Origin: Halomonas sp. 328
GTDB taxonomy: Bacteria; Pseudomonadota; Gammaproteobacteria; Pseudomonadales; Halomonadaceae
NCBI RefSeq assembly: GCF_015645095.1
Contig: NZ_JADOTW010000004.1
Coordinates: 62,001 to 126,000, forward strand
Length of the DNA: 64,000 nucleotides
Direction of reading: 5' to 3'
Numbering within the stretch: position 1 is the first letter of the stretch; each line of letters opens with the position of its first letter. Position numbers and translations under genes: made by a program. Shown here one piece after another: positions 1 through 64,000 of the stretch. The notes beneath the pieces are model-generated. The model did no database searches. It saw only the letters and a list, made by a program, of their open reading frames with translations, and was not told where the DNA came from.

Positions 1-590
1 CCGCGCAGCGGGAAGAGGTCCCAGTAGCTGCCGCCGGCGAAGAGCACGATCAGCAGGATGGCGAACAGGAAGCCGGGGATGGCGTAGCCGATGATCACCA
101 GCGACGAGCTCCAGATATCGAAGCGCGAGCCGTGGCGCAGGGCCTTGCGGATGCCCAGCGGAATCGAGATCAGATAGACCAGCAGGGTCGACCAGAGGCC
201 GAGGGAGATCGACACCGGCAGCCGCTCGATGATCAGCTCCACCACCGGGCGGTCGCGGAAGAAACTGTCGCCGAAATCGAAGCGGGCGTAGTCGCCGACC
301 AGCTGGAAGAAGCGCTCGTGGGCGGGGCGGTCGAAGCCGAACTGGGCCTCCAGCTGCTCGATGAACTGGGGGTCGATGCCCCGGGAGCCCCGGGACTCGT
401 CCCGGGTGACGATCTCGGCGCCACCCATGTCGAGGCGGGTGCTGGCGCCGGCATCCAGCCCTTCGAAGCGCGCCATCAGCTGATCGATGGGGCCGCCCGG
501 GGCGGCCTGCACGATCACGAAGTTGAGCAGCAGGATGCCCAGCAGGGTGGGAATCATCAGCAGCAGGCGACGCAGGACGTAACTGGCCAT
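1..590 (-). CDS. yejB: Microcin C/peptide ABC transporter permease YejB (partial, C-terminus outside window)
   Basis: Inner-membrane permease of a Yej-type dipeptide/oligopeptide ABC importer. Translating the minus strand from the ATG at 590 gives an N-terminal membrane segment ([18 protein letters not shown]) typical of binding-protein-dependent permeases, a periplasmic stretch, then further hydrophobic segments. The periplasmic region contains FGFDRP and FGDSFF, as in the YejB branch, which carries a longer first loop than DppB. The gene runs off the left edge after about 196 codons. It starts 9 bp after the stop of the solute-binding gene, with a GGAG-type ribosome site inside that gap, so the two are co-transcribed. 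The YejB assignment over DppB/OppB rests on the neighbouring YejA-like protein and the longer loop. Confidence 0.88.
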
Positions 591-599
591 GGGGGCTCC

Positions 600-2438
600 T
601 TAGCGGCCACGCTGGCGGCGGGTGATCTCGGCGGACTTTTCCGGGTCGACCCACCAGGCGGCGAAGTCGTTGCCGTAGCGGGGGAAGGGGTCGGGGTGGC
701 CGAACTTGTCCCATAGCGCCAAGCGGGTCTCGCCGGAGTGGTAGTGGGGGATCACCGCGAAGCTCAGGCGCAGCACCCGATCCAGGGCCCGGGTATAGGC
801 GATCAGTGCCTCGCGGCTCTCGGCGCGGATCAGTCCCTCCACCAGGGCGTCCACCGCCGGGTCGGCCAGCCCCATCAGGTTGCGGGCCAGGGGAATCTCC
901 GCCGCCTCGCTGGTCCAGTAGCTGCGCTGCTCGTTGCCCGGGTTGTTGGACTGGGGGAACTGGGCGGTGACCATGTCGAAGTCGAAGCTGCGCAGCCGGT
1001 TGAGGTACTGGTTGACGTCGACGATGCGGATGCTGGTCTCCACCCCCAGGCGCGCCATATTGCGCAGCATCGGCTGGGCGACCCGCTCCATGCCGGTATC
1101 GAAGAGCAGCATCTCCAGGCGCAGCGGCTCGCCGCTCTCGCCATGCACCAGGCGCCGGTCGCGATAGACATAGCCCGCCTCCAGCAGGAGGTCATGGGCC
1201 CGGCGCAGCCGCTCGCGCAGCGCCTCGGGCTCGGCCAGCGGCATCGGCTCGCTGAAGACCCGCGGATCCAGGTGCTCGCGCAGCGGCTCCAGCAGGACCA
1301 GCTCCGCCGCGGAGGGCAGGCCGTCGGCGGCCAGCTCCGAGTTCTGGAAGGCGCTCTGGGTGCGTGCATAGCTGTCGTAGAAGAGGTTGGCGTTGAGCCA
1401 GGGGAAGTCGAAGGTGAGCGACAGGGCCTCGCGCACCCGCGGATCCTGGAAGCGCGCCTGGCGCAGGTTGAAGACATAGCCCTGGAGGGTGGCCGGGGTG
1501 CCGTCGGGGATGGTCAGGCGGCGCACCGAGCCGTCCCGGTAGGCGGGGAAGTCGTAGCCGGTGGCCCAGGTGGCGGCCCGGGCGTCGATGCGCAGGTCCA
1601 GGAGCCCCGCCTTGAAGGCCTCCATGGCGATGTCCCGGTCGCGGAAGTAGTCGTAGACCAGGCGATCGATATTGTGGCGACCGCGATTGACCGGGAGATC
1701 CGCCCCCCAGTACGCCTCGACCCGCTCATAGACGATGCGCCGCCCGGGATCGACCCGGGCGATGCGGTAGGGGCCGGAACCCGGGTGGGGGGCCAGGTCG
1801 GGGCGGGTGAAGTCGCGCTGCTCCCAGTAATGCTGGGGGAGGATGGGCAGCTCGCCGATGATCAGCGGCAGCTCCCGGGAGGCGTTCTCCACGAAGGTGA
1901 AGCGTACCCGATGGGTGTCGAGCACCTCGACGCCGCTCACCTCGGCGTAGTAGCTGCGGTAGCTGGGCGTGCCTTCCTCCATCAGCAGGGTGAAGCTGAA
2001 GGCCACGTCCTCGGCGGTGATCGGCTCGCCGTCGTGAAAGCGCGCCTCGGGGCGCAACTGGTACTCGATCCAGCGTCGCTCCGGGTCGAGGGTCAGGCTT
2101 TCGGCAATCAGGCCATAGACGCTGAAGGGCTCGTCCGGGTTGGCGGTGGTCAGGCTGTCGTAGGTCTGGCCGAGGCCCGCCGCCGGGGTGCCGCGCAGGA
2201 TAAAGGGGTTGGTGGAGTCGAAGCTGTCGCCCACGGCGGCGCGGGTCAGGCTGCCGCCCCGGGGGGCGTTCGGGTTCACATAACCGAAGTGCGAGAAGTC
2301 CGCCGGCAGCGCCGGCTCCCCATAGAGGGCCAGGCCGTGCGCCGCAGTGGGGCGCGGCTCCTGGGCCGCCAGGGCCGAGGCAAGCGTAAGACACAGCAGG
2401 CCGAGCAAGCCGGCGCGCAGCGTGGATATCCCTAACAT
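600..2438 (-). CDS. yejA: Extracellular solute-binding protein family 5, YejA-like
   Basis: Periplasmic binding component of the Yej peptide importer, which delivers peptides to the YejB/YejE permease pair. The 612-residue product begins with a Sec signal peptide (hydrophobic residues about 8-24, ending LASALAAQE). The mature protein starts with HGLALYGEPALP and FSHFGYVNPNAPRGG, the characteristic opening of YejA-type SBP_bac_5 proteins, and length matches the family (about 600). The SBP family-5 hallmark region RPEARFHDGEPITAEDV lies near residue 135. ATG at 2438 follows a GGGAG ribosome site. It is the first gene of the operon and the terminator for mltD lies upstream of it, so its promoter is probably within 2439-2540. 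Substrate peptide cannot be told from sequence. Confidence 0.9.
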   Translation of the reverse strand: MLGISTLRAGLLGLLCLTLASALAAQEPRPTAAHGLALYGEPALPADFSHFGYVNPNAPRGGSLTRAAVGDSFDSTNPFILRGTPAAGLGQTYDSLTTANPDEPFSVYGLIAESLTLDPERRWIEYQLRPEARFHDGEPITAEDVAFSFTLLMEEGTPSYRSYYAEVSGVEVLDTHRVRFTFVENASRELPLIIGELPILPQHYWEQRDFTRPDLAPHPGSGPYRIARVDPGRRIVYERVEAYWGADLPVNRGRHNIDRLVYDYFRDRDIAMEAFKAGLLDLRIDARAATWATGYDFPAYRDGSVRRLTIPDGTPATLQGYVFNLRQARFQDPRVREALSLTFDFPWLNANLFYDSYARTQSAFQNSELAADGLPSAAELVLLEPLREHLDPRVFSEPMPLAEPEALRERLRRAHDLLLEAGYVYRDRRLVHGESGEPLRLEMLLFDTGMERVAQPMLRNMARLGVETSIRIVDVNQYLNRLRSFDFDMVTAQFPQSNNPGNEQRSYWTSEAAEIPLARNLMGLADPAVDALVEGLIRAESREALIAYTRALDRVLRLSFAVIPHYHSGETRLALWDKFGHPDPFPRYGNDFAAWWVDPEKSAEITRRQRGR

Positions 2439-2541
2439 GATGACTCCCGAAAATGCGACCGGGGCTAGTCTACCCGGAAGCGCGGCTCGGGGTCAGGGGG
2501 AAGGGTTAACGAAACCCCACACGGGTCGGGGGGCTGGTCGC

Positions 2542-2572
2542 AAAAAAGCCCCGGCGAAATCGCCGGGGCTTT
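2542..2572 (-). terminator. Rho-independent terminator of mltD
   Basis: A perfect 12-bp stem (2545-2556 with 2561-2572) and an AAAT loop. Read on the minus strand it is followed by six T residues, so it ends transcription leaving mltD before the yejA promoter region. Confidence 0.85.
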
Positions 2573-2576
2573 GGGG

Positions 2577-2591
2577 AGGCGCTTAGCTACG
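2577..2591 (-). repeat. Short second copy of the mltD 3' end
   Basis: The 15 bp here repeat 2610-2624, which carry the last codons and stop of mltD, with one mismatch. On the minus strand the copy reads CGT AGC TAA GCGCCT against CGC AGC TAA GCGCCT in the gene. The offset is 33 bp, so the copy is in frame with the gene after its stop, and the one change is a synonymous Arg codon. It is short, so chance cannot be excluded, but it matches longer tail copies behind alsT, moaB and pat in this window. Confidence 0.5.
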
Positions 2592-2615
2592 CGAGTGGTG
2601 CCCTCGCGCAGGCGC

Positions 2616-3800
2616 TTAGCTGCGGTTGGCGGCCAGCTGCCGGGCCGGGACCCGCAGGGTCTGGCCGATCTGCAGGGTATCGCCGTTCAGGCCATTGCGG
2701 CTGCGCAGGGTCGAGACCGAGGTGGCATAGCGGGCGGCGATGGCGGAGAGGCTGTCGCCGCTGCGCACCACGTACTGCTGCCAGCCGCCGCTGCCGGCCA
2801 GGGCCGGTTCGCTGGGGGCCGGGCGAGTGAGTCGCGCCACCAGGCGCTCGGCGTTGTCGCTGGGGACCAGCAGCACCGGGCTATAGGCGGGATTGAGGCT
2901 GCCGTTGAGGACCCCGGGATTGAGGGCCGCCAGGGTCTCCTGGCTGACGCCGGCCAGGCGCGCGGCCTCGTTCAGTGCCAGGGGGCGCTCGACTTCGACC
3001 TTGGCGAAGGCCGGGGCATCGTCGATCTCCGGCAGGGCGACATGATAGCGCTCCGGATCATCGATGATGGCGGCGATGGCCAGCAGCTTGGGCACGTAGT
3101 TCATGGTCTCGTTGGGCAGGCGCAGTTGCCAGTAGTCGCTGCTGGCCCCGGCGTTGCGGCGGGCGCGATTGACCGTGCCGGCGCCGGCGTTGTAGGCGGC
3201 CAACGAGAGGAAGAGGTCGCCGGCGTACCACTGCTCGGCCTGCTGCTCGATATAGTCCAGGGCGGCCCGGGTCGAGGCGACCACGTCCAGACGGCCGTCA
3301 TACTGGCGGTTGCGGCGCAGCCCCAGGGAGTCGCCGGTGCGCGGCATGAACTGCCACAGCCCGCGGGCCCCGCGATGGCTGCGGGCGCTGGGGTCGAAGG
3401 AGCTCTCGACGAAGGGGATCAGGGCGATCTCCGCGGGCAGGTCGCGATCCTGGAGCTGGTCGAGGATCCAGCTCAGCCAGGGGCGGGCTCGTTCGGTGAT
3501 CTCCTCGATATTGTGGGGACTGGCACTGTAGTGGGTGATCCACTCCTGGACCCGGGGGTGGTCGATATGCTCCTGCCAGGCCAATTGGCTACGCAGGCGT
3601 TCCCAGGCATCGCTGGGCTGCGGCTGCAGGGCCAGGGCGTCCCAGAAGTGGCGGCCGTCCAGGGAGCGACTTTGGGTCTCTTCCGGCGCGGCCGACTGGC
3701 GCTTGGTCTGTTGGGTCTGGGCGCCGGCGGCGGCCAGCGATAGGCAGAGTAGGGTGGCCGCCAGGCCGAAGGCCAGGCGACGGTTGGTACGGTAGGTCAT
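2616..3800 (-). CDS. mltD: Lytic murein transglycosylase D with C-terminal LysM
   Basis: Cleaves the MurNAc-GlcNAc bond of peptidoglycan non-hydrolytically, forming 1,6-anhydro muropeptides in the periplasm. The 394-residue protein has a signal peptide (residues 1-27), an SLT domain with the catalytic glutamate E132 in PFVESSFDP, then GARGLWQFMP and AAYNAGAG motifs near 145 and 202. It ends in a clear LysM domain (about 345-388, YVVRSGDSLSAIA) preceded by a weaker LysM-like stretch near 275-320. E. coli MltD is a lipoprotein with two LysM modules. Here no lipobox precedes a cysteine, so it may be soluble or anchored only by LysM. It sits downstream of gloB, 47 bp apart, in an order shared with E. 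coli. Confidence 0.92.
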   Translation of the reverse strand: MTYRTNRRLAFGLAATLLCLSLAAAGAQTQQTKRQSAAPEETQSRSLDGRHFWDALALQPQPSDAWERLRSQLAWQEHIDHPRVQEWITHYSASPHNIEEITERARPWLSWILDQLQDRDLPAEIALIPFVESSFDPSARSHRGARGLWQFMPRTGDSLGLRRNRQYDGRLDVVASTRAALDYIEQQAEQWYAGDLFLSLAAYNAGAGTVNRARRNAGASSDYWQLRLPNETMNYVPKLLAIAAIIDDPERYHVALPEIDDAPAFAKVEVERPLALNEAARLAGVSQETLAALNPGVLNGSLNPAYSPVLLVPSDNAERLVARLTRPAPSEPALAGSGGWQQYVVRSGDSLSAIAARYATSVSTLRSRNGLNGDTLQIGQTLRVPARQLAANRS

Positions 3801-3847
3801 CTAGGCGTGTCCTCGTGGGCGCGAAGATAGGGCGTCCATGGGCATCG

Positions 3848-4615
3848 TCAGAAGCGATCCTTCCAGGATCGCAGGGTGGTAAAGGTCGTCAGTGCATCGC
3901 TCGCTTCGCCTTGTGCCGCCGCCTGGCGCTGCACGGCCGGGTCGGCGGCGCGCAGGAAGGGGTTGATGCGCAGTTCCTGTTCCAGGGTGCTGGGCAGGGT
4001 GGGGCGATCCAGGTCCCGGGCCTGCCGGCACTGGGCCAGGTAGGCCTCCAGGGCGGCATTGTCGGGGTCGGCGGCCTTGGCGAAACGCAGATTCGCCAGG
4101 GTGTACTCGTGGGCGGCGAAGACCAGGGTCTCGGCGGGCAGGGCCGCGAGCCGGGAGAGCGAGTCGAACATCTGCTCGGCGCTGCCCTCGAAGAGCCGGC
4201 CGCAGCCTCCCGAGAAGAGGGTGTCGCCGCAGAACAGCAACGGCGGTACGCCGGGAGTAAAGAAGGCGATATGATCCAGGGTGTGGCCGGGAACCGCCAT
4301 GACCTCGAAGCGGCGGCCCAGCACCCGGCACTCGTCGCCCTCGCCGAGGGGGGCGTCGATGCCCTGGATTCGCGGGTTGTGCGGACCATAGACCCGCGGC
4401 GCATAGCGCTGGGTCAGCTCCGCCAGGCCGCCGGTATGATCGGGGTGGTGATGGGTGATCAGGACGGCATCGAGGCTCAGGCCATCCCGCTCCAGGGCCT
4501 CGATCACCGGTGCGGCATCGCCGGGATCGACCACGGCGGCGCGGGAGGTCGAATCTTCCCGCAAAAGCCAGATATAGTTGTCGTTAAAGGCAGGAATCGG
4601 TGTCACGCTCAACAT
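3848..4615 (-). CDS. gloB: Hydroxyacylglutathione hydrolase (glyoxalase II)
   Basis: Hydrolyses S-D-lactoylglutathione to lactate and glutathione, the second step of cytosolic methylglyoxal detoxification. It is a metallo-beta-lactamase fold with the binuclear metal motif THHHPDHTGG (H55, H57, D59, H60), then HTLDHIAF, DTLFSGGCGR and HEYTLANLRFA, and a HAGH C-terminal domain ending near RSWKDRF. The start at 4615 gives 255 residues, close to the family norm of 251, and begins MLSVTPIPAFNDNYIW as expected, with CAAGG upstream. A longer in-frame ATG at 4738 adds 41 residues without similarity. It is divergent from the methyltransferase gene, as in E. coli gloB-yafS. Confidence 0.93.
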   Translation of the reverse strand: MLSVTPIPAFNDNYIWLLREDSTSRAAVVDPGDAAPVIEALERDGLSLDAVLITHHHPDHTGGLAELTQRYAPRVYGPHNPRIQGIDAPLGEGDECRVLGRRFEVMAVPGHTLDHIAFFTPGVPPLLFCGDTLFSGGCGRLFEGSAEQMFDSLSRLAALPAETLVFAAHEYTLANLRFAKAADPDNAALEAYLAQCRQARDLDRPTLPSTLEQELRINPFLRAADPAVQRQAAAQGEASDALTTFTTLRSWKDRF

Positions 4616-4811
4616 GGCATCGCCTTGCTCGCAGAAGCTGGGGGCGCCCAGGCAGGGGCTGGTCGCGCCGGTCAGGGTCACGGTCGGTATCGACGTCGGG
4701 CGTCGAGAGGCCAGTCCGCTCTCCTGTCGATGGCCCATGGTGCTTAAGTCAGGCGCTTAACGTCAGGGATCTGGCCCGCAAAATCGCACACTTTGGAGGC
4801 TTCGCCGCGCC

Positions 4812-5591
4812 GTGTCAAATTCGCATAAGACGATCTCATTGCCGGAACGGGTGCGCGAAGGGCGCCGTTTCTGGGCCTCGAAGCCCGGCGCCGCCCTGTG
4901 GCGGGCCGAGCGGGCCTGCCTCGGACCGGTCTGCGATGCGCTGCATGGGACCCATAGCCTGGAATTGAGCATGGCCCCCTCGCTCATCGATATGTGCCCG
5001 GTGCGCCACGCCATGCGCTGGGCGCCGACCCGGGAGCTGGCCGAGGGGCCCGCGACCCTGGTGTGCCAGCCGGATCGCCTGCCGCTGCCGGATGGCTGCC
5101 TGCAGCTGGTGGTCATCCACCACCTGCTGGAGGTGGTGGCGGACCCTCACCACCTGCTTCAGGAGGCGGCCCGGGTGACCGCCGATGGGGGGCGCCTGGT
5201 ACTGATCGGCTGGTTGCCCCTGGGCCCGGCGGGGCTGACCCGGTTATGGTCCCGGCGTCGCCAGCGCCGACCCTGGGATGGCGCCTGGCGGGGCCCGGGG
5301 CGCCTCAGGGATTGGCTGACATTTGTCGACTTCGAGACCGAACGGATAGACTATTGCGGCTTTCATCTGCCGGGGGCCGCCCCCCGTAACGGTGGCCTGG
5401 AGGCCCTGGGGCGTCGGCATAATGTGCCCTTGGGCGACAGCTTCATGATCCGTGCCAGGCGACGCGCCATGCCGGCCCAGGTGCAGCGCCCACGCTTCAG
5501 CCTGGATGCGGCCCTGGGTGGCCACTCCCTGGGCTCGGCTACCCGGCTGACCCGTCAAACCCGCAGCGACAGGAAGATCGAGGTTGACTGA
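4812..5591 (+). CDS. SAM-dependent methyltransferase, YafS-like
   Basis: A 259-residue class I methyltransferase of unknown substrate, in the position E. coli yafS holds between gloB and rnhA. The SAM fold is partly degenerate. The C-terminal half of the Rossmann core is clear ([20 protein letters not shown] near residue 95, then [19 protein letters not shown]). The usual N-terminal glycine-rich motif I is not obvious in the region around residues 40-65, so SAM binding should not be taken for granted. The start chosen is GTG at 4812 with GGAGG about 13 bp upstream, a long spacing. It overlaps rnhA by 8 bp, which implies translational coupling. Function is inferred from context and fold only. 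Confidence 0.75.
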
Positions 5592-6057
5592 TTCCCCCCA
5601 GGCGCATCCCGCCGTCACCATCTATACCGACGGCGCCTGCCGCGGCAACCCGGGCCCCGGTGGCTGGGGTGCCGTGCTCAAGAGCGGTCCCCACGAGAAG
5701 ACCCTCAACGGCTTCGAGGCCGAGACCACCAATAACCGCATGGAGCTGATGGCCGCCATCATGGCCCTGCGTGAACTCAAGCGTCCCTGCCGGGTCGAGC
5801 TGTGGACCGACTCCCAGTACCTGCGCAAGGGGATCACCGAGTGGATCCATGGCTGGCGCAAGCGCGGCTGGAAGACCGCCGCCAAGCAGCCGGTGAAGAA
5901 TGCCGAGCTGTGGCGCGCGCTGCTGGCCGAGAGCGAGCGCCACGAGGTGGCCTGGCACTGGGTCAAGGGCCATAGCGGCCACCCCGGTAACGAGCAGGCC
6001 GATAGCCTGGCCAACGAAGCCATCGATGCGGCCCAGGCCGTCCACCAGGGAGACTGA
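5584..6057 (+). CDS. rnhA: Ribonuclease HI
   Basis: Degrades the RNA strand of RNA-DNA hybrids (R-loops, primer remnants). The four metal-binding acidic residues are visible: D16 in [17 protein letters not shown]54 in [10 protein letters not shown]76 in WTDSQYL and D140 in NEQADSLAN, with the catalytic-loop histidine in [10 protein letters not shown]. Length 157 is normal (E. coli 155). The only start that precedes the conserved beta-strand is TTG at 5584, inside the stop region of the preceding gene, so translation probably depends on the upstream ribosome. dnaQ follows 2 bp after its stop. In E. coli rnhA and dnaQ are adjacent but divergent; here they are co-directional. Confidence 0.95.
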
Positions 6058-6059
6058 GC

Positions 6060-6815
6060 ATGCGCCAGATCGTATTGGATACCGAGACCACCGGCATCGA
6101 TCCCAAGGAAGGCCACCGGCTGATCGAGATCGGCTGCGTGGAGATGATCAACCGCCGCTTCACCGGGCGCACCTACCACCAGTACATCAACCCGGAACGG
6201 GAGATCGAGGCGGAGGCCATCGAGGTCCACGGCATCACCAACGAGCGGGTCGCCAATGAGCCGCGTTTCGCCGAGGTGGCCGATGCCTTCTGGGAGTTCA
6301 TTCGCGGCGCCGAGTTGGTGATCCATAACGCCGCCTTCGACGTGGGCTTTATCGACCACGAGTTTGGCCGGCTCAATCAGCAGCGGGGCGAGCCGCGCCT
6401 GGGGCCGGTGGCCGAGCATTGCGGCATCCTCGATACCCTCTTGATGGCTCGGGAGAAGCACCCGGGGCAGCGCAATAACCTGGATGCCCTGTGCAAGCGT
6501 TACGAGATCGACAACGGTCGCCGGGTCCTTCACGGCGCCCTGCTGGACGCGGAGATCCTCGCCGAGGTCTATCTGGCCATGACCGGGGGCCAGACCGCCC
6601 TGATCCTCGACGCCAGTGGCGAGGAGGACGGGGAGAGTGCCCAGGCGGGAAGCACGGGAGGCATCCGGCGTCTCTCGGCTCAGCGGCCACGGCTGTCGGT
6701 GGTGCCGCCTAGCGAGGCGGAGCTGGCCGCCCACCAGGCCAAGCTGGCGGCGATTCGCCAGACCGCCGGGGAGTGCGTCTGGGATCGTCTGGAGGGCGGC
6801 GATGTTTCGTCGTGA
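6060..6815 (+). CDS. dnaQ: DNA polymerase III epsilon subunit (3'-5' proofreading exonuclease)
   Basis: Proofreading subunit of the replicative polymerase, bound to the alpha subunit in the core. DEDDh exonuclease motifs are present: ExoI DTETTGIDP (D7, E9), ExoII HNAAFDVGFIDHEF and ExoIII with HGALLDAEILAEVY, including the general-base histidine. The C-terminal tail (about 190-251) is low-complexity then basic/hydrophobic, as expected for the linker and alpha-binding segment. Length 251 compares with 243 in E. coli. ATG at 6060 follows GGGAG. The 3' end overlaps nudC by 14 bp. Confidence 0.95.
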   Translation: MRQIVLDTETTGIDPKEGHRLIEIGCVEMINRRFTGRTYHQYINPEREIEAEAIEVHGITNERVANEPRFAEVADAFWEFIRGAELVIHNAAFDVGFIDHEFGRLNQQRGEPRLGPVAEHCGILDTLLMAREKHPGQRNNLDALCKRYEIDNGRRVLHGALLDAEILAEVYLAMTGGQTALILDASGEEDGESAQAGSTGGIRRLSAQRPRLSVVPPSEAELAAHQAKLAAIRQTAGECVWDRLEGGDVSS

Positions 6816-7572
6816 TCGCCCCCAGGGCGTAAGCGAGGGGCACCTGGTGCGCCTGGCCCGGGGGCGGATCGCCCCCGGAGACGACGAGGGCATCCTGCAG
6901 TCGCCGGCTCCCTGGCCGGAGGACGCCATTCCACTCGGCTACTGGCGGGAGGAACCGGTGGCCCTGGTGCTGGAGGGCGACGCGGAGGATGCCTGGCCGG
7001 ATGGTCGCGGCTGGCTGGCGCGCCTGCCGGAATCCCATTTCGGCCTGCTCTCCACTGCCCTGCAGGTGGGGCACTGGTACCGGGATCATCGCTACTGCGG
7101 GCGCTGTGGCCACGTGGCCCAGCCCCTGGAGCACGAGTTTGCCATGGCCTGCCCAGGCTGTGGGCATCGCAACTATCCGCGCATCTCGCCGTGCATCATC
7201 ACCCTGGTGACCCATGGCGACGAACTGTTGTTGGCGCGCAGCCCACGCTTTCCGCCGGGACGCTACTCGACCCTGGCGGGCTTTATCGAGGCGGGGGAGT
7301 CGGCGGAGGAGGCAGTGCGCCGAGAGATCTTCGAGGAGGTGGGGCTTGCCGTGGGGCGGGTCGACTACTTCAAGAGCCAGGCCTGGCCCTTCCCCCATGC
7401 CCTGATGCTGGCGTTCTTCGCCGAGGCGGCCAGCCGACGGATCCGCATCGATGGGGAGGAGATCGTCGATGCGGCCTGGTTCACGCCGCGGCACCTGCCG
7501 CAGCTGCCGCCCCTCTACTCGATTTCTCGGGCGCTGATCGAGACCCATCTCAAGGCGGTGGGCGGGCGGTAG
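6802..7572 (+). CDS. nudC: NAD+ diphosphatase / RNA decapping Nudix hydrolase NudC
   Basis: Hydrolyses NADH/NAD+ to NMN and AMP and in E. coli also removes NAD caps from RNA 5' ends. The zinc ribbon CGRCG...CPGCG (about residues 98-120), the Nudix box GFIEAGESAEEAVRREIFEEVG and the NADH-specific SQAWPFPHALM motif behind it are all visible. The chosen ATG at 6802 gives 256 residues (E. coli 257) and has GGAGG at 6791-6795. An upstream in-frame ATG at 6616 lies well inside dnaQ and adds non-conserved sequence. It is the last gene of the methyltransferase-rnhA-dnaQ-nudC run. Confidence 0.94.
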   Translation: MFRRDRPQGVSEGHLVRLARGRIAPGDDEGILQSPAPWPEDAIPLGYWREEPVALVLEGDAEDAWPDGRGWLARLPESHFGLLSTALQVGHWYRDHRYCGRCGHVAQPLEHEFAMACPGCGHRNYPRISPCIITLVTHGDELLLARSPRFPPGRYSTLAGFIEAGESAEEAVRREIFEEVGLAVGRVDYFKSQAWPFPHALMLAFFAEAASRRIRIDGEEIVDAAWFTPRHLPQLPPLYSISRALIETHLKAVGGR

Positions 7573-7602
7573 GTCGGATACGCCGCAGGCGCCTTCGACA
7601 TT

Positions 7603-7631
7603 CGAGGGGGCCGGTCAGGCGCGCCCCCTCG
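7603..7631. terminator. Inverted repeat between convergent nudC and SCP2 gene
   Basis: An 8-bp perfect stem (7603-7610 with 7624-7631) and a 13-nt loop between two convergent genes. There is no T-tract on either strand, so it may aid termination weakly or only block RNA decay. Confidence 0.35.
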
Positions 7632-7659
7632 GAGGGACGGTGGGGGCGGGTCTTGGGGT

Positions 7660-7971
7660 TCAGCCCTTGGGAAAGAGGCTGGTCAGGCGGGTGGCCAGCA
7701 TCACATTGCCCGTCGCCTTGAGCTTACCGGTCATAAAGGCGGTCATACCGTTGATCTCGCCGCTCATCACCCCCTTGAGGGTGTCGGTGGAGAGGCTCAG
7801 GGTGACGGAGGGGTCGTCATGCTCCCCTTGCTGGATATCGAGGGCGCCATCCTTGACCGCCAGGTAGTAGTTGTCGGTGTCGCTGAAGTTGAACTGGAAG
7901 ACGTCGTCCATGCCCTGGGCGGCGCTGGCATCGAAACGGGACTGCAGCTTGTCGATAAGGGGGTTGCTCAT
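7660..7971 (-). CDS. SCP2 sterol-binding domain protein
   Basis: A 103-residue single-domain SCP-2-like protein. Such proteins bind lipid or acyl-CoA in a hydrophobic tunnel; the bacterial role is unproven. Diagnostic features are FQFNFSDTDNYYLAVKDG near residue 25 and the conserved C-terminal run LKGVMSGEINGMTAFMTGKLKATGN, which I name only by its position (about 68-93), ending TRLTSLFPKG. The start at 7971 has AGGA 10-14 bp upstream. A longer frame exists but extends through the promoter. It is divergent from sohB. A PsrA-like inverted repeat lies in its promoter region, consistent with fatty-acid-responsive control. Confidence 0.88.
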   Translation of the reverse strand: MSNPLIDKLQSRFDASAAQGMDDVFQFNFSDTDNYYLAVKDGALDIQQGEHDDPSVTLSLSTDTLKGVMSGEINGMTAFMTGKLKATGNVMLATRLTSLFPKG

Positions 7972-8018
7972 GGGAAATCCTGTCAGGGTCGTGGAGAGTA
8001 GCGAATCGAGCATATTTA

Positions 8019-8031
8019 AAACATTTGTTTG
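8019..8031. promoter_or_regulatory. PsrA-like operator candidate upstream of the SCP2 gene
   Basis: AAAC-ATTT-GTTTG lies about 50 bp upstream of the SCP2 gene start in an AT-rich patch (8009-8037). The published PsrA box is (G/C)AAAC-N2-4-GTTT(G/C). This site matches both half sites and one flank. PsrA controls beta-oxidation genes in pseudomonads. Whether this organism has PsrA cannot be seen here. Confidence 0.35.
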
Positions 8032-8113
8032 AATCAAGCGCAATCGGCAATGCCATCCGCCAAGCAGGGGAGTCCCTCCGTCAGGGGGCTCGGGAGCAAG
8101 CAAGGAGAGTCAG

Positions 8114-9142
8114 GTGATCGAGTGGTTGAGTGAGCTGGGTACCTTCGCGGTACAGGTGGCCCTGTTGGGTCTGGTGGTGGTCATCGCGATCGCCCTGTTG
8201 TCGCGACTGCGGGAGGGCGGGACGGAGCGTACCCGGCTGCGGATCGAGGCGCTCAACGACCGCGGCCGGCGGCGGCGGCGCCTGCTGCAGCTGGCGTCCA
8301 GTGCTCCGGGGGAACGCAAGGGCTTGCTCAAGCGCTTCCGCCGGGACGACAAGCATCAGCGCAAGGCGCAGGAGGCGCCCCGGCAGCGTTGCTGGGTGCT
8401 CGACTTTCATGGCGACCTCAAGGCCTCCCGCACCCCGCGCTTCGCCGAGGAAATCTCGGCGCTCCTGGACGTGGCCGAGCCCGAGGATGAGGTGGTGATC
8501 CGCCTGGAGAGTGCCGGTGGCCTGGTGCACGCCTATGGCCTGGCGGCGGCCCAGATTGACCGTCTGCGGGAGGCGGGGCTGACCACCCGGGTCTGCGTCG
8601 ACAAGGTGGCGGCCAGCGGCGGTTACCTGATGGCCTGTTGTGCGACACAGATTCAGGCGGCGCCCTTCGCGGTGCTGGGGTCCATCGGCGTGGTGGCCCA
8701 GGTGCCCAATGTGCATCGTCTGCTCAAGCGCCATGACGTGGACGTGGAGGTGCTCACTGCCGGGCGCTACAAGCGCACCCTGACGGTGCTCGGCGAGAAT
8801 AGCGAGGAGGGCCGAGAAAAGTTTCTCGAGGACCTGGAGCATACCCATGAGCTGTTCAAGGGGTTCGTCGCCGAGCGTCGACCGGCGCTGGATATCGAGG
8901 CGGTGGCCACCGGCGAGATCTGGTATGGGCGGGATGCCTTGAAGCAGGGGCTGATCGATGAGCTGGGGACCAGCGAAGCCTATCTGCTGCGTCGCCAGGA
9001 GACCGCACGGGTCTTCAGCGTACGCCTGGAGGAGCACAAGCGCCTGGGTGATCGCCTGGGGATGGCCGTCTCCCGGGGCGTGGAGCGAGGGATCGAGCGC
9101 ACCCTGGAGGCCCTCGATGCCAGCCGTTGGCTAAAACGCTAG
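8114..9142 (+). CDS. sohB: Inner-membrane S49 peptidase SohB
   Basis: Membrane-anchored signal-peptide-peptidase-type serine protease active in the periplasm. The 342-residue protein has one N-terminal membrane segment (about 9-30) followed by a basic linker and the S49 domain. The Ser/Lys dyad is visible as the serine in VAASGGYLMAC (near residue 175) and the lysine in GRYKRTLTVLG (near 220). Length agrees with E. coli SohB (349). GTG at 8114 is preceded by AAGGAG with good spacing. It is divergent from the SCP2 gene and convergent with the ArsR regulator, 10 bp away. Confidence 0.92.
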   Translation: MIEWLSELGTFAVQVALLGLVVVIAIALLSRLREGGTERTRLRIEALNDRGRRRRRLLQLASSAPGERKGLLKRFRRDDKHQRKAQEAPRQRCWVLDFHGDLKASRTPRFAEEISALLDVAEPEDEVVIRLESAGGLVHAYGLAAAQIDRLREAGLTTRVCVDKVAASGGYLMACCATQIQAAPFAVLGSIGVVAQVPNVHRLLKRHDVDVEVLTAGRYKRTLTVLGENSEEGREKFLEDLEHTHELFKGFVAERRPALDIEAVATGEIWYGRDALKQGLIDELGTSEAYLLRRQETARVFSVRLEEHKRLGDRLGMAVSRGVERGIERTLEALDASRWLKR

Positions 9143-9152
9143 GCGTTATGCC

Positions 9153-9470
9153 TTATTCCAGATAGAGCTCGGCCAGGGTCGCGACGATGCGCCTGGCCTG
9201 CTCTCCCTGCAACGAATAGTAGATGGTCTGGGAGGCGCGTCGGGTGGTAACCATGCCTTCCCGGCGCAGGATGGCCAGGTGCTGGGAGAGGGCCGATTGA
9301 CTCAGGCTCAGCTTGGCATTGAGTTCCGACACCGAGAGTTCCACCCCATCCAGCAGGCAGAGGATGCGCAGGCGATTTTCGTTGGCCATGGCCTTGAGCA
9401 GCGCCGTGGCGGCCTCCAGGGTGGGGTCGCCGGCGGCCAGCAGCCGGGCGGCGGGTTGGGATGTGCTCAT
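9153..9470 (-). CDS. ArsR-family winged-helix regulator (HlyU/BigR-like branch)
   Basis: A 105-residue dimeric helix-turn-helix repressor. The recognition region LSVSELNAKLSLSQSALSQHLAILRREG (positions about 45-70) and the wing TRRASQTIYYSL are clear. The domain start MANENRLRILCLL resembles the HlyU/BigR/YgaV branch, which senses sulfane sulfur or redox through two cysteines. Here the first cysteine is present (in RILCLL) but there is no second one near the C-terminus, which ends ELYLE. The usual ArsR metal motif ELCVC is also absent, so the sensing chemistry is uncertain. The start at 9470 is chosen over an upstream ATG at 9545 because similarity begins there. It is divergent from prpE across 377 bp. 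Confidence 0.85.
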   Translation of the reverse strand: MSTSQPAARLLAAGDPTLEAATALLKAMANENRLRILCLLDGVELSVSELNAKLSLSQSALSQHLAILRREGMVTTRRASQTIYYSLQGEQARRIVATLAELYLE

Positions 9471-9847
9471 GGCGGTCTCCGGAAGACTCCTGGGCGCCGT
9501 GGGCGCCCGATGATGTTGGGTCCGCGCAGCCTTTGCCCTGTGCACGCGGGCGAATCGAGCTGGCGGCGCGGCCTGCTTCCTGCGATTCCTTGTCAGTTTC
9601 TCATTTAGTTATCCCTCAATACTGATTTAGTGGATCAGCGAGGAACTCGCCAGCGCTTTGTCACCAATAAGTTAACGTTGAGTCAATGAGTGTGACGCCT
9701 CGATAGGCGCGGGTCGTCGTTGTAGACAATGATGGCATGATTATCCGATGGTCTCAGAGAAAATCGCGTGAGATTGGCTAAAGTGTCAACAATTCGCCGC
9801 GATGCCAATCGCCGCTTCTCACTCCTCCTTTTGTGATGAGACTTGCC
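9471..9847. other. Intergenic region between arsR-like gene and prpE
   Basis: 377 bp with no supported gene. It should hold promoters for both divergent genes. The part nearest prpE (9600-9830) is AT-richer than its surroundings. A small hairpin (9696-9700 with 9705-9709) and promoter-like TTGTAG...GATTAT near 9719-9745 are visible, but neither is convincing. The sequence just before prpE is pyrimidine-rich. Confidence 0.5.
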
Positions 9848-11761
9848 ATGAGTCACTACGCTTCCAGCTACCGTCATGCCATCGAGCAGCCCGAGGCCTT
9901 CTGGGCCGAGCAGGCCAAGCGCCTTCCCTGGTTTACGCCGCCCGCGACGATTCTCGAGTACGACGATCAGGGCCATGCTCGCTGGTTTGGCGATGGCGAG
10001 ATGAATACCTGCCATGCCGCCCTGGATCATCAGGTGGCTCAGGGGCGGGGCGATCAGCCGGCGGTGCTGTGGGATTCGCCGGTCACCGGCCAGAAGCGCC
10101 GCCTGAGCTATCGCGAGATGCGCGACGAGGTGGCCCGCTTCGCCGGTGCCCTGGCCGGGCTCGGTGTCACCAAGGGCGATCGGGTGGTGATCTATATGCC
10201 CATGGTGCCGGAGGCCCTGGTGGCCATGTACGCCTGCGCTCGCCTCGGGGCGGTGCACTCGGTGGTGTTCGGTGGCTTCGCTCCCCACGAGCTGGCGGTG
10301 CGTATCGACGATGCCGAGCCCAAGGTGGTGGTGGCAGCCTCCTGCGGGATCGAGGTGGATCGCGTCATCGCCTACAAGCCGATCCTCGACGAGGCGCTGA
10401 GCCTGAGCCGGCACCGGCCGGAGGCCTGCGTGGTGCTGCAGCGCGATCAGGCCAGGGCGGCGCTGCATGAGCGGGACCATGACTGGCAGGCACTGATGGC
10501 CGAGGCAGAGCCGGCGGAGTGTGTGCCGGTCAAGGCCACCGATCCGCTCTATATCCTCTATACCTCCGGCACCACCGGCAAGCCCAAGGGGGTGGTGCGG
10601 GATCACGGCGGCCATGCGGTGGCCCTGCACTACTCCATGGAGGCGATCTACGGGATGCAGCCCGGCGAGGTGTTCTTCTCCGCCTCCGACGTGGGCTGGG
10701 TGGTGGGCCACTCCTATATCGTCTATGCGCCGCTACTGAGCGGCTGTACCACCCTGGTCTACGAGGGCAAGCCGGTGCGCACCCCGGACGCGGGGGCCTT
10801 CTGGCGGCTGATCGAGGAGTACGACGTCAAGGTCTTCTTCACCGCGCCCACCGCCTTCCGTGCCATCAAGAAGGAGGACCCGGAGGGGCGGCTGCTGGAG
10901 CGCCACGATATTTCCGGGTTGCGCGCCCTCTTCCTGGCCGGGGAGCGCCTCGACCCGCCCACCTTCCACTGGCTCGACGACTTGGTGCCGGTGCCGGTGA
11001 TCGACCACTGGTGGCAGACCGAGACCGGCTGGCCGATCGCCGCCAACCCCCTGGGCCTCGAGGCGGTGCCCACCAAGGCGGGCTCCGCGACCTTCCCGGT
11101 GCCGGGCTTCAATGTCCAGATCCTCGATCGCGACGGCGAGGTGGCCCCGGCCAACACCCAGGGCAGCGTGGTGATCCGCCAGCCGCTGCCGCCGGGTTGC
11201 CTGAGCGGCATCTGGCGCGATCCCCAGCGCTTCCACGCCGCCTATATGGCGGCCTTCCCGGGCTGTTATCTCACCGGCGACGGCGGCTATTTCGACGAGG
11301 AAGGCTACCTCTTCATCATGGGGCGCACCGACGACGTCATCAATGTGGCGGGGCACCGCCTCTCCACCGGCGAGATGGAGGAGGTGCTGGGCAGCCATCC
11401 GGCGGTGGCCGAGTGTGCGGTAATCGGTATCCAGGATGCCCTCAAGGGGCAGCTGCCGGTGGGCCTGGTGATTACCAAGGATGGTTTCGACGGCGACGAG
11501 GCGGCCCTCGAGGCGGAGCTGGTGGCGCGGGTGCGCCAGACCATCGGGGCCATCGCCTGCCTCAAGGAGGTGCTGGTGGTGCCGCGGCTGCCCAAGACCC
11601 GCTCCGGGAAGATCCTGCGTAAGCTGTTGAGGACCATCGCCGATGGCGAGGCGTATGGCATCCCCTCCACCATCGATGATCCGGCGAGCCTGCAGGAGGT
11701 GCATGAGCAGATGAGGGCGCGGGACCTGGGCCAATCGAGCCAGGCGCGGCCGGCGGATTAA
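9848..11761 (+). CDS. prpE: Propionyl-CoA synthetase PrpE
   Basis: AMP-forming acyl-CoA synthetase that activates propionate (or acetate) through an acyl-adenylate. The P-loop-like YTSGTTGKPKG followed by VVRDHGGH marks PrpE rather than Acs. The middle motif DVGWVVGHSY, the hinge region GRTDDVINVAGHRLSTGEMEE and the C-terminal lysine motif PKTRSGKILRK, the target of reversible acetylation, are intact. The chosen start at 9848 begins MSHYASSYRHAIEQPEAFW, aligning with the family; in-frame GTG 9833 and ATG 9836 are alternatives with no better ribosome site. About 637 residues, a normal length. No prp methylcitrate genes adjoin it. A Pat-type acetyltransferase encoded at 38.3 kb could modify it. 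Confidence 0.88.
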   Translation: MSHYASSYRHAIEQPEAFWAEQAKRLPWFTPPATILEYDDQGHARWFGDGEMNTCHAALDHQVAQGRGDQPAVLWDSPVTGQKRRLSYREMRDEVARFAGALAGLGVTKGDRVVIYMPMVPEALVAMYACARLGAVHSVVFGGFAPHELAVRIDDAEPKVVVAASCGIEVDRVIAYKPILDEALSLSRHRPEACVVLQRDQARAALHERDHDWQALMAEAEPAECVPVKATDPLYILYTSGTTGKPKGVVRDHGGHAVALHYSMEAIYGMQPGEVFFSASDVGWVVGHSYIVYAPLLSGCTTLVYEGKPVRTPDAGAFWRLIEEYDVKVFFTAPTAFRAIKKEDPEGRLLERHDISGLRALFLAGERLDPPTFHWLDDLVPVPVIDHWWQTETGWPIAANPLGLEAVPTKAGSATFPVPGFNVQILDRDGEVAPANTQGSVVIRQPLPPGCLSGIWRDPQRFHAAYMAAFPGCYLTGDGGYFDEEGYLFIMGRTDDVINVAGHRLSTGEMEEVLGSHPAVAECAVIGIQDALKGQLPVGLVITKDGFDGDEAALEAELVARVRQTIGAIACLKEVLVVPRLPKTRSGKILRKLLRTIADGEAYGIPSTIDDPASLQEVHEQMRARDLGQSSQARPAD

Positions 11762-11783
11762 TACGACAAGGTGAGATAACCTG

Positions 11784-11813
11784 GCCCCGGGCCGGCGAGT
11801 GCCGGCCCGGGGC
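11784..11813. terminator. Strong hairpin between convergent prpE and nhaC
   Basis: A perfect 13-bp GC-rich stem (11784-11796 with 11801-11813) and a GAGT loop, 23 bp past the prpE stop and 22 bp from the nhaC stop. T-tracts are poor on both sides (TTGGCGT on plus), so it is a bidirectional terminator of moderate quality. Confidence 0.6.
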
Positions 11814-11834
11814 TTGGCGTGTCTGGGCGTCGGG

Positions 11835-13409
11835 TCAGGCCGGGCGGCGGCGCAGGGCCAGCAGGGCAATGGCCAGCCCCAGCAGGGCCAGGCAGGCGAT
11901 CAGCCCCCAGAGGGCGCTGCCGGTCAGGCCGACCGCCAGGTAGCCGGCCAGGCTGGCCAGGGCGCCCAGACCCGCATAGGGCAGCTGGGTGATGACGTGA
12001 TCGATATGGTGGCAGGCCGCACCGGTGGAGGAGAGGATGGTGGTATCGGAGATCGGCGAGCAGTGGTCGCCGAACACCGCCCCGGCCAGGACCGCGCCGA
12101 GCATCGGCAGCAGCATGGCTAGCTCGGTGGCCGCTGCCAGGTCGCCGGCGATCGGCAGCAGGATGCCGAAGGTGCCCCAACTGGTACCGGTGGCGAAGGC
12201 CATGATGCCGCCCAGCAGGAACAGCAGGATCGGTAGCCAGTGGGGCGCCAGGACGCCTTCCACCAGGCCGGCCAGGTAGGCGCCGGTGCCCAGCTCGCCG
12301 ATGATGCCGGTGAGCAGCCAGGCGAGCACCAGGATCTGGATGGCCGGCCACATGGTACCGAGGCCCAGCCACAGGGTGCGCGGCAGGTTGGCGCGCACCG
12401 CCGGGCGTGGCCAGAGCAGGGCCAGGGTGGTGGCCAGGCCCAGCAGGCCGCCGACCAGCAGCGACAGCGCCACCTCGGTCTGCTCGAAGGCGCCCAGCAG
12501 GGTGAAGGGCAGGCCCTCGGCGGCCAGGTTGCGGGCACCGGTCATCAGCAGGGCGGCCAGGGTGGCCGTGACCAGCACGCCGATGGGCACCAGCAGGTCC
12601 CGGGGGCGGCCGCCCTCGTGTTCATCCACCGTCGGATTGCCCGGAGGCGTGCCGCGGCGGCTGTCGTAGACCCGGCCCTCGCGGGCATTGGCCTCATGGC
12701 GACGCATGGCGCCGAGATTGAGGTCGAGGGTGGCGGTGGCCAGCACCAGCAGCAGGGCGGCGATGGCGTAGAAGTTGAGCATCGACACCTGGATGAAGGC
12801 GCCGAGCGCGCTGGTGCCGGTAATGGCGTGGGCGGCGAGGATGCCGCCGATCAGGCTGATCAGGTAGGCCCCCCAACTGGAGAGCGGCATCAGCACACAG
12901 ACCGGCGCCGCCGTTGAGTCGATCAGGTAGGCCAGCTTGGCCCGGGAGACCCCCTGGCGGTCGGTGACCGGGCGGCTGACATTACCCACCGCCAGGCTGT
13001 TGAAGTAGTCGTCGATAAAGATCACCGCCCCCAGGACGACCGTCATCAACTGGGCATCGCGGCGGGTGGCGATGCGCTGCCGGGCCCATTCGCCGAAGGC
13101 GCGGGTGCCGCCGCTCAGGGTCACCAGCGCGACCATGGCGCCCAGCAGCAGCAGGAAGCCGAGGATCGACAGGTTCCAGGCCTCCGGGCTGCCCAGGCCG
13201 CGCTCCCCCGCGTCGGGCAGGGCCCAGAACAGTGCCAGCAGGCGCGACGCCAGGTCGCCCAGCGTCGCCAGGGGACTGCCGGCATTGAGCAGCAGGGCCC
13301 CCACCAGGATCCCCAGCCCCAGGGAGAGCAGGACGCGCCGAGTCAGGATGGCCAGGCCGATGGCAACCAGGGGCGGCAGGAGTGACAGGGCGGAATCGGC
13401 GGCGGTCAT
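11835..13409 (-). CDS. Na+/H+ antiporter, NhaC family
   Basis: A 524-residue inner-membrane protein with about twelve hydrophobic segments, of the Na+/H+ antiporter NhaC (PF03553) type. It exchanges internal Na+ for protons, which fits a halophile. Conserved-looking intramembrane features include FIDDYFNSLAVGNVSRPVTD near residue 130 and GDHCSPISDTTILSSTGA near 440, both typical of this family. The start at 13409 (MTAADSALSLLPPLVAIGLA) is preferred to an ATG 75 bp upstream because it begins directly with the first membrane helix. Divergent from the AGCS symporter gene, 210 bp apart. Some relatives transport amino or organic acids, so ion specificity is inferred. Confidence 0.85.
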   Translation of the reverse strand: MTAADSALSLLPPLVAIGLAILTRRVLLSLGLGILVGALLLNAGSPLATLGDLASRLLALFWALPDAGERGLGSPEAWNLSILGFLLLLGAMVALVTLSGGTRAFGEWARQRIATRRDAQLMTVVLGAVIFIDDYFNSLAVGNVSRPVTDRQGVSRAKLAYLIDSTAAPVCVLMPLSSWGAYLISLIGGILAAHAITGTSALGAFIQVSMLNFYAIAALLLVLATATLDLNLGAMRRHEANAREGRVYDSRRGTPPGNPTVDEHEGGRPRDLLVPIGVLVTATLAALLMTGARNLAAEGLPFTLLGAFEQTEVALSLLVGGLLGLATTLALLWPRPAVRANLPRTLWLGLGTMWPAIQILVLAWLLTGIIGELGTGAYLAGLVEGVLAPHWLPILLFLLGGIMAFATGTSWGTFGILLPIAGDLAAATELAMLLPMLGAVLAGAVFGDHCSPISDTTILSSTGAACHHIDHVITQLPYAGLGALASLAGYLAVGLTGSALWGLIACLALLGLAIALLALRRRPA

Positions 13410-13619
13410 GAGGGCCTCGGCTGGGTGAATTTGGCCGCGCATTATGCCCCACGCCGGCACCCCGAAAAAGTCACGCCAAGGCAAGTCTGGTGAAAAATCC
13501 TGTCAGATGTCCCAATTATGGAATTCTTTTAAGAAAAACACCGAATAATGCCAAGGTCTTGCCATTGTTGGCTGGTTATGAAGAATGGCGTCCTTCATTT
13601 TTCGACAGGACGCCTTTCC

Positions 13620-15071
13620 ATGCATTCGCTTCTCGACGGGTTTCAGGACCTGGTCAATGCCGGCAACGGCTTGATCTGGGGTAGCCTGCTCATCTATCTG
13701 CTGCTGGGCGCCGGCCTCTTCTTCACGGTGATGACCGGCGCCATTCAGCTGCGCTATTTCGGGCACATGTTCGCGCTGCTCAAGCGCTCCCGGGAAGGAG
13801 GGGCCGGTATCTCCTCCTTCCAGGCACTCTCCACCAGCCTGGCGGCCCGGGTGGGGACCGGTAACCTGGCCGGGGTGGCCATCGCCATCTACTTCGGCGG
13901 TCCCGGGGCGGTGTTCTGGATGTGGATGACCGCCCTGGTGGGCATGGCCACCAGCTTCGTGGAGTCGACCCTGGCCCAGGCCTACAAGGTGAGCCACGGT
14001 GATGCCACCTATCGGGGCGGCCCTGCCTACTACATCGAGAAGGGGCTCGGCCAGCGCTGGCTGGCGATCCTCTTCGCGGTCTGCCTGATCATCGCCTTCG
14101 GCCTGGCCTTCAACAGCGTCCAGGCTAACTCCATCGCCCAGGCCATGGAGCAGGCCTTCGATGTGCCCGGCTGGGCGGTGGGCCTGGCCCTGGTGGTGGT
14201 GGTGACGCCGATCATCTTCGGTGGCATGCGCACCATCGCCCGGGTGGCGGGCATGGTGGTGCCGGTGATGGCGCTGCTCTACCTGGTGCTGGCCCTGGGG
14301 GTGGTGGCCATGAACCTGAGCGAACTGCCCGGGGTGATCCGCACCATCCTGGCCAGCGCCTTCGGCCTGGAGCAGGCCGCCGGTGGGGCGCTGGGCTATG
14401 CCATGGCCCAGGCGCTGATCAACGGCATCCAGCGCGGCCTCTTCTCCAACGAGGCGGGCATGGGCTCGGCGCCCAATGCCGCCGCCACCGCCACCACCCA
14501 GCCCAATCACCCGGCGGCTCAGGGCTTTATCCAGATGCTGGGGGTCTTCCTCGATACCCTGGTGATCTGTACCGCCACCGCGGCGATCATCATCCTCGCC
14601 GGCCCCCTGGGCGAAGGTGATGCCCCCAACGGCATCCAGCTCACCCAGGTGGCGCTCTCCGCCCAGGTGGGGGAGTGGGGCAGCGTCTTTATCGCCCTGG
14701 CGATCCTGCTCTTCGCCTTTACCTCGGTGATTGCCAACTACGCCTATGGCGAGTCCAATATCGAGTATATCGCCGGCCCCCGGCGGGCCCGCCCGGCGCT
14801 GCTGCTCTACCGCCTGGCGGTGTTGGCCATGGTGATGGTGGGCTCGGTGGCGAGCCTGGGCGCGATCTGGAACTTCGCCGATCTCTCCATGGGGATGATG
14901 GCGCTGATCAACCTGGTGGCGATCCTGGCGTTGTCGCCGCTGGCCTTCGCGCTGTTCCGCGATTACGACCGCCAGCGCCGCGCCGGTGAAGACCCGGTCT
15001 TCGACCCATCGCGTTTTCCCAAGCTGGCGGGCAAGGTGGACACTGAAGCCTGGCCGGCCCGTCGCCGCTGA
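13620..15071 (+). CDS. alsT: Na+:alanine/glycine symporter, AGCS family
   Basis: A 483-residue sodium-coupled small amino acid importer of the inner membrane. The AGCS signature GGPGAVFWMWMTALVGMATSF is at about residues 90-110. NEAGMGSAPNAAATA near 278 is the conserved family motif. Around eleven membrane segments are seen. The start at 13620 has AGGA 11 bp upstream and opens with MHSLLDGFQDLVNAGN. An upstream ATG at 13548 adds an unlikely leader. The final codons (PSRFPKLAGKVDTEAWPARRR) are repeated with changes just after the stop (see 15086-15153). Which amino acid is carried is not visible. Confidence 0.9.
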   Translation: MHSLLDGFQDLVNAGNGLIWGSLLIYLLLGAGLFFTVMTGAIQLRYFGHMFALLKRSREGGAGISSFQALSTSLAARVGTGNLAGVAIAIYFGGPGAVFWMWMTALVGMATSFVESTLAQAYKVSHGDATYRGGPAYYIEKGLGQRWLAILFAVCLIIAFGLAFNSVQANSIAQAMEQAFDVPGWAVGLALVVVVTPIIFGGMRTIARVAGMVVPVMALLYLVLALGVVAMNLSELPGVIRTILASAFGLEQAAGGALGYAMAQALINGIQRGLFSNEAGMGSAPNAAATATTQPNHPAAQGFIQMLGVFLDTLVICTATAAIIILAGPLGEGDAPNGIQLTQVALSAQVGEWGSVFIALAILLFAFTSVIANYAYGESNIEYIAGPRRARPALLLYRLAVLAMVMVGSVASLGAIWNFADLSMGMMALINLVAILALSPLAFALFRDYDRQRRAGEDPVFDPSRFPKLAGKVDTEAWPARRR

Positions 15072-15085
15072 CACAAGCCCTGCGC

Positions 15086-15153
15086 CCCATCGCGTTTTCC
15101 CAAGCTGGCGGGCAAGGTGGACGCCGAGGCCTGGCCGGGCCGTCACCGCTGAC
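15086..15153 (+). pseudogene. Diverged second copy of the alsT 3' end
   Basis: 68 bp that match the last 68 bp around the alsT stop (15005-15072) at 63 positions. The offset is 81 bp, so the copy is in the same reading frame after the alsT TGA and ends in its own TGA. Translated, it reads SRFPKLAGKVDAEAWPGRHR, differing by Thr-Ala, Ala-Gly and Arg-His, plus one synonymous change. It is a fragment only, with no start codon. It looks like the remnant of a paralogue or the displaced native end of the gene. Confidence 0.85.
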
Positions 15154-15189
15154 GCCGGCCGCTTCAGGGCGTATACTGGCGCCCGACCT

Positions 15190-15224
15190 GACCGCCCGGG
15201 CCTCCCGGGCGGTCGCCGTGTTTT
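15190..15224 (+). terminator. Terminator downstream of alsT
   Basis: A perfect 11-bp GC-rich stem (15190-15200 with 15204-15214), loop CCT, with a TTTT run at 15221-15224 after GCCGTG. It lies after the duplicated alsT tail and before the yhhQ leader. Confidence 0.65.
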
Positions 15225-15226
15225 CC

Positions 15227-15262
15227 CGAGGGTTCCCTTACCCCTCTCTCGTGACAAAAAGG
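15227..15262 (+). promoter_or_regulatory. Candidate preQ1-I riboswitch in the yhhQ leader
   Basis: Directly before yhhQ is a short aptamer-like element: stem GAGGG (15228-15232) with CCCTC (15242-15246), a loop UUCCCUUAC with the CUUACCCC arrangement of type I preQ1 aptamers, then an A-rich strand GACAAAAAGG (15253-15262). The terminal GG can pair with the loop CC to form the H-type pseudoknot. AAGG is also the ribosome site, 5 nt from the ATG, so ligand binding would hide it. preQ1-I elements are known to control queuosine-precursor transporter genes. The spacer between stem and A-rich strand is a few nt longer than in the Thermoanaerobacter example, so this needs a covariance-model test. 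Confidence 0.5.
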
Positions 15263-15267
15263 TTCCG

Positions 15268-15948
15268 ATGTTCGACTTGACCCCCTCCCAGGCGCGCCGC
15301 TGCCTGATCCTGCTGGTCGCCTTCCATATCGCCGTGATCGCCGCCAGCAACTACCTGGTGCAGTTGCCCTTCACCCTGTTCGGCTGGCATACCACCTGGG
15401 GGGCCTTCAGCTTTCCCTTTATCTTCCTGGCCACCGACCTCACGGTCCGGCTCTTTGGCAAGCGCCAGGCTCGGGCGATCATCCTGCGGGTGATGCTGCC
15501 AGCCCTGGTGATCTCCTATGCCGTCTCGGTGATCTTCCCCCGGGGCAGCTACGCCGGCCTCGGGGCCCTGGGAGAGTGGAACACCTTCGTGGCGCGGATC
15601 GCCCTGGCCAGCTTCCTGGCCTATGTGCTGGGGCAGTGGCTGGATATCCAGGTCTTCGATCGCCTGCGCCGCGTGCGTGCCTGGTGGCTGGCCCCGGCCG
15701 TCTCCACGGTGTTCGGTAACCTGGCCGATACCCTGGTGTTCTTCGCCACGGCCTTCCATGCCAGCCCGGATGCCTTTATGGCGGCCCACTGGCCGGAGAT
15801 TGCCGCGGTGGATTACGTGATCAAGCTGGGCATCAGCCTGCTGTTCTTCCTGCCCCTCTACGGCGTGCTATTGGCTTGGCTGAGCCGGCGCCTGGTCGCC
15901 TGGACGGGACGCCAGGAGAGTCCCGAGCCGGTGCCGCTGCGGGGCTGA
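15268..15948 (+). CDS. yhhQ: Queuosine precursor transporter (YhhQ/QPTR family)
   Basis: A 226-residue inner-membrane importer of 7-cyano/7-aminomethyl-7-deazaguanine (preQ0/preQ1) for queuosine tRNA modification. Visible family features are SNYLVQLPFTLFGWHTTWGAF near residue 30 and FPFIFLATDLTVRLFGKRQAR near 50, with D in LATDL, and TVFGNLADTLVFF near 155. About six membrane segments. ATG at 15268 follows AAAAAGG by 5 nt. The upstream frame extension runs through the duplicated alsT tail and terminator and is not coding. A candidate preQ1 riboswitch overlaps its ribosome site. Confidence 0.9.
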   Translation: MFDLTPSQARRCLILLVAFHIAVIAASNYLVQLPFTLFGWHTTWGAFSFPFIFLATDLTVRLFGKRQARAIILRVMLPALVISYAVSVIFPRGSYAGLGALGEWNTFVARIALASFLAYVLGQWLDIQVFDRLRRVRAWWLAPAVSTVFGNLADTLVFFATAFHASPDAFMAAHWPEIAAVDYVIKLGISLLFFLPLYGVLLAWLSRRLVAWTGRQESPEPVPLRG

Positions 15949-16011
15949 TCCCGATGGTTGCCGGTGCCGTATCCCGGCGCGGCCTCCCCGATCAATGATA
16001 AGGAGATAAGG

Positions 16012-16800
16012 ATGGCAATCGAGCTGCATACCCTGGATGGTGGGGAGGGCGATGGCCTGCCCCTGGTGGTGATTCATGGGCTACTGGGCAGCGCCGACAA
16101 CTGGCGCTCCCACCTGAAGAGCTGGCAGCAGGGGCGCCGGGTGGTGGCGGTGGACCTGCGCAATCACGGCCGCTCGCCCCATGCCGACGGCATGCGCTAC
16201 GGCGAGATGGCCGCCGATGTGCTGGCGACCCTGGATCGGTTGGGCATCGAGCGCTGCCATCTGCTGGGTCACTCCATGGGCGGTAAGGTGGCCATTACCC
16301 TGGCCAGGCGGCATCCCGAGCGGGTTGCCTCCCTGGTGGTGGCCGATATCGCCCCGGTGGCGTATGGGCACGGCCACGACGCCATCTTCGCCGCCCTGCG
16401 GGCGGTAGAGGCTGCGGCGCCGGAGAATCGCCGCGAGGTGGATGCCATCATGGCCGAGCATGTGCCGGAGCGGGCAGTGCGCCTCTTCCTGGCCACCAAC
16501 CTGGTGCGGGGCGAAGGCGCCATGGCCTGGCGGGTCGGGCTCGACGAGATCGAAGCCGATTACGAGGCGATTCGTGGCGAGCCGGAGGGTGAGGCACCTT
16601 TCCAGGGCCCGACCCTGGTGATTCGCGGCAGCCGCTCCAACTATGTCACGGATGCCATGCTGCCGGCCCTGCGCGAGGTGCTCCCCGAGGCGCAACTGGC
16701 GACCCTTGAAGCGGGCCACTGGCTCCACGCCGAGCAGCCGGAGGCCTTCCAGGAGGCGGTGGCCACCTTCGCCGCCCGGGTGGATGGCGCCGGGGACTGA
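16012..16800 (+). CDS. Alpha/beta hydrolase, YbfF-type acyl esterase
   Basis: A 262-residue serine hydrolase. The order of motifs follows the alpha/beta-hydrolase fold: oxyanion region VVIHGLLGSADNW (about 22-34), nucleophile elbow GHSMGGKVA (serine near 89), the acid loop around TLVIRGSRSNYVTD (near 205) and the histidine in LEAGHWLHAEQP (near 236). HGLLGSADNW is typical of YbfF, which hydrolyses short acyl esters and acyl-CoA in vitro. The ATG at 16012 has a strong AAGGAG 7 bp upstream. The true substrate is unknown. It is convergent with the binding-protein gene, 17 bp away. Confidence 0.85.
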   Translation: MAIELHTLDGGEGDGLPLVVIHGLLGSADNWRSHLKSWQQGRRVVAVDLRNHGRSPHADGMRYGEMAADVLATLDRLGIERCHLLGHSMGGKVAITLARRHPERVASLVVADIAPVAYGHGHDAIFAALRAVEAAAPENRREVDAIMAEHVPERAVRLFLATNLVRGEGAMAWRVGLDEIEADYEAIRGEPEGEAPFQGPTLVIRGSRSNYVTDAMLPALREVLPEAQLATLEAGHWLHAEQPEAFQEAVATFAARVDGAGD

Positions 16801-16817
16801 TTTCGCCCGGCCCGCTC

Positions 16818-17906
16818 CTACTGAGCGGGGTCGATGGCCAACTGGTGCGGGGCCCGCGCCGACTCCAGTTGACCCGTCGCTACCAGGAAACGCTCGAAGC
16901 GGGCATAGCGTCCTTCGTTCAGGGCGGCGGGGCTTGGTGCCAGGCGTGCCAGCAGGCTCGGCCAGGCGCGGCGGTTGGCGGTGCTGTCGAGGCTCGGTTC
17001 GCTGGCGACCAGCAAGGCCCAGGCCTCTTCCGGGTGATTGAACGCCCAGAGGGTGGCGCTCTCCAGGGCCGTCACCAGTCGCAGGATATCGTCGCGCAGG
17101 GCAGCGAGGCGCTCTTGATGCGCCATCAGGATCAGGCCATCGAAGGCGGGCAGACCATGCTCCTCGGCAAGAAACTGCTGCGTATTGAGCCCTTCCTCGG
17201 CCAACTGGGCCTCCAGGGTGATCCACAGGGGCGCCACCACGGCTGCCACGTCTCCGGCGAGTAGCGCCTGGCCCAGGCCGAAATGGCGATGTTCCAGCCG
17301 TTCGTCGTGCAGTGCGATGCCGTGATGGGCCAGCATGGTGCGGGCCACCAGGGCGCTGTCCGCCACCGCATAGGCGAGACGCCCCTCGGCGAGCCCGAGC
17401 GGCGAGTCGATGCCGTTGTCCTGACGCATGATCAGGCCGCTGACGGGACTGTCGATCAGGGTGGCGACCCTGACCAGGGGGTGACCCGCGGCGCTCTCCA
17501 GATGCAGCTGGGGCTGGCGCCCCAGGGCCAGGTCAATGCGCTCGGTCATCAGCAGCTTGGTGGGCAGCTCGGGGTCGGCGGGGGGGATTAGCTCCACCCT
17601 CAGGGCCTGGCGTTCGAAGTCGCCGCGCTCCCGGGCAAGGATCCAGGGGGCGTGCTGCAGGCCCAGGTACCACTCCAGCATCACCTTGAGCTCCCGCAAC
17701 GGGGGCGGCGCGATGGGCTCCGGGGCACGATCGGTGCGGCTGGGGGCGGCAGGCTGCGGCTCCAGGGTGTCCTCGGTGAGTTGCCGGGCCGCCTCGATGG
17801 CGGCCTCGTCGATGACCGGCTCGGCCATCGAGGGCGTGTGCCAGGCTAGACAGAGTGCGAGCGCCAGGATGGCGATACGGCGAATCGGTGGCGGAGTCAG
17901 TGACAT
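16818..17906 (-). CDS. NMT1/THI5-like ABC substrate-binding protein
   Basis: A 362-residue exported protein. Residues 1-28 form a signal peptide (hydrophobic core then SMAEP), followed by a Pro-rich linker. The binding domain begins LKVMLEWYLGLQHAPWILARERG near residue 75, the pattern of ThiY/SsuA-like proteins that bind thiamine precursors, sulfonates or nitriles. No ABC ATPase or permease gene adjoins it, so it is an orphan component or has another role. The ATG at 17906 has GGAG upstream. Ligand cannot be assigned. Confidence 0.72.
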   Translation of the reverse strand: MSLTPPPIRRIAILALALCLAWHTPSMAEPVIDEAAIEAARQLTEDTLEPQPAAPSRTDRAPEPIAPPPLRELKVMLEWYLGLQHAPWILARERGDFERQALRVELIPPADPELPTKLLMTERIDLALGRQPQLHLESAAGHPLVRVATLIDSPVSGLIMRQDNGIDSPLGLAEGRLAYAVADSALVARTMLAHHGIALHDERLEHRHFGLGQALLAGDVAAVVAPLWITLEAQLAEEGLNTQQFLAEEHGLPAFDGLILMAHQERLAALRDDILRLVTALESATLWAFNHPEEAWALLVASEPSLDSTANRRAWPSLLARLAPSPAALNEGRYARFERFLVATGQLESARAPHQLAIDPAQ

Positions 17907-18050
17907 GGGGGCTCCAAGCGGGCGGCCATGGGGCCGAAGCAGGCAAGAGTGTATCCTTGAGTATCCCGGGCTGTCGAAGGCCTAGGCTCAAGTCCCCGCA
18001 TGGCGCTGGTATGGCATAATCCTAATATTTCAGCGAGAACGGCGACTCCT

Positions 18051-19760
18051 ATGGACGGCATCAACAGCTTGTTTTTGCTCAGCGGCCTGCTGCTGGCCCT
18101 GAGCATCCTGGCCAGCAGGCTCTCCTCGCTGGTGGGGTTGCCGCTGCTGCTGATCTTCCTCGGCCTGGGCATGCTGGCCGGCGAGGAGGGGGTGCTGGGC
18201 ATCCAGTTCGACGACTACGATCTGGCCTTTCTGATCGGCCACCTGGCGCTGGCCATGATCCTCCTCGATGGCGGCCTGCGGACCCGGCTCAAGACCTTCC
18301 GCGTCGGCTTCAAGCCGGCGCTGTCGCTGGCCACCCTGGGGGTCTTCGTCACCAGCCTGGTGGTGGGATTGATCGCCATGTGGGTCTTCGAGCTCTCCCT
18401 GGTACAGGGGCTGCTGGTGGGGGCCATCGTCGGCTCCACCGACGCCGCGGCGGTCTTCTCCATGCTCAGCGGGCGTGGCGTCAACCTCAATGAACGGGTC
18501 GGTGCCACCCTGGAGATCGAGTCCGGCACCAACGACCCCATGGCGATTTTCCTGACCCTGATGCTGGTCGAGCTCCTGGTGGGGGAGATCGGTGGCGTCG
18601 TGGATACCCTGTGGTTTCTGGTCACGCAGTTCGGCCTGGGGCTGGTGATCGGCATCGGCATCGGCTGGTTGAGTGCGCGGCTGCTGCGCTGGCTCGATCT
18701 AGCGCCGGGGCTCTACTCCCTGCTGGCCCTGGCGTTGGGCTTCCTGGTCTTCGGATTGACCGCCTCCTTGGGAGGCAGTGGCTTCCTGGCCATCTATCTG
18801 ACCGGCCTGATGATCGGTAACCAGCCGGGGCGGCATCTCAACTTTATCCTGCCGGTGCATGACGGCCTGGCCTGGCTCAGTCAGATCGGCCTCTTCCTGG
18901 TGCTGGGCCTGCTGGTGACCCCCAGCGAGATGCTGCACTACGCCTTGCCGGCGCTGTTGGTGGCCCTGGCCCTGATCTTCGTGGCCCGTCCCCTGGCGGT
19001 GCTGGTGGCCATCAAGCCCTTCTTCAAGTTTCGCTGGCGGGAGGTGGGCTTTATCTCCTGGGTCGGGTTGCGCGGCGCCGTGCCCATCGTGCTGGCGATC
19101 TTCCCGGTGATCGGCGGGGTGGAGAACGCTTCCCTCTACTTCAATGTGGCCTTCGCGGTGGTGCTGATGTCGCTGCTGATCCAGGGCGGCAGCCTTTCCT
19201 ACATGGCGCGCTGGATGAAGGTGGAGGTGCCGCTCGGGGTGACCCCGAACCGCCGTGGTCCCCTGGGGATCTTGCCGGAGAACGACTACGAGATGTTCGT
19301 CTATCGGGTCGAGAACCAGGACCTGGATGACGTCCCCGTCCGCCTGCTGCGCTTCCCCTCCGGGGCGGTGATCTCGGCGCTCTTCCGCGAGCATGCGATG
19401 CTGCATCCCAAGGGCAGCACCCGGCTCAAGATCGGCGATGTGCTCTGCGTGATCGGCCGCAGCGAGGACCTGCCGGCCCTCAATCGGCTCTTCAACGGCG
19501 AGGCCAGGCTCAGGCGTCAGCAGGCCTTCTTCGGTACCTTCACCCTGGATGGCGATGCCCTGATGCAGGACGTGGCAGCGGCCTATGGCCTGACGCTGAG
19601 TCCGGGGGAGGAGGGCATGACCCTGGGCGAGTTCGTCTCCCTGCGGGTGGGCGGGCACCCGGTGGTGGGGGACGACGTGGGCTGGCACGGCATCCACTGG
19701 GTGGTCAGCGAGATGGAAGGCAACAAGATCACCAAGGTGGGGTTGCGCTTGTATCAGTAA
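18051..19760 (+). CDS. nhaP2: K+(Na+)/H+ antiporter NhaP2/CvrA, CPA1 family
   Basis: A 569-residue antiporter with a 12-13-segment CPA1 membrane domain (about 1-390) and a cytosolic C-terminal regulatory part. The transport motif VGSTDAAAVFSMLSGRG with ESGTNDPMAIFLTLM (near 140-180) contains the ND pair typical of electroneutral CPA1 proteins. The tail has a TrkA_C/RCK_C-like domain (about 405-480) and a CorC_HlyC-like segment to the end, as in E. coli CvrA (578 residues). The start at 18051 is preferred to one 51 bp upstream because it begins at the first helix. CATAAT near 18014 may be a -10 element. It would help volume and pH control in saline habitats. Confidence 0.9.
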   Translation: MDGINSLFLLSGLLLALSILASRLSSLVGLPLLLIFLGLGMLAGEEGVLGIQFDDYDLAFLIGHLALAMILLDGGLRTRLKTFRVGFKPALSLATLGVFVTSLVVGLIAMWVFELSLVQGLLVGAIVGSTDAAAVFSMLSGRGVNLNERVGATLEIESGTNDPMAIFLTLMLVELLVGEIGGVVDTLWFLVTQFGLGLVIGIGIGWLSARLLRWLDLAPGLYSLLALALGFLVFGLTASLGGSGFLAIYLTGLMIGNQPGRHLNFILPVHDGLAWLSQIGLFLVLGLLVTPSEMLHYALPALLVALALIFVARPLAVLVAIKPFFKFRWREVGFISWVGLRGAVPIVLAIFPVIGGVENASLYFNVAFAVVLMSLLIQGGSLSYMARWMKVEVPLGVTPNRRGPLGILPENDYEMFVYRVENQDLDDVPVRLLRFPSGAVISALFREHAMLHPKGSTRLKIGDVLCVIGRSEDLPALNRLFNGEARLRRQQAFFGTFTLDGDALMQDVAAAYGLTLSPGEEGMTLGEFVSLRVGGHPVVGDDVGWHGIHWVVSEMEGNKITKVGLRLYQ

Positions 19761-19843
19761 GCGGGACGGCGGGCGACCCTTGTCCGGATCGATGTCGGGG
19801 CGAGGGCGGCTCTGAAGGTGTGGATGGGGATGTTGGGGAAACG

Positions 19844-19865
19844 AAAAAGGCGCCCGTAGGCGCCT
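19844..19865 (-). terminator. Terminator of tRNA-Ser
   Basis: A 7-bp stem (19848-19854 with 19859-19865), CGTA loop, followed on the minus strand by five T residues, 17 bp past the tRNA 3' end. Confidence 0.8.
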
Positions 19866-19881
19866 GATTCTAGAATAGGAG

Positions 19882-19971
19882 TGGCGGAGGGACAGGGATT
19901 CGAACCCTGGGTAGGCTCTCACCTACGCCGGTTTTCAAGACCGGTGCATTCAACCGCTCTGCCATCCCTCC
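19882..19971 (-). tRNA. serT: tRNA-Ser(UGA)
   Basis: Class II tRNA of 90 nt with an encoded CCA. The acceptor stem GGAGGGA pairs with TCCCTCC, the discriminator is G (serine identity), the anticodon loop CUUGAAA carries UGA, the long variable arm GTAGG...CCTAC is present and the T arm is CAGGGTTCGAATCCCTG. It has its own promoter and terminator and is monocistronic. Confidence 0.97.
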
Positions 19972-19986
19972 GGCTCACGGCGGTGT

Positions 19987-20014
19987 ATATTACCAGCCCG
20001 TTTTCTCGCGTCAA
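19987..20014 (-). promoter_or_regulatory. Sigma-70 promoter of tRNA-Ser
   Basis: On the minus strand TTGACG (20014-20009), a 16-bp spacer and TAATAT (19992-19987), with a GC-rich discriminator before the tRNA. It is near consensus and looks like a stringently controlled stable-RNA promoter. Confidence 0.75.
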
Positions 20015-20084
20015 GAAGCTTTTGCGATCAAGTCGTTACCCACCGTCCCGGGGGCATGCCGGAGACGGCATCCAGGAGGGGAGG

Positions 20085-20498
20085 ATGAGTGATGAGTCAG
20101 AGGTGCGGGTGGGCGTGTCGGCCCTGGTGATTCGTGACGGTCGCTGCCTGTTGGTGCAGCGAGGTCGCGAGCCCAATGCGGGGCGCTGGGCCCTGCCCGG
20201 TGGCAGGCTACACTTGGGAGAAGGCCTGGCCGAGGGTGCCCTGCGGGAGCTTCGCGAAGAGACGGGCGTGGAAGCCGAGGCCCTGGGGGTGGCGGATATC
20301 AGCGAAATTCGGGAGCCAGGGCACCACTATGTGCTGATCACCCAGGCCTGTCGTTGGCAACGGGGGGAGGGGGTGGCCGCTGATGATGCCCGGGCGCTGG
20401 CCTGGGTCTCGCCAGCCGACCTCGAGGCCCTCGGTGAGGCGGTGGTGCCGGGCGTTCGGGGGCTGGTGGAACGCTCGCTGAACACCCCGGTCGAATAG
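20085..20498 (+). CDS. Nudix hydrolase (ADP-ribose pyrophosphatase-like)
   Basis: A 137-residue single-domain Nudix enzyme that should hydrolyse a nucleoside diphosphate linked to another moiety, in the cytosol. The Nudix box GGRLHLGEGLAEGALRELRE followed by ETG (about 39-61) is complete, with the metal-binding REXXEE residues. RGREPNAGRWALPGG in front is common in small housekeeping Nudix proteins acting on ADP-ribose or NTPs. ATG at 20085 follows an AGGAGGGGAGG purine-rich site. It is a lone gene between tRNA-Ser and the yccA gene. The substrate is not determinable. Confidence 0.88.
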   Translation: MSDESEVRVGVSALVIRDGRCLLVQRGREPNAGRWALPGGRLHLGEGLAEGALRELREETGVEAEALGVADISEIREPGHHYVLITQACRWQRGEGVAADDARALAWVSPADLEALGEAVVPGVRGLVERSLNTPVE

Positions 20499-20622
20499 TG
20501 GATCGAGGCGGTTGCCAAGAGTGTCGTTGAAACAAGCCCTTAGCCCAAGGTATTGCGTCGCGGCCGGGGAGACGGCATTCTTGGGCCACAGGCAAGATCA
20601 ACAACCTAGGGAGCAATGATCG

Positions 20623-21291
20623 ATGGCCTATCAAGATTCACGGGTCGCTCAGACGCAGACTCATGCGGTCGGCACCAACAAGGTCCTGCGCAATACCTAT
20701 GGCCTGCTGGCCATGACGCTGCTGTTCTCCGCCGTCACCGCCGGGGCCGCCATGGCCATGGGCGTGGAGCGGATGAATATCTTCGTCTTCTTTATCGGGG
20801 CCTATGGCCTGATGTTCCTGGTCCACAAGACCGCCAATTCGGCCATGGGGCTGTTGGCCACCTTCGCCTTCACCGGCTTCATGGGCTTCACCCTGGGGCC
20901 GATCCTCAACGCCTACCTGGCGCTGCCCAATGGCGCGGCCCTGGTGATGAATGCCCTGGCCATGACCGGCCTGACCTTCGTGGGACTCTCCGCGGTGGCG
21001 CTGGTCTCCAAGAAGGATTTCAGCTTCCTCGGCAACTTCCTGATGGCGGGTGCCATCGTGCTGATCCTGGCCATGGTGGCCGGACTGGTCTTCCAGGTGC
21101 CGTCGCTGATGCTGATGGTCTCCGCCGGCTTCGTGCTCTTCGCCTCGGCGGCGATCCTCTACCAGACCAGCGAGATCGTGCACCGCGCCGGCGAGACCAA
21201 TTACATCCTCGCCACCATCACCCTCTACGTCTCCATCTACAACCTCTTCGTCAGCCTGCTCTCCCTGCTGGGGATCATGAGCAACGACTGA
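20623..21291 (+). CDS. yccA: Bax inhibitor-1 / YccA family membrane protein
   Basis: A 222-residue, seven-segment inner-membrane protein of the BI-1/LFG family. E. coli YccA is a substrate and modulator of FtsH. Family markers are NTYGLLAMTLLFSA near residue 23, GFTLGPILNAYL near 87 and the C-terminal ALYQTSEIVH-like stretch (ILYQTSEIVHRAGE near 182) and DFxxLxxYxxIYNLF equivalent (TLYVSIYNLFVSLL). It precedes the tus genes, as E. coli yccA is next to tusE. The ATG at 20623 has GGGAG upstream. A strong hairpin separates it from tusD. Confidence 0.9.
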   Translation: MAYQDSRVAQTQTHAVGTNKVLRNTYGLLAMTLLFSAVTAGAAMAMGVERMNIFVFFIGAYGLMFLVHKTANSAMGLLATFAFTGFMGFTLGPILNAYLALPNGAALVMNALAMTGLTFVGLSAVALVSKKDFSFLGNFLMAGAIVLILAMVAGLVFQVPSLMLMVSAGFVLFASAAILYQTSEIVHRAGETNYILATITLYVSIYNLFVSLLSLLGIMSND

Positions 21292-21312
21292 TCGAACGGG
21301 GAGCGAGCCTGA

Positions 21313-21346
21313 CCTTGGCCCCGCCATCGGCGGGGCCAAGGCGTTT
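21313..21346 (+). terminator. Terminator after the yccA-like gene
   Basis: A perfect 13-bp stem (21313-21325 with 21329-21341), ATC loop, followed by CGTTTC. It partly insulates yccA from the tus operon. Confidence 0.65.
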
Positions 21347-21363
21347 CTAGACGAGGTATAGGT

Positions 21364-21756
21364 ATGCGTTATGCTTTGCTGGTGCAGGGGGGGCCCTACA
21401 GCCATCAGGCCGCCCATTCCGCCCTGCGCTTCGCCGAGGCGTTGGTCCGCCGTGGGCATCTCCTGGAGACCGTCTTCTTCTATCATGATGGGGTCTACAA
21501 TGCGGCCCGGCTGCTGGCCCCGCCCCAGGACGAACCCCACCTGGGCGATGCCTGGCGCCGGCTGCACGCCGAGCATGGCACCCGGCTTCAGGTGTGTATC
21601 GCCGCCGGCCTGCGCCGCGGCCTCCTGGACGAGCGGGAGGCGGCGCGACATGGCAAGGCGGGAGCCAGCCTCGAGGCGCCCTTCGAGCTGACCGGGCTCG
21701 GCCAACTGGTCGATGCGGGCCTGAGTCACGACCGCCTGATCACCTTCGCTCCCTGA
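21364..21756 (+). CDS. tusD: tRNA 2-thiolation sulfurtransferase subunit TusD
   Basis: The catalytic subunit of the TusBCD hexamer, which relays persulfide sulfur from TusA to TusE for 2-thiouridine at tRNA wobble U34. The 130-residue DsrE-like fold starts MRYALLVQGGPYSHQAAHSALRFA. The active cysteine sits in LQVCIAAGLRRG (near residue 77), as in TusD. Upstream GAGGT gives a fair ribosome site. First of four tus genes, with 9 bp to tusC. No tusA is present in the window. Confidence 0.92.
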   Translation: MRYALLVQGGPYSHQAAHSALRFAEALVRRGHLLETVFFYHDGVYNAARLLAPPQDEPHLGDAWRRLHAEHGTRLQVCIAAGLRRGLLDEREAARHGKAGASLEAPFELTGLGQLVDAGLSHDRLITFAP

Positions 21757-21765
21757 GGAGGCCGC

Positions 21766-22146
21766 ATGAGTCACGAATCGACGCTTCCCGAGGGGGATCT
21801 GCTGGTGGTGTTGCGCCACGGGCCCCATGGTAGCCTGTGGTTACGCGAGGGGCTGGAAGCGGCCCTGGTGGCGGCGGCGCTGGGCCAGCGGGTCTCGCTG
21901 CTCTTTATGGGGCCCGGAGTCGCGGCCCTGGCGGCGAACCAGCAGCGTGGACCGCTGGAGCAGAAGGGCACCCTGCCGATGCTGGAGATGCTGCCGCTCT
22001 ATGAGGTGGAGTCCCTGCTGGCGGTGGATGAGGACCTGGATGCTCTGGGGCTCGCCCCCGAGCGACTGGCGGTGCCGGCCGAGCGAATCGCACCGACGGC
22101 GGTGGCGGCGCTGATGGCGCGCCATCCCCTGGTACTGAATTTCTGA
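21766..22146 (+). CDS. tusC: TusC (DsrF-like) subunit
   Basis: Structural partner of TusB and TusD. The 126-residue protein has the DsrF core LLVVLRHGPHGSLWLREGLEAAL near the N-terminus, followed by VSLLFMGPGVAAL, and no cysteine, as in TusC. The order D-C-B matches E. coli tusDCB. ATG at 21766 follows GAGG by 7 bp. Assigned from order and fold as much as from motif. Confidence 0.88.
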   Translation: MSHESTLPEGDLLVVLRHGPHGSLWLREGLEAALVAAALGQRVSLLFMGPGVAALAANQQRGPLEQKGTLPMLEMLPLYEVESLLAVDEDLDALGLAPERLAVPAERIAPTAVAALMARHPLVLNF

Positions 22147-22164
22147 GCCGGTGAGGGACTCTCG

Positions 22165-22455
22165 ATGATACTGCATATTCTCAACCGCTCACCCCTGGAT
22201 AGCCGGGTCTACCGCCAGGCGATGATGGCCATGGGCCCCGATGACCGATTGCTGCTGATCGAGGAGGGGGTTCAGGGGGCCTTGCCGCAATTGGTGCGCC
22301 ATTTCGAGGAGATCGCCGGGCGGCTTTTCGTGCTGCGCGAGGACCTCGCCGCCCGGGGGCTGGAAGGCCAGTGCGACGACAGCGTGCTGGTGGTGGATGT
22401 GGAGGGTTTCGTGACCCTGACCGAGGAGGCCGACAAGTCGGTGAGCTGGTTCTGA
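22165..22455 (+). CDS. tusB: TusB (DsrH-like) subunit
   Basis: A small 96-residue DsrH-family protein beginning MILHILNRSPLDSR and ending DKSVSWF. The ending -VSWF/-WF is common in TusB. It completes the TusBCD complex. Its TGA overlaps the tusE ATG (TGATG), so the two are translationally coupled. Confidence 0.88.
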   Translation: MILHILNRSPLDSRVYRQAMMAMGPDDRLLLIEEGVQGALPQLVRHFEEIAGRLFVLREDLAARGLEGQCDDSVLVVDVEGFVTLTEEADKSVSWF

Positions 22456-22808
22456 TGGCAACGACGGAAATCACTCGCTACCTCGAGGTGGGCGGCAACA
22501 GGGTCGGTCTCGACCCGGAAGGCTACCTGGTGGAGCTGACGGACTGGTCGCCGGCGGTGGCCGAGGCCCTGGCCGCCGAGGAGGGGCGCGAATTGACCAA
22601 GGCCCACTGGGAGGTGATCGAGGTGCTGCGCGACTTCCATGCACGCTTCGAGACCTCGCCGGCCATGCGTCCCCTGGTCAAGGCAGTGGCCCAGGCCCTG
22701 GGCGGTGACAAGGGCAACTCCCTTTATCTGATGCGCCTCTTCCCGGAGAGCCCGCCCAAGGTGGCGGCGCGTCTGGCCGGGCTGCCCAAGCCCGCCAACT
22801 GCCTCTAA
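22455..22808 (+). CDS. tusE: TusE/DsrC sulfur relay protein
   Basis: Accepts persulfide from TusD and hands it to MnmA. The 117-residue protein begins MATTEITRYLEVGGNRV and contains WSPAVAEALAAEEG and LTKAHWEVIEVLRDF typical of DsrC. The C-terminal GLPKPANCL carries the conserved penultimate cysteine. The second cysteine of dissimilatory DsrC is replaced (PPKVAARLAG), so this is the tRNA-thiolation type. In E. coli tusE is unlinked to tusDCB; here all four are together. Confidence 0.93.
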   Translation: MATTEITRYLEVGGNRVGLDPEGYLVELTDWSPAVAEALAAEEGRELTKAHWEVIEVLRDFHARFETSPAMRPLVKAVAQALGGDKGNSLYLMRLFPESPPKVAARLAGLPKPANCL

Positions 22809-22814
22809 GCGACC

Positions 22815-23378
22815 ATGAACTTCCTCGGCCATGCCTGGCTGGGTCATCGTGGCAGCGATGACTTCCTCTTCGGCAACCTGATCGCCGATGGGGTCAAGGG
22901 GCGTGACCTCACGGCCTGGCCGCAGGCCGTGGGGGCGGGGATTCGCCACCATCGCCGGGTGGATGCGCGTATCGATGGCGACCCGGAGCTGCTGGCGCTA
23001 CGGCGCCGGAGCCCGGAGGGGCTGCGGCGTTATAGCGGCATCGCCCTCGACCTGATGTGGGATCACTTCCTGGCCCGGGACGGTCAGGGCGAGGCCGCCC
23101 ACCGGGCCCTGGTGGCGCGCTGCTATGGGCTGCTCGAGGCGCGGCCGGCGCCGGCGCGGCTGGCGACGATGATGCCGCTGCTGGTCGACCAGGACTGGCT
23201 CAATGGTTATGCCGATTTCGCCTTTACCCAGCGCGCCCTGGCCGGCCTGGGCCGGCGCCTGCCGCCGGGCAACCGGCTGGCCGAGCTGGCGCCCTGGCTC
23301 GAGGCGGAGTACCCCCACCTGGAGGCGGCCTTCTATCGCCTCTGGCCGCGCCTTGAGCGGGAGCTGGGCCGCCCCTGA
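22815..23378 (+). CDS. acpH: ACP phosphodiesterase AcpH-like (DUF479)
   Basis: Predicted to remove the 4'-phosphopantetheine arm from acyl carrier protein. The 187-residue protein begins MNFLGHAWLGHRGSDDFLFGNLIADGVKG, with HHRRVDARID near residue 40 and SGIALDLMWDHFLARD near 78, which are the conserved acidic/histidine clusters of this HD-like family. It follows tusE by 6 bp, so probably the same transcript, though no functional link is obvious. Convergent with moeA. Confidence 0.87.
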   Translation: MNFLGHAWLGHRGSDDFLFGNLIADGVKGRDLTAWPQAVGAGIRHHRRVDARIDGDPELLALRRRSPEGLRRYSGIALDLMWDHFLARDGQGEAAHRALVARCYGLLEARPAPARLATMMPLLVDQDWLNGYADFAFTQRALAGLGRRLPPGNRLAELAPWLEAEYPHLEAAFYRLWPRLERELGRP

Positions 23379-23388
23379 GGATCTCTCC

Positions 23389-24600
23389 CTAACTATCTTC
23401 CAGCAGCCATAGGCACTCGAGGCGATCCCCCGGCGTGACCTCGCTATGGGCCGGCACCACGGCCAGGGCATTGGCCGTCACGCAGGAGGAGAGCACCCCG
23501 GAGTTCTGGTCGGCGAAGGCCTCGGCCACCGGCCCCTCGGGGGTGAAGCGCAGGGCCACGCGCAGATAATGGCGGCGGGCCTGGGTGCGGGTGGCGAAAT
23601 CGGCCCGTGCCCAGACGCTGGTGAGGCGTTCGAGGGCGGGGCAGGCCAGCAGGGCGCCGAGCAGCGGGCGCAGGAAGAGCCAGGCGCCTACATAGCCGGA
23701 GACCGGGTTGCCGGGCAGGCCCACGAAGCGGGCCTCGCCGCCATTAGGCCGCGGCAGGCGCCCCAGGGCCAGCGGCTTGCCGGGACGCAGTGCCAATCGC
23801 CATAGATCGAGTCGCCCCAGGGATTCCACCGCCGGCTTGACGTGATCCTCCTCGCCGACGCTGACGCCGCCGGTGGTAATCACCAGGTCCGCCTCGCCGG
23901 CCGCCTCCTGCAGCAGCCGTCGAGTGGCTGCGAAGTCGTCCGGGGCCTTGGCCAGGCAGACCAGTTGGCCACCGAAGCCCTCGATCAGGCGCGCCAGCAT
24001 GGGGCGATTGGAATTGTAGAGCTGTCCCGGGGCCAGGGGGTGGCCGGGTTCGACCACCTCGTCGCCGGTATTGATCAGGGCGACCCGTGGCCGACGGCGC
24101 ACCTTCACGTCGGTGATGCCCTGGCCGGCCAGGTGACCCAGGGCCGCCGCCTCCAGGCGCAACCCGGCGGGGAGCAGCTCGCTGCCGGCAGTGACATCGC
24201 GACCCCGACGGCGGATATTGTCGCCGGCGGTGAGTTCGGCCGGGAAGCGGATGCCGGACTCGGTCACTTCGACTCGCTCCTGCATCACCACGCAGTCGGC
24301 GCCTCCGGGTACTTCGCCGCCGGTAAAGATCCGCGCGCAGCTCCCCGGCGCCAGGGGCTCGGCCGGCTGGCCCGCGGCGATGCGCTGGCTGATCGGCAGG
24401 CATCGACCGGCATCCGCCAGGCGCAGGGCATAGCCATCCATGGCGCTGTTGTCGAAACCGGGGACGTCCTGGCGCGCCGGCACCGGCTCGGCCAGCACCC
24501 GCCCCGTGGCTGAGTCGGCGGGGATCGTCTCGCTTTCCAGCGGCACGACGCCCTCCAGCAGCGCCGTCAGCGCCGCTTCGATCGGCGCCAGCTCAGCCAT
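23389..24600 (-). CDS. moeA: Molybdopterin molybdenumtransferase MoeA
   Basis: Inserts molybdate into adenylylated molybdopterin, the last step of Mo-cofactor synthesis. The 403 residues contain the MoeA N-terminal motif DVPGFDNSAMDGYAL (about 43-57), the MoCF motif TTGGVSVGEEDHVK near residue 245 with the conserved aspartate/glutamate, and GLPGNPVSGYV near 300. The start at 24600 follows GAGG and overlaps a duplicate of the moaB stop (ATGGCTGA). Supply of Mo cofactor fits the formate dehydrogenase encoded at 27-30 kb. Confidence 0.94.
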   Translation of the reverse strand: MAELAPIEAALTALLEGVVPLESETIPADSATGRVLAEPVPARQDVPGFDNSAMDGYALRLADAGRCLPISQRIAAGQPAEPLAPGSCARIFTGGEVPGGADCVVMQERVEVTESGIRFPAELTAGDNIRRRGRDVTAGSELLPAGLRLEAAALGHLAGQGITDVKVRRRPRVALINTGDEVVEPGHPLAPGQLYNSNRPMLARLIEGFGGQLVCLAKAPDDFAATRRLLQEAAGEADLVITTGGVSVGEEDHVKPAVESLGRLDLWRLALRPGKPLALGRLPRPNGGEARFVGLPGNPVSGYVGAWLFLRPLLGALLACPALERLTSVWARADFATRTQARRHYLRVALRFTPEGPVAEAFADQNSGVLSSCVTANALAVVPAHSEVTPGDRLECLWLLEDS

Positions 24601-24682
24601 GGGTGCCTCGCTCGGGGATCACGAGGTTGGCCTGCGATAGAGAGTGGCAGGGCTTGTGTCGGCCGGGGATAAACTCAGCCAT
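24593..24682 (-). pseudogene. Diverged second copy of the moaB 3' end fused to a moeA-like start
   Basis: Between moaB and moeA lies a 29-codon open frame. It starts ATG GCT GAG, identical to the first codons of moeA and preceded by the same GAGCGAGGCACCC leader, then runs through FIPG into RHKPC...[12 protein letters not shown] and TGA. Those last residues match the moaB C-terminus ([18 protein letters not shown]) apart from a three-residue insertion. The final 21 bp are identical to the moaB end but the preceding codons differ mostly at third positions (GCC AAC CTC versus GCT AAT TTG). The copy has host-like GC-rich codons while the gene's own tail is AT-rich. Best read as a deletion scar between two moaB-moeA copies. 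Confidence 0.8.
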
Positions 24683-25205
24683 GGGTGCCTCGCTCCGGAA
24701 TCACCAAATTAGCGTAATTACACGGCTTATGCCGGCTATCCAGCTGTTCGGCGAGGATACCGTCCCAGGCGGTGCGACAGGCGCCGGTGGAGCCGGGCAG
24801 GCAGAACACCACGGTGGCGTTGGCCAGGCCCCCCAGGCAGCGACTCTGGATGGTGGAGCTGCCCACCTCCTGGTAGGAGAGCTGGCGGAACAGTTCGCCG
24901 AAGCCCTCGATGCGCTTGTCGAGCAGCACGCCCACCGCCTCCGGGGTGGAGTCGCGGCCGGTAAAGCCGGTGCCACCGGTGGTCAGCACCACCTGGACCT
25001 CGGGATCGGCGATCCAGGCGGCCACCTGGGCACGAATGCGGTAGACATCGTCGGCGATGATGCGCTTCTCCACCAGCTGGTGGCCGGCGCCGCCGAGGCG
25101 CTCGACCAGGGCGTCGCCGCTGCGGTCATCGGCCTCGGTGCGGGTGTCCGAGACGGTCAGCACGGCGATACGCAGGGGCACGAAGGCGTCGCGATCCTGG
25201 CTCAT
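24675..25205 (-). CDS. moaB: Molybdenum cofactor biosynthesis protein MoaB
   Basis: MogA/MoaB-family protein that binds or adenylylates molybdopterin. The 176 residues begin [20 protein letters not shown], with [17 protein letters not shown] near 88 (the molybdopterin-binding motif) and [16 protein letters not shown] near 138. The C-terminus [18 protein letters not shown] is encoded with unusually AT-rich codons for this genome. The start at 25205 overlaps the stop of the DUF1244 gene by 4 bp. The next gene in the transcript is moeA, reached across a duplicated tail. Confidence 0.93.
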
Positions 25206-25522
25206 CCCTGGCGCTCCTGCTTGGCCTGCTGGCGGGCCTCCAGGGCGGCCAACTGCTCGGGGGTGGCCGGGGCCTGGTGCTTCTCCTTCCATTCGCCGTA
25301 GGGCATGCCGTAGACGTATTCCCGGGCGGCCTCGTAGTCGAGCTCGGCGCCGTGCTCCTCGGCGGCGGCCACCAGCCACTTGGAGAGGCAGTTGCGACAG
25401 AAGTCGGCGAGGATCATCAGGTCGATGTTCTGGACCTCCTTGTGCTGGTCCAGGTGCTTGAGCAGATGACGGAAGGCGGCGGCCTCCAGCTCGGTGCGGG
25501 TGGCTTCGTCCAGGTGTTGCAT
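25202..25522 (-). CDS. DUF1244 family protein
   Basis: A 106-residue uncharacterised protein of the DUF1244 family. It contains FRHLLKHLDQHKEVQNIDLMILADFC near residues 17-42 and CRNCLSKWL, then EAAREYVYGMPYGEWK near 68-83, all typical of the family. The paired cysteines in FCRNCL could bind metal or be redox-active, but no function is known. Strong GAGGAG ribosome site before the ATG at 25522. It is first in a DUF1244-moaB-moeA run. Longer upstream frames run through the terminator at 25561 and are not coding. Confidence 0.85.
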   Translation of the reverse strand: MQHLDEATRTELEAAAFRHLLKHLDQHKEVQNIDLMILADFCRNCLSKWLVAAAEEHGAELDYEAAREYVYGMPYGEWKEKHQAPATPEQLAALEARQQAKQERQG

Positions 25523-25560
25523 GGGCTTGTCTCCTCGAAGAATTTTCACTCCAGCATACC

Positions 25561-25590
25561 AAAAGAGACCGCCGGCGGGCGGTCTCTTTT
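25561..25590. terminator. Bidirectional terminator between formate dehydrogenase operon and DUF1244-moaB
   Basis: A perfect 13-bp stem (25561-25573 with 25578-25590), GGCG loop, with AAAA and TTTT ends forming part of the stem. It lies directly after the last formate dehydrogenase gene. Confidence 0.8.
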
Positions 25591-25623
25591 GCGTCACTTC
25601 GATGGGGCGTGGCTCGGTGGTCA

Positions 25624-26676
25624 TCAGGTCGGTCGCTGGGGCAGGGTGCCATCCTCCGGGGGAGTGGCCTGGGCGGGTGCCGGCGGTGTCTCGGCGCTCT
25701 CCTTGACCGCCTCGTACCAGAGGCTGTGGTGCTCCTTGGCCCAGCTCTCGTCCACGTAGCCGCTCTTCATGCCCTCGAAGGAGCCCTCGGTGCCCAGGGT
25801 GCCGATATAGATATGCCCGAGGGCCACGGCGGTCAGCCCCAGGGCGCCCAGGGCGTGGATCAGGTTGGCCCACTGCATGGTGTCGCGGCTCTGGCCGAAG
25901 TTGGGGAAATCGAGGACGAAGCCACTGATGATCACCGCCACCCCAGCGGTGGCCAGCAACCAGTACCAGACCTTCTCGCCGGCGTTGGCGAAGCCCGCCT
26001 CCACATGGCCCTTGCCGATCAGGCCGCCGCCCTTCTTGAACCACTCCAGGTCCCGGCGGCTGGGCAGGTTATGGCGCAGCAGCCTGATCAGCAGCACCAC
26101 CAGCAGCACCCCGAACAGTGGCCCCAGGTAGTTGTGGGCCACCTTGGAGGCGCTGATCATGGCGCCCCAGACGCTGTCGCCGAACAGCGGCCGGAAGACG
26201 AACTTGCCGTAGAGCAGATTGAGCCCGGAGAGGGCGAGGAGGATAAAGAGGCTGGCCACGCTCCAGTGCAGGGCCCGGGTCAGCACCGACCAGCGCAGCA
26301 GCAGTCGCCCGGTGCGGGGCTCATCCAGGGTCTTGCGACCCACCAGCAGATAGAAGATCGCGATCATCAGGAGCATGCCGCCGATGGCGATCAGCCCGAA
26401 GGGGGAGACCCAGCGGTTGCGCCAGTGGCGCCAGCGTTCGCCGCTGGCATTGACCAGGTTGTAGGTGGAGTCGGCGCGGCTGTCGCGGAAGTTGGCGTCC
26501 ACCTCGCCGCTACGGACCTGTCGCCAGGTGTCGGGGGTCACCCCCACCACAGCGGTGGCAGTTTCCCGGTCTGCGGTCGCCTGGGCCAGGGCCGCGGGGG
26601 CCAGCAGCAGGCCGAGGACCAGCGCCAGGGTGGCGGCGAGCCACCCGCAGAGCCGGCCGGGATTGGCAATGCGCAT
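25624..26676 (-). CDS. fdhC: Formate dehydrogenase gamma subunit, cytochrome b556
   Basis: Membrane diheme cytochrome b that anchors periplasmic formate dehydrogenase and passes electrons to quinone. The 350-residue protein has a signal-like N-terminus, a periplasmic segment (about 35-85), then the FdnI-like core of four membrane helices (about 90-310). Candidate heme histidines are H in RALHWSVASLF, KVAHNYLGPLF, NLIHALGALG and LGHIYIGT. The core motif GTLGTEGSFEGMKSGYVDESWAKEHH near the C-terminus is characteristic of bacterial FdhC/FdoI relatives. The ATG at 26676 suits the GGAGG better than the GTG 3 bp earlier. Gene naming varies among species. Confidence 0.9.
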   Translation of the reverse strand: MRIANPGRLCGWLAATLALVLGLLLAPAALAQATADRETATAVVGVTPDTWRQVRSGEVDANFRDSRADSTYNLVNASGERWRHWRNRWVSPFGLIAIGGMLLMIAIFYLLVGRKTLDEPRTGRLLLRWSVLTRALHWSVASLFILLALSGLNLLYGKFVFRPLFGDSVWGAMISASKVAHNYLGPLFGVLLVVLLIRLLRHNLPSRRDLEWFKKGGGLIGKGHVEAGFANAGEKVWYWLLATAGVAVIISGFVLDFPNFGQSRDTMQWANLIHALGALGLTAVALGHIYIGTLGTEGSFEGMKSGYVDESWAKEHHSLWYEAVKESAETPPAPAQATPPEDGTLPQRPT

Positions 26677-26687
26677 CACGGGCCTCC

Positions 26688-27302
26688 TTACCCTTGGCGG
26701 GTGGCGTCATAGGCCAGGTCATCGACGCTGGCCCGGGGGTTGTCCGACCAGGCGCCGTCGGCGTGTCCGCGGCGCACCACCCGCTGGCGGAAGATATCCG
26801 CCACCGTCTGGGCGTCGCCGGCGAGCAGCGCCTTGGTGGAACACATCTCGGCGCACAGCGGCAGCTTGCCCTCACTGATACGGTTGGCGCCGTACTTGGC
26901 GTACTCCTCCTCCGGGGAGTCGGCGGGTCCACCCGCACAGAAGGTGCACTTGTCCATCTTGCCGCGCTCGCCGAAGGCGCCCTGTTGGGGGAATTGGGGA
27001 GCGCCGAAGGGGCAGGCATAGAGGCAGTAGCCGCAGCCGATGCACAGGTCCTTGTCGTGGAGGACGATGCCGTCCTCGGTGCGATAGAAGCAGTCGGTGG
27101 GGCAGACCGCCATGCAGGGGGCATCGTCGCAGTGCATGCAGGCCACCGAGATCGAGACCTCCTCGGGGAGGCCGTCATCCAGGGTGACCACGCGGCGCCG
27201 CTGGATGCCCCACTCGGTCTCGTTGGCGTTCTTGCAGGCGGTGACGCAGCCGTTGCACTCGATGCAGCGTTCCGCGTCGCACATGAATTTCATCTGAGCC
27301 AT
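26688..27302 (-). CDS. fdhB: Formate dehydrogenase beta (iron-sulfur) subunit FDH3B
   Basis: Electron-transfer subunit with four 4Fe-4S clusters between the catalytic subunit and cytochrome b. The 204 residues include CIECNGCVTACKNANE near 14-29, CMHCDDAPCMAVCPTDC near 54, CIGCGYCLYACPFGAPQFP near 91 and CTFCAG near 118. It lacks the C-terminal membrane helix of E. coli FdnH, as usual for FDH3B. Start at 27302 has AGGAG upstream. Lies 24 bp after fdhA and 11 bp before the gamma subunit. Confidence 0.94.
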   Translation of the reverse strand: MAQMKFMCDAERCIECNGCVTACKNANETEWGIQRRRVVTLDDGLPEEVSISVACMHCDDAPCMAVCPTDCFYRTEDGIVLHDKDLCIGCGYCLYACPFGAPQFPQQGAFGERGKMDKCTFCAGGPADSPEEEYAKYGANRISEGKLPLCAEMCSTKALLAGDAQTVADIFRQRVVRRGHADGAWSDNPRASVDDLAYDATRQG

Positions 27303-27326
27303 GGGAATCTCCTGTCACGCGGGCCG

Positions 27327-30185
27327 TCAGCTGGCTTTCTCGATCCGACACAGGGTGCACTTGGTCTCCTGCATCTGGGTCACGGTGTCGTAGCCATAGG
27401 TGGTGGCGGTATTGGCCGCCTCGCCCAGCACATAGGGGGCGGTGCCCTCCGGGTAGCGGTCGTGGAGGCTCTCGCCCTGGAACATCCCACCGAAGTGGAA
27501 GGGCATGAAGACCACCTCCCGGGCCACCCGCGGGGTCACCAGGGCCTGGACGCGTACCCGGCCTCCCTCGGCGCCCTCTACCCAGACCATGTCGCCGTCG
27601 GCGACACCCAGGTCATTGGCCAGCGCCGGGTTGATCTCGACGAACATCTGTTGTTGCAGCTCGGCCAGCCAGGACATGGAGCGGGTCTCCTCGCCGCCGC
27701 CTTCGTACTCCACCAGGCGCCCCGAGGTGAGGATGATCGGGTAGCGGTCGGAGTTGTCGTTGTCCTGAATGCTCTTGTAGAGGGTTGGCAGGCGGTAGTG
27801 GGAGGCGACGTCGTCCCAGGTGGGGTAGTCCGCCACCAGGTCGCGACGGCTGGTGTAGAGGGGCTCCCGGTGCTTGGGAATGGGGTCCGGGAAGGTCCAG
27901 ACGTTGCAGCGCGCCTTGGCGTTGCCGAAGGGCGCGCACTCGTGGGCGATGGCCACCCGCTGGATGCCGCCGGAGAGGTCGGTCTTCCAGTTCTTGCCCT
28001 CGGCCTCGGCGCGCTCCTCGGCGGTCAGCTCGTTCCACCAGCCCAGGTCCTTGAGCATCTGGTCGGTGAACTCCGGGTAGCCGTCGTTGAGGTCCGAGCC
28101 GCGGCTGAAGACCCCGTCGGCGAGGATGTTCTCGCCGTTGTGCTCGATACCGAAGCGAGCGCGGAAGGTCAGCCCGCCCTCGGAGACCGGCTTGCTGGTG
28201 TCATAGAGGATCGGCGTGCCGGGATGATTCATCTCGGCGGTGCCCCAGCAGGGCCAGGGCAGGCCGTAGTAGTCGCCGTCGGCGGGGCCGCCCTCGGCAC
28301 GCAGGGTCTGGAAGCTGAAGGTGTGCCAGTGCTGCTGATGGGCCTTGAGGCGCTCCGGGCTCTGGCCGGTATAGCCCACGGTCCACATGCCGCGGTTGAA
28401 CTCCCGGGTGATGTCCTCGATCACCGGCTCGCTGCCCTCCACGCGGATATGCTTGCAGAGCTCGTCGGCGAAGCCCAGCTTGCGGGCCAAGAGATACATG
28501 ATCTCGTGGTCGGGCTTGGACTCGAAGAGCGGCTCGATCACCCGGTCCCGCCACTGAATGGAGCGGTTGGTGGCGGTGACGCTGCCGGTGGTCTCGAACT
28601 GGGTGGCCGCCGGCAGCAGGTAGACCCCGTCGCTGCGGCCATGCATCACCCCGGCCACGGTGGGGTAGGGGTCGACGATGACCATCATCTCCAGCTGCTG
28701 CATGGCGCGCTGCATCTCGGGGCCGCGGGTCTGGGAGTTGACCGCATGGCCCCAGTAGAACATCGCCTTGAGGCGGGTGCGTTGGGAGATCGCCTCCTCT
28801 TCCTCGAGCACGCCATCGACCCAGCGCGACACCGTGATGCCGTTGCTGTACATGGGTTGGCCATCGGCGTACTCGGTCGGGTCGAAACGGCTCTTCAGCC
28901 AGTCGAGATCGAGGTCCCAGACCCGCGCCCAGTGGGCCCAGGCGCCCTCGGCGAGGCCGTAGTAGCCGGGCAAGGAGTGGGACATCAGGCCCAGGTCGGT
29001 GGCGCCCTGGACGTTGTCATGGCCACGGAAGATATTGGCGCCGCCACCGGAGCGGCCGATATTGCCCAGGGCCAGCTCGAGGATGCAGTAGGCGCGGGTG
29101 TTGTTGTTGCCGGTGGTGTGCTGGGTGCCGCCCATGCACCAGACGATGCAGCCGGGGCGGTTCTCGGCCAGGCGTTGGGCGGTATCGCGCATCTGCGCCT
29201 CGGGGACGCCGGTGATGCGTTCCACTTCCGAGGGCGGAAAGTCGGCCACCTCGGCGCGCACCTCGTCCATGGCGTAGACCCGCTGGCGGATATACTCCCG
29301 GTCCTCCCAGCCATTCTCGAAGATGTGCCAGAGCAGGCCCCAGATAAAGGCCACGTCGGAGCCGGGGCGGATGCGCACGAAGTGATCGGCCTTGGCGGCG
29401 GTGCGCGTGAAACGCGGGTCGACGACGATGATCTGGGCCTGACTGCGCTCCTTGGCCAGCAGGATATGCTGCATGGCCACCGGGTGCGCCTCGCTGGGGT
29501 TGGAGCCGATAAAGAGGATGGAGCGACTGTTCTGGAGGTCGTTGAGCGAATTGGTCATCGCCCCGTAGCCCCAGGTATTGGCGACCCCGGCCACGGTGGT
29601 GGAGTGACAGATGCGCGCCTGGTGGTCGGTGTTGTTGGTGCCGGCCAGGGCGGCGAACTTGCGCAGCAGGTAGGCCTGCTCGTTGTTGAACTTGGCCGAG
29701 CCCAGCCAGTAGATGCTGTCGGGCCCATGCTCCTCGGTCAGCGCCAGGACCCGGTCACCGATCTCGTCGATGGCCTCCTCCCAGGAGAGGCGCTGCCACT
29801 CGCCGCCCACCAGCTTCATTGGGTACTTGAGGCGCCGGCTGGAGTGGCCGTGCTGGCGCAACGAGGCGCCCTTGGCGCAGTGGGCGCCGCGGTTGATGGG
29901 GTGGTCGAAGGCCGGTTCTTGGCCGGTCCAGACCCCTTCCTGAACCTCGGCGTAGACGCCGCAGCCCACCGAACAGTGGGAGCAGATGGTGCGCCGGGTC
30001 TCGATGGGGGCATCCGAATAGGGGGTGCGATCGGCGGCATCGACGCGGCGCATCATGGGCGCGCCGATCAGGCCGGCGGCGGCCAGGCCGCCGGTGGTCG
30101 CGCCGCTTCGCTTGAGGAACTGGCGACGGGAGATGCCGAGGCCGGCGCCGGCCTTCGGGGTCGCCTGCTTGGGTGTCAAACGCAT
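27327..30185 (-). CDS. fdhA: Formate dehydrogenase alpha (catalytic Mo/W) subunit
   Basis: Oxidises formate to CO2 in the periplasm at a bis-molybdopterin guanine dinucleotide centre. The chosen start at 30185 (behind GAGGAGG) gives 952 residues and puts a twin-arginine signal SRRQFLKRSG at 19-28. The 4Fe-4S ligands are C68, C71, C75 and C103 (CSHCSVGC, HCAKGA). The active-site position is ARICHSTTVAG with C193, so this is a cysteine, not selenocysteine, enzyme, and no in-frame TGA occurs. CMGGTQHTTGNNNTR near 320 and the C-terminal molydopterin-binding domain (after about 800) are intact. A frame extension of 64 residues upstream crosses the small TAT gene and is rejected. Confidence 0.95.
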   Translation of the reverse strand: MRLTPKQATPKAGAGLGISRRQFLKRSGATTGGLAAAGLIGAPMMRRVDAADRTPYSDAPIETRRTICSHCSVGCGVYAEVQEGVWTGQEPAFDHPINRGAHCAKGASLRQHGHSSRRLKYPMKLVGGEWQRLSWEEAIDEIGDRVLALTEEHGPDSIYWLGSAKFNNEQAYLLRKFAALAGTNNTDHQARICHSTTVAGVANTWGYGAMTNSLNDLQNSRSILFIGSNPSEAHPVAMQHILLAKERSQAQIIVVDPRFTRTAAKADHFVRIRPGSDVAFIWGLLWHIFENGWEDREYIRQRVYAMDEVRAEVADFPPSEVERITGVPEAQMRDTAQRLAENRPGCIVWCMGGTQHTTGNNNTRAYCILELALGNIGRSGGGANIFRGHDNVQGATDLGLMSHSLPGYYGLAEGAWAHWARVWDLDLDWLKSRFDPTEYADGQPMYSNGITVSRWVDGVLEEEEAISQRTRLKAMFYWGHAVNSQTRGPEMQRAMQQLEMMVIVDPYPTVAGVMHGRSDGVYLLPAATQFETTGSVTATNRSIQWRDRVIEPLFESKPDHEIMYLLARKLGFADELCKHIRVEGSEPVIEDITREFNRGMWTVGYTGQSPERLKAHQQHWHTFSFQTLRAEGGPADGDYYGLPWPCWGTAEMNHPGTPILYDTSKPVSEGGLTFRARFGIEHNGENILADGVFSRGSDLNDGYPEFTDQMLKDLGWWNELTAEERAEAEGKNWKTDLSGGIQRVAIAHECAPFGNAKARCNVWTFPDPIPKHREPLYTSRRDLVADYPTWDDVASHYRLPTLYKSIQDNDNSDRYPIILTSGRLVEYEGGGEETRSMSWLAELQQQMFVEINPALANDLGVADGDMVWVEGAEGGRVRVQALVTPRVAREVVFMPFHFGGMFQGESLHDRYPEGTAPYVLGEAANTATTYGYDTVTQMQETKCTLCRIEKAS

Positions 30186-30198
30186 GGTGGCTTCCTCC

Positions 30199-30405
30199 TC
30201 AGTCCCGCAGGGTGGCGTAGTAGGCGCGGATATGCTCGCTCTCGTGGTAGCGGCGCGGTGCCTCGGCGGTGTCTGGCGTGGCGCTCTCGGCCTGCACCAG
30301 GGTGACATGGCCGAGGCCGGCGGCCGCGGCGGTACCGGCGCCGAGGGTCTTGAGGAAGTGCCGGCGCCGGGGATCATGGGATGTATCGGGTCGCTGCTGA
30401 CTCAT
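30199..30405 (-). CDS. Small twin-arginine signal protein of formate dehydrogenase loci
   Basis: A 68-residue protein with a twin-arginine motif RRRHFLKTLG at about 13-22, an alanine-rich hydrophobic stretch, and a short tail rich in charged and aromatic residues (RRYHESEHIRAYYATLRD). Short proteins of this type recur immediately upstream of fdhA in proteobacteria; the role is unknown, perhaps a co-exported or membrane-associated partner. Its ATG overlaps the stop of the chaperone gene (ATGA), and fdhA starts 13 bp after it. Confidence 0.85.
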   Translation of the reverse strand: MSQQRPDTSHDPRRRHFLKTLGAGTAAAAGLGHVTLVQAESATPDTAEAPRRYHESEHIRAYYATLRD

Positions 30406-31061
30406 GACTTGGCCTCGCTCTGGGGGTGGGGTGATGGATGGGAGCCGGCGTTGGCCCAGCGCACGGCCTGGACCTGGGCCGCCTCGTCGAGCCGCGCTTG
30501 CTCATGGGCCATGAAGGCTAGGCCCAGCTCGGCGAGCCGGGCGTAGAAGGGGGTGTCGACCCGGGCCAGGTCCGCCAGGCAGTCGCCGGCCCAGGGCGCC
30601 AGATGGCGTTCGAAGAAGGTCGGTGCCGTTTCGGGGCGTGACTCGGTGAGAATCGCCATGCACTCGTAGAGGGCCGCCAGGTGATCCTCCGGATCGGCGT
30701 TCTCGGTATGCCGGGCAATGCCCAGCCGTTTGAGGTCGCGACGCAGGGCCACCAGCGCCTCGTCCATCAGTTCGCCCTGGCGATACCAAGAGGCATAGGG
30801 CACCACCTCGCCCTGGATCACGCCGATCAGGTGGCGAAAGTGGGCCCGCTCCAGGGCCGCTGGCTGCGCCTGCCGGGCCGCCTCTGCGAGGCCCTCCCAG
30901 GCCCGCCCCAGGGGGCCGTCGTCCTCCGCCTGCAGTTCGCCCAGCCAGTCGAGCAACTCGCCGTTCGGGGCCTGGTGCAGCAGCCGGGCCAGCAGTCGAT
31001 AGATCTCGGCGTGAAGGGCCAATTCCTCGTCGGCCGGGCGCGCGGTTGGGGTCTCTGTCAT
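30402..31061 (-). CDS. TorD/DmsD-family chaperone
   Basis: A 219-residue all-helical cytosolic chaperone, expected to bind the TAT signal and apo-form of FdhA until Mo cofactor is loaded. Family features are EIYRLLARLLHQAPNGELL near the N-terminus, PYASWYRQGELMDEAL near residue 88 and DPEDHLAALYECMAIL (E/D-P-x-D-H-L motif) near 127. It lies between the polyferredoxin and TAT genes. The start at 31061 overlaps or abuts the preceding stop (31066). Confidence 0.9.
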   Translation of the reverse strand: MTETPTARPADEELALHAEIYRLLARLLHQAPNGELLDWLGELQAEDDGPLGRAWEGLAEAARQAQPAALERAHFRHLIGVIQGEVVPYASWYRQGELMDEALVALRRDLKRLGIARHTENADPEDHLAALYECMAILTESRPETAPTFFERHLAPWAGDCLADLARVDTPFYARLAELGLAFMAHEQARLDEAAQVQAVRWANAGSHPSPHPQSEAKS

Positions 31062-31065
31062 AGCG

Positions 31066-32757
31066 TCATACCTTGAGTTGCGCTTCGGGGTCCCGGGCCA
31101 GCGACCGCCAGACGTCCCGGACGCGACAGTCCTCGCACATCTCCAGTCGCTGGGCGGCCTCGCCGGCGAAATAGGGGTGCGCGGCGAGCTTGCCCTTGAT
31201 GGCCTCGATGGTGGCGGCGCTGGCGAAGGCCTTGCCGCAGCTGATGCAGTGGAAGGGGGCCGCCTGGTGAAGGGTGCGTCGCTCGCTGCGTTCGGGGCCG
31301 GCCAGGAAGCCGGGCTCCAGGGTGATCACCTGCTCGGGGCAGGTCGCCTCGCATAGGCCGCACTGCACGCAGTCCGCCTCGCGCAGGCTCAGCGCCGGCT
31401 GTTCCTGGCCGGCGGCCAGGGCCGGGGTGGGGCAGGCGGAGACGCAGGCCAGGCAAAGAGTACAGCCTTGATTGTCCACCCGGATGCCGCCATAGGCGGC
31501 GCCATGGGGCAGCGCATGGCGACGGTCATCGCCGCCGCCCAGGGCGGCCAGGTGATCGAGCACGAGATTCAGGCGTTCGCGTTTGCTCGATGCCTCGGGG
31601 GCTGCCGTCAGGGGCTCCAGGGCCGGGAGACGCGGCGGAGCATCCCGGGCCGCGGGGTCGGCGTCGATGGCCCGGATTCGCTCGGGGGGCAGTTCCAGGG
31701 CCGCGAGCAGGCCATGGGCCAGGGCGAGTTCGTTATTCAGGAAGGCGCGCAGGCGCTCGGGCATCTCGGCCGGGTACTGGATACGGACTTCCGCCGCTCC
31801 GAAGGCCAGGGCCGCCAGCCACTGTTCATGGCCGGCGCTGCCCAACTCCTCCAGGGGCAGGTCGATCAGCTGGCCGGCGACCACGTTCTCCTCCGCCAGG
31901 TCGGCGGCAGTGGCGAAGCGCACCACCGGGTCGCGGCCGCCCGTTTGCCGGTAGTGCTCGAGCCAGCCGGCGAGGGTCTGCTGCAGCTGGTGCTCCTCCG
32001 GCAGGCGATAGCGGATGGCGCCGGTGGGGCAGGCGCTGGTGCAGCTGCCCACGCCGTGGCAGCGAAAGGGGTCGATCTCGACCCTCGCCGCGATGCGCCC
32101 CGGCTGGCTGGCGATGGCATCGGCGGGGCAGACCTCCAGGCAGCGGCTGCAGCCGCGCTTGCCCTGGGCGTCATGGGCGCAGAGGTCGGCATCGATCTCG
32201 AAGTAGCGGGGCTTGTCGAACTCCCCCACCAGGGCGGCCCAGTCGGCCAGGGTCGAGGCCTCGAGGGCCGCGCCGCGGCTGGCCAGGTAGCCCGGCGGCG
32301 GCAGCTCCAGGTCGAGGCGCGGGCGGCGGCCCAAGTCGAGGATCAGGTCGAAGTGATCGCGTCCGGCCAGGGCTCGGGCCAGGTCGAGCCAGTCGCCGCC
32401 CTGGTACAGGCCGACGCGGAAGCGGCCCAGGTAGCCCTCGAGGGTCAGGGCCTCGGCCTCGTGGCGGCTCAGGGCATGGCAGGGCAGGGCCCGGGTGTGG
32501 GACAGCAGCTCGCTGGCTTCCGCGTCGTCGATGCTCGAGGTGGCCTCGGTCAACAGCAGGGTCAGGGAGGCCAGGCCACGCCCTTCCAGCAAGCGGGCGG
32601 CGCGGCGGGCCTCGGCTTCGTTGCCGATCAGCAGGGCATGGCCGGCGCTGGCATAGGTGACGCTGGCCGGGGCCAGGTTGCGGGGCCAGGAGACGCGGCG
32701 ATAGGCGCTCTCCCGGGCCAGACGGTTACGGTCGTCGGCCGTTAGCGATGGGGTCAT
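31066..32757 (-). CDS. Polyferredoxin-like 4Fe-4S protein of the formate dehydrogenase locus
   Basis: A 563-residue cytosolic protein without signal or membrane segments. Two ferredoxin-type pairs are visible: CSRCLEVCPADAI with CHGVGSCTSACPTGAI (about 195-245), and CTLCLACVSACPTPAL with CVQCGLCEATCPEQV (about 435-490). A C-terminal zinc-ribbon-like FHCISCGKAF...CEDCRV follows (about 515-550). The N-terminal 170 residues are not recognisable, possibly a Rossmann-like domain. Proteins like this accompany FdhD, DUF3305 and DUF3306 in many formate dehydrogenase clusters, probably for electron transfer during enzyme maturation. Function is inferred from context. Confidence 0.85.
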   Translation of the reverse strand: MTPSLTADDRNRLARESAYRRVSWPRNLAPASVTYASAGHALLIGNEAEARRAARLLEGRGLASLTLLLTEATSSIDDAEASELLSHTRALPCHALSRHEAEALTLEGYLGRFRVGLYQGGDWLDLARALAGRDHFDLILDLGRRPRLDLELPPPGYLASRGAALEASTLADWAALVGEFDKPRYFEIDADLCAHDAQGKRGCSRCLEVCPADAIASQPGRIAARVEIDPFRCHGVGSCTSACPTGAIRYRLPEEHQLQQTLAGWLEHYRQTGGRDPVVRFATAADLAEENVVAGQLIDLPLEELGSAGHEQWLAALAFGAAEVRIQYPAEMPERLRAFLNNELALAHGLLAALELPPERIRAIDADPAARDAPPRLPALEPLTAAPEASSKRERLNLVLDHLAALGGGDDRRHALPHGAAYGGIRVDNQGCTLCLACVSACPTPALAAGQEQPALSLREADCVQCGLCEATCPEQVITLEPGFLAGPERSERRTLHQAAPFHCISCGKAFASAATIEAIKGKLAAHPYFAGEAAQRLEMCEDCRVRDVWRSLARDPEAQLKV

Positions 32758-32877
32758 GGTCTCTCACGGTCCGTCATGGTGGTCGGTCAGGCGTGCCATC
32801 CCGGCAAGGCGAGCCACTTGGGCTTATTTTTTTATCGCTAATGAATGAGTGTGGTCGGTTCTGGGTATCTCGCCAGA

Positions 32878-33399
32878 TCATCCTTGGTCTAATGTTTTCG
32901 CCGCAGGCGTCGTATGCGGCTCGAGTTTCTCGCCGGTCGGCTCATCCGCCGAGGAGGCCGGGGTGGAGTGGCCTTCATCCTCTCCAGGGGCGGCGTGATC
33001 GACGGCCTCGCCAGACAGGTTGTCGTCCTGGGGGGCCTCCCCGGAGGGGCGGGTCCAGCGCCTGAGCCGCTCGGCCAGCTCGCCGGCCAGGGGCTGCAGG
33101 CGTCGATAGTCGTCGTCGTAGTCGTCCAGGCCGTCGCGCACGCCATACTGGTCGCCGGCAAAGAGCCGGCGCAGGGCACGGCGGCGCAGGGCCTCGCCGA
33201 CGCCGCTGGCCATAAAGGCCGAGATCTCGCTGCCCGGCGCCAGGTCGTCGGGGTCGGGCAGCGGCGCCGCTTCGCCGCTATCCGCGGCGGAGGCCGCTGC
33301 CGGGGCATCGGCGGCCTCGTCGATGGGGGGCGGGGCAGGGGAGCCCTCGGCCTGGGCTGCCTCGCGCTTGCGCTCGGACCAACGGGAGAGGCGACTCAT
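32878..33399 (-). CDS. DUF3306 domain protein
   Basis: A 173-residue protein starting MSRLSRWSERKREA, the standard opening of DUF3306. A Pro/Ala/Asp-rich low-complexity stretch follows, then the conserved core ISAFMASGVGEALRRRALRRLFAGDQYGVRDGLDDYDDDY near 75-115 (given here by its position). The tail is acidic. It is confined to formate dehydrogenase loci and has no known function. It overlaps the DUF3305 stop by 4 bp. Confidence 0.85.
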   Translation of the reverse strand: MSRLSRWSERKREAAQAEGSPAPPPIDEAADAPAAASAADSGEAAPLPDPDDLAPGSEISAFMASGVGEALRRRALRRLFAGDQYGVRDGLDDYDDDYRRLQPLAGELAERLRRWTRPSGEAPQDDNLSGEAVDHAAPGEDEGHSTPASSADEPTGEKLEPHTTPAAKTLDQG

Positions 33400-33827
33400 G
33401 GCTGCATCTCCCGGGCACGGCCGGCCCCCTGGCGTTTTTTCTTGCGGCCCTCCTCCGGCGCTTCGCCGTGGCGGGCCAGGTAGGCCTCGATCCAGGCCTG
33501 GATGGCCAGGGGCATGGCCACCTCCAGGACCCGCTGTTCGCCGTCCATCCAGGCCGCCGCCACCTCCTGGCTGGCGGTGATGGCGCTGGGGTGGGGCTCG
33601 GCGGCGTCGCTGTCTCCGGCGCGCAGGAAGAGTCGCGGAGTGGTGGAATTCAGGTTGAAGCGGTAGGCGGCGCGCTCGGTCATCAGCAGCTGCAGGTCCA
33701 GGCACCAGGGGCCGGCGTCACCCGGCGTCAGGTCGGTGACTCGCCAGCGCCGGTGAGTGAAGCCCTTGATGGTGACGGGGAGGCTCGACAGGTCGAAACT
33801 CAGGGAGCAGGATGTGGTGGCTGGCAT
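33396..33827 (-). CDS. DUF3305 domain protein
   Basis: A 143-residue protein of unknown function that pairs with DUF3306 in formate dehydrogenase clusters. It contains HRRWRVTDLTPG near residue 28 and LQLLMTERAAYRFNLNST near 48, then PRLFLRA, a beta-rich domain, and a helical stretch LAIQAWIEAYLARHGE. Start ATG at 33827 is chosen because similarity begins MPATTSCSLSFDL. First gene of the long minus-strand run, divergent from fdhD. Confidence 0.83.
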   Translation of the reverse strand: MPATTSCSLSFDLSSLPVTIKGFTHRRWRVTDLTPGDAGPWCLDLQLLMTERAAYRFNLNSTTPRLFLRAGDSDAAEPHPSAITASQEVAAAWMDGEQRVLEVAMPLAIQAWIEAYLARHGEAPEEGRKKKRQGAGRAREMQP

Positions 33828-33920
33828 GGGGCGCTCTCGACGGCTTGACTCCCCTGCAGTTAAGACGGTCCCGGCCGAGACCGCCATGATCGGGGTCAAC
33901 GATTGATTAAGGAGTTTTGA

Positions 33921-34760
33921 ATGTTTGCCTTGCCGCGTACCCATGCCCGGCTGCCGGCCACCCTGGAGATCGCCATCGTCGACGAGTATGGCGAGTCCCG
34001 GCGCCAGGCGATCGCCGCCGAGCGGGCCCTGACGGTCTACCTCAACAAGCGCGAGATCGTCACCCTGATGACCCTGGGCGCCGACCCGGAGGCCCTGGTG
34101 GTGGGCTATCTGCGCAATCAGGGCCTGGTGGCGGCCCGGGAAGACCTGGTTCAGGTGGCGGTGGACTGGGAGGTGGAGTCCGCCGCCGTGGTCACCCGTC
34201 ACCCCCCCGAGGACCTGGAGGCGCGCCTGGCCACCCGCACCGTGACCACCGGCTGTGGTCAGGGCACCGTTTTCGGACGGCTGCTGGAGAGCATCCCGCC
34301 GGCGCCGCCGGCGACGCGGTTACACCAGTCGGTGCTCTATCGACTGCTCGATAACCTGGGGGCCTACAACGAGACCTACCGCAGCGCCGGGGCCGTCCAC
34401 GGCTGTGCCCTGTGCCGCCAGGAGGCGGTGCTCGATTTCGTCGAGGACGTGGGGCGTCACAATGCGGTGGATACCCTGGCCGGGCGCCAGTGGCTGGAGG
34501 AGGCAGAGTCGACGGCGGCGGACATCTTCTATACCACCGGTCGCCTGACCTCGGAGATGGTGCTCAAGGTGGCCCAGATGGGCATCGGCGTGTTGGTCTC
34601 CCGCTCCGGGGTGACCCAGAAGGGGGCGGAGCTGGCCAGCCGCTTCGGGGTGTTGCTGATCGCCCGGGCCAAGGGCAAGCACTTCCAGGCCATCCATGCC
34701 GGCGAACGCCTGGTGCTGGATGCCATGCCGGCGCGGCGGCCCGGGGACCGCCGCGGCTGA
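33921..34760 (+). CDS. fdhD: Formate dehydrogenase accessory sulfurtransferase FdhD
   Basis: Transfers sulfur from IscS to the Mo-bisMGD cofactor, needed for active formate dehydrogenase. The 279 residues include LTVYLNKREIVTLMTLG near 36, TTGCGQGT near 111, the redox CxxC in HGCALCRQE (near 157), DVGRHNAVDTLAG near 174 and TTGRLTSEMVLK near 202. The ATG at 33921 follows TAAGGAG. It is divergent from the minus-strand formate dehydrogenase genes with only 93 bp between, so the two promoters are likely co-controlled. Confidence 0.94.
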   Translation: MFALPRTHARLPATLEIAIVDEYGESRRQAIAAERALTVYLNKREIVTLMTLGADPEALVVGYLRNQGLVAAREDLVQVAVDWEVESAAVVTRHPPEDLEARLATRTVTTGCGQGTVFGRLLESIPPAPPATRLHQSVLYRLLDNLGAYNETYRSAGAVHGCALCRQEAVLDFVEDVGRHNAVDTLAGRQWLEEAESTAADIFYTTGRLTSEMVLKVAQMGIGVLVSRSGVTQKGAELASRFGVLLIARAKGKHFQAIHAGERLVLDAMPARRPGDRRG

Positions 34761-34767
34761 TCCTTTT
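34732..34767 (+). terminator. Terminator of fdhD
   Basis: An 8-bp stem (34732-34739 with 34748-34755) overlapping the last fdhD codons, followed by GCTGATC and five T residues. Confidence 0.6.
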
Positions 34768-34972
34768 TGGTGCAATTGTTTGATTTTTTGCACGCCTCTG
34801 GTGCCGGCATGTCTCCGCCATCCCGGCAATCTCCCTGTGGTCTATCGAATCTTCCCTGGTGCTTGTCTCCCTCTCGCTTGTCAATTATCTTTGTCGGCCG
34901 TGAAAGATAAAACAGATAAACGTCGATAAAATATTATTCTTACGATAATTCAAGTCTAGAGGCAGACAACCC

Positions 34973-36409
34973 ATGACGGATTCCCCTTCCGGAACCCAAT
35001 TGACCCGCGTGCTGGCGCGCAAGGACGTGCTGGCGCTGGCCTTCGGCGCCATGATCGGCTGGGGCTGGATCGTGCTGACTGGCAGCTGGATCCAGTCCGC
35101 CGGCAGTCTCGGCGCTATCACCGCCTTTATCCTCGGCGGCATCGCCATCGTGCTGGTGGGCCTGACCTACGCCGAACTCGCCTCCGCCATGCCCCAGGTG
35201 GGGGGCGAGCATGTCTACAGCTACCGGGCGCTGGGTCACTTCGCGTCTTTCTTCTGCACCTGGGCCATCGCCCTGGGGTACGTCAGCGTGGTGGCCTTCG
35301 AGGCGGTGGCGCTGCCCACGGTGGTGGAGCACCTCTTCCCCAACTATGCGGTGGGGCACCTCTGGACCATCGCCGGCTGGGAGGTCAAGGCCACCTGGGT
35401 GGCGGTGGGCGTCGCCGGTTCGGTGGCGATGATGGCGATCAACTACGTGGGCATCCGCACCGCGGCCCTGGTGCAGAAGGTCGTGACCCTGTTGATCCTG
35501 GTGGTGGGCATCATGTTTATCACCGGGGCGCTGTTCGAAGGCGAGCGGGCGACCATGGAGCCGCTGTTCAGTACCTCCGAGGGGGTGATGGGCGGCATCA
35601 TGGTGGTACTGATCATGGTGCCCTTCATGTTCGTCGGCTTCGATGTGATTCCCCAGGCCGCCGAGGAGATCAACCTGCCGTTTCGGGAGATCGGTCGGGT
35701 GCTGATGATCTCGGTGATCCTGGCGGTGTTCTGGTATGCGCTGATCATCCTGGGCACCTCCTTGATGCTGGATAGCGAGGCCCTGGGCGCGAGCTCCCTG
35801 GCGGTACCGGATGCGATGCAGGCGGTATTCCAGGCGCCCTGGGCGGGCAACCTGATGGTGCTGGCGGGGATCGCCGGGATCATCACCAGCTGGAATGCCT
35901 TCTATGTGGGAGGCTCCCGGGCCATCTACGCCCTGGCCCACTCGGGTATGCTGCCGGCCTTCCTGGCCAAGCTGCATCCCAAGCACCGCACCCCCACCAA
36001 CGCCATCCTGTTGATGGGGCTCCTGTCATGCATCGCCCCCTTCTTCGGGCGGCCGGCGCTGGTCTGGCTGGTGGTGGCCGGCGGCCTGGGCATCGTCATC
36101 GCCTATCTCTTCGTGTCGCTCTCCTTCGTGGTGCTGCGTCTCAAGGAGCCGGAGATGGTGCGGCCCTTCAAGGTGCGCCAGGGCCTGGCGGTGGGCGTGA
36201 TCGCCGTGCTGCTCTCCCTGGGCCTGATCGCCCTCTACCTGCCGGGTAGCCCGGCGGCCTTGGCGCCGGCGGAGTGGGTGATGTTCCTCGGCTGGATGGG
36301 CATCGGCCTGGTGCTCTACGCCTGGTCGCGGGTTCGCTATGGCGTCGCCTTCAGCGACAAGATGATGTACCGCGAGCTGGCCGGCGCCGACCCCTACCCG
36401 GGGCGCTAA
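34973..36409 (+). CDS. APC-family amino acid/polyamine permease
   Basis: A 478-residue, twelve-segment transporter. The N-terminal helix GAMIGWGWIVLTGSWIQSAG (about 24-43) is the APC substrate/Na+ site, and VGLTYAELASAMPQVGGEHVYSYRAL near 61 is a family signature, here with GGEH. FDVIPQAAEEINLPFREIGR near 224 is another. Upstream, 34860-34970 is very AT-rich and probably holds the promoter. The substrate is unknown; the downstream convergent XRE-cupin regulator and HDAC-fold enzyme would fit a polyamine or amine theme, but this is weak. Confidence 0.83.
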   Translation: MTDSPSGTQLTRVLARKDVLALAFGAMIGWGWIVLTGSWIQSAGSLGAITAFILGGIAIVLVGLTYAELASAMPQVGGEHVYSYRALGHFASFFCTWAIALGYVSVVAFEAVALPTVVEHLFPNYAVGHLWTIAGWEVKATWVAVGVAGSVAMMAINYVGIRTAALVQKVVTLLILVVGIMFITGALFEGERATMEPLFSTSEGVMGGIMVVLIMVPFMFVGFDVIPQAAEEINLPFREIGRVLMISVILAVFWYALIILGTSLMLDSEALGASSLAVPDAMQAVFQAPWAGNLMVLAGIAGIITSWNAFYVGGSRAIYALAHSGMLPAFLAKLHPKHRTPTNAILLMGLLSCIAPFFGRPALVWLVVAGGLGIVIAYLFVSLSFVVLRLKEPEMVRPFKVRQGLAVGVIAVLLSLGLIALYLPGSPAALAPAEWVMFLGWMGIGLVLYAWSRVRYGVAFSDKMMYRELAGADPYPGR

Positions 36410-36430
36410 GCAACACAACTGACGCCATGC

Positions 36431-36457
36431 AAAAGGCCCCGTCATGGGGCCTTTTTT
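36431..36457. terminator. Bidirectional terminator between APC permease and XRE-cupin gene
   Basis: A 10-bp stem (36431-36440 with 36446-36455) with AAAA and TTTTTT ends. Ends the permease transcript on plus and can also serve the convergent regulator. Confidence 0.85.
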
Positions 36458-36487
36458 GTTGCTCTCGGGGGCGTTGGGACTAGTCTG

Positions 36488-37120
36488 TCAGACCACATCG
36501 CCGCGGGTACAGACCGAGAGCACCACGGCGTCCTCGTCGCTGACCGAGATCAGGGCATGGCCCATGTCGCTGTCGAAGTAGATGCTGTCGCCGCGTTCCA
36601 GGCGCAGCGGCTCGTAGAACTCGGTGTAGAGCAGGATCTCGCCGTCGAGGACGATCAGGAACTCCTCGCCGTCGTGGCGTACCCACTCATGGAACTCCTC
36701 GAAGTGGCGAGCCCGCACGATGGTCTTGAAGGGGATCATGCGCTTCTGGGCCAGTTGCCAGGAGAGCAGTTCGTGCTCGTAGGTGGGGGTCGGGTGGAGC
36801 TGGCCTTCGCCGACTCGGGTCAGGTCGCGCCGGCCCAGGGTGCGCTGCTGGGTCTTGGGGGGGCTGAGCAGCTGGGGCAGGTCGATACCGAGGCCGGTGA
36901 TCAGCTTCTGCACCGCGCTGAAGGTGGGCGAGATCTGGTCGTTCTCGATCTTCGACAGGGTCGAGCGGGCCAGGCCGGTACGCTGGCTGACATCGTCCAG
37001 GGTCCAGTGATTGGCGAGGCGGATCTCCTTGAGCCGCTCGCCGAGCCGCAACGGCTCGACGAAGGCCTTGCGTCCGGAGGCGATACGCAGGGCGGCGGCC
37101 TGATCGGTGGTGGCGGTCAT
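36488..37120 (-). CDS. XRE-family regulator with C-terminal cupin
   Basis: A 210-residue PuuR-like regulator. The helix-turn-helix is at about 24-80 (RLKEIRLANHWTLDDVSQRTG, then LARSTLSKIENDQISPT). The cupin domain occupies about 125-205 with EEFHEWVRHDGEEFLIVLDGE and DSIYFDSDMGHAL, and would bind a small ligand, though the usual metal-binding HxH is not clearly present. Such regulators often repress amine or amino acid catabolism. It is convergent with the APC permease, a plausible target. The ATG at 37120 is the only good start. Confidence 0.88.
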   Translation of the reverse strand: MTATTDQAAALRIASGRKAFVEPLRLGERLKEIRLANHWTLDDVSQRTGLARSTLSKIENDQISPTFSAVQKLITGLGIDLPQLLSPPKTQQRTLGRRDLTRVGEGQLHPTPTYEHELLSWQLAQKRMIPFKTIVRARHFEEFHEWVRHDGEEFLIVLDGEILLYTEFYEPLRLERGDSIYFDSDMGHALISVSDEDAVVLSVCTRGDVV

Positions 37121-37229
37121 CGGGATTCACTATCGGAAAAAACTTTCCTCAAGCCTACCATAGATCCCCGACGGCCGTGGGGCAGGGCCTGTCTCTCGAC
37201 GACGCCAGGATAGGCCAGGCCGACGCCCT

Positions 37230-38165
37230 TCAGTCTTCGAAGGGCAAGCCCAGCAGCGCCCGCACATGGGCCTCGGCGCAGCGGCCCAGGGCGTCCAGGT
37301 CGTAGCCGCCTTCGAGCACCGATACCAGGCGGTTGTCGGCGAAGCGTGCGGCGATCTCCAGGGCGAAGCGAGTCACCCAGTCGTAGTCGGCCTCGGTGAG
37401 ACAGAGCTCCGCCAGGGGATCGTCCCGGTGGCCATCGAAGCCCGCCGAGACCAGCACCAGTTCCGGCCGGAAGGCCTCAAGGGCCGGTCGCCAGTCGCGC
37501 TCGATGGCCGCCCGGAAGATCGCCCCGTCGCTGCCGGCCGGCAGCGGGGTGTTGATCACATTGGCATGCTCCGCCTTGAGGTAGCGCCAGGGGTAGAGGG
37601 GATACTGGTAGCTGGAGCAGACCAGCACCTCCGGGTCGTCCTTGAAGATGTCCACGGTGCCATTGCCCTGGTGGACGTCGAAATCGAGGATGGCGATGCG
37701 CTTGGCGCCATAGCGGACCCGGGCGTGCGCGGCGCCCACCGCTACGTTGTTGAAGAAACAGAAGCCCATCGCCTCGCTGGCCTCGGCGTGGTGCCCGGGA
37801 GGGCGCACCGCACAGAAGACGTTGTCGGCCTGCTGGCGATAGACCTGGTCGATGCCGCGGATCACCGCCCCGGCGGCGACCCGGGCCGCCTCCAGGCTGG
37901 CGGGGTTCATCAGGGTATCGCCGTCCAGGGAGATCAGGCCATGCTCGGGTACGCACTTGATCAACGACTGGAGGTGGCGCCGCGGGTGCACCCGCTCGAG
38001 CTGTTCGTCGCTGGCCGGCCTGGCCTCGGACTGCATGGTCTGCTGAAGCAGGCCGGCCAGCGACAGGCGGGCACGGATCGCCTCGAGGCGCAGCGGGCTC
38101 TCGGGATGCTCCGGCCCCATATGGTGGTCGAGGCAGCGGGGGTGGGTGATATAGGCGGTGATCAT
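37230..38165 (-). CDS. Histone deacetylase-fold amidohydrolase
   Basis: A 311-residue Zn-dependent deacetylase of the arginase/HDAC fold. The opening THPRCLDHHMGPEHPESPLRL is typical of bacterial class II-like members. The catalytic RPPGHHAEASEAMGFCFFNN (about 129-148) has the paired histidines. Zn ligands are in LDFDVHQGNGT (D and H, near 171) and AGFDGHRDDPLA (D, near 257), and EGGYDLDALG supplies the transition-state tyrosine. Substrate may be acetyl-lysine on proteins or acetylpolyamines. It is divergent from a Pat-type acetyltransferase gene with 104 bp between, which favours protein deacetylation. The start at 38165 is preferred to 38189. Confidence 0.88.
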   Translation of the reverse strand: MITAYITHPRCLDHHMGPEHPESPLRLEAIRARLSLAGLLQQTMQSEARPASDEQLERVHPRRHLQSLIKCVPEHGLISLDGDTLMNPASLEAARVAAGAVIRGIDQVYRQQADNVFCAVRPPGHHAEASEAMGFCFFNNVAVGAAHARVRYGAKRIAILDFDVHQGNGTVDIFKDDPEVLVCSSYQYPLYPWRYLKAEHANVINTPLPAGSDGAIFRAAIERDWRPALEAFRPELVLVSAGFDGHRDDPLAELCLTEADYDWVTRFALEIAARFADNRLVSVLEGGYDLDALGRCAEAHVRALLGLPFED

Positions 38166-38269
38166 GGCAGGCTCCAGGCACGACGCCACGACCTTAAACG
38201 CTTGTCACCCTTGCATGACAGTGCCAATAAGTCGTACACAGGGAGCGGACAGACGCGGGGGAGTCGCAG

Positions 38270-41017
38270 GTGAGCACACGTTTTCTCAGACATTTCTTCG
38301 AGCCGCGTAGCCTGGCGGTGATCGGGGCCTCGGAAAAGCCCCACTCCATGGGCGGCCTGGTGATTCGCAATCTGCAGGAGGGGGGCTTTCCCGGTCCGAT
38401 CTGGGCGGTCAATCGCAAGGGCTACGAGAGCGTCCACGGCCTGCCCTGCGTGGCGCGGATCGAGGAACTGCCGGAGGTGCCGGACCTCGCGGTGATCTGT
38501 ACCCCGGTGGCGACCCTGCCCAAGCTGATTCGCCGCCTGGGGAGTTTCGGCGTCAAGGCGGCCCTGGTGCTCTCGGGGGGCTCGCACCTGGATGATGCTG
38601 CCGACGGCGAGGGCTCGATCCGCGCCCGGATGCTGGCCGCGGCACGGCCCTCGGGGATTCGCATCCTGGGGCCGGAGTGCATGGGCATCGTGGTACCGGG
38701 GCGCCGCCTCAATGCCACCTATGCCGGTCAGCCGGTGAAGGCGGGCAAGGTCGCTTACCTGGGGCAGTCCGGCATGCTGGGCAATGCCATGATCGACTGG
38801 GCGGCGGGGCGCGGTATCGGCTTCTCGCACCTGGTGACCCTGGGCGACAGCGTCGACGTGCTGCTCCCCGACCTGATCGACTACATCAACCAGTACGCTC
38901 CCGCCCAGGCGTTGTTGCTGCACCTGGAGCGGATTCATGACGCCCAGCACTTCATGACGGCGCTGCGCGAGGCGTCACGGCACCGCCTGGTGCTGGCCAT
39001 CAAGAGCGGCCGCACTCCCGCCTCGGATCTCTCCAATCTGCCGCCCACCCCGGGGGTGGCCAATCGCGACGTCATCTTCGATGCCGCCCTGGCCCGGGCC
39101 GGGGTGGTGCGGGTCAACGATTCCGATGAGCTCTTCGATGCCCTGGAGACCCTGTCGCGGATGAAACCGTTACGCGGCGATCGCCTGGCCATCGTCGCCA
39201 ATGGCCTGGGCCCGGCGATGCTGGCCATCGACAAGCTGGTCAGTGCCGGCGGGCGCCTGGCGGAGTTCACCGAGGAGACCCGGGAGGCCTTGCGCGAGGC
39301 GGACTTCGACATGACCCTGCCGGGCAGGAATCCGGTGGACCTGGGCAGCGATGCCACCCCGGAGCGGCTGGTGGAGGCCCTGGAACGGGTCGCCGCCGAT
39401 GCCAACGTGGATGCGGTGCTGGTGGTCCATGCCCCGACCCGGCTGGCGCCGGCCAGGGCCACCGCCGAGGCGATCATCGCCAACCGCAAGCGCTTCCGGC
39501 GCAATCTCCTGACCAGCTGGATGGGCCTGGAGGAGGCCATGGCGGCCCGCCACGAGTGTCACCTGGCGGGGCTGCCCACCTATATGTCGCCGGAGAAGGC
39601 GATCAAGGCCTTTATGCATATGGTGGACTACCAGCGGGTCCAGGCGCTGCTCCAGGAGACGCCGCCAAGCCTGCCCTTTACCACGTCCGCGGAGAGCCGA
39701 GACCACTGCCGAGCCCTGATCGAGAGGGCCTGGGCGGCGGGGCGCCGGCGCCTGGCGCATAGCGAGACCGCCCAGGTGCTCGCCGCCTATGGTATCGAGG
39801 CGCCGCCGTCCCGTTATCCCGGGACGCCGGAGGAGGGCGAGGCGGCGGCCGCCGAACTGGAGGGCCCCCTGGCCCTGAAGGTGGTGCACGAGCACAACTG
39901 CACGCCCTTTCGCTATCGGCGTCACCCCCACAAGCTCTCCGCCGGGCTGCTGCAGGACCTGGAGAGCCCCGCCCAGGTGGCCGAGGGCATGCGTCGACTG
40001 GCCGACAAGGTGGCGGAGAAGTTTCCCGACAGCCCCGTTCAGGAGTTCTGCCTGCAGCCCATGCAGCGCGGCAAGCACTCGATGCAGCTGTGCGCCGGCA
40101 TCACCCGGGACCCGGTGTTCGGGCCGGTCATCCTGTTCGGTATTGGTGGCTACAAGGTCAATGTACTGGCGGATCGCCAGGTGGCCCTGCCACCGCTCAA
40201 TATCACCCTGGCGGATGACCTGATCCAGCGCACCCATGCTGCCAAGCTGATTCGTGAGCACTCCCGGGACCCGGAACGGGACCTGGAGCGGCTGCGCCGG
40301 CTGCTGGTGCAGCTCTCCCAGCTCGCCTCCGAGCAGCCGCGGCTGCAGGGCCTGGAGATCAATCCCCTGGTGCTCAATCGCGACGGCATGGTGGCGGTGG
40401 ACTTCGCCATGGACCTGGGGACGCCGGCGCGGCATGCCATCATGCCCTACCCGGAGGAGCTCAGGGAGTGGCTGACCCTGGCCAACGGCATGCAGATCGA
40501 AGTGCGGCCGATTCGCGCCGAGGATGCTCCCCTGATCACGAGGTTCCATACCCGGCTCTCCGAGGAGAGCATTCGCTTTCGGTACTTCCACAACAAGGCG
40601 TCGCTCACCAAGCGCGACCTCTCCCTGCTGGCGCATATCAACTACGACCGGCAGATGGCCTTTATCGCCGAACGTCACGGCGAGGAGGGCGAGCGGGAGA
40701 TGCTGGGCGTGGTCCGAGTATGGAACGACCCGGACAACATTCGCACCGAGTTCTCCATCATCATCCGCGATGACCTCCAGGGCCAGGGCCTGGGCAGTCT
40801 GCTGATGAACAAGATGATCCGCTACTGCAAGGGGGTGGGGACCCTGGAGATGGTCGGCCAGATCATGGTGGACAATCACCCCATGCGGGCCTTGATGAAG
40901 CACCTGGGCTTCCGGCTGCGCTACAACATGGAGGAGCAGGTGGTGGATGCTACCCTGCGGCTCAACGAACCGAGCAGCGAATGGCAGCGCCACCGCCTCG
41001 ATAGCCAGCCGGACTGA
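38270..41017 (+). CDS. pat: Protein lysine acetyltransferase Pat (ADP-forming acyl-CoA synthetase-like + GNAT)
   Basis: A 915-residue fusion like E. coli YfiQ/Pat (886), which acetylates lysines such as the one in acyl-CoA synthetases. The N-terminal CoA-binding domain (about 1-130, FFEPRSLAVIGASEKPHSMGG) and succinyl-CoA ligase-like domains (to about 460) are followed by an ATP-grasp-like domain (about 490-705) that ends in LEINPLVLNRDG. The C-terminal GNAT domain (about 740-890) has the acetyl-CoA loop DDLQGQGLGSLLM. Whether the synthetase catalytic histidine is lost, as in Pat, I could not judge. Start is GTG at 38270 behind GGGGAG. The last 13 codons are repeated after the stop (41046-41093). 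Confidence 0.9.
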   Translation: MSTRFLRHFFEPRSLAVIGASEKPHSMGGLVIRNLQEGGFPGPIWAVNRKGYESVHGLPCVARIEELPEVPDLAVICTPVATLPKLIRRLGSFGVKAALVLSGGSHLDDAADGEGSIRARMLAAARPSGIRILGPECMGIVVPGRRLNATYAGQPVKAGKVAYLGQSGMLGNAMIDWAAGRGIGFSHLVTLGDSVDVLLPDLIDYINQYAPAQALLLHLERIHDAQHFMTALREASRHRLVLAIKSGRTPASDLSNLPPTPGVANRDVIFDAALARAGVVRVNDSDELFDALETLSRMKPLRGDRLAIVANGLGPAMLAIDKLVSAGGRLAEFTEETREALREADFDMTLPGRNPVDLGSDATPERLVEALERVAADANVDAVLVVHAPTRLAPARATAEAIIANRKRFRRNLLTSWMGLEEAMAARHECHLAGLPTYMSPEKAIKAFMHMVDYQRVQALLQETPPSLPFTTSAESRDHCRALIERAWAAGRRRLAHSETAQVLAAYGIEAPPSRYPGTPEEGEAAAAELEGPLALKVVHEHNCTPFRYRRHPHKLSAGLLQDLESPAQVAEGMRRLADKVAEKFPDSPVQEFCLQPMQRGKHSMQLCAGITRDPVFGPVILFGIGGYKVNVLADRQVALPPLNITLADDLIQRTHAAKLIREHSRDPERDLERLRRLLVQLSQLASEQPRLQGLEINPLVLNRDGMVAVDFAMDLGTPARHAIMPYPEELREWLTLANGMQIEVRPIRAEDAPLITRFHTRLSEESIRFRYFHNKASLTKRDLSLLAHINYDRQMAFIAERHGEEGEREMLGVVRVWNDPDNIRTEFSIIIRDDLQGQGLGSLLMNKMIRYCKGVGTLEMVGQIMVDNHPMRALMKHLGFRLRYNMEEQVVDATLRLNEPSSEWQRHRLDSQPD

Positions 41018-41045
41018 CGCCACGCCCGCCATGACGAGCCGCCTT

Positions 41046-41093
41046 ATGACAGACGAATGGCAACGCCATCGCCTCGATAGCCAGCCGGACTAA
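41046..41093 (+). pseudogene. Diverged second copy of the pat 3' end (15-codon mini-ORF)
   Basis: 38 bp at 41054-41091 match 40978-41015 at 36 positions. Both differences are synonymous in the pat frame (CAG/CAA Gln, CAC/CAT His). The copy ends TAA instead of TGA. The offset is 76 bp, so the copy is out of frame with pat but is preceded by its own ATG at 41046, giving M-T-D-EWQRHRLDSQPD. Only synonymous changes imply the copy was once selected as protein, so it is likely the end of a diverged pat allele. Confidence 0.8.
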
Positions 41094-41115
41094 GCGCTGG
41101 AAGACCAAATGTCGA

Positions 41116-41135
41116 CGGCCACCGCCGGGTGGCCG
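41116..41135. terminator. Hairpin between convergent pat and pdxH
   Basis: An 8-bp stem (41116-41123 with 41128-41135) and GCCG loop without a T-tract, 20 bp from the pdxH stop. A weak terminator at best. Confidence 0.35.
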
Positions 41136-41155
41136 CCGCGGGGATCACGGGCCCT

Positions 41156-41797
41156 TCAGGGCGCCAGGCGTACCTTGTTCCACTGACCGTCGCGCTGGCT
41201 ATAGCGCACGCGGTCGTGGAGGCGGCTGGGTTGCCCCTGCCAGAATTCGATCATCTCCGGGATCACCCGGTAGCCGCCCCAGTTGGCCGGGCGCATCACC
41301 GGCTGGCCATCGTAGGCCTGCTCGAAGCGGTTCTGGCGCTCTTCCAGCCAGTCGCGATCGGGAATCTCCACGCTCTGGGTGGCGATCCAGGCGCCCAGCT
41401 GACTGCCTCGCGGGCGGCTGGCGAAGTATTGATCGGACTCCTCCGGGCTCACCTGGCTCACCGGCCCCTCGATACGCACCTGGCGATCCAGCTTGGGCCA
41501 CCAGAAGACCAGGGCCGCATGGGGCACATTGGCCAGTTCGCTGCCCTTGTGGCTGTGATAGTTGGTGTAGAAGCACAGTCCCTTGTCGTCGATGCCCTTG
41601 AGCAGCACGATGCGGGCGTGGGGCAGCCCCTGGCTGTCCACCGTGGCCAGGGTCATGGCGTTGCCGTCCTCCCCCTCGGTCTCGAGTGCCAGGGCCAGCC
41701 ACTCCTCGAACAGCGTCATCGGCGCGTCGGGGGTCGAGTCGGTATCCAGGCGCCCCCCTTCGTAGTCGCGGCGGATATCGGCGATATTACGTGTCAT
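41156..41797 (-). CDS. pdxH: Pyridoxamine 5'-phosphate oxidase
   Basis: FMN-dependent oxidase that makes pyridoxal 5'-phosphate from PNP or PMP. The 213 residues include MTLATVDSQGLPHARIVLLKGID near 48 (FMN phosphate binding), FYTNYHSHKGSELANVPHAALVFWW near 76, and RVEG-type VRIEGPVSQV near 107. The C-terminal PdxH dimerisation part ends SRLHDRVRYSQRDGQWNKVRLAP, with the family-typical RLAP terminus. Full length (E. coli 218). Monocistronic by position. Confidence 0.95.
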   Translation of the reverse strand: MTRNIADIRRDYEGGRLDTDSTPDAPMTLFEEWLALALETEGEDGNAMTLATVDSQGLPHARIVLLKGIDDKGLCFYTNYHSHKGSELANVPHAALVFWWPKLDRQVRIEGPVSQVSPEESDQYFASRPRGSQLGAWIATQSVEIPDRDWLEERQNRFEQAYDGQPVMRPANWGGYRVIPEMIEFWQGQPSRLHDRVRYSQRDGQWNKVRLAP

Positions 41798-42119
41798 GGC
41801 GGTCTCCTTGAAGTGAGTTATCGGCGTGCCGGTTATCGAGTCGGGCGCTGAACGATTACCGTCTGTCAGCGTTGCGTATCAAGCCTCGGCCCGACAGCCA
41901 CCGATCAGGGGGTCGCTTTTCATTTTACGGGCTCAAGCCTGGTGGAACCATGACCTTGGTGCGGGTCATGGCACGATAATGCATTGGCGCTACCCGCCAG
42001 GCGAGCCGGTTCGCCATGAGACGACTGGGAGCCGGCGAGGCAGCATATTATTATTACCTTATCAAAAATCGGACCCGCGGCGCTCTGAGTGTTGGCGTCG
42101 GGTCAGTCATGGAGGCGTG
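41798..42119. other. Intergenic region between pdxH and cytochrome b561 gene
   Basis: 322 bp with no supported gene. It must hold both divergent promoters. The stretch 42040-42070 is AT-rich (TATTATTATTACCTTATC). An open frame extends the cytochrome upstream to 41826 but has no similarity or ribosome site and is taken as non-coding. Confidence 0.5.
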
Positions 42120-42791
42120 ATGGGCGCGATACGGGTATGGGATATCCCCACGAGGGCATTTCACTGGTGTCTGGTATTGGCCGTGGCATTGGCGTTCTAT
42201 ACGGTCAAGACGCCAGGGTGGCCGCTGTTCTTTCCCGTCGAGTGGCATGCGCGGGCGGGTTATGTGGTGCTGGGCTTGCTGCTGTTTCGCGGCCTCTGGG
42301 GAGTCTGGGGGGGACACTATGCGCGTTTTTCCCAGTTTCTCTACGGGCCCAGGCGGCTGTTGTGCTACGCCAGGGCCTTGCTCAAGGGGCGGCAGCCCAG
42401 CTATGCGGGACATAACCCCCTGGGGGGGCTCATGGTGCTGGTGATGCTGATGTCACTGACGCTCCAGGGCCTGACCGGGCTGGTCATGAGTGATGACATC
42501 TTCTTCGATGGGCCCTTGCGGGGCACCCTGGGCAGGGACGTGGAGGGGTGGCTCTCGACCCTGCATCACCGTAACGGCGAGGTACTGATGTGGCTGGTTG
42601 GCCTGCATCTGGTGGCGCTGCTGGTCCATCGGCTCAAGGGGGAGGCCCTCGTCATGGCCATGGTCACCGGTCGCAAGCGCCTGGCATCGGAGCCGCAAGA
42701 TGAGGGGGGAGCGGCGATCGGCCGGCCCTGGCTGGCGCTGCTATCGATGACGGCGGCACTGCTGTTGGTCATCTGGCTGTGGTGGGGCTGA
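42120..42791 (+). CDS. Cytochrome b561 domain protein (Ni/Fe-hydrogenase-type b)
   Basis: A 223-residue membrane cytochrome b with about five hydrophobic segments, the last an extra C-terminal helix. It starts IRVWDIPTRAFHWCLVLAV (candidate heme H15) and continues WHARAGYVVLGLLLFRGLWGVWGGHYARF, then HNPLGGLMVLVMLMSL and VGLHLVALLVHRLKGE, which supply further heme histidines. This pattern is typical of small diheme b-type proteins that reduce a soluble cytochrome c. A cytochrome c' gene is convergent just downstream, and the two families often pair. ATG at 42120 follows GGAGG with 4 bp; GTG at 42117 is an alternative. Confidence 0.86.
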   Translation: MGAIRVWDIPTRAFHWCLVLAVALAFYTVKTPGWPLFFPVEWHARAGYVVLGLLLFRGLWGVWGGHYARFSQFLYGPRRLLCYARALLKGRQPSYAGHNPLGGLMVLVMLMSLTLQGLTGLVMSDDIFFDGPLRGTLGRDVEGWLSTLHHRNGEVLMWLVGLHLVALLVHRLKGEALVMAMVTGRKRLASEPQDEGGAAIGRPWLALLSMTAALLLVIWLWWG

Positions 42792-42822
42792 CCCCCGCCC
42801 GAGAGGCGAGGGCCAGGGCCTG

Positions 42823-43287
42823 TCAGTCGGCCCGGTAGGCATCGTGGCAGCTGCGGCAAGTGTTGGCGGTAGCCGCCACCTGGCGGCGCAGGGCATTGAA
42901 GTCGTCCTGCTGGGCGACTTCCGCCAGGCGCTGGCTCTCATCGATCAGCGCCTGCTGTCGTGAGGCGAAGTCGTCCCAGTCATCGCCGATGGCCGCCAGG
43001 GCGTCGGTATCGAGGCCATGGCCGTCGCCTCGCAGGGAGCCCTCCAGGAAGCCTTCCCAGGGCATGGGAGCGAGGGCCGCGACCCGCTCGGCGCGCAGCA
43101 GTGCCGCCTCGGCATCGTAGTCGATGCGGCCCTGCGCCATGGCCCCCAAGGGGCCGAAATTGCCCGCCAGGGTCTTGAGGGCGGCCTGGCGATAGTCGAT
43201 GGCGCGCTCGATGTCGTCGGCCAGGGCCGGCTGAGCCAGTAGGCTCAGGCCACACAGCGAGAGCATTCCCAGGGTCATCTTGTGCAT
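42823..43287 (-). CDS. Cytochrome c' (class II c-type)
   Basis: A 154-residue periplasmic four-helix-bundle heme protein. A signal peptide (about 1-22, ending QPALADD) is followed by AIDYRQAALKTLAGNFGPLGAMAQG, the usual start of cytochrome c'. The heme site CRSCHDAYRAD is at the C-terminus, as class II proteins require. Cytochromes c' bind NO or take electrons from membrane b-type cytochromes. The start at 43287 has AGGAG upstream. Convergent with the b561 gene. Confidence 0.92.
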   Translation of the reverse strand: MHKMTLGMLSLCGLSLLAQPALADDIERAIDYRQAALKTLAGNFGPLGAMAQGRIDYDAEAALLRAERVAALAPMPWEGFLEGSLRGDGHGLDTDALAAIGDDWDDFASRQQALIDESQRLAEVAQQDDFNALRRQVAATANTCRSCHDAYRAD

Positions 43288-43314
43288 GTCGTTACCTCTC
43301 CTTGTCACGATCGA

Positions 43315-43331
43315 CCCCGGCGAGGCCGGGG
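43315..43331 (-). terminator. GC hairpin after the DUF2069 gene
   Basis: A 7-bp stem (43315-43321 with 43325-43331) and three-nt loop, between the end of the arsC-wrbA-DUF2069 operon and the cytochrome c' start. No T-tract on minus. Confidence 0.3.
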
Positions 43332-43384
43332 AGGCATAAGCTTATCACGATAACATCGGGCGTCCTCGCCACCCTGGCGGGCCA

Positions 43385-44421
<1,037 letters not shown>

Positions 44422-44760
44422 TCAGTCGAGCAGCGCCAGGATCGCTTCCGGGGGACGACCGACGATGGCCCGATCGCCACGGTCGGCGATCGGGCGCTGC
44501 ATCAGCTTGGGGGTCGCGGCGATGGCGGCAATCACGCTGTCGAGATCCGTGGCGTCCTCGCCCAGGGCCTTCCACTCTGCCTCATTGGTGCGCAGCAGGG
44601 CGCTGGGGTCATCCAGGCGGGCGGCCAGCTCATGGAGGGCCTGGGCATCCAGCGGCTCATCCAGGTAGCGATGGACGCGACACTCGACCCCGCGGGCTTC
44701 CAGCAGGGCGAGGGCTTCCCGGGACTTGGAGCAGCGGGGGTTGTGAAAGAGGGTGATCAT
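44422..44760 (-). CDS. arsC: Arsenate reductase-type (glutaredoxin-dependent) ArsC
   Basis: A 112-residue ArsC/Spx-like protein. The active cysteine lies in LFHNPRCSKSREALALLE (C10), and the arginines of the oxyanion site are in QRPIADRGDRAIVGRPPE near 90. It resembles the housekeeping YfgD/ArsC group; no ars operon genes are near, so a true arsenate role is uncertain. The start at 44760 aligns with the family; upstream frame is extra. Operon with wrbA 36 bp downstream. Confidence 0.88.
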   Translation of the reverse strand: MITLFHNPRCSKSREALALLEARGVECRVHRYLDEPLDAQALHELAARLDDPSALLRTNEAEWKALGEDATDLDSVIAAIAATPKLMQRPIADRGDRAIVGRPPEAILALLD

Positions 44761-44899
44761 CGACGACTTCCTCGCAAGAGAATCAGTGGCTTGGCGGCTA
44801 TTGTAGGGTGGCCCCCGGCCCCTCACAAGGCACCGCGGTCAGACATAGGGAGATTTATACCGTTATCTCGTGTTCACGAAATTTCCCAGCCTGCCTCGG

Positions 44900-45313
44900 C
44901 TATTCCAGCCGTCGATAGACCCAAGCGGGTTGGCCATCCGCCAGGTGGCGTTCGACCCGCTCGTAGCGGATGCCGAGCCGCTCGTAACGGTCGAGCCTGG
45001 CCAGCTCTTCGGCATCGACCCTGAGCAAGAGCCCCTCGACACTCGCGCTGGCATCCCGGGTGATGTCCAGCCCCTCCCGGCGGTAGCCCGGCAGGATGGC
45101 CGGTTGCGGGTCACCAGCGCGCCCGTAGATGACCCAACGCAGGGGGGCGTGGCGCAGGGTGCCATAGACGAAGACCCGGTGCTCGCCCTCGGCGATGGGC
45201 GGCAACGCTTCCGGGGGCGAGTAGCCGAAGGGGCTCAGCATCGTCCACCAGAGGTAGCCCGCCGCCAGCAGCGGCAGGCCCAACAGGCCGGTCAACAGAT
45301 AACGTAGCGGCAT
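44900..45313 (-). CDS. Gamma-glutamylcyclotransferase-like protein with N-terminal membrane anchor
   Basis: A 137-residue GGCT/AIG2-fold protein. The substrate loop VFVYGTLRHAPLRW (about 48-61) and LPGYRREGLDI, VEGLLLRVDAEELARLDRYE near 100 are typical, with the catalytic glutamate in LDRYER. Unusually, residues 5-25 form a hydrophobic segment, so the enzyme is probably tethered to the inner membrane with the domain in the periplasm or cytosol. Start at 45313 chosen over GTG/ATG extensions to 45421. It is transcribed away from the Smr gene. Confidence 0.82.
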   Translation of the reverse strand: MPLRYLLTGLLGLPLLAAGYLWWTMLSPFGYSPPEALPPIAEGEHRVFVYGTLRHAPLRWVIYGRAGDPQPAILPGYRREGLDITRDASASVEGLLLRVDAEELARLDRYERLGIRYERVERHLADGQPAWVYRRLE

Positions 45314-45419
45314 GACAATCGCTCGTGGCCAGAATGGGTGACTGACGAGGCATGGCGGCGTGACAAGGGGCGCCCCACGAGGGTTACCATAGGGATCGGG
45401 TCTCGAGGAGGCAATCACC

Positions 45420-46004
45420 ATGAATCAGGAATCACAGGATTTTCGTCGCCTGATGGGCGATGTGCAGCCGCTGCGCCGCGGCCAGGACCGGGCCGACCCG
45501 GGGCACCGTCGCCAGGGGCCGAGCGAGGCGCAGCTGGCCCGTCGTCGCCAGGCCGAGGCGGCCGGCGTGGAGAGCAACTTCCTCTCCGATGACTTCGTCG
45601 AGCCGCTCGGGGCCTGGGATCCATTGACCTACCGGGGTGACGGCATCCAGACCGGCGTCATGGATCGCCTGCGCCAGGGGGGCTATCCGCCTCAGGCCCA
45701 GCTGCACCTGCTCAAGGTGCCCCTGGAGCGCTGTCGCCAGGAGCTGTTCGGCTTTATCCGCGACGCCGAGGCCCACGACCTGCGCTGCCTGCTGATCGTG
45801 CATGGGCGCGGCAGCCGCGATGACAGCCCCGCCAACCTGCGTCGCGCCTACCTCGACAAGTGGCTGCGCCAGTTCGATTCGGTGCAGGCCTTCGCCTCCG
45901 CCCAGCCGCAACACGGCGGCCTGGGGGCCACCTATGTGCTGCTGCGCAAGAGCGAGCGGGCGCGGGCGGCCAACCGGGAGCGGCAGCAGAAGCGCCGCGG
46001 TTAG
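45420..46004 (+). CDS. Smr-domain protein (SmrA/YdaL type)
   Basis: A 194-residue protein with a basic N-terminal region and a C-terminal Smr domain (about 95-180). The LDLH-type motif is AQLHLLKVPLERCRQEL and the second motif is LLIVHGRGSRDDSPANL. Short Smr proteins of this kind have DNA-nicking or RNA-endonuclease activity in vitro. ATG at 45420 has GAGG 10 bp upstream. The Lys/Arg-rich end (RAANRERQQKRRG) suggests nucleic acid contact. Confidence 0.88.
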   Translation: MNQESQDFRRLMGDVQPLRRGQDRADPGHRRQGPSEAQLARRRQAEAAGVESNFLSDDFVEPLGAWDPLTYRGDGIQTGVMDRLRQGGYPPQAQLHLLKVPLERCRQELFGFIRDAEAHDLRCLLIVHGRGSRDDSPANLRRAYLDKWLRQFDSVQAFASAQPQHGGLGATYVLLRKSERARAANRERQQKRRG

Positions 46005-46016
46005 GTGGCCTCAGAC

Positions 46017-46050
46017 GACGCGGCCCCGGCAAGCTTGCCGGGGCCGCGTC
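46017..46050. terminator. Perfect 34-bp palindrome between convergent Smr and DUF934 genes
   Basis: 17 bp (46017-46033) are exactly mirrored at 46034-46050. As RNA this is a long GC-rich stem with a minimal loop, 13 bp after the Smr stop and 21 bp from the DUF934 stop, so it likely stops transcription from both sides. T-tracts are absent. Confidence 0.6.
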
Positions 46051-46071
46051 ATAGCGAAGGGAGCAGGGGCC

Positions 46072-46590
46072 TCAGGCGCCTTTCTGCTCCTTGAGGCGAC
46101 GCTCGAAGAGCGCCTCCTGGCTGTCCACCGCCGGCTGGTAGCTGACGCTGAAGGCGCCCAGGGCACGCAGGGCATCGTCCAGGTGCTGATCCTCGCGCAG
46201 GGCCAGGGCGTCGAAACCGCAGCGGCTCATATAGTAGAGCTGATCCACCAGCACATCGCCGATGGCGCGCACCTCGGCGGTGTAGCCGTAACGCTCGCGC
46301 AGCAGCCGCGCCAGGCTGTAGCCGCGGCCATCGGTGAAGGCCGGAAAGTCGATGGCGATCAGCGGCGCCGCCGCCAGGCGTTCGGCCAGCTCAGGCGTCA
46401 GCTCGGTGTCGCTGGGCAGCCAGGGGGCCAGGCCCTCGTCGGCGGCGGCCTCGAGCCACAGGGCCAGGGGCACGATCACCGGGCGCCGGGTAGGCAGGGC
46501 CGCTTCGTGGCGGGACAGGGCCCAGTCGTCCTGTTCCGGCTGACCCAGCTTGATCAGGGTCTGGGCGTGCTCGAGTTGAGTGTCAGGCAT
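46072..46590 (-). CDS. DUF934 protein of the sulfite reductase operon
   Basis: A 172-residue DUF934 protein, nearly always beside a CysI-like reductase. Conserved pieces are VIVPLALWLEAA near 40, IDFPAFTDGRGYSLARLLRERYGY near 80-103 and DVLVDQLYYMSRCGFDALAL near 111. Suspected to be an assembly or oxidoreductase partner; not proven. Its ATG lies 8 bp inside the end of cysI, so the two are co-translated. Confidence 0.87.
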   Translation of the reverse strand: MPDTQLEHAQTLIKLGQPEQDDWALSRHEAALPTRRPVIVPLALWLEAAADEGLAPWLPSDTELTPELAERLAAAPLIAIDFPAFTDGRGYSLARLLRERYGYTAEVRAIGDVLVDQLYYMSRCGFDALALREDQHLDDALRALGAFSVSYQPAVDSQEALFERRLKEQKGA

Positions 46591-48235
46591 AGACCCGCTC
46601 CTTGAAGGGCTTGAGACCGATACGGCGATAGGTGTCGAGGAAGGTCTCGTCGTCATGACGACGCTCGACGAAGACCTTGAGCACCTTGTCGATCACCTCG
46701 GGCACGTCCTCGCGGAAGAAGGAGGGGCCGAGGATCTTGCCCAGGGAGGCGTCGTCGCTGGCGTTGCCGCCCAACGAGATCTGGTAGTACTCCTCGCCCT
46801 TCTTGTCGACGCCGAGGATGCCGATATGGCCCACATGATGGTGACCACAGGCGTTCATGCAGCCGGAGATATTGAGGTCCAGGGGGCCCAGGTCGTAGAG
46901 GAAGTCGAGGTCCTCGAAGCGCTCCTGGAGGGCCTGAGCGATGGGAATCGACACCGCATTGGCCAGGCCACAGTAGTCGCCGCCGGGGCAGCAGATGATG
47001 TCGTTGAGGGTACCCACGGTGGGGTTGGCCATGCCGAGTTCGTCGAGCTCGTGCCACAGGGCCTCGAGCTCGTCCACCGGCACGTCGGAGAGCACCAGGT
47101 TCTGCTCGTGGGTGACCCGCACTTCGCCGAAGCTGTAGCGTTCGGCGAGATCCGCCACGGCGTCGAGCTGGTCGGCGGTGACGTCGCCGGGGGCATGCTC
47201 GCGGCGCTTCAGCGACAGGGTGACCGCCTTGTAGCCGGGCACCTTGTGGTCGGTGACGTTATTGGTGACGAAGCGACCGAAGGCGCGGTTCTCTGCACGC
47301 AGGGCCTCGACGGCGGCGATGGCGTCATCGGCCACCGGGCGGCGCTCAGGCTCCACGAAGTGGGCACGGGCGGCCTCGACGGCCTCCCGGGTCAGGGTCT
47401 GGGGACCATCCTTGAGGTGGGCCCACTCGGCGTCGACACGACGGCGGAATTCCTCGATGCCCAGCGCCTTGACCAGGATCTTGATGCGCGCCTTGAACTT
47501 GTTGTCGCGGCGGCCGAACTGATTGTAGACCCGCACGCAGGCCTCCAGGTAGGTCAGCAGGTGCTGCCAGGGCAGGTCCTCGCGCACCACGTCGCCGATC
47601 ATCGGCGTACGGCCCAGGCCGCCCCCGGCCAGCACCTTGACCCGCAGTTCGCCCTGGTCGTCGTGCCACAGGCGCAGGCCGATATCGTGGACCTGGATGG
47701 CGGCCCGGTCGGCGGCGGCGCCGGTCACGGCGATCTTGAACTTGCGCGGCAGGAAGGCGAATTCCGGATGCAGGGTCGACCACTGGCGAATCAGTTCGCA
47801 CCAGGGGCGGGGATCCTCCACCTCGTCCCGGGCGATACCGGCGAACTGGTCGCTGGTGGTGTTGCGGATGCAGTTGCCGCTGGTCTGGATGGCATGCATC
47901 TGCACCTCGGCGAGCTCGGCGAGGATCTCCGGCACGTCCTCCAGCGCCGGCCAGTTGAGCTGCAGGTTCTGGCGGGTGGTGAAGTGGGCATAACCGCGGT
48001 CGTAGCGGCGGGTGATCTCGCCCAGGCGACGCAGCTGAGTGGCGGAGAGCATGCCGTAGGGAATGGCGATGCGCAGCATGGGCGCATGCTTCTGGATATA
48101 GAGCCCGTTCTGCAGGCGCAGCGGGCGGAATTCCTCTTCCGGCAGACGCCCGGCCAGGTGGCGCGCCATCTGGTCACGGAACTGGGCGACGCGTTCGTCG
48201 ACGAGCGTCTGATCGTAGGTGTCGTACCGATACAT
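46583..48235 (-). CDS. cysI: Assimilatory sulfite/nitrite reductase hemoprotein (CysI-like)
   Basis: Reduces sulfite to sulfide by six electrons with a siroheme coupled to a 4Fe-4S cluster. The 550 residues contain the substrate-binding stretch YAHFTTRQNLQLNW near 80, and the cluster cysteines in CCPGGDYCGLA (near 405) and NISGCMNACGHHHVGH (near 447). It belongs to the single-polypeptide, YvcI/CysI2-like group found with DUF934, and electrons may come from ferredoxin or a flavoprotein. Start at 48235 (MYRYDTYDQTLVDERV). The leader holds a terminator-like hairpin and an AT-rich inverted repeat. Confidence 0.91.
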   Translation of the reverse strand: MYRYDTYDQTLVDERVAQFRDQMARHLAGRLPEEEFRPLRLQNGLYIQKHAPMLRIAIPYGMLSATQLRRLGEITRRYDRGYAHFTTRQNLQLNWPALEDVPEILAELAEVQMHAIQTSGNCIRNTTSDQFAGIARDEVEDPRPWCELIRQWSTLHPEFAFLPRKFKIAVTGAAADRAAIQVHDIGLRLWHDDQGELRVKVLAGGGLGRTPMIGDVVREDLPWQHLLTYLEACVRVYNQFGRRDNKFKARIKILVKALGIEEFRRRVDAEWAHLKDGPQTLTREAVEAARAHFVEPERRPVADDAIAAVEALRAENRAFGRFVTNNVTDHKVPGYKAVTLSLKRREHAPGDVTADQLDAVADLAERYSFGEVRVTHEQNLVLSDVPVDELEALWHELDELGMANPTVGTLNDIICCPGGDYCGLANAVSIPIAQALQERFEDLDFLYDLGPLDLNISGCMNACGHHHVGHIGILGVDKKGEEYYQISLGGNASDDASLGKILGPSFFREDVPEVIDKVLKVFVERRHDDETFLDTYRRIGLKPFKERVYA

Positions 48236-48260
48236 TCAGGGGTGTCCTGCTAGTCGGGGC

Positions 48261-48290
48261 CAAAAATAGGGTGCCGTATGCGGGCACCTT
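48261..48290 (-). terminator. Terminator-like hairpin in the cysI 5' leader
   Basis: On the minus strand AAGGTGCC (48290-48283) pairs with GGCACCCT (48275-48268), loop of seven nt, followed by A-T5 (48267-48262). It lies 26 bp upstream of the cysI ATG. It may end the metH-MATE transcript, or attenuate cysI if the cysI promoter is in the AT-rich block further upstream. Confidence 0.6.
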
Positions 48291-48301
48291 ACTCCTCTCT
48301 C

Positions 48302-48322
48302 TTTATTCTATGAAAGAATAAA
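48302..48322. promoter_or_regulatory. AT-rich inverted repeat upstream of cysI
   Basis: TTTATTC (48302-48308) and GAATAAA (48316-48322) form a perfect inverted repeat inside a 60-bp AT-rich block (48300-48355) between the MATE stop and the cysI leader. A candidate operator or promoter element for the sulfite reductase operon. CysB sites are poorly conserved, so I do not assign it. Confidence 0.4.
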
Positions 48323-48372
48323 TGATCATAGTTTTTTATTAAAGGGTTATTAGAGAGGGCGAAGGAGGGCGA

Positions 48373-49701
48373 CTAGATCACCAGGCGTTGCCAGCGCCGA
48401 CGTTGCCAGATCAGTGCGAAACAGGCCGAGTTGAAGCAGCGATAGCCCAGCTGTACCCACCAGATGCCGATCAGCCCCTGCTCCAGTACCACCCCGACCC
48501 ACCAGGCCAGGGGCAGGAAGAGCAGCCACTGGGTGGCCAGAGTCAGGGTCATCACGGTGCGATTGGCCCCGGCCCCCAGCAGGGCCTGGCCCAGCACCAG
48601 GGCGGCGGCATCCAGCACGATCATCAGGGCGGTCAGCTGCAGGGGCAGGCGGCCCATCTCGATCAGCGCCGGGTCGTGCAGGAAAATCGACAGCACCGCC
48701 TCGGGGAACAGCAGCATGGGCAGCGCCAGGGTCGCCAGGCAGGGCCAGGCCAGGCGCACCACATCCCAGCCCCAGCGGTGGGCCTCCTGGTGGGCCTCCT
48801 GCCCCATGGCCTGTCCCACCAGGCTAAGGGCGGCCAGGCCCAGGCCGACCCCAGGCAGGATCAGCAGCAGCGACAGGTTCACCAGCACATGGCCCACCGC
48901 CACGCTGGCGGTATCCAGCTGGCCGAGGATCCAGAACAACACCGCATAGCCGGCGGCAAACCAGAGCTGCTGGAAGGAGTGGGGCGTGGCCAGGCGCAGG
49001 GTGGTGGCGAGGATGGCCGGCCTGGGTAAGCGCCTGGGGCCGACGCGAGGCCCCAGGTGACGGCGACTGACCAGGGCCCAGAGGGTGACCCCCACCAGCA
49101 GCGAGACCGTGGTACCGGCGCCGGCGCCGGCGGCCTCCATGCGCGGCAGACCCCAGTAGCCGAAGATCAGGCCGATGCTGACCAGTACATTGACCGCATG
49201 CATCACCAGGATGATGCGCAGGTAGATGCCGGTGCGCTGGATGCCGTTCCAGTAGCCGCGAAAGCAGAAGATCATCGCCACCGGCACCAGGGAGAGCACC
49301 CGCCAGCGGAAATAGCTCACCGCCTCGGCGTGCACGGCGGTGTCCTGGTTGATCCACCCCAGCAGCCGGGGCGCCTGCCACAGGCAGAGCAGCGACAGGG
49401 GCCCGGCCACCAGCAGGGCGATCCACAGGCCCGCGCCCAGGGGCCGGGCGCGGCCGGCCCAATCCTGCTCGCCATGGCGCCGGGCGGTCTGGGCCTGGAC
49501 CCCGGAGGAGAGACCGAAAACCACGGCGGTGATCAGGAAGATCGCATAGCCGCCGATGCCGACCCCGGCCAGGGGCACCTCGCCGAGGCTGCCCACCAGG
49601 GCGGCATCGATCAGGTTGAGCAGGCTCTGGGAGAGCATGCCGGCGATGATCGGCAGGGCGAGGCGCAGGATGGTCTGGCGGCGGGTCGAGTCGGGAAGCA
49701 T
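48373..49701 (-). CDS. MATE-family multidrug/Na+ efflux protein (DinF-like)
   Basis: A 442-residue membrane protein with twelve hydrophobic segments in two MATE bundles. The N-terminal LALPIIAGMLSQSLLNLIDAALVGSLG (about 14-40) is the MatE signature, followed by GVGIGGYAIFLITAVVFGLSSG. The second half repeats the pattern from LATPHSFQQLWFAAGYAVLF. The substrate is not visible. It follows metH by 55 bp and probably shares its transcript. Confidence 0.9.
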   Translation of the reverse strand: MLPDSTRRQTILRLALPIIAGMLSQSLLNLIDAALVGSLGEVPLAGVGIGGYAIFLITAVVFGLSSGVQAQTARRHGEQDWAGRARPLGAGLWIALLVAGPLSLLCLWQAPRLLGWINQDTAVHAEAVSYFRWRVLSLVPVAMIFCFRGYWNGIQRTGIYLRIILVMHAVNVLVSIGLIFGYWGLPRMEAAGAGAGTTVSLLVGVTLWALVSRRHLGPRVGPRRLPRPAILATTLRLATPHSFQQLWFAAGYAVLFWILGQLDTASVAVGHVLVNLSLLLILPGVGLGLAALSLVGQAMGQEAHQEAHRWGWDVVRLAWPCLATLALPMLLFPEAVLSIFLHDPALIEMGRLPLQLTALMIVLDAAALVLGQALLGAGANRTVMTLTLATQWLLFLPLAWWVGVVLEQGLIGIWWVQLGYRCFNSACFALIWQRRRWQRLVI

Positions 49702-49756
49702 CGGCTCTCGTCAACTGGGCGGCCCGGCGACTCACGAGTCGGCGGGCCGCGGCGGC

Positions 49757-52700
49757 TCAGGCGGGGTCGTAGGAGAGCACCGGCGCCAGCCAGCGCTCCA
49801 GCTCGGGAAGCGACATCGCCTTGCGTTCGGCCAGCGCCTCGACCTGATCGCGGGTGATCTTGCCGGTGGAGAAGTACTTCGACTGGGGGTGGGCGAAATA
49901 CCAGCCGGCCACCGCCGCCGCCGGCCACATGGCGAAGTTCTCGGTGAGCGCCAGGCCGCTATGGGTCTCGGCGTCGAGCAGCCGGAAGAGGGTGGCCTTC
50001 TCGGTATGGTCGGGGCAGGCGGGGTAGCCCGGCGCCGGGCGGATGCCCTGGTACTTCTCGGCGATCAGCGCCTCGTTGTCGAGGGTCTCCTCGGGCACAT
50101 AGCCCCAGTACTCCTTGCGCACCCGCTCGTGGATGCGTTCGGCGAAGGCCTCCGCCAGGCGATCGGCCAGGGCCTGGACCAGGATGGCGTTGTAGTCGTC
50201 GCCGGCGGCCTCGTAGGCCTTGCTGAGTTCTTCCACGCCGTGGCCGGCGGTGACCGCGAAGCCGCCGATCCAGTCCGGCTTGCCGCTGGGCTCTCCATTC
50301 GCGTCATAACGGGGGGCGATAAAGTCGGCCAGGCTATAGCAGACGCCGTCGCGGTTCTTGGTCATCTGCTGGCGAATATGGTGCAGGCGCTCGACCACCC
50401 GGGTGCGCGACTCGTCCGCATAGACCTCGATGACATCATCGTCGACGCTGTTGGCCGGCCACAGGCCGATCACGCCCCGAGCCTGGATGCGCTTCTCGTC
50501 GATCAGCTTGGCGAGCATCTTCTGGGCATCGTCGAAGAGGCTGCGGGCCGCCTCGCCCACCACCTCGTCCTCGAGGATCTTCGGGTACTTGCCGGCCAGC
50601 TGCCAGCTCATGAAGAAGGGTGTCCAGTCGATGCGCTCGACCAGCTCCGCCAGGTCATAGTCATCGAAGACGGTGAGGCCCGGGGTGCGGGGCGCCGGCG
50701 GCGTATAGCCGGCCCAGTCGATGGCGAACTTGCGCGCCCGGGCCTCGGCGTAGGTGAGATCGGCGGCCTTGGGGCGGCGCTTGGCGTTGCGTTCGCGCAC
50801 CTTCTCGTACTCGGCACGGATCTCCGCCACATAGGCCTCCTTGAGGCCCGGGGAGAGCAGCTTGCCGGCCACCCCCACGGCGCGGGAGGCGTCGGTGACG
50901 TAGATCACCGGATGCTCGTAACCGGGCTCGATCTTCACCGCGGTATGCGCCTTGGAGGTGGTGGCGCCACCGATCAGCAGTGGCAGGGTGAAGCCCTGAC
51001 GCTGCATCTCCTTGGCCACGTGGACCATCTCGTCCAGCGACGGGGTGATCAGCCCGGAGAGGCCGATGATATCGGCATTCACTTCCCGGGCGGTCTGCAG
51101 GATCTTCTCCGCGGGCACCATCACGCCCAGGTCGATCACCTCGTAGTTGTTGCACTGCAGGACCACGCCGACGATGTTCTTGCCGATATCGTGGACGTCG
51201 CCCTTGACCGTGGCCATGACGATCCTGCCCTTGGCCTGGGTCTCCTCGCTCTTCTCCGCCTCGATAAAGGGAATCAGGTAGGCCACCGCCTGCTTCATCA
51301 CCCGCGCCGACTTGACCACCTGGGGCAGGAACATCTTGCCGGCACCGAAGAGGTCGCCGACCACGTTCATGCCGTCCATCAGGGGGCCCTCGATCACCTC
51401 GATGGGGCGTGCCGCGGCGGCCCGGGCCTCCTCGGTGTCCTCCTCGATATAGGCGGTGACCCCCTTGACCAGGGCATGCTCGATGCGCTTGTTGACCGGC
51501 CAGGAGCGCCACTCCAGGTCTTCCTTCTTGGCGCCGCTGGAACCGTCGCCCTTGTACTTGTCGGCCAGGTCCACCAGGCGTTCGGTGCCGTCGGGACGCC
51601 GGTTGAGGACCACGTCCTCCACCGCCTCGCGCAGCTCTTCCGGCAGGTCGTCGTAGACCGCCAGCTGACCGGCGTTGACGATGCCCATGGTCAGGCCGGC
51701 GCGGATGGCGTGGTAGAGGAAGACCGAGTGGATCGCCTCGCGCACCGGGTTGTTGCCGCGGAACGAGAAGGAGACGTTGGAGACGCCGCCGGAGACCAGG
51801 GCATGGGGCAGGTGCTCGCGGATCCAGCGGGTCGCCTCGATGAAGTCGACGGCGTAGTTGTCGTGCTCCTCAATGCCGGTGGCGATGGCGAAGATATTGG
51901 GGTCGAAGATGATGTCTTCCGGCGGGAAGTCGAGCTCATCGACGAGGATGCGATAGGCGCGCTCGCAGATCTCGGTCTTGCGGGCGAAGGTGTCCGCCTG
52001 GCCGACCTCGTCGAAGGCCATCACCACCACGGCGGCACCGTGCCGCCGGCAGATGGTGGCCTGTTCGCGGAAGGCGTCCTCGCCCTCCTTCATCGAGATC
52101 GAGTTGACCACCGCCTTGCCCTGGACGCACTTGAGCCCCGCCTCGATGATCTCCCACTTGGAGGAGTCGATCATGATCGGTACCCGGGCGATGTCCGGTT
52201 CGCCGGCGATCAGGTTGAGGAAGCGCACCATCGCCTCCTGGGACTCGAGCATGCCCTCGTCCATATTGATGTCGATGACCTGGGCGCCGTTTTCGACCTG
52301 CTCCAGGGCCACCTCCAGGGCGGTGGTGAAGTCCTCCTCGACGATCAGCCGCTTGAAGCGGGCCGAGCCGGTGACATTGGTACGCTCGCCGACGTTGACG
52401 AACAGCGAGTCCGCCTCGATGTTGAAGGGCTCCAGCCCCGACAGGCGGCAGGCCCGGGGGCGCTCGGGCACCACCCGCGGGGCGGTGTCGCGCACCGCCT
52501 CGGCGATGGCGCGGATATGCTCGGGGGTCGAACCGCAGCAGCCACCGATGATATTGACCAGGCCGCTTGAGGCGAACTCGGCGACGATGGCCGCCATCTC
52601 CTCCGGGGTCTGGTCGTATTCGCCGAACTCGTTGGGCAGGCCGGCGTTGGGGTGGGCGGAGACGAAGGTGTCGGCCTTGTTGGAGAGCTCCTCCAGGTAG

Positions 52701-53473
52701 GGGCGCAGCTCCTCGGCGCCGAGGGCGCAGTTGAGACCCACCGAGAGCGGCCGGGCGTGGCGGATCGAGTTCCAGAAGGCCTCGGTGGTCTGGCCGGAGA
52801 GGGTCCGCCCGGAGGCATCGGTGATGGTCCCGGAGATCATCACCGGCAGGCGCTCGCCACGGGCCTCGAAGAGCTCCTCCAGGGCGTAGATGGCCGCCTT
52901 GGCATTGAGGGTATCGAAGATGGTCTCGATCAGGATCAGGTCGCTGCCGCCCTCGATCAGCGCCTCGGCGGCCTCGTAGTAGTTCTCGCGCAGGGCGTCG
53001 AAGGTGACGTTGCGCTTGGCCGGGTCGTTGACGTCCGGCGACAGGGAGGCGGTGCGCGAGGTGGGACCCAGCACTCCGGCCACGTAGCGTGGCACCCCGG
53101 TCTCTGCGGCCACGGCGTCACATACCTCGCGGGCCAGGCGCGCCGACTCCCGGTTGAGCTCGGGAACCAGCGCCTCCATGCCGTAGTCGGCCTGGGAGAG
53201 GCGGGTGCTGTTGAAGGTATTGGTCTCGACGATCTCGGCGCCGGCTTCCAGATACTCCCGGTGGATGCGGCCCACCAGGTCGGGGCAGGTCAGTGCCAAG
53301 AGGTCATTGTTGCCCTTGAGGTCGCTGGGCCAGTCGGTGAAGCGCTCGCCGCGGAAGTCGCGCTCATCGAGGCTGGCGTTCTGCAGCATGGTGCCCATGC
53401 CACCATCGAGAATCAGGATGCGGCGTGTCAGGGTATCCAGGAGGGTGGCGATACGGGCGTTCGGGGCAGCCAT
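49757..53473 (-). CDS. metH: Cobalamin-dependent methionine synthase MetH
   Basis: Transfers methyl from methyltetrahydrofolate to homocysteine via cobalamin. The 1238 residues (E. coli 1227) hold all four modules. The homocysteine domain (about 1-330) has zinc cysteines in [10 protein letters not shown] and [12 protein letters not shown]. The folate domain (about 360-620) begins [14 protein letters not shown]. The cobalamin module (about 655-895) has the His-on ligand in [19 protein letters not shown]. The activation domain (to the end) has [15 protein letters not shown] for SAM binding. B12 must be available to the cell. No cobalamin riboswitch was seen in the 224-bp gap to nfuA. Confidence 0.97.
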
Positions 53474-53697
53474 GGTCGGGGGTCGTCTCCAGCGGTTCCA
53501 GCGTCTTTTTTCTGTCCGGTCGGCGAAGGCCGCCGGGTGCTTGCGCGACCCGCTATGTTACCAGAATCCTGGTCGCCGCGGGCAGGGGGGACGCCAGGCG
53601 TCGGCTATACCCCAGTAAAAAGCTCGGGATTGTGTCGCCCGGGAGTTTTCCTTACCATGGGCGGCATCACGACCGTGCCTACCAGGATTCTTGTCCC

Positions 53698-54288
53698 ATG
53701 AGCCAGAGCATCCAGATTACCGATAGCGCCCAGGAGTACCTCGCCGAGCTGCTGGAGAAGCAGAACGTCGAGGGCATCGCGGTGCGCATCTTTATCACCC
53801 AGCCCGGCACCCCCTATGCCGAGACCTGCCTGGCCTACTGCCGTCCCGGGGAGGAGGAGCCCAGCGACGAGCGGCTGGAGCTCGAGAAGATCGTCGTCTA
53901 CCTGGACAAGCACAGCCTGGCGTTCCTCGACGAGGCGGTGGTGGACTTCAATGCCGACCGCATGGGCGGGCAGCTGACCATCAAGGCGCCCAACGCCAAG
54001 ATGCCCAAGGTCAACGCCGACAGCCCCCTGGAGGATCGCATCAACTACGTCCTCTACAGCGAGATCAACCCGGGCCTGGCCGCTCATGGCGGCGAGATCA
54101 AGCTGGTCGAGCTGACCGAAGAGAAGGTGGCGGTGCTGGCCTTCGGCGGCGGCTGCCAGGGCTGTGCCGCCGTGGACCTGACCCTCAAGGAGGGCGTCGA
54201 GAAGACCCTGCTGGAGCGTATCCCCGAGCTCGTCGGGATTCGCGACGTGACCGACCACAGCGATACCAGCCAGGCCTACTACCGCTAA
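53698..54288 (+). CDS. nfuA: Fe-S cluster carrier NfuA
   Basis: Delivers 4Fe-4S clusters to target enzymes such as aconitase. The 196-residue protein has an N-terminal degenerate A-type domain (about 1-95) and a C-terminal Nfu domain with the cluster-binding CxxC in [12 protein letters not shown] (C153, C156). Length matches E. coli NfuA (191). The start at 53698 is preferred because [19 protein letters not shown] aligns to the family; the frame is open for 273 bp further upstream through the metH promoter region. Divergent from metH. Confidence 0.95.
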
Positions 54289-54311
54289 CCGCGGTTACCT
54301 CTAGATACCCT

Positions 54312-54342
54312 CAAGAAGGCCGCCCATCGGGCGGCCTTCTTG
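54312..54342. terminator. Terminator between convergent nfuA and kfrA-like gene
   Basis: A 14-bp stem (54312-54325 with 54329-54342) and ATC loop; TTCTTGTATC follows on plus, GAAGG precedes. Serves nfuA and probably the kfrA-like gene. Confidence 0.75.
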
Positions 54343-54360
54343 TATCTGGTCGAGACGGCG

Positions 54361-55359
54361 TTAGCAGATAAAGGGCGGCAGGGGACGCTCGGCGAGCCGA
54401 GCCTCCAGGGTCGCCAGCTGGCCCTGCAGGACCTCCAGTTGCCCCTTGAGGGCCGCGCTCTCGCTCTGGCGAGCCTCCAGCAGGGCCTCGAGGCGCTCCT
54501 CGCCGGCACGCCTGGCCTCGGCTTCGGCCTGCCGCTGGCGTTCGGACTCGTCGGCCTGCTGCCGGGCTTCCAGGCGGGCCTTTTCCGCCTCGGCGGCGAG
54601 CCGTCGCTGCTCCTCCAGTTGGCTGTCCAGGCGGCTCAGGCGCGCCTCCAGGCGCTGCTGCCGCTCCCGATGCTGCCTGTCTTCCGCCTGACGCTGCTGC
54701 CGCGCCTCGTCGAGTTGGGCCATCAGTCGTGACTCGGCGGCTTCGTGGCGTTGCTCCTCCTGGGCCAGTCGTTGGCGGTGCCTCTCGGCCTGTTCGGTGA
54801 GGGCCTGCTGGTGGCTGGCCTCCCGGGTCTCGAGTTCCCCGCGTAGGCGGGTCACCTCCGTCTTCCACTCCTCCCGCTCCTTGCCTAGCCGCCGCTCGGC
54901 CTCTCGGGCCTGGTCCCGCTCGCTCTCGCGTCGCGAGGCCAGGGCGCCCAGCTCCTCCAGACGAGCCTGGGCTTGCTGGAGCTGCCCGGCCAGGGCTGAC
55001 TCCCGCTGGGCGGCATCTTCCGCCTCGCGGCGCGCCTGGGCGGCCATCTCCTGAGCCTCGGCCACACGCCGATCCGCTTCCTCGCGATAGTGGCTCAGGG
55101 CCTGATTGGCGCTCTCCTGGGCGACGGCCCAGAGCTCGCTCATGGCGTTCTGCAGCGCCTCGGGCAGGGCCTGGCTCGGCGGCAGGTCGCGGTTGGCTTC
55201 GCGACGGGCACGCCACTCCCGTAGATGGTCGCTGATGGTGGTAAAGCTGCCGGTGCCCAGCACCTCGCGGACCTTCTGCACACTGGGGGCCTCCTGGCGT
55301 TGCAGCAGGGTATCGATGGCCCGCTGCACATCCTCGTACTGCACGCCGCTTCGTGCCAT
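54361..55359 (-). CDS. KfrA-like DNA-binding coiled-coil protein
   Basis: A 332-residue protein with an N-terminal KfrA_N-type DNA-binding domain (about 5-115, VQRAIDTLLQRQEAPSVQKVREVLGTGSFTTISDHLREW cited by position 11-49). From about 95 to 325 it is an almost unbroken Glu/Arg/Ala/Gln coiled coil. Plasmid KfrA autorepresses its gene and helps partition by forming a filamentous scaffold. This copy is chromosomal, divergent from a tyrosine recombinase gene, with AT-rich heptamer repeats between them that could be its operator. The role on a chromosome is unknown. Confidence 0.85.
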   Translation of the reverse strand: MARSGVQYEDVQRAIDTLLQRQEAPSVQKVREVLGTGSFTTISDHLREWRARREANRDLPPSQALPEALQNAMSELWAVAQESANQALSHYREEADRRVAEAQEMAAQARREAEDAAQRESALAGQLQQAQARLEELGALASRRESERDQAREAERRLGKEREEWKTEVTRLRGELETREASHQQALTEQAERHRQRLAQEEQRHEAAESRLMAQLDEARQQRQAEDRQHRERQQRLEARLSRLDSQLEEQRRLAAEAEKARLEARQQADESERQRQAEAEARRAGEERLEALLEARQSESAALKGQLEVLQGQLATLEARLAERPLPPFIC

Positions 55360-55441
55360 CCCGTCTCTCCTGTCGATGCTTGCCGCCCCCTGGGGCGTGA
55401 TGGGCGCAGCTTAGCGCCTCGGGAGGGGCTTGGGAAGCCTT

Positions 55442-55502
55442 ATTACATATTACGCATTACGTAATTTTATTTATTTTTCTCGCAAGAAAATTAAGATTAC
55501 GC
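55442..55502. repeat. ATTAC heptamer iterons and inverted repeats between kfrA-like gene and recombinase
   Basis: Three adjacent heptamers ATTACAT, ATTACGC and ATTACGT (55442-55462) have a 7-bp period. The last extends into the palindrome ATTACGTAAT (55456-55465). A fourth ATTACGC is at 55496-55502. An inverted repeat TTTTCT-CGCA-AGAAAA is at 55475-55490. The 100-bp block is strikingly AT-rich against this genome. It sits in the 222-bp divergent promoter region, as expected of an operator for the KfrA-like protein or a recombinase core site. Confidence 0.65.
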
Positions 55503-55581
55503 GGCTTATCTTGATTTTTTAGGCCTCGGTTAGCGATACTCAGCCGCCTGGCATCAAGGCATCATCAGGGAGCCGTATCGC

Positions 55582-56817
55582 GTGGAAGGCGAGGAGAAGA
55601 GGAGCGGGGCGGGGAAGCCGCTGCTGACACTGGCGTCCCTGGCGCAGGGCGGCGAGGTGCTTTCGGGGGCGCCGCAGGGCATCCCGGCTGGTATTCATAT
55701 CGATGCCGGCAGTGACATCGAGGCGGTGAGCCTGTGGCTGAGCGAATACCGCGCCAGCCCCCAGACCTGGCGGGCCTATCGCCGCGAGGCGGAGCGGCTG
55801 TTGCTGTGGCTCGATCGGCAGGAACTGCGTCTCGGTCAGGTTCGCCGGGAGCATCTCGACGCCTTCGAGGCCTTTCTCGCCGACCCGCGGCCCCGGGAGG
55901 CGTGGATCGGGCCACCGCGTTCTCGTCGCTCATCCGAATGGCGTCCCTTTCGCGGCCCCTTGTCACCGGCCAGCCGCCGCCAGAGCCTGGTGATCCTACA
56001 GGGGCTCTTCGCTTGGCTGGCAGAGGCGGGTTGGGTCGCCCATAACCCCTTTCGGTTGATGCGCGACAAGCGTCGCCGCCTGGATAATCGACAGACCAGC
56101 ATCGAGCGCTACCTGGAGCGCCCCCTCTGGGCCTGGTTCTGGGCGTGGCTCAATCGCCCACCGGCGGAGTCCGCCACGCCACGGCAGCGCTTCGAATGGC
56201 AGCGCCGGCGCCTGGTCTTCGGCTTCGCCTACCTGCTGGCCCCGCGGATCGCCGAGATCAGTGCCGCTCGCATGGGCGACTTCCGGCGTCGGGAGGGGCG
56301 CTGGTGGTGGGAGGTGATCGGCAAGGGGAGCAAGCGGGCGGTGATTCCGGTGCCGCCCGACATGCTGGCCCTGCTGGGCGACTGGCGAACCGAGTTGGGG
56401 CTTGCCCGCGAGCCCCTGCCGGAGGAGGACGGGCCGCTGTTGCGAAGCCTGGATGGGCAGCGGGGATTGGGCGATAACCGCCTCTATCGGCTGATCCGCG
56501 AGGCCTTCGCGGCGGGCGCCGCGGCCCTGGAAGAGGAGGGCGACGGCCTCGGGGCCCACCAGTTGCGTCGCGCCACCCCCCACTGGCTGCGCCACACCGC
56601 CTTGACCCACCAGGCCCAGGCGGGGGTCGAGCTGCGCTACCTGGCGGCCACGGCGCGTCATGCCCGCCTCGATACCACCGCCCGCTACCTGCACGCCGAG
56701 GCGGAGGAGTGGCATCGCCAGCAGGCGCGCCATGGCCTGGATCCGGCAACAGAGATCCAGGGCAGGGAGAACGAGGAAAGCGGCAGGGCGGACGAGCCGG
56801 GGAGGGAGCCTGTATAA
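55582..56817 (+). CDS. Tyrosine recombinase/site-specific integrase
   Basis: A 411-residue recombinase with an N-terminal SAM-like core-binding domain (about 45-160) and a catalytic domain (about 175-375). All catalytic residues are present: R222 in LAPRIAEIS, K248 in GKGSKRAVIPV, H334 and R337 in PHWLRHTAL, H360 in TARHARLDTT and the nucleophile Y369. It is therefore probably active. The start is GTG at 55582 with GGGAG 13 bp upstream. No phage, IS, or cargo genes and no att repeats were seen nearby, so it looks like a resident enzyme paired with the divergent KfrA-like gene. Target site unknown. The end of the gene contains the likely sufE promoter. Confidence 0.9.
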   Translation: MEGEEKRSGAGKPLLTLASLAQGGEVLSGAPQGIPAGIHIDAGSDIEAVSLWLSEYRASPQTWRAYRREAERLLLWLDRQELRLGQVRREHLDAFEAFLADPRPREAWIGPPRSRRSSEWRPFRGPLSPASRRQSLVILQGLFAWLAEAGWVAHNPFRLMRDKRRRLDNRQTSIERYLERPLWAWFWAWLNRPPAESATPRQRFEWQRRRLVFGFAYLLAPRIAEISAARMGDFRRREGRWWWEVIGKGSKRAVIPVPPDMLALLGDWRTELGLAREPLPEEDGPLLRSLDGQRGLGDNRLYRLIREAFAAGAAALEEEGDGLGAHQLRRATPHWLRHTALTHQAQAGVELRYLAATARHARLDTTARYLHAEAEEWHRQQARHGLDPATEIQGRENEESGRADEPGREPV

Positions 56818-56818
56818 T
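56813..56818 (+). promoter_or_regulatory. -10 element of sufE
   Basis: A consensus TATAAT overlaps the recombinase stop codon, 27 bp before the sufE ATG. The adjoining ATAATGG-GG-CCATTAT (56815-56830) is an inverted repeat at the expected start of transcription. No good -35 was found. Confidence 0.5.
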
Positions 56819-56844
56819 GGGGCCATTATCAGCGAGGAGTTTCC

Positions 56845-57270
56845 ATGAGCATCGACACCACCGCCGAACAGGCGCAGCAGGAGCTGCTGGAAGAGTTCGA
56901 ACTGTTCGATAACTGGATGGATCGCTACCAGTACATCATCGACCTGGGCAAGCAGCTGCCGGACTTCCCCGACGAGTGGAAATGCGACGAGCACAAGATC
57001 CAGGGCTGCCAGTCCAATGTGTGGATGCGCCACCGGCTGGAAGAAGGGCGCCTGCACTTCGATGCCATCTCGGATGCCGCCATCGTCTCGGGGCTGATCG
57101 CCGTGTTGCTGCGTATCTACAGCGACCGCCCGCCGGCGGAGATCCGCGACACCCAGCCCGAGTTCCTCGTCGCCCTGGGTCTCGACAAGCACCTGTCACC
57201 GACCCGCAGCAACGGCCTTCACGCCATGCTCAAGCGCATCTACGAGGTCGCCGAGCGGGCCGCCACCTAA
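56845..57270 (+). CDS. sufE: Cysteine desulfuration protein SufE
   Basis: Accepts persulfide sulfur from SufS/CsdA and stimulates its desulfurase activity. The 141 residues contain KCDEHKIQGCQSNVWM with the acceptor C55, and AIVSGLIAVLLRIYSDRPPAEI near 80, both typical. ATG at 56845 has GAGGAG 9 bp upstream. No suf genes adjoin it; nfuA is 2.5 kb away. Confidence 0.93.
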   Translation: MSIDTTAEQAQQELLEEFELFDNWMDRYQYIIDLGKQLPDFPDEWKCDEHKIQGCQSNVWMRHRLEEGRLHFDAISDAAIVSGLIAVLLRIYSDRPPAEIRDTQPEFLVALGLDKHLSPTRSNGLHAMLKRIYEVAERAAT

Positions 57271-57388
57271 GTGCCAATTTCGCTCGAAATAATAATTTTT
57301 ATAAGCCAGGCTTTAAAAATAATCGTTTTTTAGGCGGGATAATCATTTTGGCAAGGCATTCGGCAAGGCAAGTGGGCGACGAAACCGG

Positions 57389-57757
57389 CTATGCCTCGAA
57401 GGATTGCCGCTCGGCTCCCCTGCGACGCCGTTCCCGGGCGAGGATCGCCTCGGCGTCCAGGCTGGCGATGGTGCCTTCGGCGGGTATCTCGCCGGCCAGG
57501 CGCAGCGCCAGGTAGCGACCGCAGCAGACGCGCAGAAAGGAGGCGAAGCCGCCCTGATCATGGCCGGCTTCGTCGCACTCCCGCGAGAGTCGACCGATCA
57601 ACTGGGTCAGGCTATGGCCATCGCGGCGGGCGACCTCCTCCAGCACCTCCCAGTAGAAACGCTCCAGACGCACGCTGGTGGAGACCCCGTCCAGGCGCAG
57701 CGAGCGGGTCTGCGCCTCCCACAGGCTCGGCTCGGCACCGATAAAGAGTCGGCACAT
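57389..57757 (-). CDS. Ribbon-helix-helix domain protein
   Basis: A 122-residue protein whose centre is a ribbon-helix-helix fold of the DUF/RHH_4 type: RSLRLDGVSTSVRLERFYWEVL near 16-37, then VARRDGHSLTQLIGRLSREC. These proteins bind DNA as dimers or act on unknown targets. Start ATG at 57757 sits 8 bp behind GGAGG. Preceding 57271-57388 (118 bp past sufE) is AT-rich and contains no gene. Function unknown. Confidence 0.82.
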   Translation of the reverse strand: MCRLFIGAEPSLWEAQTRSLRLDGVSTSVRLERFYWEVLEEVARRDGHSLTQLIGRLSRECDEAGHDQGGFASFLRVCCGRYLALRLAGEIPAEGTIASLDAEAILARERRRRGAERQSFEA

Positions 57758-57824
57758 GATCTTCACCTCCCATGCTAAGTGACCGGGAGCACCAGGGTAC
57801 TCCCAGTCAGCGCTTATCGGGAGT

Positions 57825-58406
57825 CTAAACCGCTAACCGCGCCCCCAGCACGGCCATAAACTGCGCCAGCCAGGCGGGATGCGCCGGCCAGGCCGGGGCG
57901 GTGACCAGGCGACCGTCGGTGATGGCGGCATCCACGGCGATATCGGCATAGTGGCCGCCGGCGAGCTCCACCTCCGGGCGACAGGCGGGGTAGGCCGCGC
58001 AGCGGCGCCCCTCCAGTACCCTGGCGGCGGCCAGCAACTGGGCGCCGTGACAGATCGCCGCCACCGGCTTGTCGGCGTCGAAGAAGTGGCGCACCAGGGC
58101 GATGACCTCATCGTCAAGACGCAGGTACTCCGGGGCGCGACCCCCGGGGATCACCAGGCCATCATAGGCCTTTGCGTCCACGCCGGCGAAGTCCGCATTG
58201 AGGGCAAAGCGGTGGCCGGGCTTTTCGGTATAGGTCTGGTCGCCCTCGAAGTCATGGATGGCGGTGGCCACGGTATCGCCGGCGACCTTGTCGGGGCAGA
58301 CCGCATCGACGCGGTAGCCCACCGCCTGCAGGGCCTGGAAAGGAACCATGATCTCGTAGTCTTCGACGAAATCCCCGCACAGCAGCAGCAGTCGTTTGAC
58401 AGGCAT
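57825..58406 (-). CDS. DJ-1/PfpI family protein
   Basis: A 193-residue class I glutamine amidotransferase-like protein of the DJ-1/PfpI superfamily. The nucleophile cysteine is in [20 protein letters not shown] (about 113-116), and [15 protein letters not shown] near 83 includes the oxyanion region; D/E in the loop near 17 ([14 protein letters not shown]) would be the conserved acidic residue. Members act as proteases, chaperones or glyoxalases; this one resembles the YhbO/PfpI group. Start at 58406 has GAGGAG upstream. Confidence 0.88.
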
Positions 58407-58555
58407 GGCGTCACTCCTCCTCGGGATCTTGTGATTGGCGTCTCCGCCATGGGCGGAGGGAATCATTCTGGCACGGCGGGAATCGCAGGAGGTGGTAGCG
58501 GGCTACTACACCAGGAAACGCCAGGGATGCACCAGAACCGAGGGCAAGGCGGGGC

Positions 58556-58915
58556 TTAGCGGTGGTGACAGCCGTTATCGCGGGGGCGGAACTGCTCGTC
58601 GAGCTCGGGGTCTTCCCGGCACAGGGCCTCGCTGGGTCCGCCGGGCACCGGGTCGATGCCGCCTTCGGCAGCGGGGTGGCAGCGCAGGATGCGCCGCAGG
58701 GCGAGCCAGCCGCCCTTGAGGGGGCCATGCACCTGGAGGGCTTCCACCGTGTAGTGGGAACAGGTCGGCCAGTAGCGGCAGCGGGGGCCCAGCAGGGGGC
58801 TGATACCCCACTGATAGAGACGCACCAGGCCGATCATCAAGGCAGCCAGCAGGCGGCTCAGCGAGGCAACCAGGCCGCGCCAGAGCGCGGCGAGCCAGCC
58901 GGCCAGGCAACGCAT
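58556..58915 (-). CDS. yidD: Membrane protein insertion efficiency factor YidD
   Basis: A 119-residue YidD protein. The hallmark [24 protein letters not shown] is at about 32-55 with the conserved cysteines, followed by [24 protein letters not shown]. Such proteins associate with the inner membrane and assist YidC. It is longer than the typical 70-90 residues through an N-terminal amphipathic stretch and an acidic/His-rich tail. Normally it lies between rnpA and yidC; here it starts 1 bp after hisI, behind zur. It may be a second copy. Confidence 0.9.
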
Positions 58916-58916
58916 G

Positions 58917-59363
58917 CTAGGCCTTGCCCTTGCCGTAGAGGGTCTCCGGGTCGATCAGCGGTTCGCTGCTGATGCGTGCCTGGTCGGCATCCAGGGCGAC
59001 ATAGAAACAGTGGCGGCGCCCGGTGTGACAGGCAGGGCCGGTCTGGTCGACTTGCAGCAGCACGGTATCGCCGTCGCAATCCAGGGCGGCACTCTTGAGC
59101 AGCTGCTGCTGGCCGGAGCTCTCGCCCTTGCGCCACAGCTTGCCCCGGGAGCGAGACCAGTAGCAGACCCGGCCACTGTGCAGGGTCTCTTCCAGGGCCT
59201 CGCGGTTCATCCAGGCCATCATCAGCACTTCGCCGCTATCGTGCTGCTGGGCGATGGCGGGAATCAGTCCGGCCTCGTTCCAGGCGACCGTATCCAGCAG
59301 CCGGGCGGTCGACTCGGTGGTGTCCAGGGGGGCGCGCTCCAGCGCCTTGAATAGCTCGCTCAT
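58917..59363 (-). CDS. hisI: Phosphoribosyl-AMP cyclohydrolase HisI
   Basis: Opens the adenine ring of PR-AMP in histidine synthesis, using zinc. The 148-residue protein has [16 protein letters not shown] near 45, [17 protein letters not shown] near 68, [11 protein letters not shown] near 93 (metal aspartates) and the zinc cysteines in the same segment and in [13 protein letters not shown] near 109. An N-terminal extension of about 25 residues and a C-terminal one are atypical. It has no HisE domain and no his genes beside it, but follows zur, suggesting a zinc-linked paralogue. A G11 (poly-C on the coding strand) tract lies 20 bp before its ATG. Confidence 0.9.
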
Positions 59364-59383
59364 GGGTGTCTCATGATCAGAAT

Positions 59384-59394
59384 GGGGGGGGGGG
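59384..59394. repeat. Eleven-base poly-C/poly-G tract between zur and hisI
   Basis: Eleven G residues on plus, reading C11 in the transcript. It starts one base after the zur stop and ends 20 bp before the hisI ATG. Such mononucleotide runs are prone to slipped-strand mispairing and could change the spacing of this leader. It may also be a sequencing-error hot spot. Confidence 0.8.
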
Positions 59395-59395
59395 C

Positions 59396-59875
59396 CTAGG
59401 CCTGGGTCGCCGCCGCGGGTGATGCCTCCTCGCTGCTGGTGTGGCGGCAGTCGTCGCAACTGCCCAGCAGCTCGATGGTCTGCCGCTCGACGCGAAAGCC
59501 CAGCTCCCGGGCACGCCCGGCCAACTGGGCATCCACATCATCCAGGTGAAGCTCCTCGACACGGCCGCAGTGACGACAGATCAACAGCTGGAAACCGTGG
59601 GCATGCTCCGGGCAGGGGCAGGCCACATAGGCATTCAACGACTCGATCCGGTGCACCAGGCCCTGCTCGATCAGGAAATCGAGGGCCCGGTAAACGGTGG
59701 GCGGCCGTGCCGCCGCGTGCTCCAGGGCCAGTCGGTCCAGCAGGTCGTAGGCCTTGAGCCCCCCGGGGGAGTCGGCGACCAGGGCCAGTACGCGGCGGCG
59801 GATGGGCGTGAAGCGCACGCCTCTGGCCTGGCACTGGCGCTCGGCCCGCTCGAGCAGTTGTCGGGATTGAGGCAT
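59396..59875 (-). CDS. zur: Zinc-responsive Fur-family repressor Zur
   Basis: A 159-residue Fur-family regulator. The winged helix spans about 10-80 (FTPIRRRVLALVADSPGGLKAYDLL, then RPPTVYRALDFLIEQGLVHRIES). ACPCPEHAHGFQLLICRHCGRVEEL near 84-108 and CDDCRH at 139-144 provide the structural CxxC pair and regulatory histidine/cysteine ligands as in Zur rather than Fur. zur is first in a zur-hisI-yidD run. I saw no obvious Zur box upstream of it. Confidence 0.9.
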   Translation of the reverse strand: MPQSRQLLERAERQCQARGVRFTPIRRRVLALVADSPGGLKAYDLLDRLALEHAAARPPTVYRALDFLIEQGLVHRIESLNAYVACPCPEHAHGFQLLICRHCGRVEELHLDDVDAQLAGRARELGFRVERQTIELLGSCDDCRHTSSEEASPAAATQA

Positions 59876-59971
59876 GAATACACTGTCCTGTCGATACCAG
59901 GGGTCAGTCTACCAGAGCCGAGGGCAAGCCGGCAGCCCGGACACCGGGAGGCCCTCGGTGATGGTGCGGGG

Positions 59972-60979
59972 TTAGGCCGGCACCGCGCCGGGTTCCGGCA
60001 GCTCGGAGCGGCGTGCGAAGTGCTGTCGAGCTAAGGCCACCCGCTCGCTGACCGAGGCCCCGGCCGGCTGTCGCTCGATCAGGTCGAGGCGCCTGCGCAG
60101 CCCCTCGCCGTTGGCCATCTGAATGGCCAATCCGGGCCGGGCATTGAGCTCCAGCAGCATGGGGCCGTGGCGTCGGTCGAGGACCATGTCGGTGCCCAGG
60201 TAACCGAGACCGGTCATCTCATAACAGCTGGCGGCCAGGGTCAGCAGGGTATCCCACTCGGGGATACGCAGGCTGGCCAACTCGTGCCCGGTATCCGGAT
60301 GGCTGGCCCGCGGGCGATCGAACTGGACCCCGCGCAGCGCCGTCCCGGTGGCGATATCCAGCCCCACCCCCACGGCGCCCTGGTGAAGGTTGGCCTTGCC
60401 GTCCGAGGCGGCGGTGGAGAGGCGCATCATCGCCATCACCGGGTAGCCACGGAAGACGATCACGCGGATATCCGGCACCCCCTCGTAGGTGTACTCGGTG
60501 AGCGACTCTTCGAAATGGATCAGGTCCTCGATCACCGCCACGTCGGGTGAGCCGCCCAGGGAGTAGAGGCCGGAGAGGATATTGGAGACGTGACGCTCCA
60601 GGTCCTCGCGCCCCAGGAGGGCGCCACTGGGCTTGACGTAGGCCTCGCCGGCACGCCCCTCGATGACCAGGATCCCCTTGCCGCCGCTGCCCTTGGCGGG
60701 CTTGATCACGAAACCGGCGCTCCCCGCCACCAGCTCCGCCACCCGCTTGACACCGAACTGGGTGGTGACGGTGCCGATCAGCGCCGGGGTGGTGATGCCG
60801 TGACGCTCCGCCAGGAGCTTGGTCTGCAGCTTGTCATCCACCAGCGGATAGAGGCGGCGATCGTTATAGCGGCCGATATAGCGGATATTGCGCCGATTCA
60901 TGCCGATGATGCCCTTGGCCCTGAGGCGCCCGGGGCGGGTCCAGGCCAGGGCCCAGTCGAGCAGGCTCTCGGAAGACAT
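59972..60979 (-). CDS. RimK-like ATP-grasp ligase (alpha-L-glutamate ligase-like)
   Basis: A 335-residue cytosolic carboxylate-amine ligase. The ATP-grasp core shows FVIKPAKGSGGKGILVIEGR near 95 (nucleotide loop), VAVIEDLIHFEESLTEYTYEGVPDIRVIVFRGYPVMAMMR near 150-195 (position cited) and the metal/ATP motif MLLELNARPGLAIQMANGEGL near 280. Expected to add glutamate or a similar amino acid to a peptide or small molecule. It is the last gene of a three-gene operon with a membrane inactive transglutaminase and a retropepsin lipoprotein; its ATG at 60979 lies 3 bp past the upstream stop, behind GGAGG. Substrate unknown. Confidence 0.87.
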   Translation of the reverse strand: MSSESLLDWALAWTRPGRLRAKGIIGMNRRNIRYIGRYNDRRLYPLVDDKLQTKLLAERHGITTPALIGTVTTQFGVKRVAELVAGSAGFVIKPAKGSGGKGILVIEGRAGEAYVKPSGALLGREDLERHVSNILSGLYSLGGSPDVAVIEDLIHFEESLTEYTYEGVPDIRVIVFRGYPVMAMMRLSTAASDGKANLHQGAVGVGLDIATGTALRGVQFDRPRASHPDTGHELASLRIPEWDTLLTLAASCYEMTGLGYLGTDMVLDRRHGPMLLELNARPGLAIQMANGEGLRRRLDLIERQPAGASVSERVALARQHFARRSELPEPGAVPA

Positions 60980-60981
60980 CC

Positions 60982-62487
60982 TCAATCCTCCGCCGCCGGC
61001 TTGAAGCGGCGCAGCTCCAGCAGCCGATAGCCGGTGTAGTTACCCGCCAGCAGGATCAGCGACATCATCACCAACTGCAGTCCCAGGAAGTTGAAGGTGA
61101 TATGGCGAATCCAGGGGTTGTTCATGGCCAGGTAGGCGAGCACCGCGGTGAGCAGGCTGCCGCCCCCCTGGATCAGCACCTCCTTGGGGCCTTCCTCCTC
61201 CCAGAGGATCGACATCCGCTCGATGGTCCAGGAGAGGATGATCATCGGGAAGAAGGTGATGGTCAGGCCGGCATTGAGGCCGAAGCGATAGGAGAGCACC
61301 GAGAAGATGGAGATGATGGCGATGACCGTGATGATCACCGCCGAGACTCGCGCCACCAATAGCAGATTGAGGTGAGAGAGGTAGCTACGGATGACCAGGC
61401 CCACGGCCACCACCAGCAGGAAGCCGATCAGGCCGGTGAGCAGGCTGGTCTGGATAAAGGCCAGGGCGATCAGCACCGGCATGAAGGTGCCGGAGGTCTT
61501 GATGCCCACCAGGATACGCAGGAACACCACCACCAGGGCACCGATGGGGATCAGCAGGATGGTCTGGAAGAGCGCCTGCTCCTCCAGGGGGAGGCTATGG
61601 ATCGAGAAGTTGAGCAGGGTGTCATCGGCCAGCTGGTTACGCACCGCCGAGGCCGCCGGCTGGTTGTGCGTCAGCATCGAGAAGCTGACCCGGGAGTTGC
61701 TGCCCCCCTGCACCTCCAGCACGGCCTGGCCGGCGGTTTCCCAGAGCAGCAGGTCGTCGGGGCGGCCCTGCTCCCCGGTCTCCGGGTGGAAGATCGCCCA
61801 TTGATCGCCGTCGAAGACCTGGATCCACGACGAGAGGCTCTGACGGCGGCGCCCATCCTCCAGGTGCAGCCCGCTGACTTCCCGGGCGGCGATTCCCGCT
61901 TCATTGAGCAGGCGAACCAGCAGCGGGGCGCGCTCGAACTGGGTGAGCAGCAGGCGCGCGTTCTCTCCCTGGCGCTCACCGGACATGTCGCGGATCAGCT
62001 CCCGGGCGAAGGTGTGGGGCGAGGCGCTGCGTGCCCAGGCTCGGTCGATCACCTGACGGGCCGCGGTGTCGAAGGGGCGCTCCCAGAGGATTTGGCGGGG
62101 CAGGGCGGGGGGCACCTGGACGGGGCCGCGGGCGTCGGGGGCCGTCAGCATCTGCACGGTGTAGTAGAGCTGCTGGGGACCATTGGCCTCGCGGATGGTC
62201 CACTGGGCTCGGCGACCTCCCTGCTCTTCGCGAAATGCCAGACCGTAGCCGGAGGAGGCGGTATGTTCGGTGAGCAGACGATAGCCCTGCTGATGATCCG
62301 GCAGGGCCATGTCGACGATCACCGGCTCGCCGCGGGCGGTGAGGTTGATCTGGGCTTCGATCTCCCACACCTGGCGCTGCTCACCAGGAAACCAGGGCAC
62401 ATCGAACTGCAGGTGACGGTGCAGGCTGAGGCCGATGCCGGCGAGCATCAGCAGGCTCACCAGCAGGTAGAAGGGCAGTCGCGACAT
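60982..62487 (-). CDS. Membrane protein with inactive transglutaminase-like periplasmic domain
   Basis: A 501-residue protein: an N-terminal membrane anchor (about 5-22), a periplasmic region (25-300) with a beta-sandwich then a transglutaminase-like fold (about 155-265), and a C-terminal block of about six more membrane helices (325-490). The fold ends with the histidine/aspartate strands WIQVFDGDQWAIFHPETG, but no catalytic cysteine is found where NARLLLTQFERAP aligns, hence inactive. Proteins of this design always sit beside a RimK-like ligase and a retropepsin-like protein. Likely a periplasmic peptide-binding and scaffold component. Start at 62487. Confidence 0.85.
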   Translation of the reverse strand: MSRLPFYLLVSLLMLAGIGLSLHRHLQFDVPWFPGEQRQVWEIEAQINLTARGEPVIVDMALPDHQQGYRLLTEHTASSGYGLAFREEQGGRRAQWTIREANGPQQLYYTVQMLTAPDARGPVQVPPALPRQILWERPFDTAARQVIDRAWARSASPHTFARELIRDMSGERQGENARLLLTQFERAPLLVRLLNEAGIAAREVSGLHLEDGRRRQSLSSWIQVFDGDQWAIFHPETGEQGRPDDLLLWETAGQAVLEVQGGSNSRVSFSMLTHNQPAASAVRNQLADDTLLNFSIHSLPLEEQALFQTILLIPIGALVVVFLRILVGIKTSGTFMPVLIALAFIQTSLLTGLIGFLLVVAVGLVIRSYLSHLNLLLVARVSAVIITVIAIISIFSVLSYRFGLNAGLTITFFPMIILSWTIERMSILWEEEGPKEVLIQGGGSLLTAVLAYLAMNNPWIRHITFNFLGLQLVMMSLILLAGNYTGYRLLELRRFKPAAED

Positions 62488-62574
62488 AGGAGCTTCCTTG
62501 TATATCCCGGGCGGCATTGGCCGGCTGAATCACGCGGCAGGCGTCAGGGTGGGGCACTTGGCTAGGCGGGCCGC

Positions 62575-63444
62575 CTAGGGATCGCTATCGTCCCGGTCGA
62601 GGGCTTCATCGACGGCGGCCTCATCGGCGGGGCGTCCTCCGGGGAATTCCGGCCGCTGGTGAAGGTAGGTCTCGGCCACGTCGATCACCGCAATATCCAT
62701 CATGAAGCGGCGCCCCAGCAACACCGGGTAATTGAGGTGGCTGCGATCATTGAGGGTGAACTCGACCGGCTGACGAATCGGCCCCAGGGTCATCACCAGG
62801 CTGACCACCGGGCGTGATTCGCTGCCGGCGGCCTGCAGGATGCGCACCCGCCGCTCCACCGGGGCCTCGATCCAGGCATTGCGGATGCCATCGACCACCA
62901 CGTCATCCTCGGTGAGGCCCAGCTTGAAGCGCACCCAGTTCTGGCCATCCCGCTCGAAGGGGGTGATCTCCCGGGCGGAGAGGGATGAGGTGTTGGCACC
63001 GGAGTCCACCCGCGCCTTGAGGTAGGTGCCGACCTCCGGCAGGCCGATCCACTCGGAACGCCCCAGCACCTGCTTGCCTTCCAGTTGCGAGCTGTCGATG
63101 CCTTCGCACTGGCTGGCCACCAGGGTCGGTTCCTCGGCGCGCCGGTCCAGGGCCTCCTGCATCCCGTGCAGGCGATCCCCCAGCACGCGAATGTCGGCCA
63201 GCAGGTAGCGCCCCAGTCGCGCCTGGCGATCCTCCCAGTCGAGGCGTGTCTCGCAGCGCTCCATCAGTCGTGATTCCAGGGAAGCGATACGGGTCTCGAA
63301 GGCCTCGGCGCTGACGGGAGGCGGCCCGGGCTCGGGGGTCGGCTGCTGAGCACAGCCACCGATCAGGGCTAGGCCAACCCCGGCCAGGCCCAGGCGGGTC
63401 GACGAGGAGAGAGACGGGCGTCGAAATCGCGGCAAAGAGAACAT
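62575..63444 (-). CDS. Retropepsin-like aspartic protease lipoprotein
   Basis: A 289-residue envelope protein. The N-terminus is a lipoprotein signal with lipobox LIGGC (C31), then a Pro-rich linker, a short helical region (about 45-110) and a DUF785/RimB-like retropepsin domain (about 120-270). The catalytic motif is KARVDSGANTSSLSA (D147), and the second conserved strand is YPVLLGRRFMMDIAVID near 240. Such proteins act as dimers on peptides. It heads the three-gene operon; the start at 63444 is chosen because it supplies the signal peptide. Confidence 0.87.
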   Translation of the reverse strand: MFSLPRFRRPSLSSSTRLGLAGVGLALIGGCAQQPTPEPGPPPVSAEAFETRIASLESRLMERCETRLDWEDRQARLGRYLLADIRVLGDRLHGMQEALDRRAEEPTLVASQCEGIDSSQLEGKQVLGRSEWIGLPEVGTYLKARVDSGANTSSLSAREITPFERDGQNWVRFKLGLTEDDVVVDGIRNAWIEAPVERRVRILQAAGSESRPVVSLVMTLGPIRQPVEFTLNDRSHLNYPVLLGRRFMMDIAVIDVAETYLHQRPEFPGGRPADEAAVDEALDRDDSDP

Positions 63445-63687
63445 GGGTCGGAAGTGTGTCCTATGCGGGTCTACCGTTTCGTTGGGGCTGCGATGGATGC
63501 GGATAATACGAAGCGCCGGGCGCGGCTGTCCATGCCTGCGCGGGGAGAACGCTCGTGGAATCACGGGGATGTCGACGTCTCCGAAACGGCGACCACATCA
63601 TGACAGAGCGACGAAGCCTGTCAATGCGCCGGGTGAATGCCGGTTAGCGATGGCCTCGCACGAGACCGCCAAGGACATTCGATTTAA

Positions 63688-63703
63688 CATAATATACATT
63701 ATG
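63688..63703. promoter_or_regulatory. AT-rich inverted repeat, candidate operator or promoter
   Basis: CATAAT-ATAC-ATTATG is a perfect inverted repeat with 6-bp arms in an AT-rich patch (63680-63705), about 245 bp upstream of the retropepsin gene. It contains -10-like hexamers on both strands. Confidence 0.4.
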
Positions 63704-63780
63704 CGAACTGCTGGTCATGTCATGAGGGGCCAGACATCAAGCCGATGGCATCTGGGCGTTTGCTGGGCTGGACGCAATAC

Positions 63781-63804
63781 GCCCCCGGCAGAGCTGCCGG
63801 GGGC
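63781..63804 (-). terminator. Hairpin downstream of ectC
   Basis: A perfect 10-bp stem (63781-63790 with 63795-63804) and GAGC loop, 28 bp after the ectC stop. Only a weak T content follows on minus (GTATTG). Confidence 0.6.
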
Positions 63805-63832
63805 GCATCACTAGCCAAGGTCTGGCGCGACC

Positions 63833-64000
63833 TCAGAGCGGCTGGCTATCGTCGGCCGGTGCATAGGAGCCATCCTCGCGATGCACTTCCTTGCCGGTCA
63901 GGCCCGGGGTGAAGACGCAGGCCAGGTGCATGGTCTTGGAGGCACGCAGCAGGTGCTCGTCGTGCTGGTCGAGGATATAGATGTCGCCCGGCTTGATCGG
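63833..64000 (-). CDS. ectC: L-ectoine synthase EctC (partial, C-terminal 55 residues)
   Basis: Cyclises N-gamma-acetyl-diaminobutyrate to the compatible solute ectoine. Only the C-terminal end is inside the window: it reads [20 protein letters not shown], then [20 protein letters not shown], and ends [15 protein letters not shown]. This is the cupin C-terminus of EctC with the conserved CVFxPxLxGxExH. As the last gene of ectABC it implies ectA and ectB beyond the right edge on the same strand. It is the clearest marker of a halophile. Confidence 0.95.

Follow-up and report, generated by a model that had tools for sequence, protein, structure and literature searches.

Arrays of mini-cistrons between moaB and moeA in Halomonadaceae and their possible origin by duplication of coupled gene junctions

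The genome of Ehrlichia ruminantium is rich in intergenic tandem repeats that hold partial gene copies and vary in copy number. Gene 3' ends are also duplicated by site-specific integration, for example at icd. A review (PMC12548453) reports that stop/start overlap spacings of -4, -1 and -8 are enriched, and names it as a possibility that a short upstream ORF may serve only to deliver the ribosome to the coupled gene. Here we describe short ORFs, hereafter minis or mini-cistrons, that stand between moaB and moeA in a 64,000 nt stretch of Halomonas sp. 328 (GCF_015645095.1, NZ_JADOTW010000004.1, positions 62,001-126,000, forward strand), which we call the window, and in related genomes. A literature search, which took in titles, abstract openings and few subscription journals, found no description of such mini-cistron arrays.

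Organization of the moaB-moeA junction

The moaB gene of the window (24675..25205, minus strand) encodes a protein of 176 aa that matches TIGR02667 moaB_proteo with 274.5 bits (cut-off 222.4) as well as MoCF_biosynth. It is the upstream cistron, and its final codons served as the template for a repeated tail. The downstream cistron moeA (23389..24600, minus strand) encodes 403 aa with MoeA_N, MoCF_biosynth and MoeA_C domains. Between the two, the ORF list contains a mini-cistron of 29 aa (24593..24682, minus strand), for which neither Pfam nor NCBIfam gave a match at E<=1. In brief, the mini consists of a free N-terminal part, the residues RHKPC, an inserted SLSQ, a moaB-like tail of 12 residues and a stop codon.

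An earlier note on this DNA had pointed out that the moaB tail recurs 82 bp further on, in a 29-codon open frame before moeA, and the sequence, the ORF list and a repeat comparison all bear this out. The direct repeat is 40 nt long, with a spacing of 82 and 85% identity; the upstream copy is the moaB tail (24674..24713) and the downstream copy the mini tail (24592..24631), both recorded without strand, and the two tails are separated by only 43 nt of other sequence. The final 21 bp of the copies are identical and the codons upstream of these differ mainly at third positions, as the same note stated: over HKPC and ANLVIP, eight codons differ and all eight changes are synonymous. The homology reaches further into moaB than had been claimed, RHKPC also being common to both. 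When all window ORFs of at least 90 aa were examined for a copy of their own tail within 350 nt downstream, this was found for three genes only, moaB among them, and the moaB tail repeat is therefore well above chance.

The unit opens like moeA (ATGGCTGAG) and closes like moaB. The moeA-like start proposed earlier holds for this opening; beyond ATGGCTGA, the heads of the moaB minis show no significantly greater similarity to the moeA head of their own locus than to those of other loci (28 loci; 213 of 2000 permutations). A local match of 14/15 between the window mini and the moeA head was discarded as too short to count. A moeA-like start and a moaB-like end are what a duplication across the junction of the two genes would give, and an origin of this type is thus the correct one. 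To this extent the origin suggested in the earlier note stands, while its specific version, a double gene pair with an internal deletion, is not supported.

The mini ATG at 24682 lies within the ATGGCTGA that closes moaB (24675..24682, minus strand), and the moeA ATG at 24600 within a second ATGGCTGA that closes the mini (24593..24600, minus strand). The stop and start codons overlap by -8 at both junctions, as in translationally coupled cistrons. Such cistrons also have a Shine-Dalgarno sequence in the upstream tail, and here GAGCGAGG is found 5 nt before the mini start in the moaB tail (24688..24695, minus strand, codons E-R-G) and again 5 nt before the moeA start in the mini tail (24606..24613, minus strand), with predicted duplexes of -8.3 and -8.0 kcal/mol, respectively. 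The codon usage in E-R-G is biased towards CGA for the arginine, which this codon encodes in 36 of 49 minis and 58 of 107 moaB tails, compared with 66 of the 1412 arginines of moaB bodies. Mean anti-Shine-Dalgarno duplex energies are -7.6 kcal/mol for moaB tails before a mini (31), -7.2 kcal/mol for those directly before moeA (70) and -7.5 kcal/mol for mini tails (50), against -2.29 kcal/mol for random moaB-body windows. At the other end of moaB, a small gene 5' of it overlaps it by ATGA (window 25202-25205, minus strand), which gives moaB, too, the appearance of a coupled cistron.

Minis in related genomes

Of 58 related genomes, 52 gave a moaB match, and the best 30 matches were taken as loci. 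To these were added 80 out of 278 confirmed loci from a contig collection and, later, 40 more stretches. This gave 150 loci at the start, including one contig (L133) that has no moaB match, and left 116 distinct loci with moaB; for a tree of moaB and moeA, rows with a moeA shorter than 300 aa were dropped, which reduced the 116 to 105. A second moaB, 55-63% identical to that of the window and located away from the first, was seen in six genomes of the family (G002, G010, G014, G019, G020, G032).

Chained minis homologous to that of the window stand between moaB and moeA in 31 of the 116 loci, with 0-4 copies per locus. At E<=1e-11, a profile built from the minis matched 31 of the 275 genomes of Halomonadaceae, and all 52 places listed are free of internal stops. 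These genomes belong to three of 24 genera, namely those of Bisbaumannia pacifica (the genus of the window), of Onishia taeanensis, and of Halomonas alimentaria and relatives. Among 390 genomes drawn evenly from the order, which include members of the family, the genome of the window was the sole one to match at this threshold. Three further genomes have weaker forms: the sister species keeps a remnant of 12 codons, another genome has a form of 22 codons, and the third a diverged one; five genomes with second matches at E up to 0.1 (L144-L148) have no mini at the locus. The matches are not dispersed like copies of a mobile element: in the 31 genomes they adjoin moaB, with the exception of contig L133, where a gap of Ns precedes the array and moeA follows it. 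It should be noted that minis are also found in the complete genome of H. beimenensis (L060), which rules out the assembly error allowed for in the earlier note.

As at a tandem-repeat locus, the copies are arranged head to tail and their number varies between close relatives, with four in H. maura and one in H. stenophila, and one, two or three in Onishia. H. nitroreducens also has four. Full-length units measure 82-100 nt. All 50 parsed chained minis start at -8, i.e. 8 nt inside the preceding stop, as placed by a script that favours -8 wherever a start codon exists there. Their lengths are 12, 14, 29, 30, 31, 33 or 35 aa, and since all 50 are nevertheless joined at -8, insertions and deletions keep the chain. 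Three odd frames likewise run up to the moeA start. One has 75 codons and contains a palindromic repeat that has been inserted; the others, a fused one of 40 codons and one of 22 codons, come from genomes that are 88 and 72% complete, respectively. In the L133 array the last mini is shortened, and the overlap of its stop with moeA, read by eye, is 4 nt and not 8. The palindromic insert (GGGGTCTGACCCC ... GGGGTCAGACCCC) lies in a second mini (L044:3608-3836), and the frame stays open to the moeA start. Where no mini is present, moaB and moeA can be separated by gaps of 52 and 73 nt, as in two relatives, or of 19-30 nt, as in others, which means that the overlap is not essential everywhere.

On the protein tree of moaB and moeA, minis are present in 30 of 105 rows and scattered in a way that requires at least 16 changes (quick tree with some long branches). 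A mini lost through recombination between tails would vanish without a trace, and gains can therefore not be counted against losses. The middle insertion SLxxQ shared by the minis suggests a single old origin followed by many losses.

We looked for a conserved RNA structure in the minis and found none: individual folds vary, and the alifold consensus over the codon alignment is -1.0 kcal/mol. Rfam gave only sub-threshold matches (E 0.27 and 0.3). A pairing of AAGCCATG of HKPC with the CATGGCT start was dropped as a candidate, being absent from some minis and without consensus pairing.

Other coupled junctions and duplication density

Five further junctions with analogous mini-cistrons were found in the stretches sampled from the window's genome and from that of its sister species, and their units consist mostly of the head of the downstream gene and the tail of the upstream gene. 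Between pilN and pilO (L334 / L335) there are two minis of 29 aa in the window's genome and three of 31 aa in the sister, with -4 overlaps in both; the peptides have diverged and the unit lengths differ. In the first pilN mini the tail equals the upstream gene at 44/44 nt, and the head is matched in pilO at 29/33 nt. The junction between a NUDIX gene and a 2OG-Fe(II) oxygenase gene (L339 / L340) holds two minis, and the sister has a direct ATGA overlap there, the mini-free state. Between YcjX and DUF697 (L345 / L346) a 10-codon ORF is followed by a 35-codon mini; in the sister, the genes are separated with no overlap. At the E1 dehydrogenase junction (L153:10954-11196) two chimeric minis with units of 124 and 118 nt, their starts abutting at +1, are followed by a gene with a matching head. 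Finally, one mini stands at a junction before an aminotransferase gene in the sister genome.

At all six junctions, the unit length plus the overlap is a multiple of three: 82+8 for moaB, 86+4 for pilN, 92+4 for NUDIX, 100+8 for YcjX, 124-1 and 118-1 for E1, and 92+4 for the junction of the sister. The set is made up of the output of a filter, with the moaB junction and the YcjX chain added separately, and coupled and uncoupled ends were sorted by manual reading. Ten uncoupled 3' ends, a tally that omits low-complexity and 180-nt repeats, have unit lengths that leave remainders of 0, 1 and 2 on division by three in 3, 5 and 2 cases. At L257 and L266, both counted as uncoupled, an in-frame ORF starting with GTG also ends at the copied stop.

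Short duplications are frequent in this genus. We counted 18 of 70-105 nt in 815 kb of the window's genome, six in 400 kb of the sister and one in 800 kb of four other genomes, i.e. about 22 and 15 per Mb in the first two samples. This makes the genus (G000, G001) about 12-18 times denser than the four others, in stretches that are not a random draw. With the window itself left out, the own-genome sample still has 15 in 751 kb. One or two of the 18 are low-complexity repeats (L162, L164, L254, L259 and L261 are of this type). A gene 3' end is spanned by 11 of the 18, as judged with a crude gene caller that leaves some 5'-end and intergenic labels uncertain.

Two such tail copies lie elsewhere in the window. 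The last 73 nt of a sodium:alanine symporter gene (PF01235, 13548-15152, plus strand) are repeated 8 nt past its stop, and the copy is in frame, 91% identical and ends at a stop codon; it is absent from the genes read in the four closest relatives. The motif GACACAAGCCCTGC, common to the moaB mini and this duplication, was treated as a coincidence, as in the second it crosses the tandem boundary. The last 40 nt of a CoA-ligase/GNAT gene (38270-41093, plus strand) recur 36 nt downstream (EWQRHRLDSQPD), with two synonymous changes and TGA replaced by TAA. This duplication is also present in the sister, each species having its own variant in both copies, and the copies have thus been homogenised within each species.

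A proposed ribosome relay, its alternatives and known systems

We consider it likely that short duplications arise across coupled junctions and are retained only if ribosomes are still relayed to the next gene. A mini-cistron would have come from a short duplication at the junction of moaB and moeA in an ancestor shared by several genera of Halomonadaceae; its start would stand at the place expected for that of moeA, and its end at the actual moeA start. Ribosomes would finish moaB, restart on the mini, finish the mini and restart on moeA. Because each tail carries the Shine-Dalgarno sequence and the overlapping start of the following cistron, a unit could be duplicated or lost (0-4 copies) without breaking the coupling of moaB and moeA. 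Selection would remove versions that break the chain, recombination between copies would keep the mini tail like the moaB tail of its host, and the same process may act at the other coupled junctions in the window's genus. The mini peptide itself is probably of little importance.

A different and in our judgement unlikely reading is that tandem duplications are frequent and harmless over gene ends, so that the minis serve no purpose and are under no selection. The duplication density, which includes uncoupled gene ends, fits this, as does the scattered presence on the tree. Amino-acid constraint is likewise missing from the free segments. When substitutions among 48 distinct minis were counted on minimum spanning trees, non-synonymous changes made up a share of 0.70-0.80 in the N-terminal part (neutral expectation 0.76) and 0.57-0.76 in the middle part (neutral expectation 0.70-0.71). 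Peptide selection was therefore rejected for these segments, at neutral expectation; the parts that are not shared with moaB seem to evolve as if the peptide were irrelevant, apart from staying open. Two observations argue against debris. No broken mini was seen in the loci examined, which makes the label 'relic' used in the earlier note misleading, and the coupled junctions keep the frame in six of six cases (chance about 0.0014) whereas the uncoupled ends do not. Among 307 changes in the free parts there are no stops, where 6.6-8.2 would be expected (P 0.0003-0.0014), although the test is weak when restricted to closer pairs (P 0.02-0.7 by threshold), and the loci are related, so that the counts are not independent.

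Rather unlikely, too, is copy number as an adaptive rheostat, in which each additional mini would alter the number of ribosomes that reach moeA. The copy numbers of H. maura, H. stenophila and Onishia are consistent with it, and the review cited above says that coupling efficiency is reportedly affected by spacing and Shine-Dalgarno sequence (PMC12548453).

We give little weight to a functional mini-peptide, e.g. a mimic of the MoaB tail that would bind MoaB, MoeA or a metal. The residues C, A, N, I, P and R were invariant in an alignment of 24 rows, and a row added later breaks N. Few amino-acid changes occur in RHKPC and ANLVIP, where the non-synonymous share is 0.21-0.36 (neutral expectation 0.74-0.75) and 0.22-0.32 (neutral expectation 0.70-0.71), respectively. 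However, these two blocks differ from the moaB of their own genome by 0.274 and 0.278 at synonymous sites, compared with 0.467 and 0.536 from other moaBs (0 of 2000 permutations each), and have therefore been homogenised with moaB. The peptide could matter in these blocks, but conversion from moaB explains the low amino-acid change too, and the two are inseparable here. Changes from L to P, V to E and V to G are found in minis and in none of 108 moaB tails, and most of the family lacks a mini. Purifying selection over the full length, as in a small-protein family, is not what is seen: only the blocks shared with moaB are conserved.

It is highly improbable that the mini was left behind by a mobile element or phage whose insertion restored the end of moaB, a reading already disfavoured. 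The tail copy stops at the stop codon, as in integrations at gene ends, but the identical stretch is on the 3' side and not at a 5' crossover, the sequence between the tails is very short, and units follow each other head to tail up to four times.

Finally, we set aside almost entirely the earlier note's ancestral double moaB-moeA, or a foreign moaB: the order of the pieces fits, and the fall in GC from 0.71 in the moaB body to 0.52 in its tail, there taken as a foreign sign, is the third largest among 116 loci, but a tail of lower GC is usual (100 of 116), no second long moaB or moeA match lies in the 1.5-3 kb read around any of the 116 loci, nor do two adjacent pairs occur at any locus read, and the locus groups with that of the sister species on the moaB and moeA tree (SH-aLRT 100), the moaB bodies being 95% identical.

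Returning to the ribosome relay, the comparison of coupled and uncoupled ends suggests that gene-end duplications survive when the path of the ribosome stays open. This would be a concrete and repeated way in which tiny ORFs in operons may arise and persist without a selected peptide. It also calls for caution, as conserved small intercistronic ORFs may reflect coupling and conversion with a neighbouring gene and not the function of a peptide. The natural series of 0, 1, 2, 3 and 4 copies at one locus can be used to ask if ribosomes cross successive overlaps. More tentatively, we speculate that this may be a general route of junction evolution, in which an overlapping stop/start is duplicated into chains of chimeric mini-cistrons whose number would act as a heritable and fast-changing control of protein ratios, with a raised duplication rate in some lineages such as Bisbaumannia.

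Among the known systems, translational coupling by termination and reinitiation resembles the locus in its -8 and -4 overlaps and in the Shine-Dalgarno sequence of the upstream tail; the difference is that here a series of mini-cistrons from a junction duplication stands between both genes. Upstream ORFs and engineered bicistronic designs share the short ORF that possibly just delivers the ribosome, whereas the minis are natural, lie between two genes in 0-4 copies and are homogenised with the upstream gene. Genomes of the Ehrlichia ruminantium type are alike in their many short tandem duplications at gene edges, but differ from what we describe in that a reading-frame filter would act here at coupled junctions and the products are chimeric mini-cistrons. 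Integration at icd also leaves a second copy of a gene 3' end; at moaB the copies form tandem arrays with very short spacers, and no element is seen.
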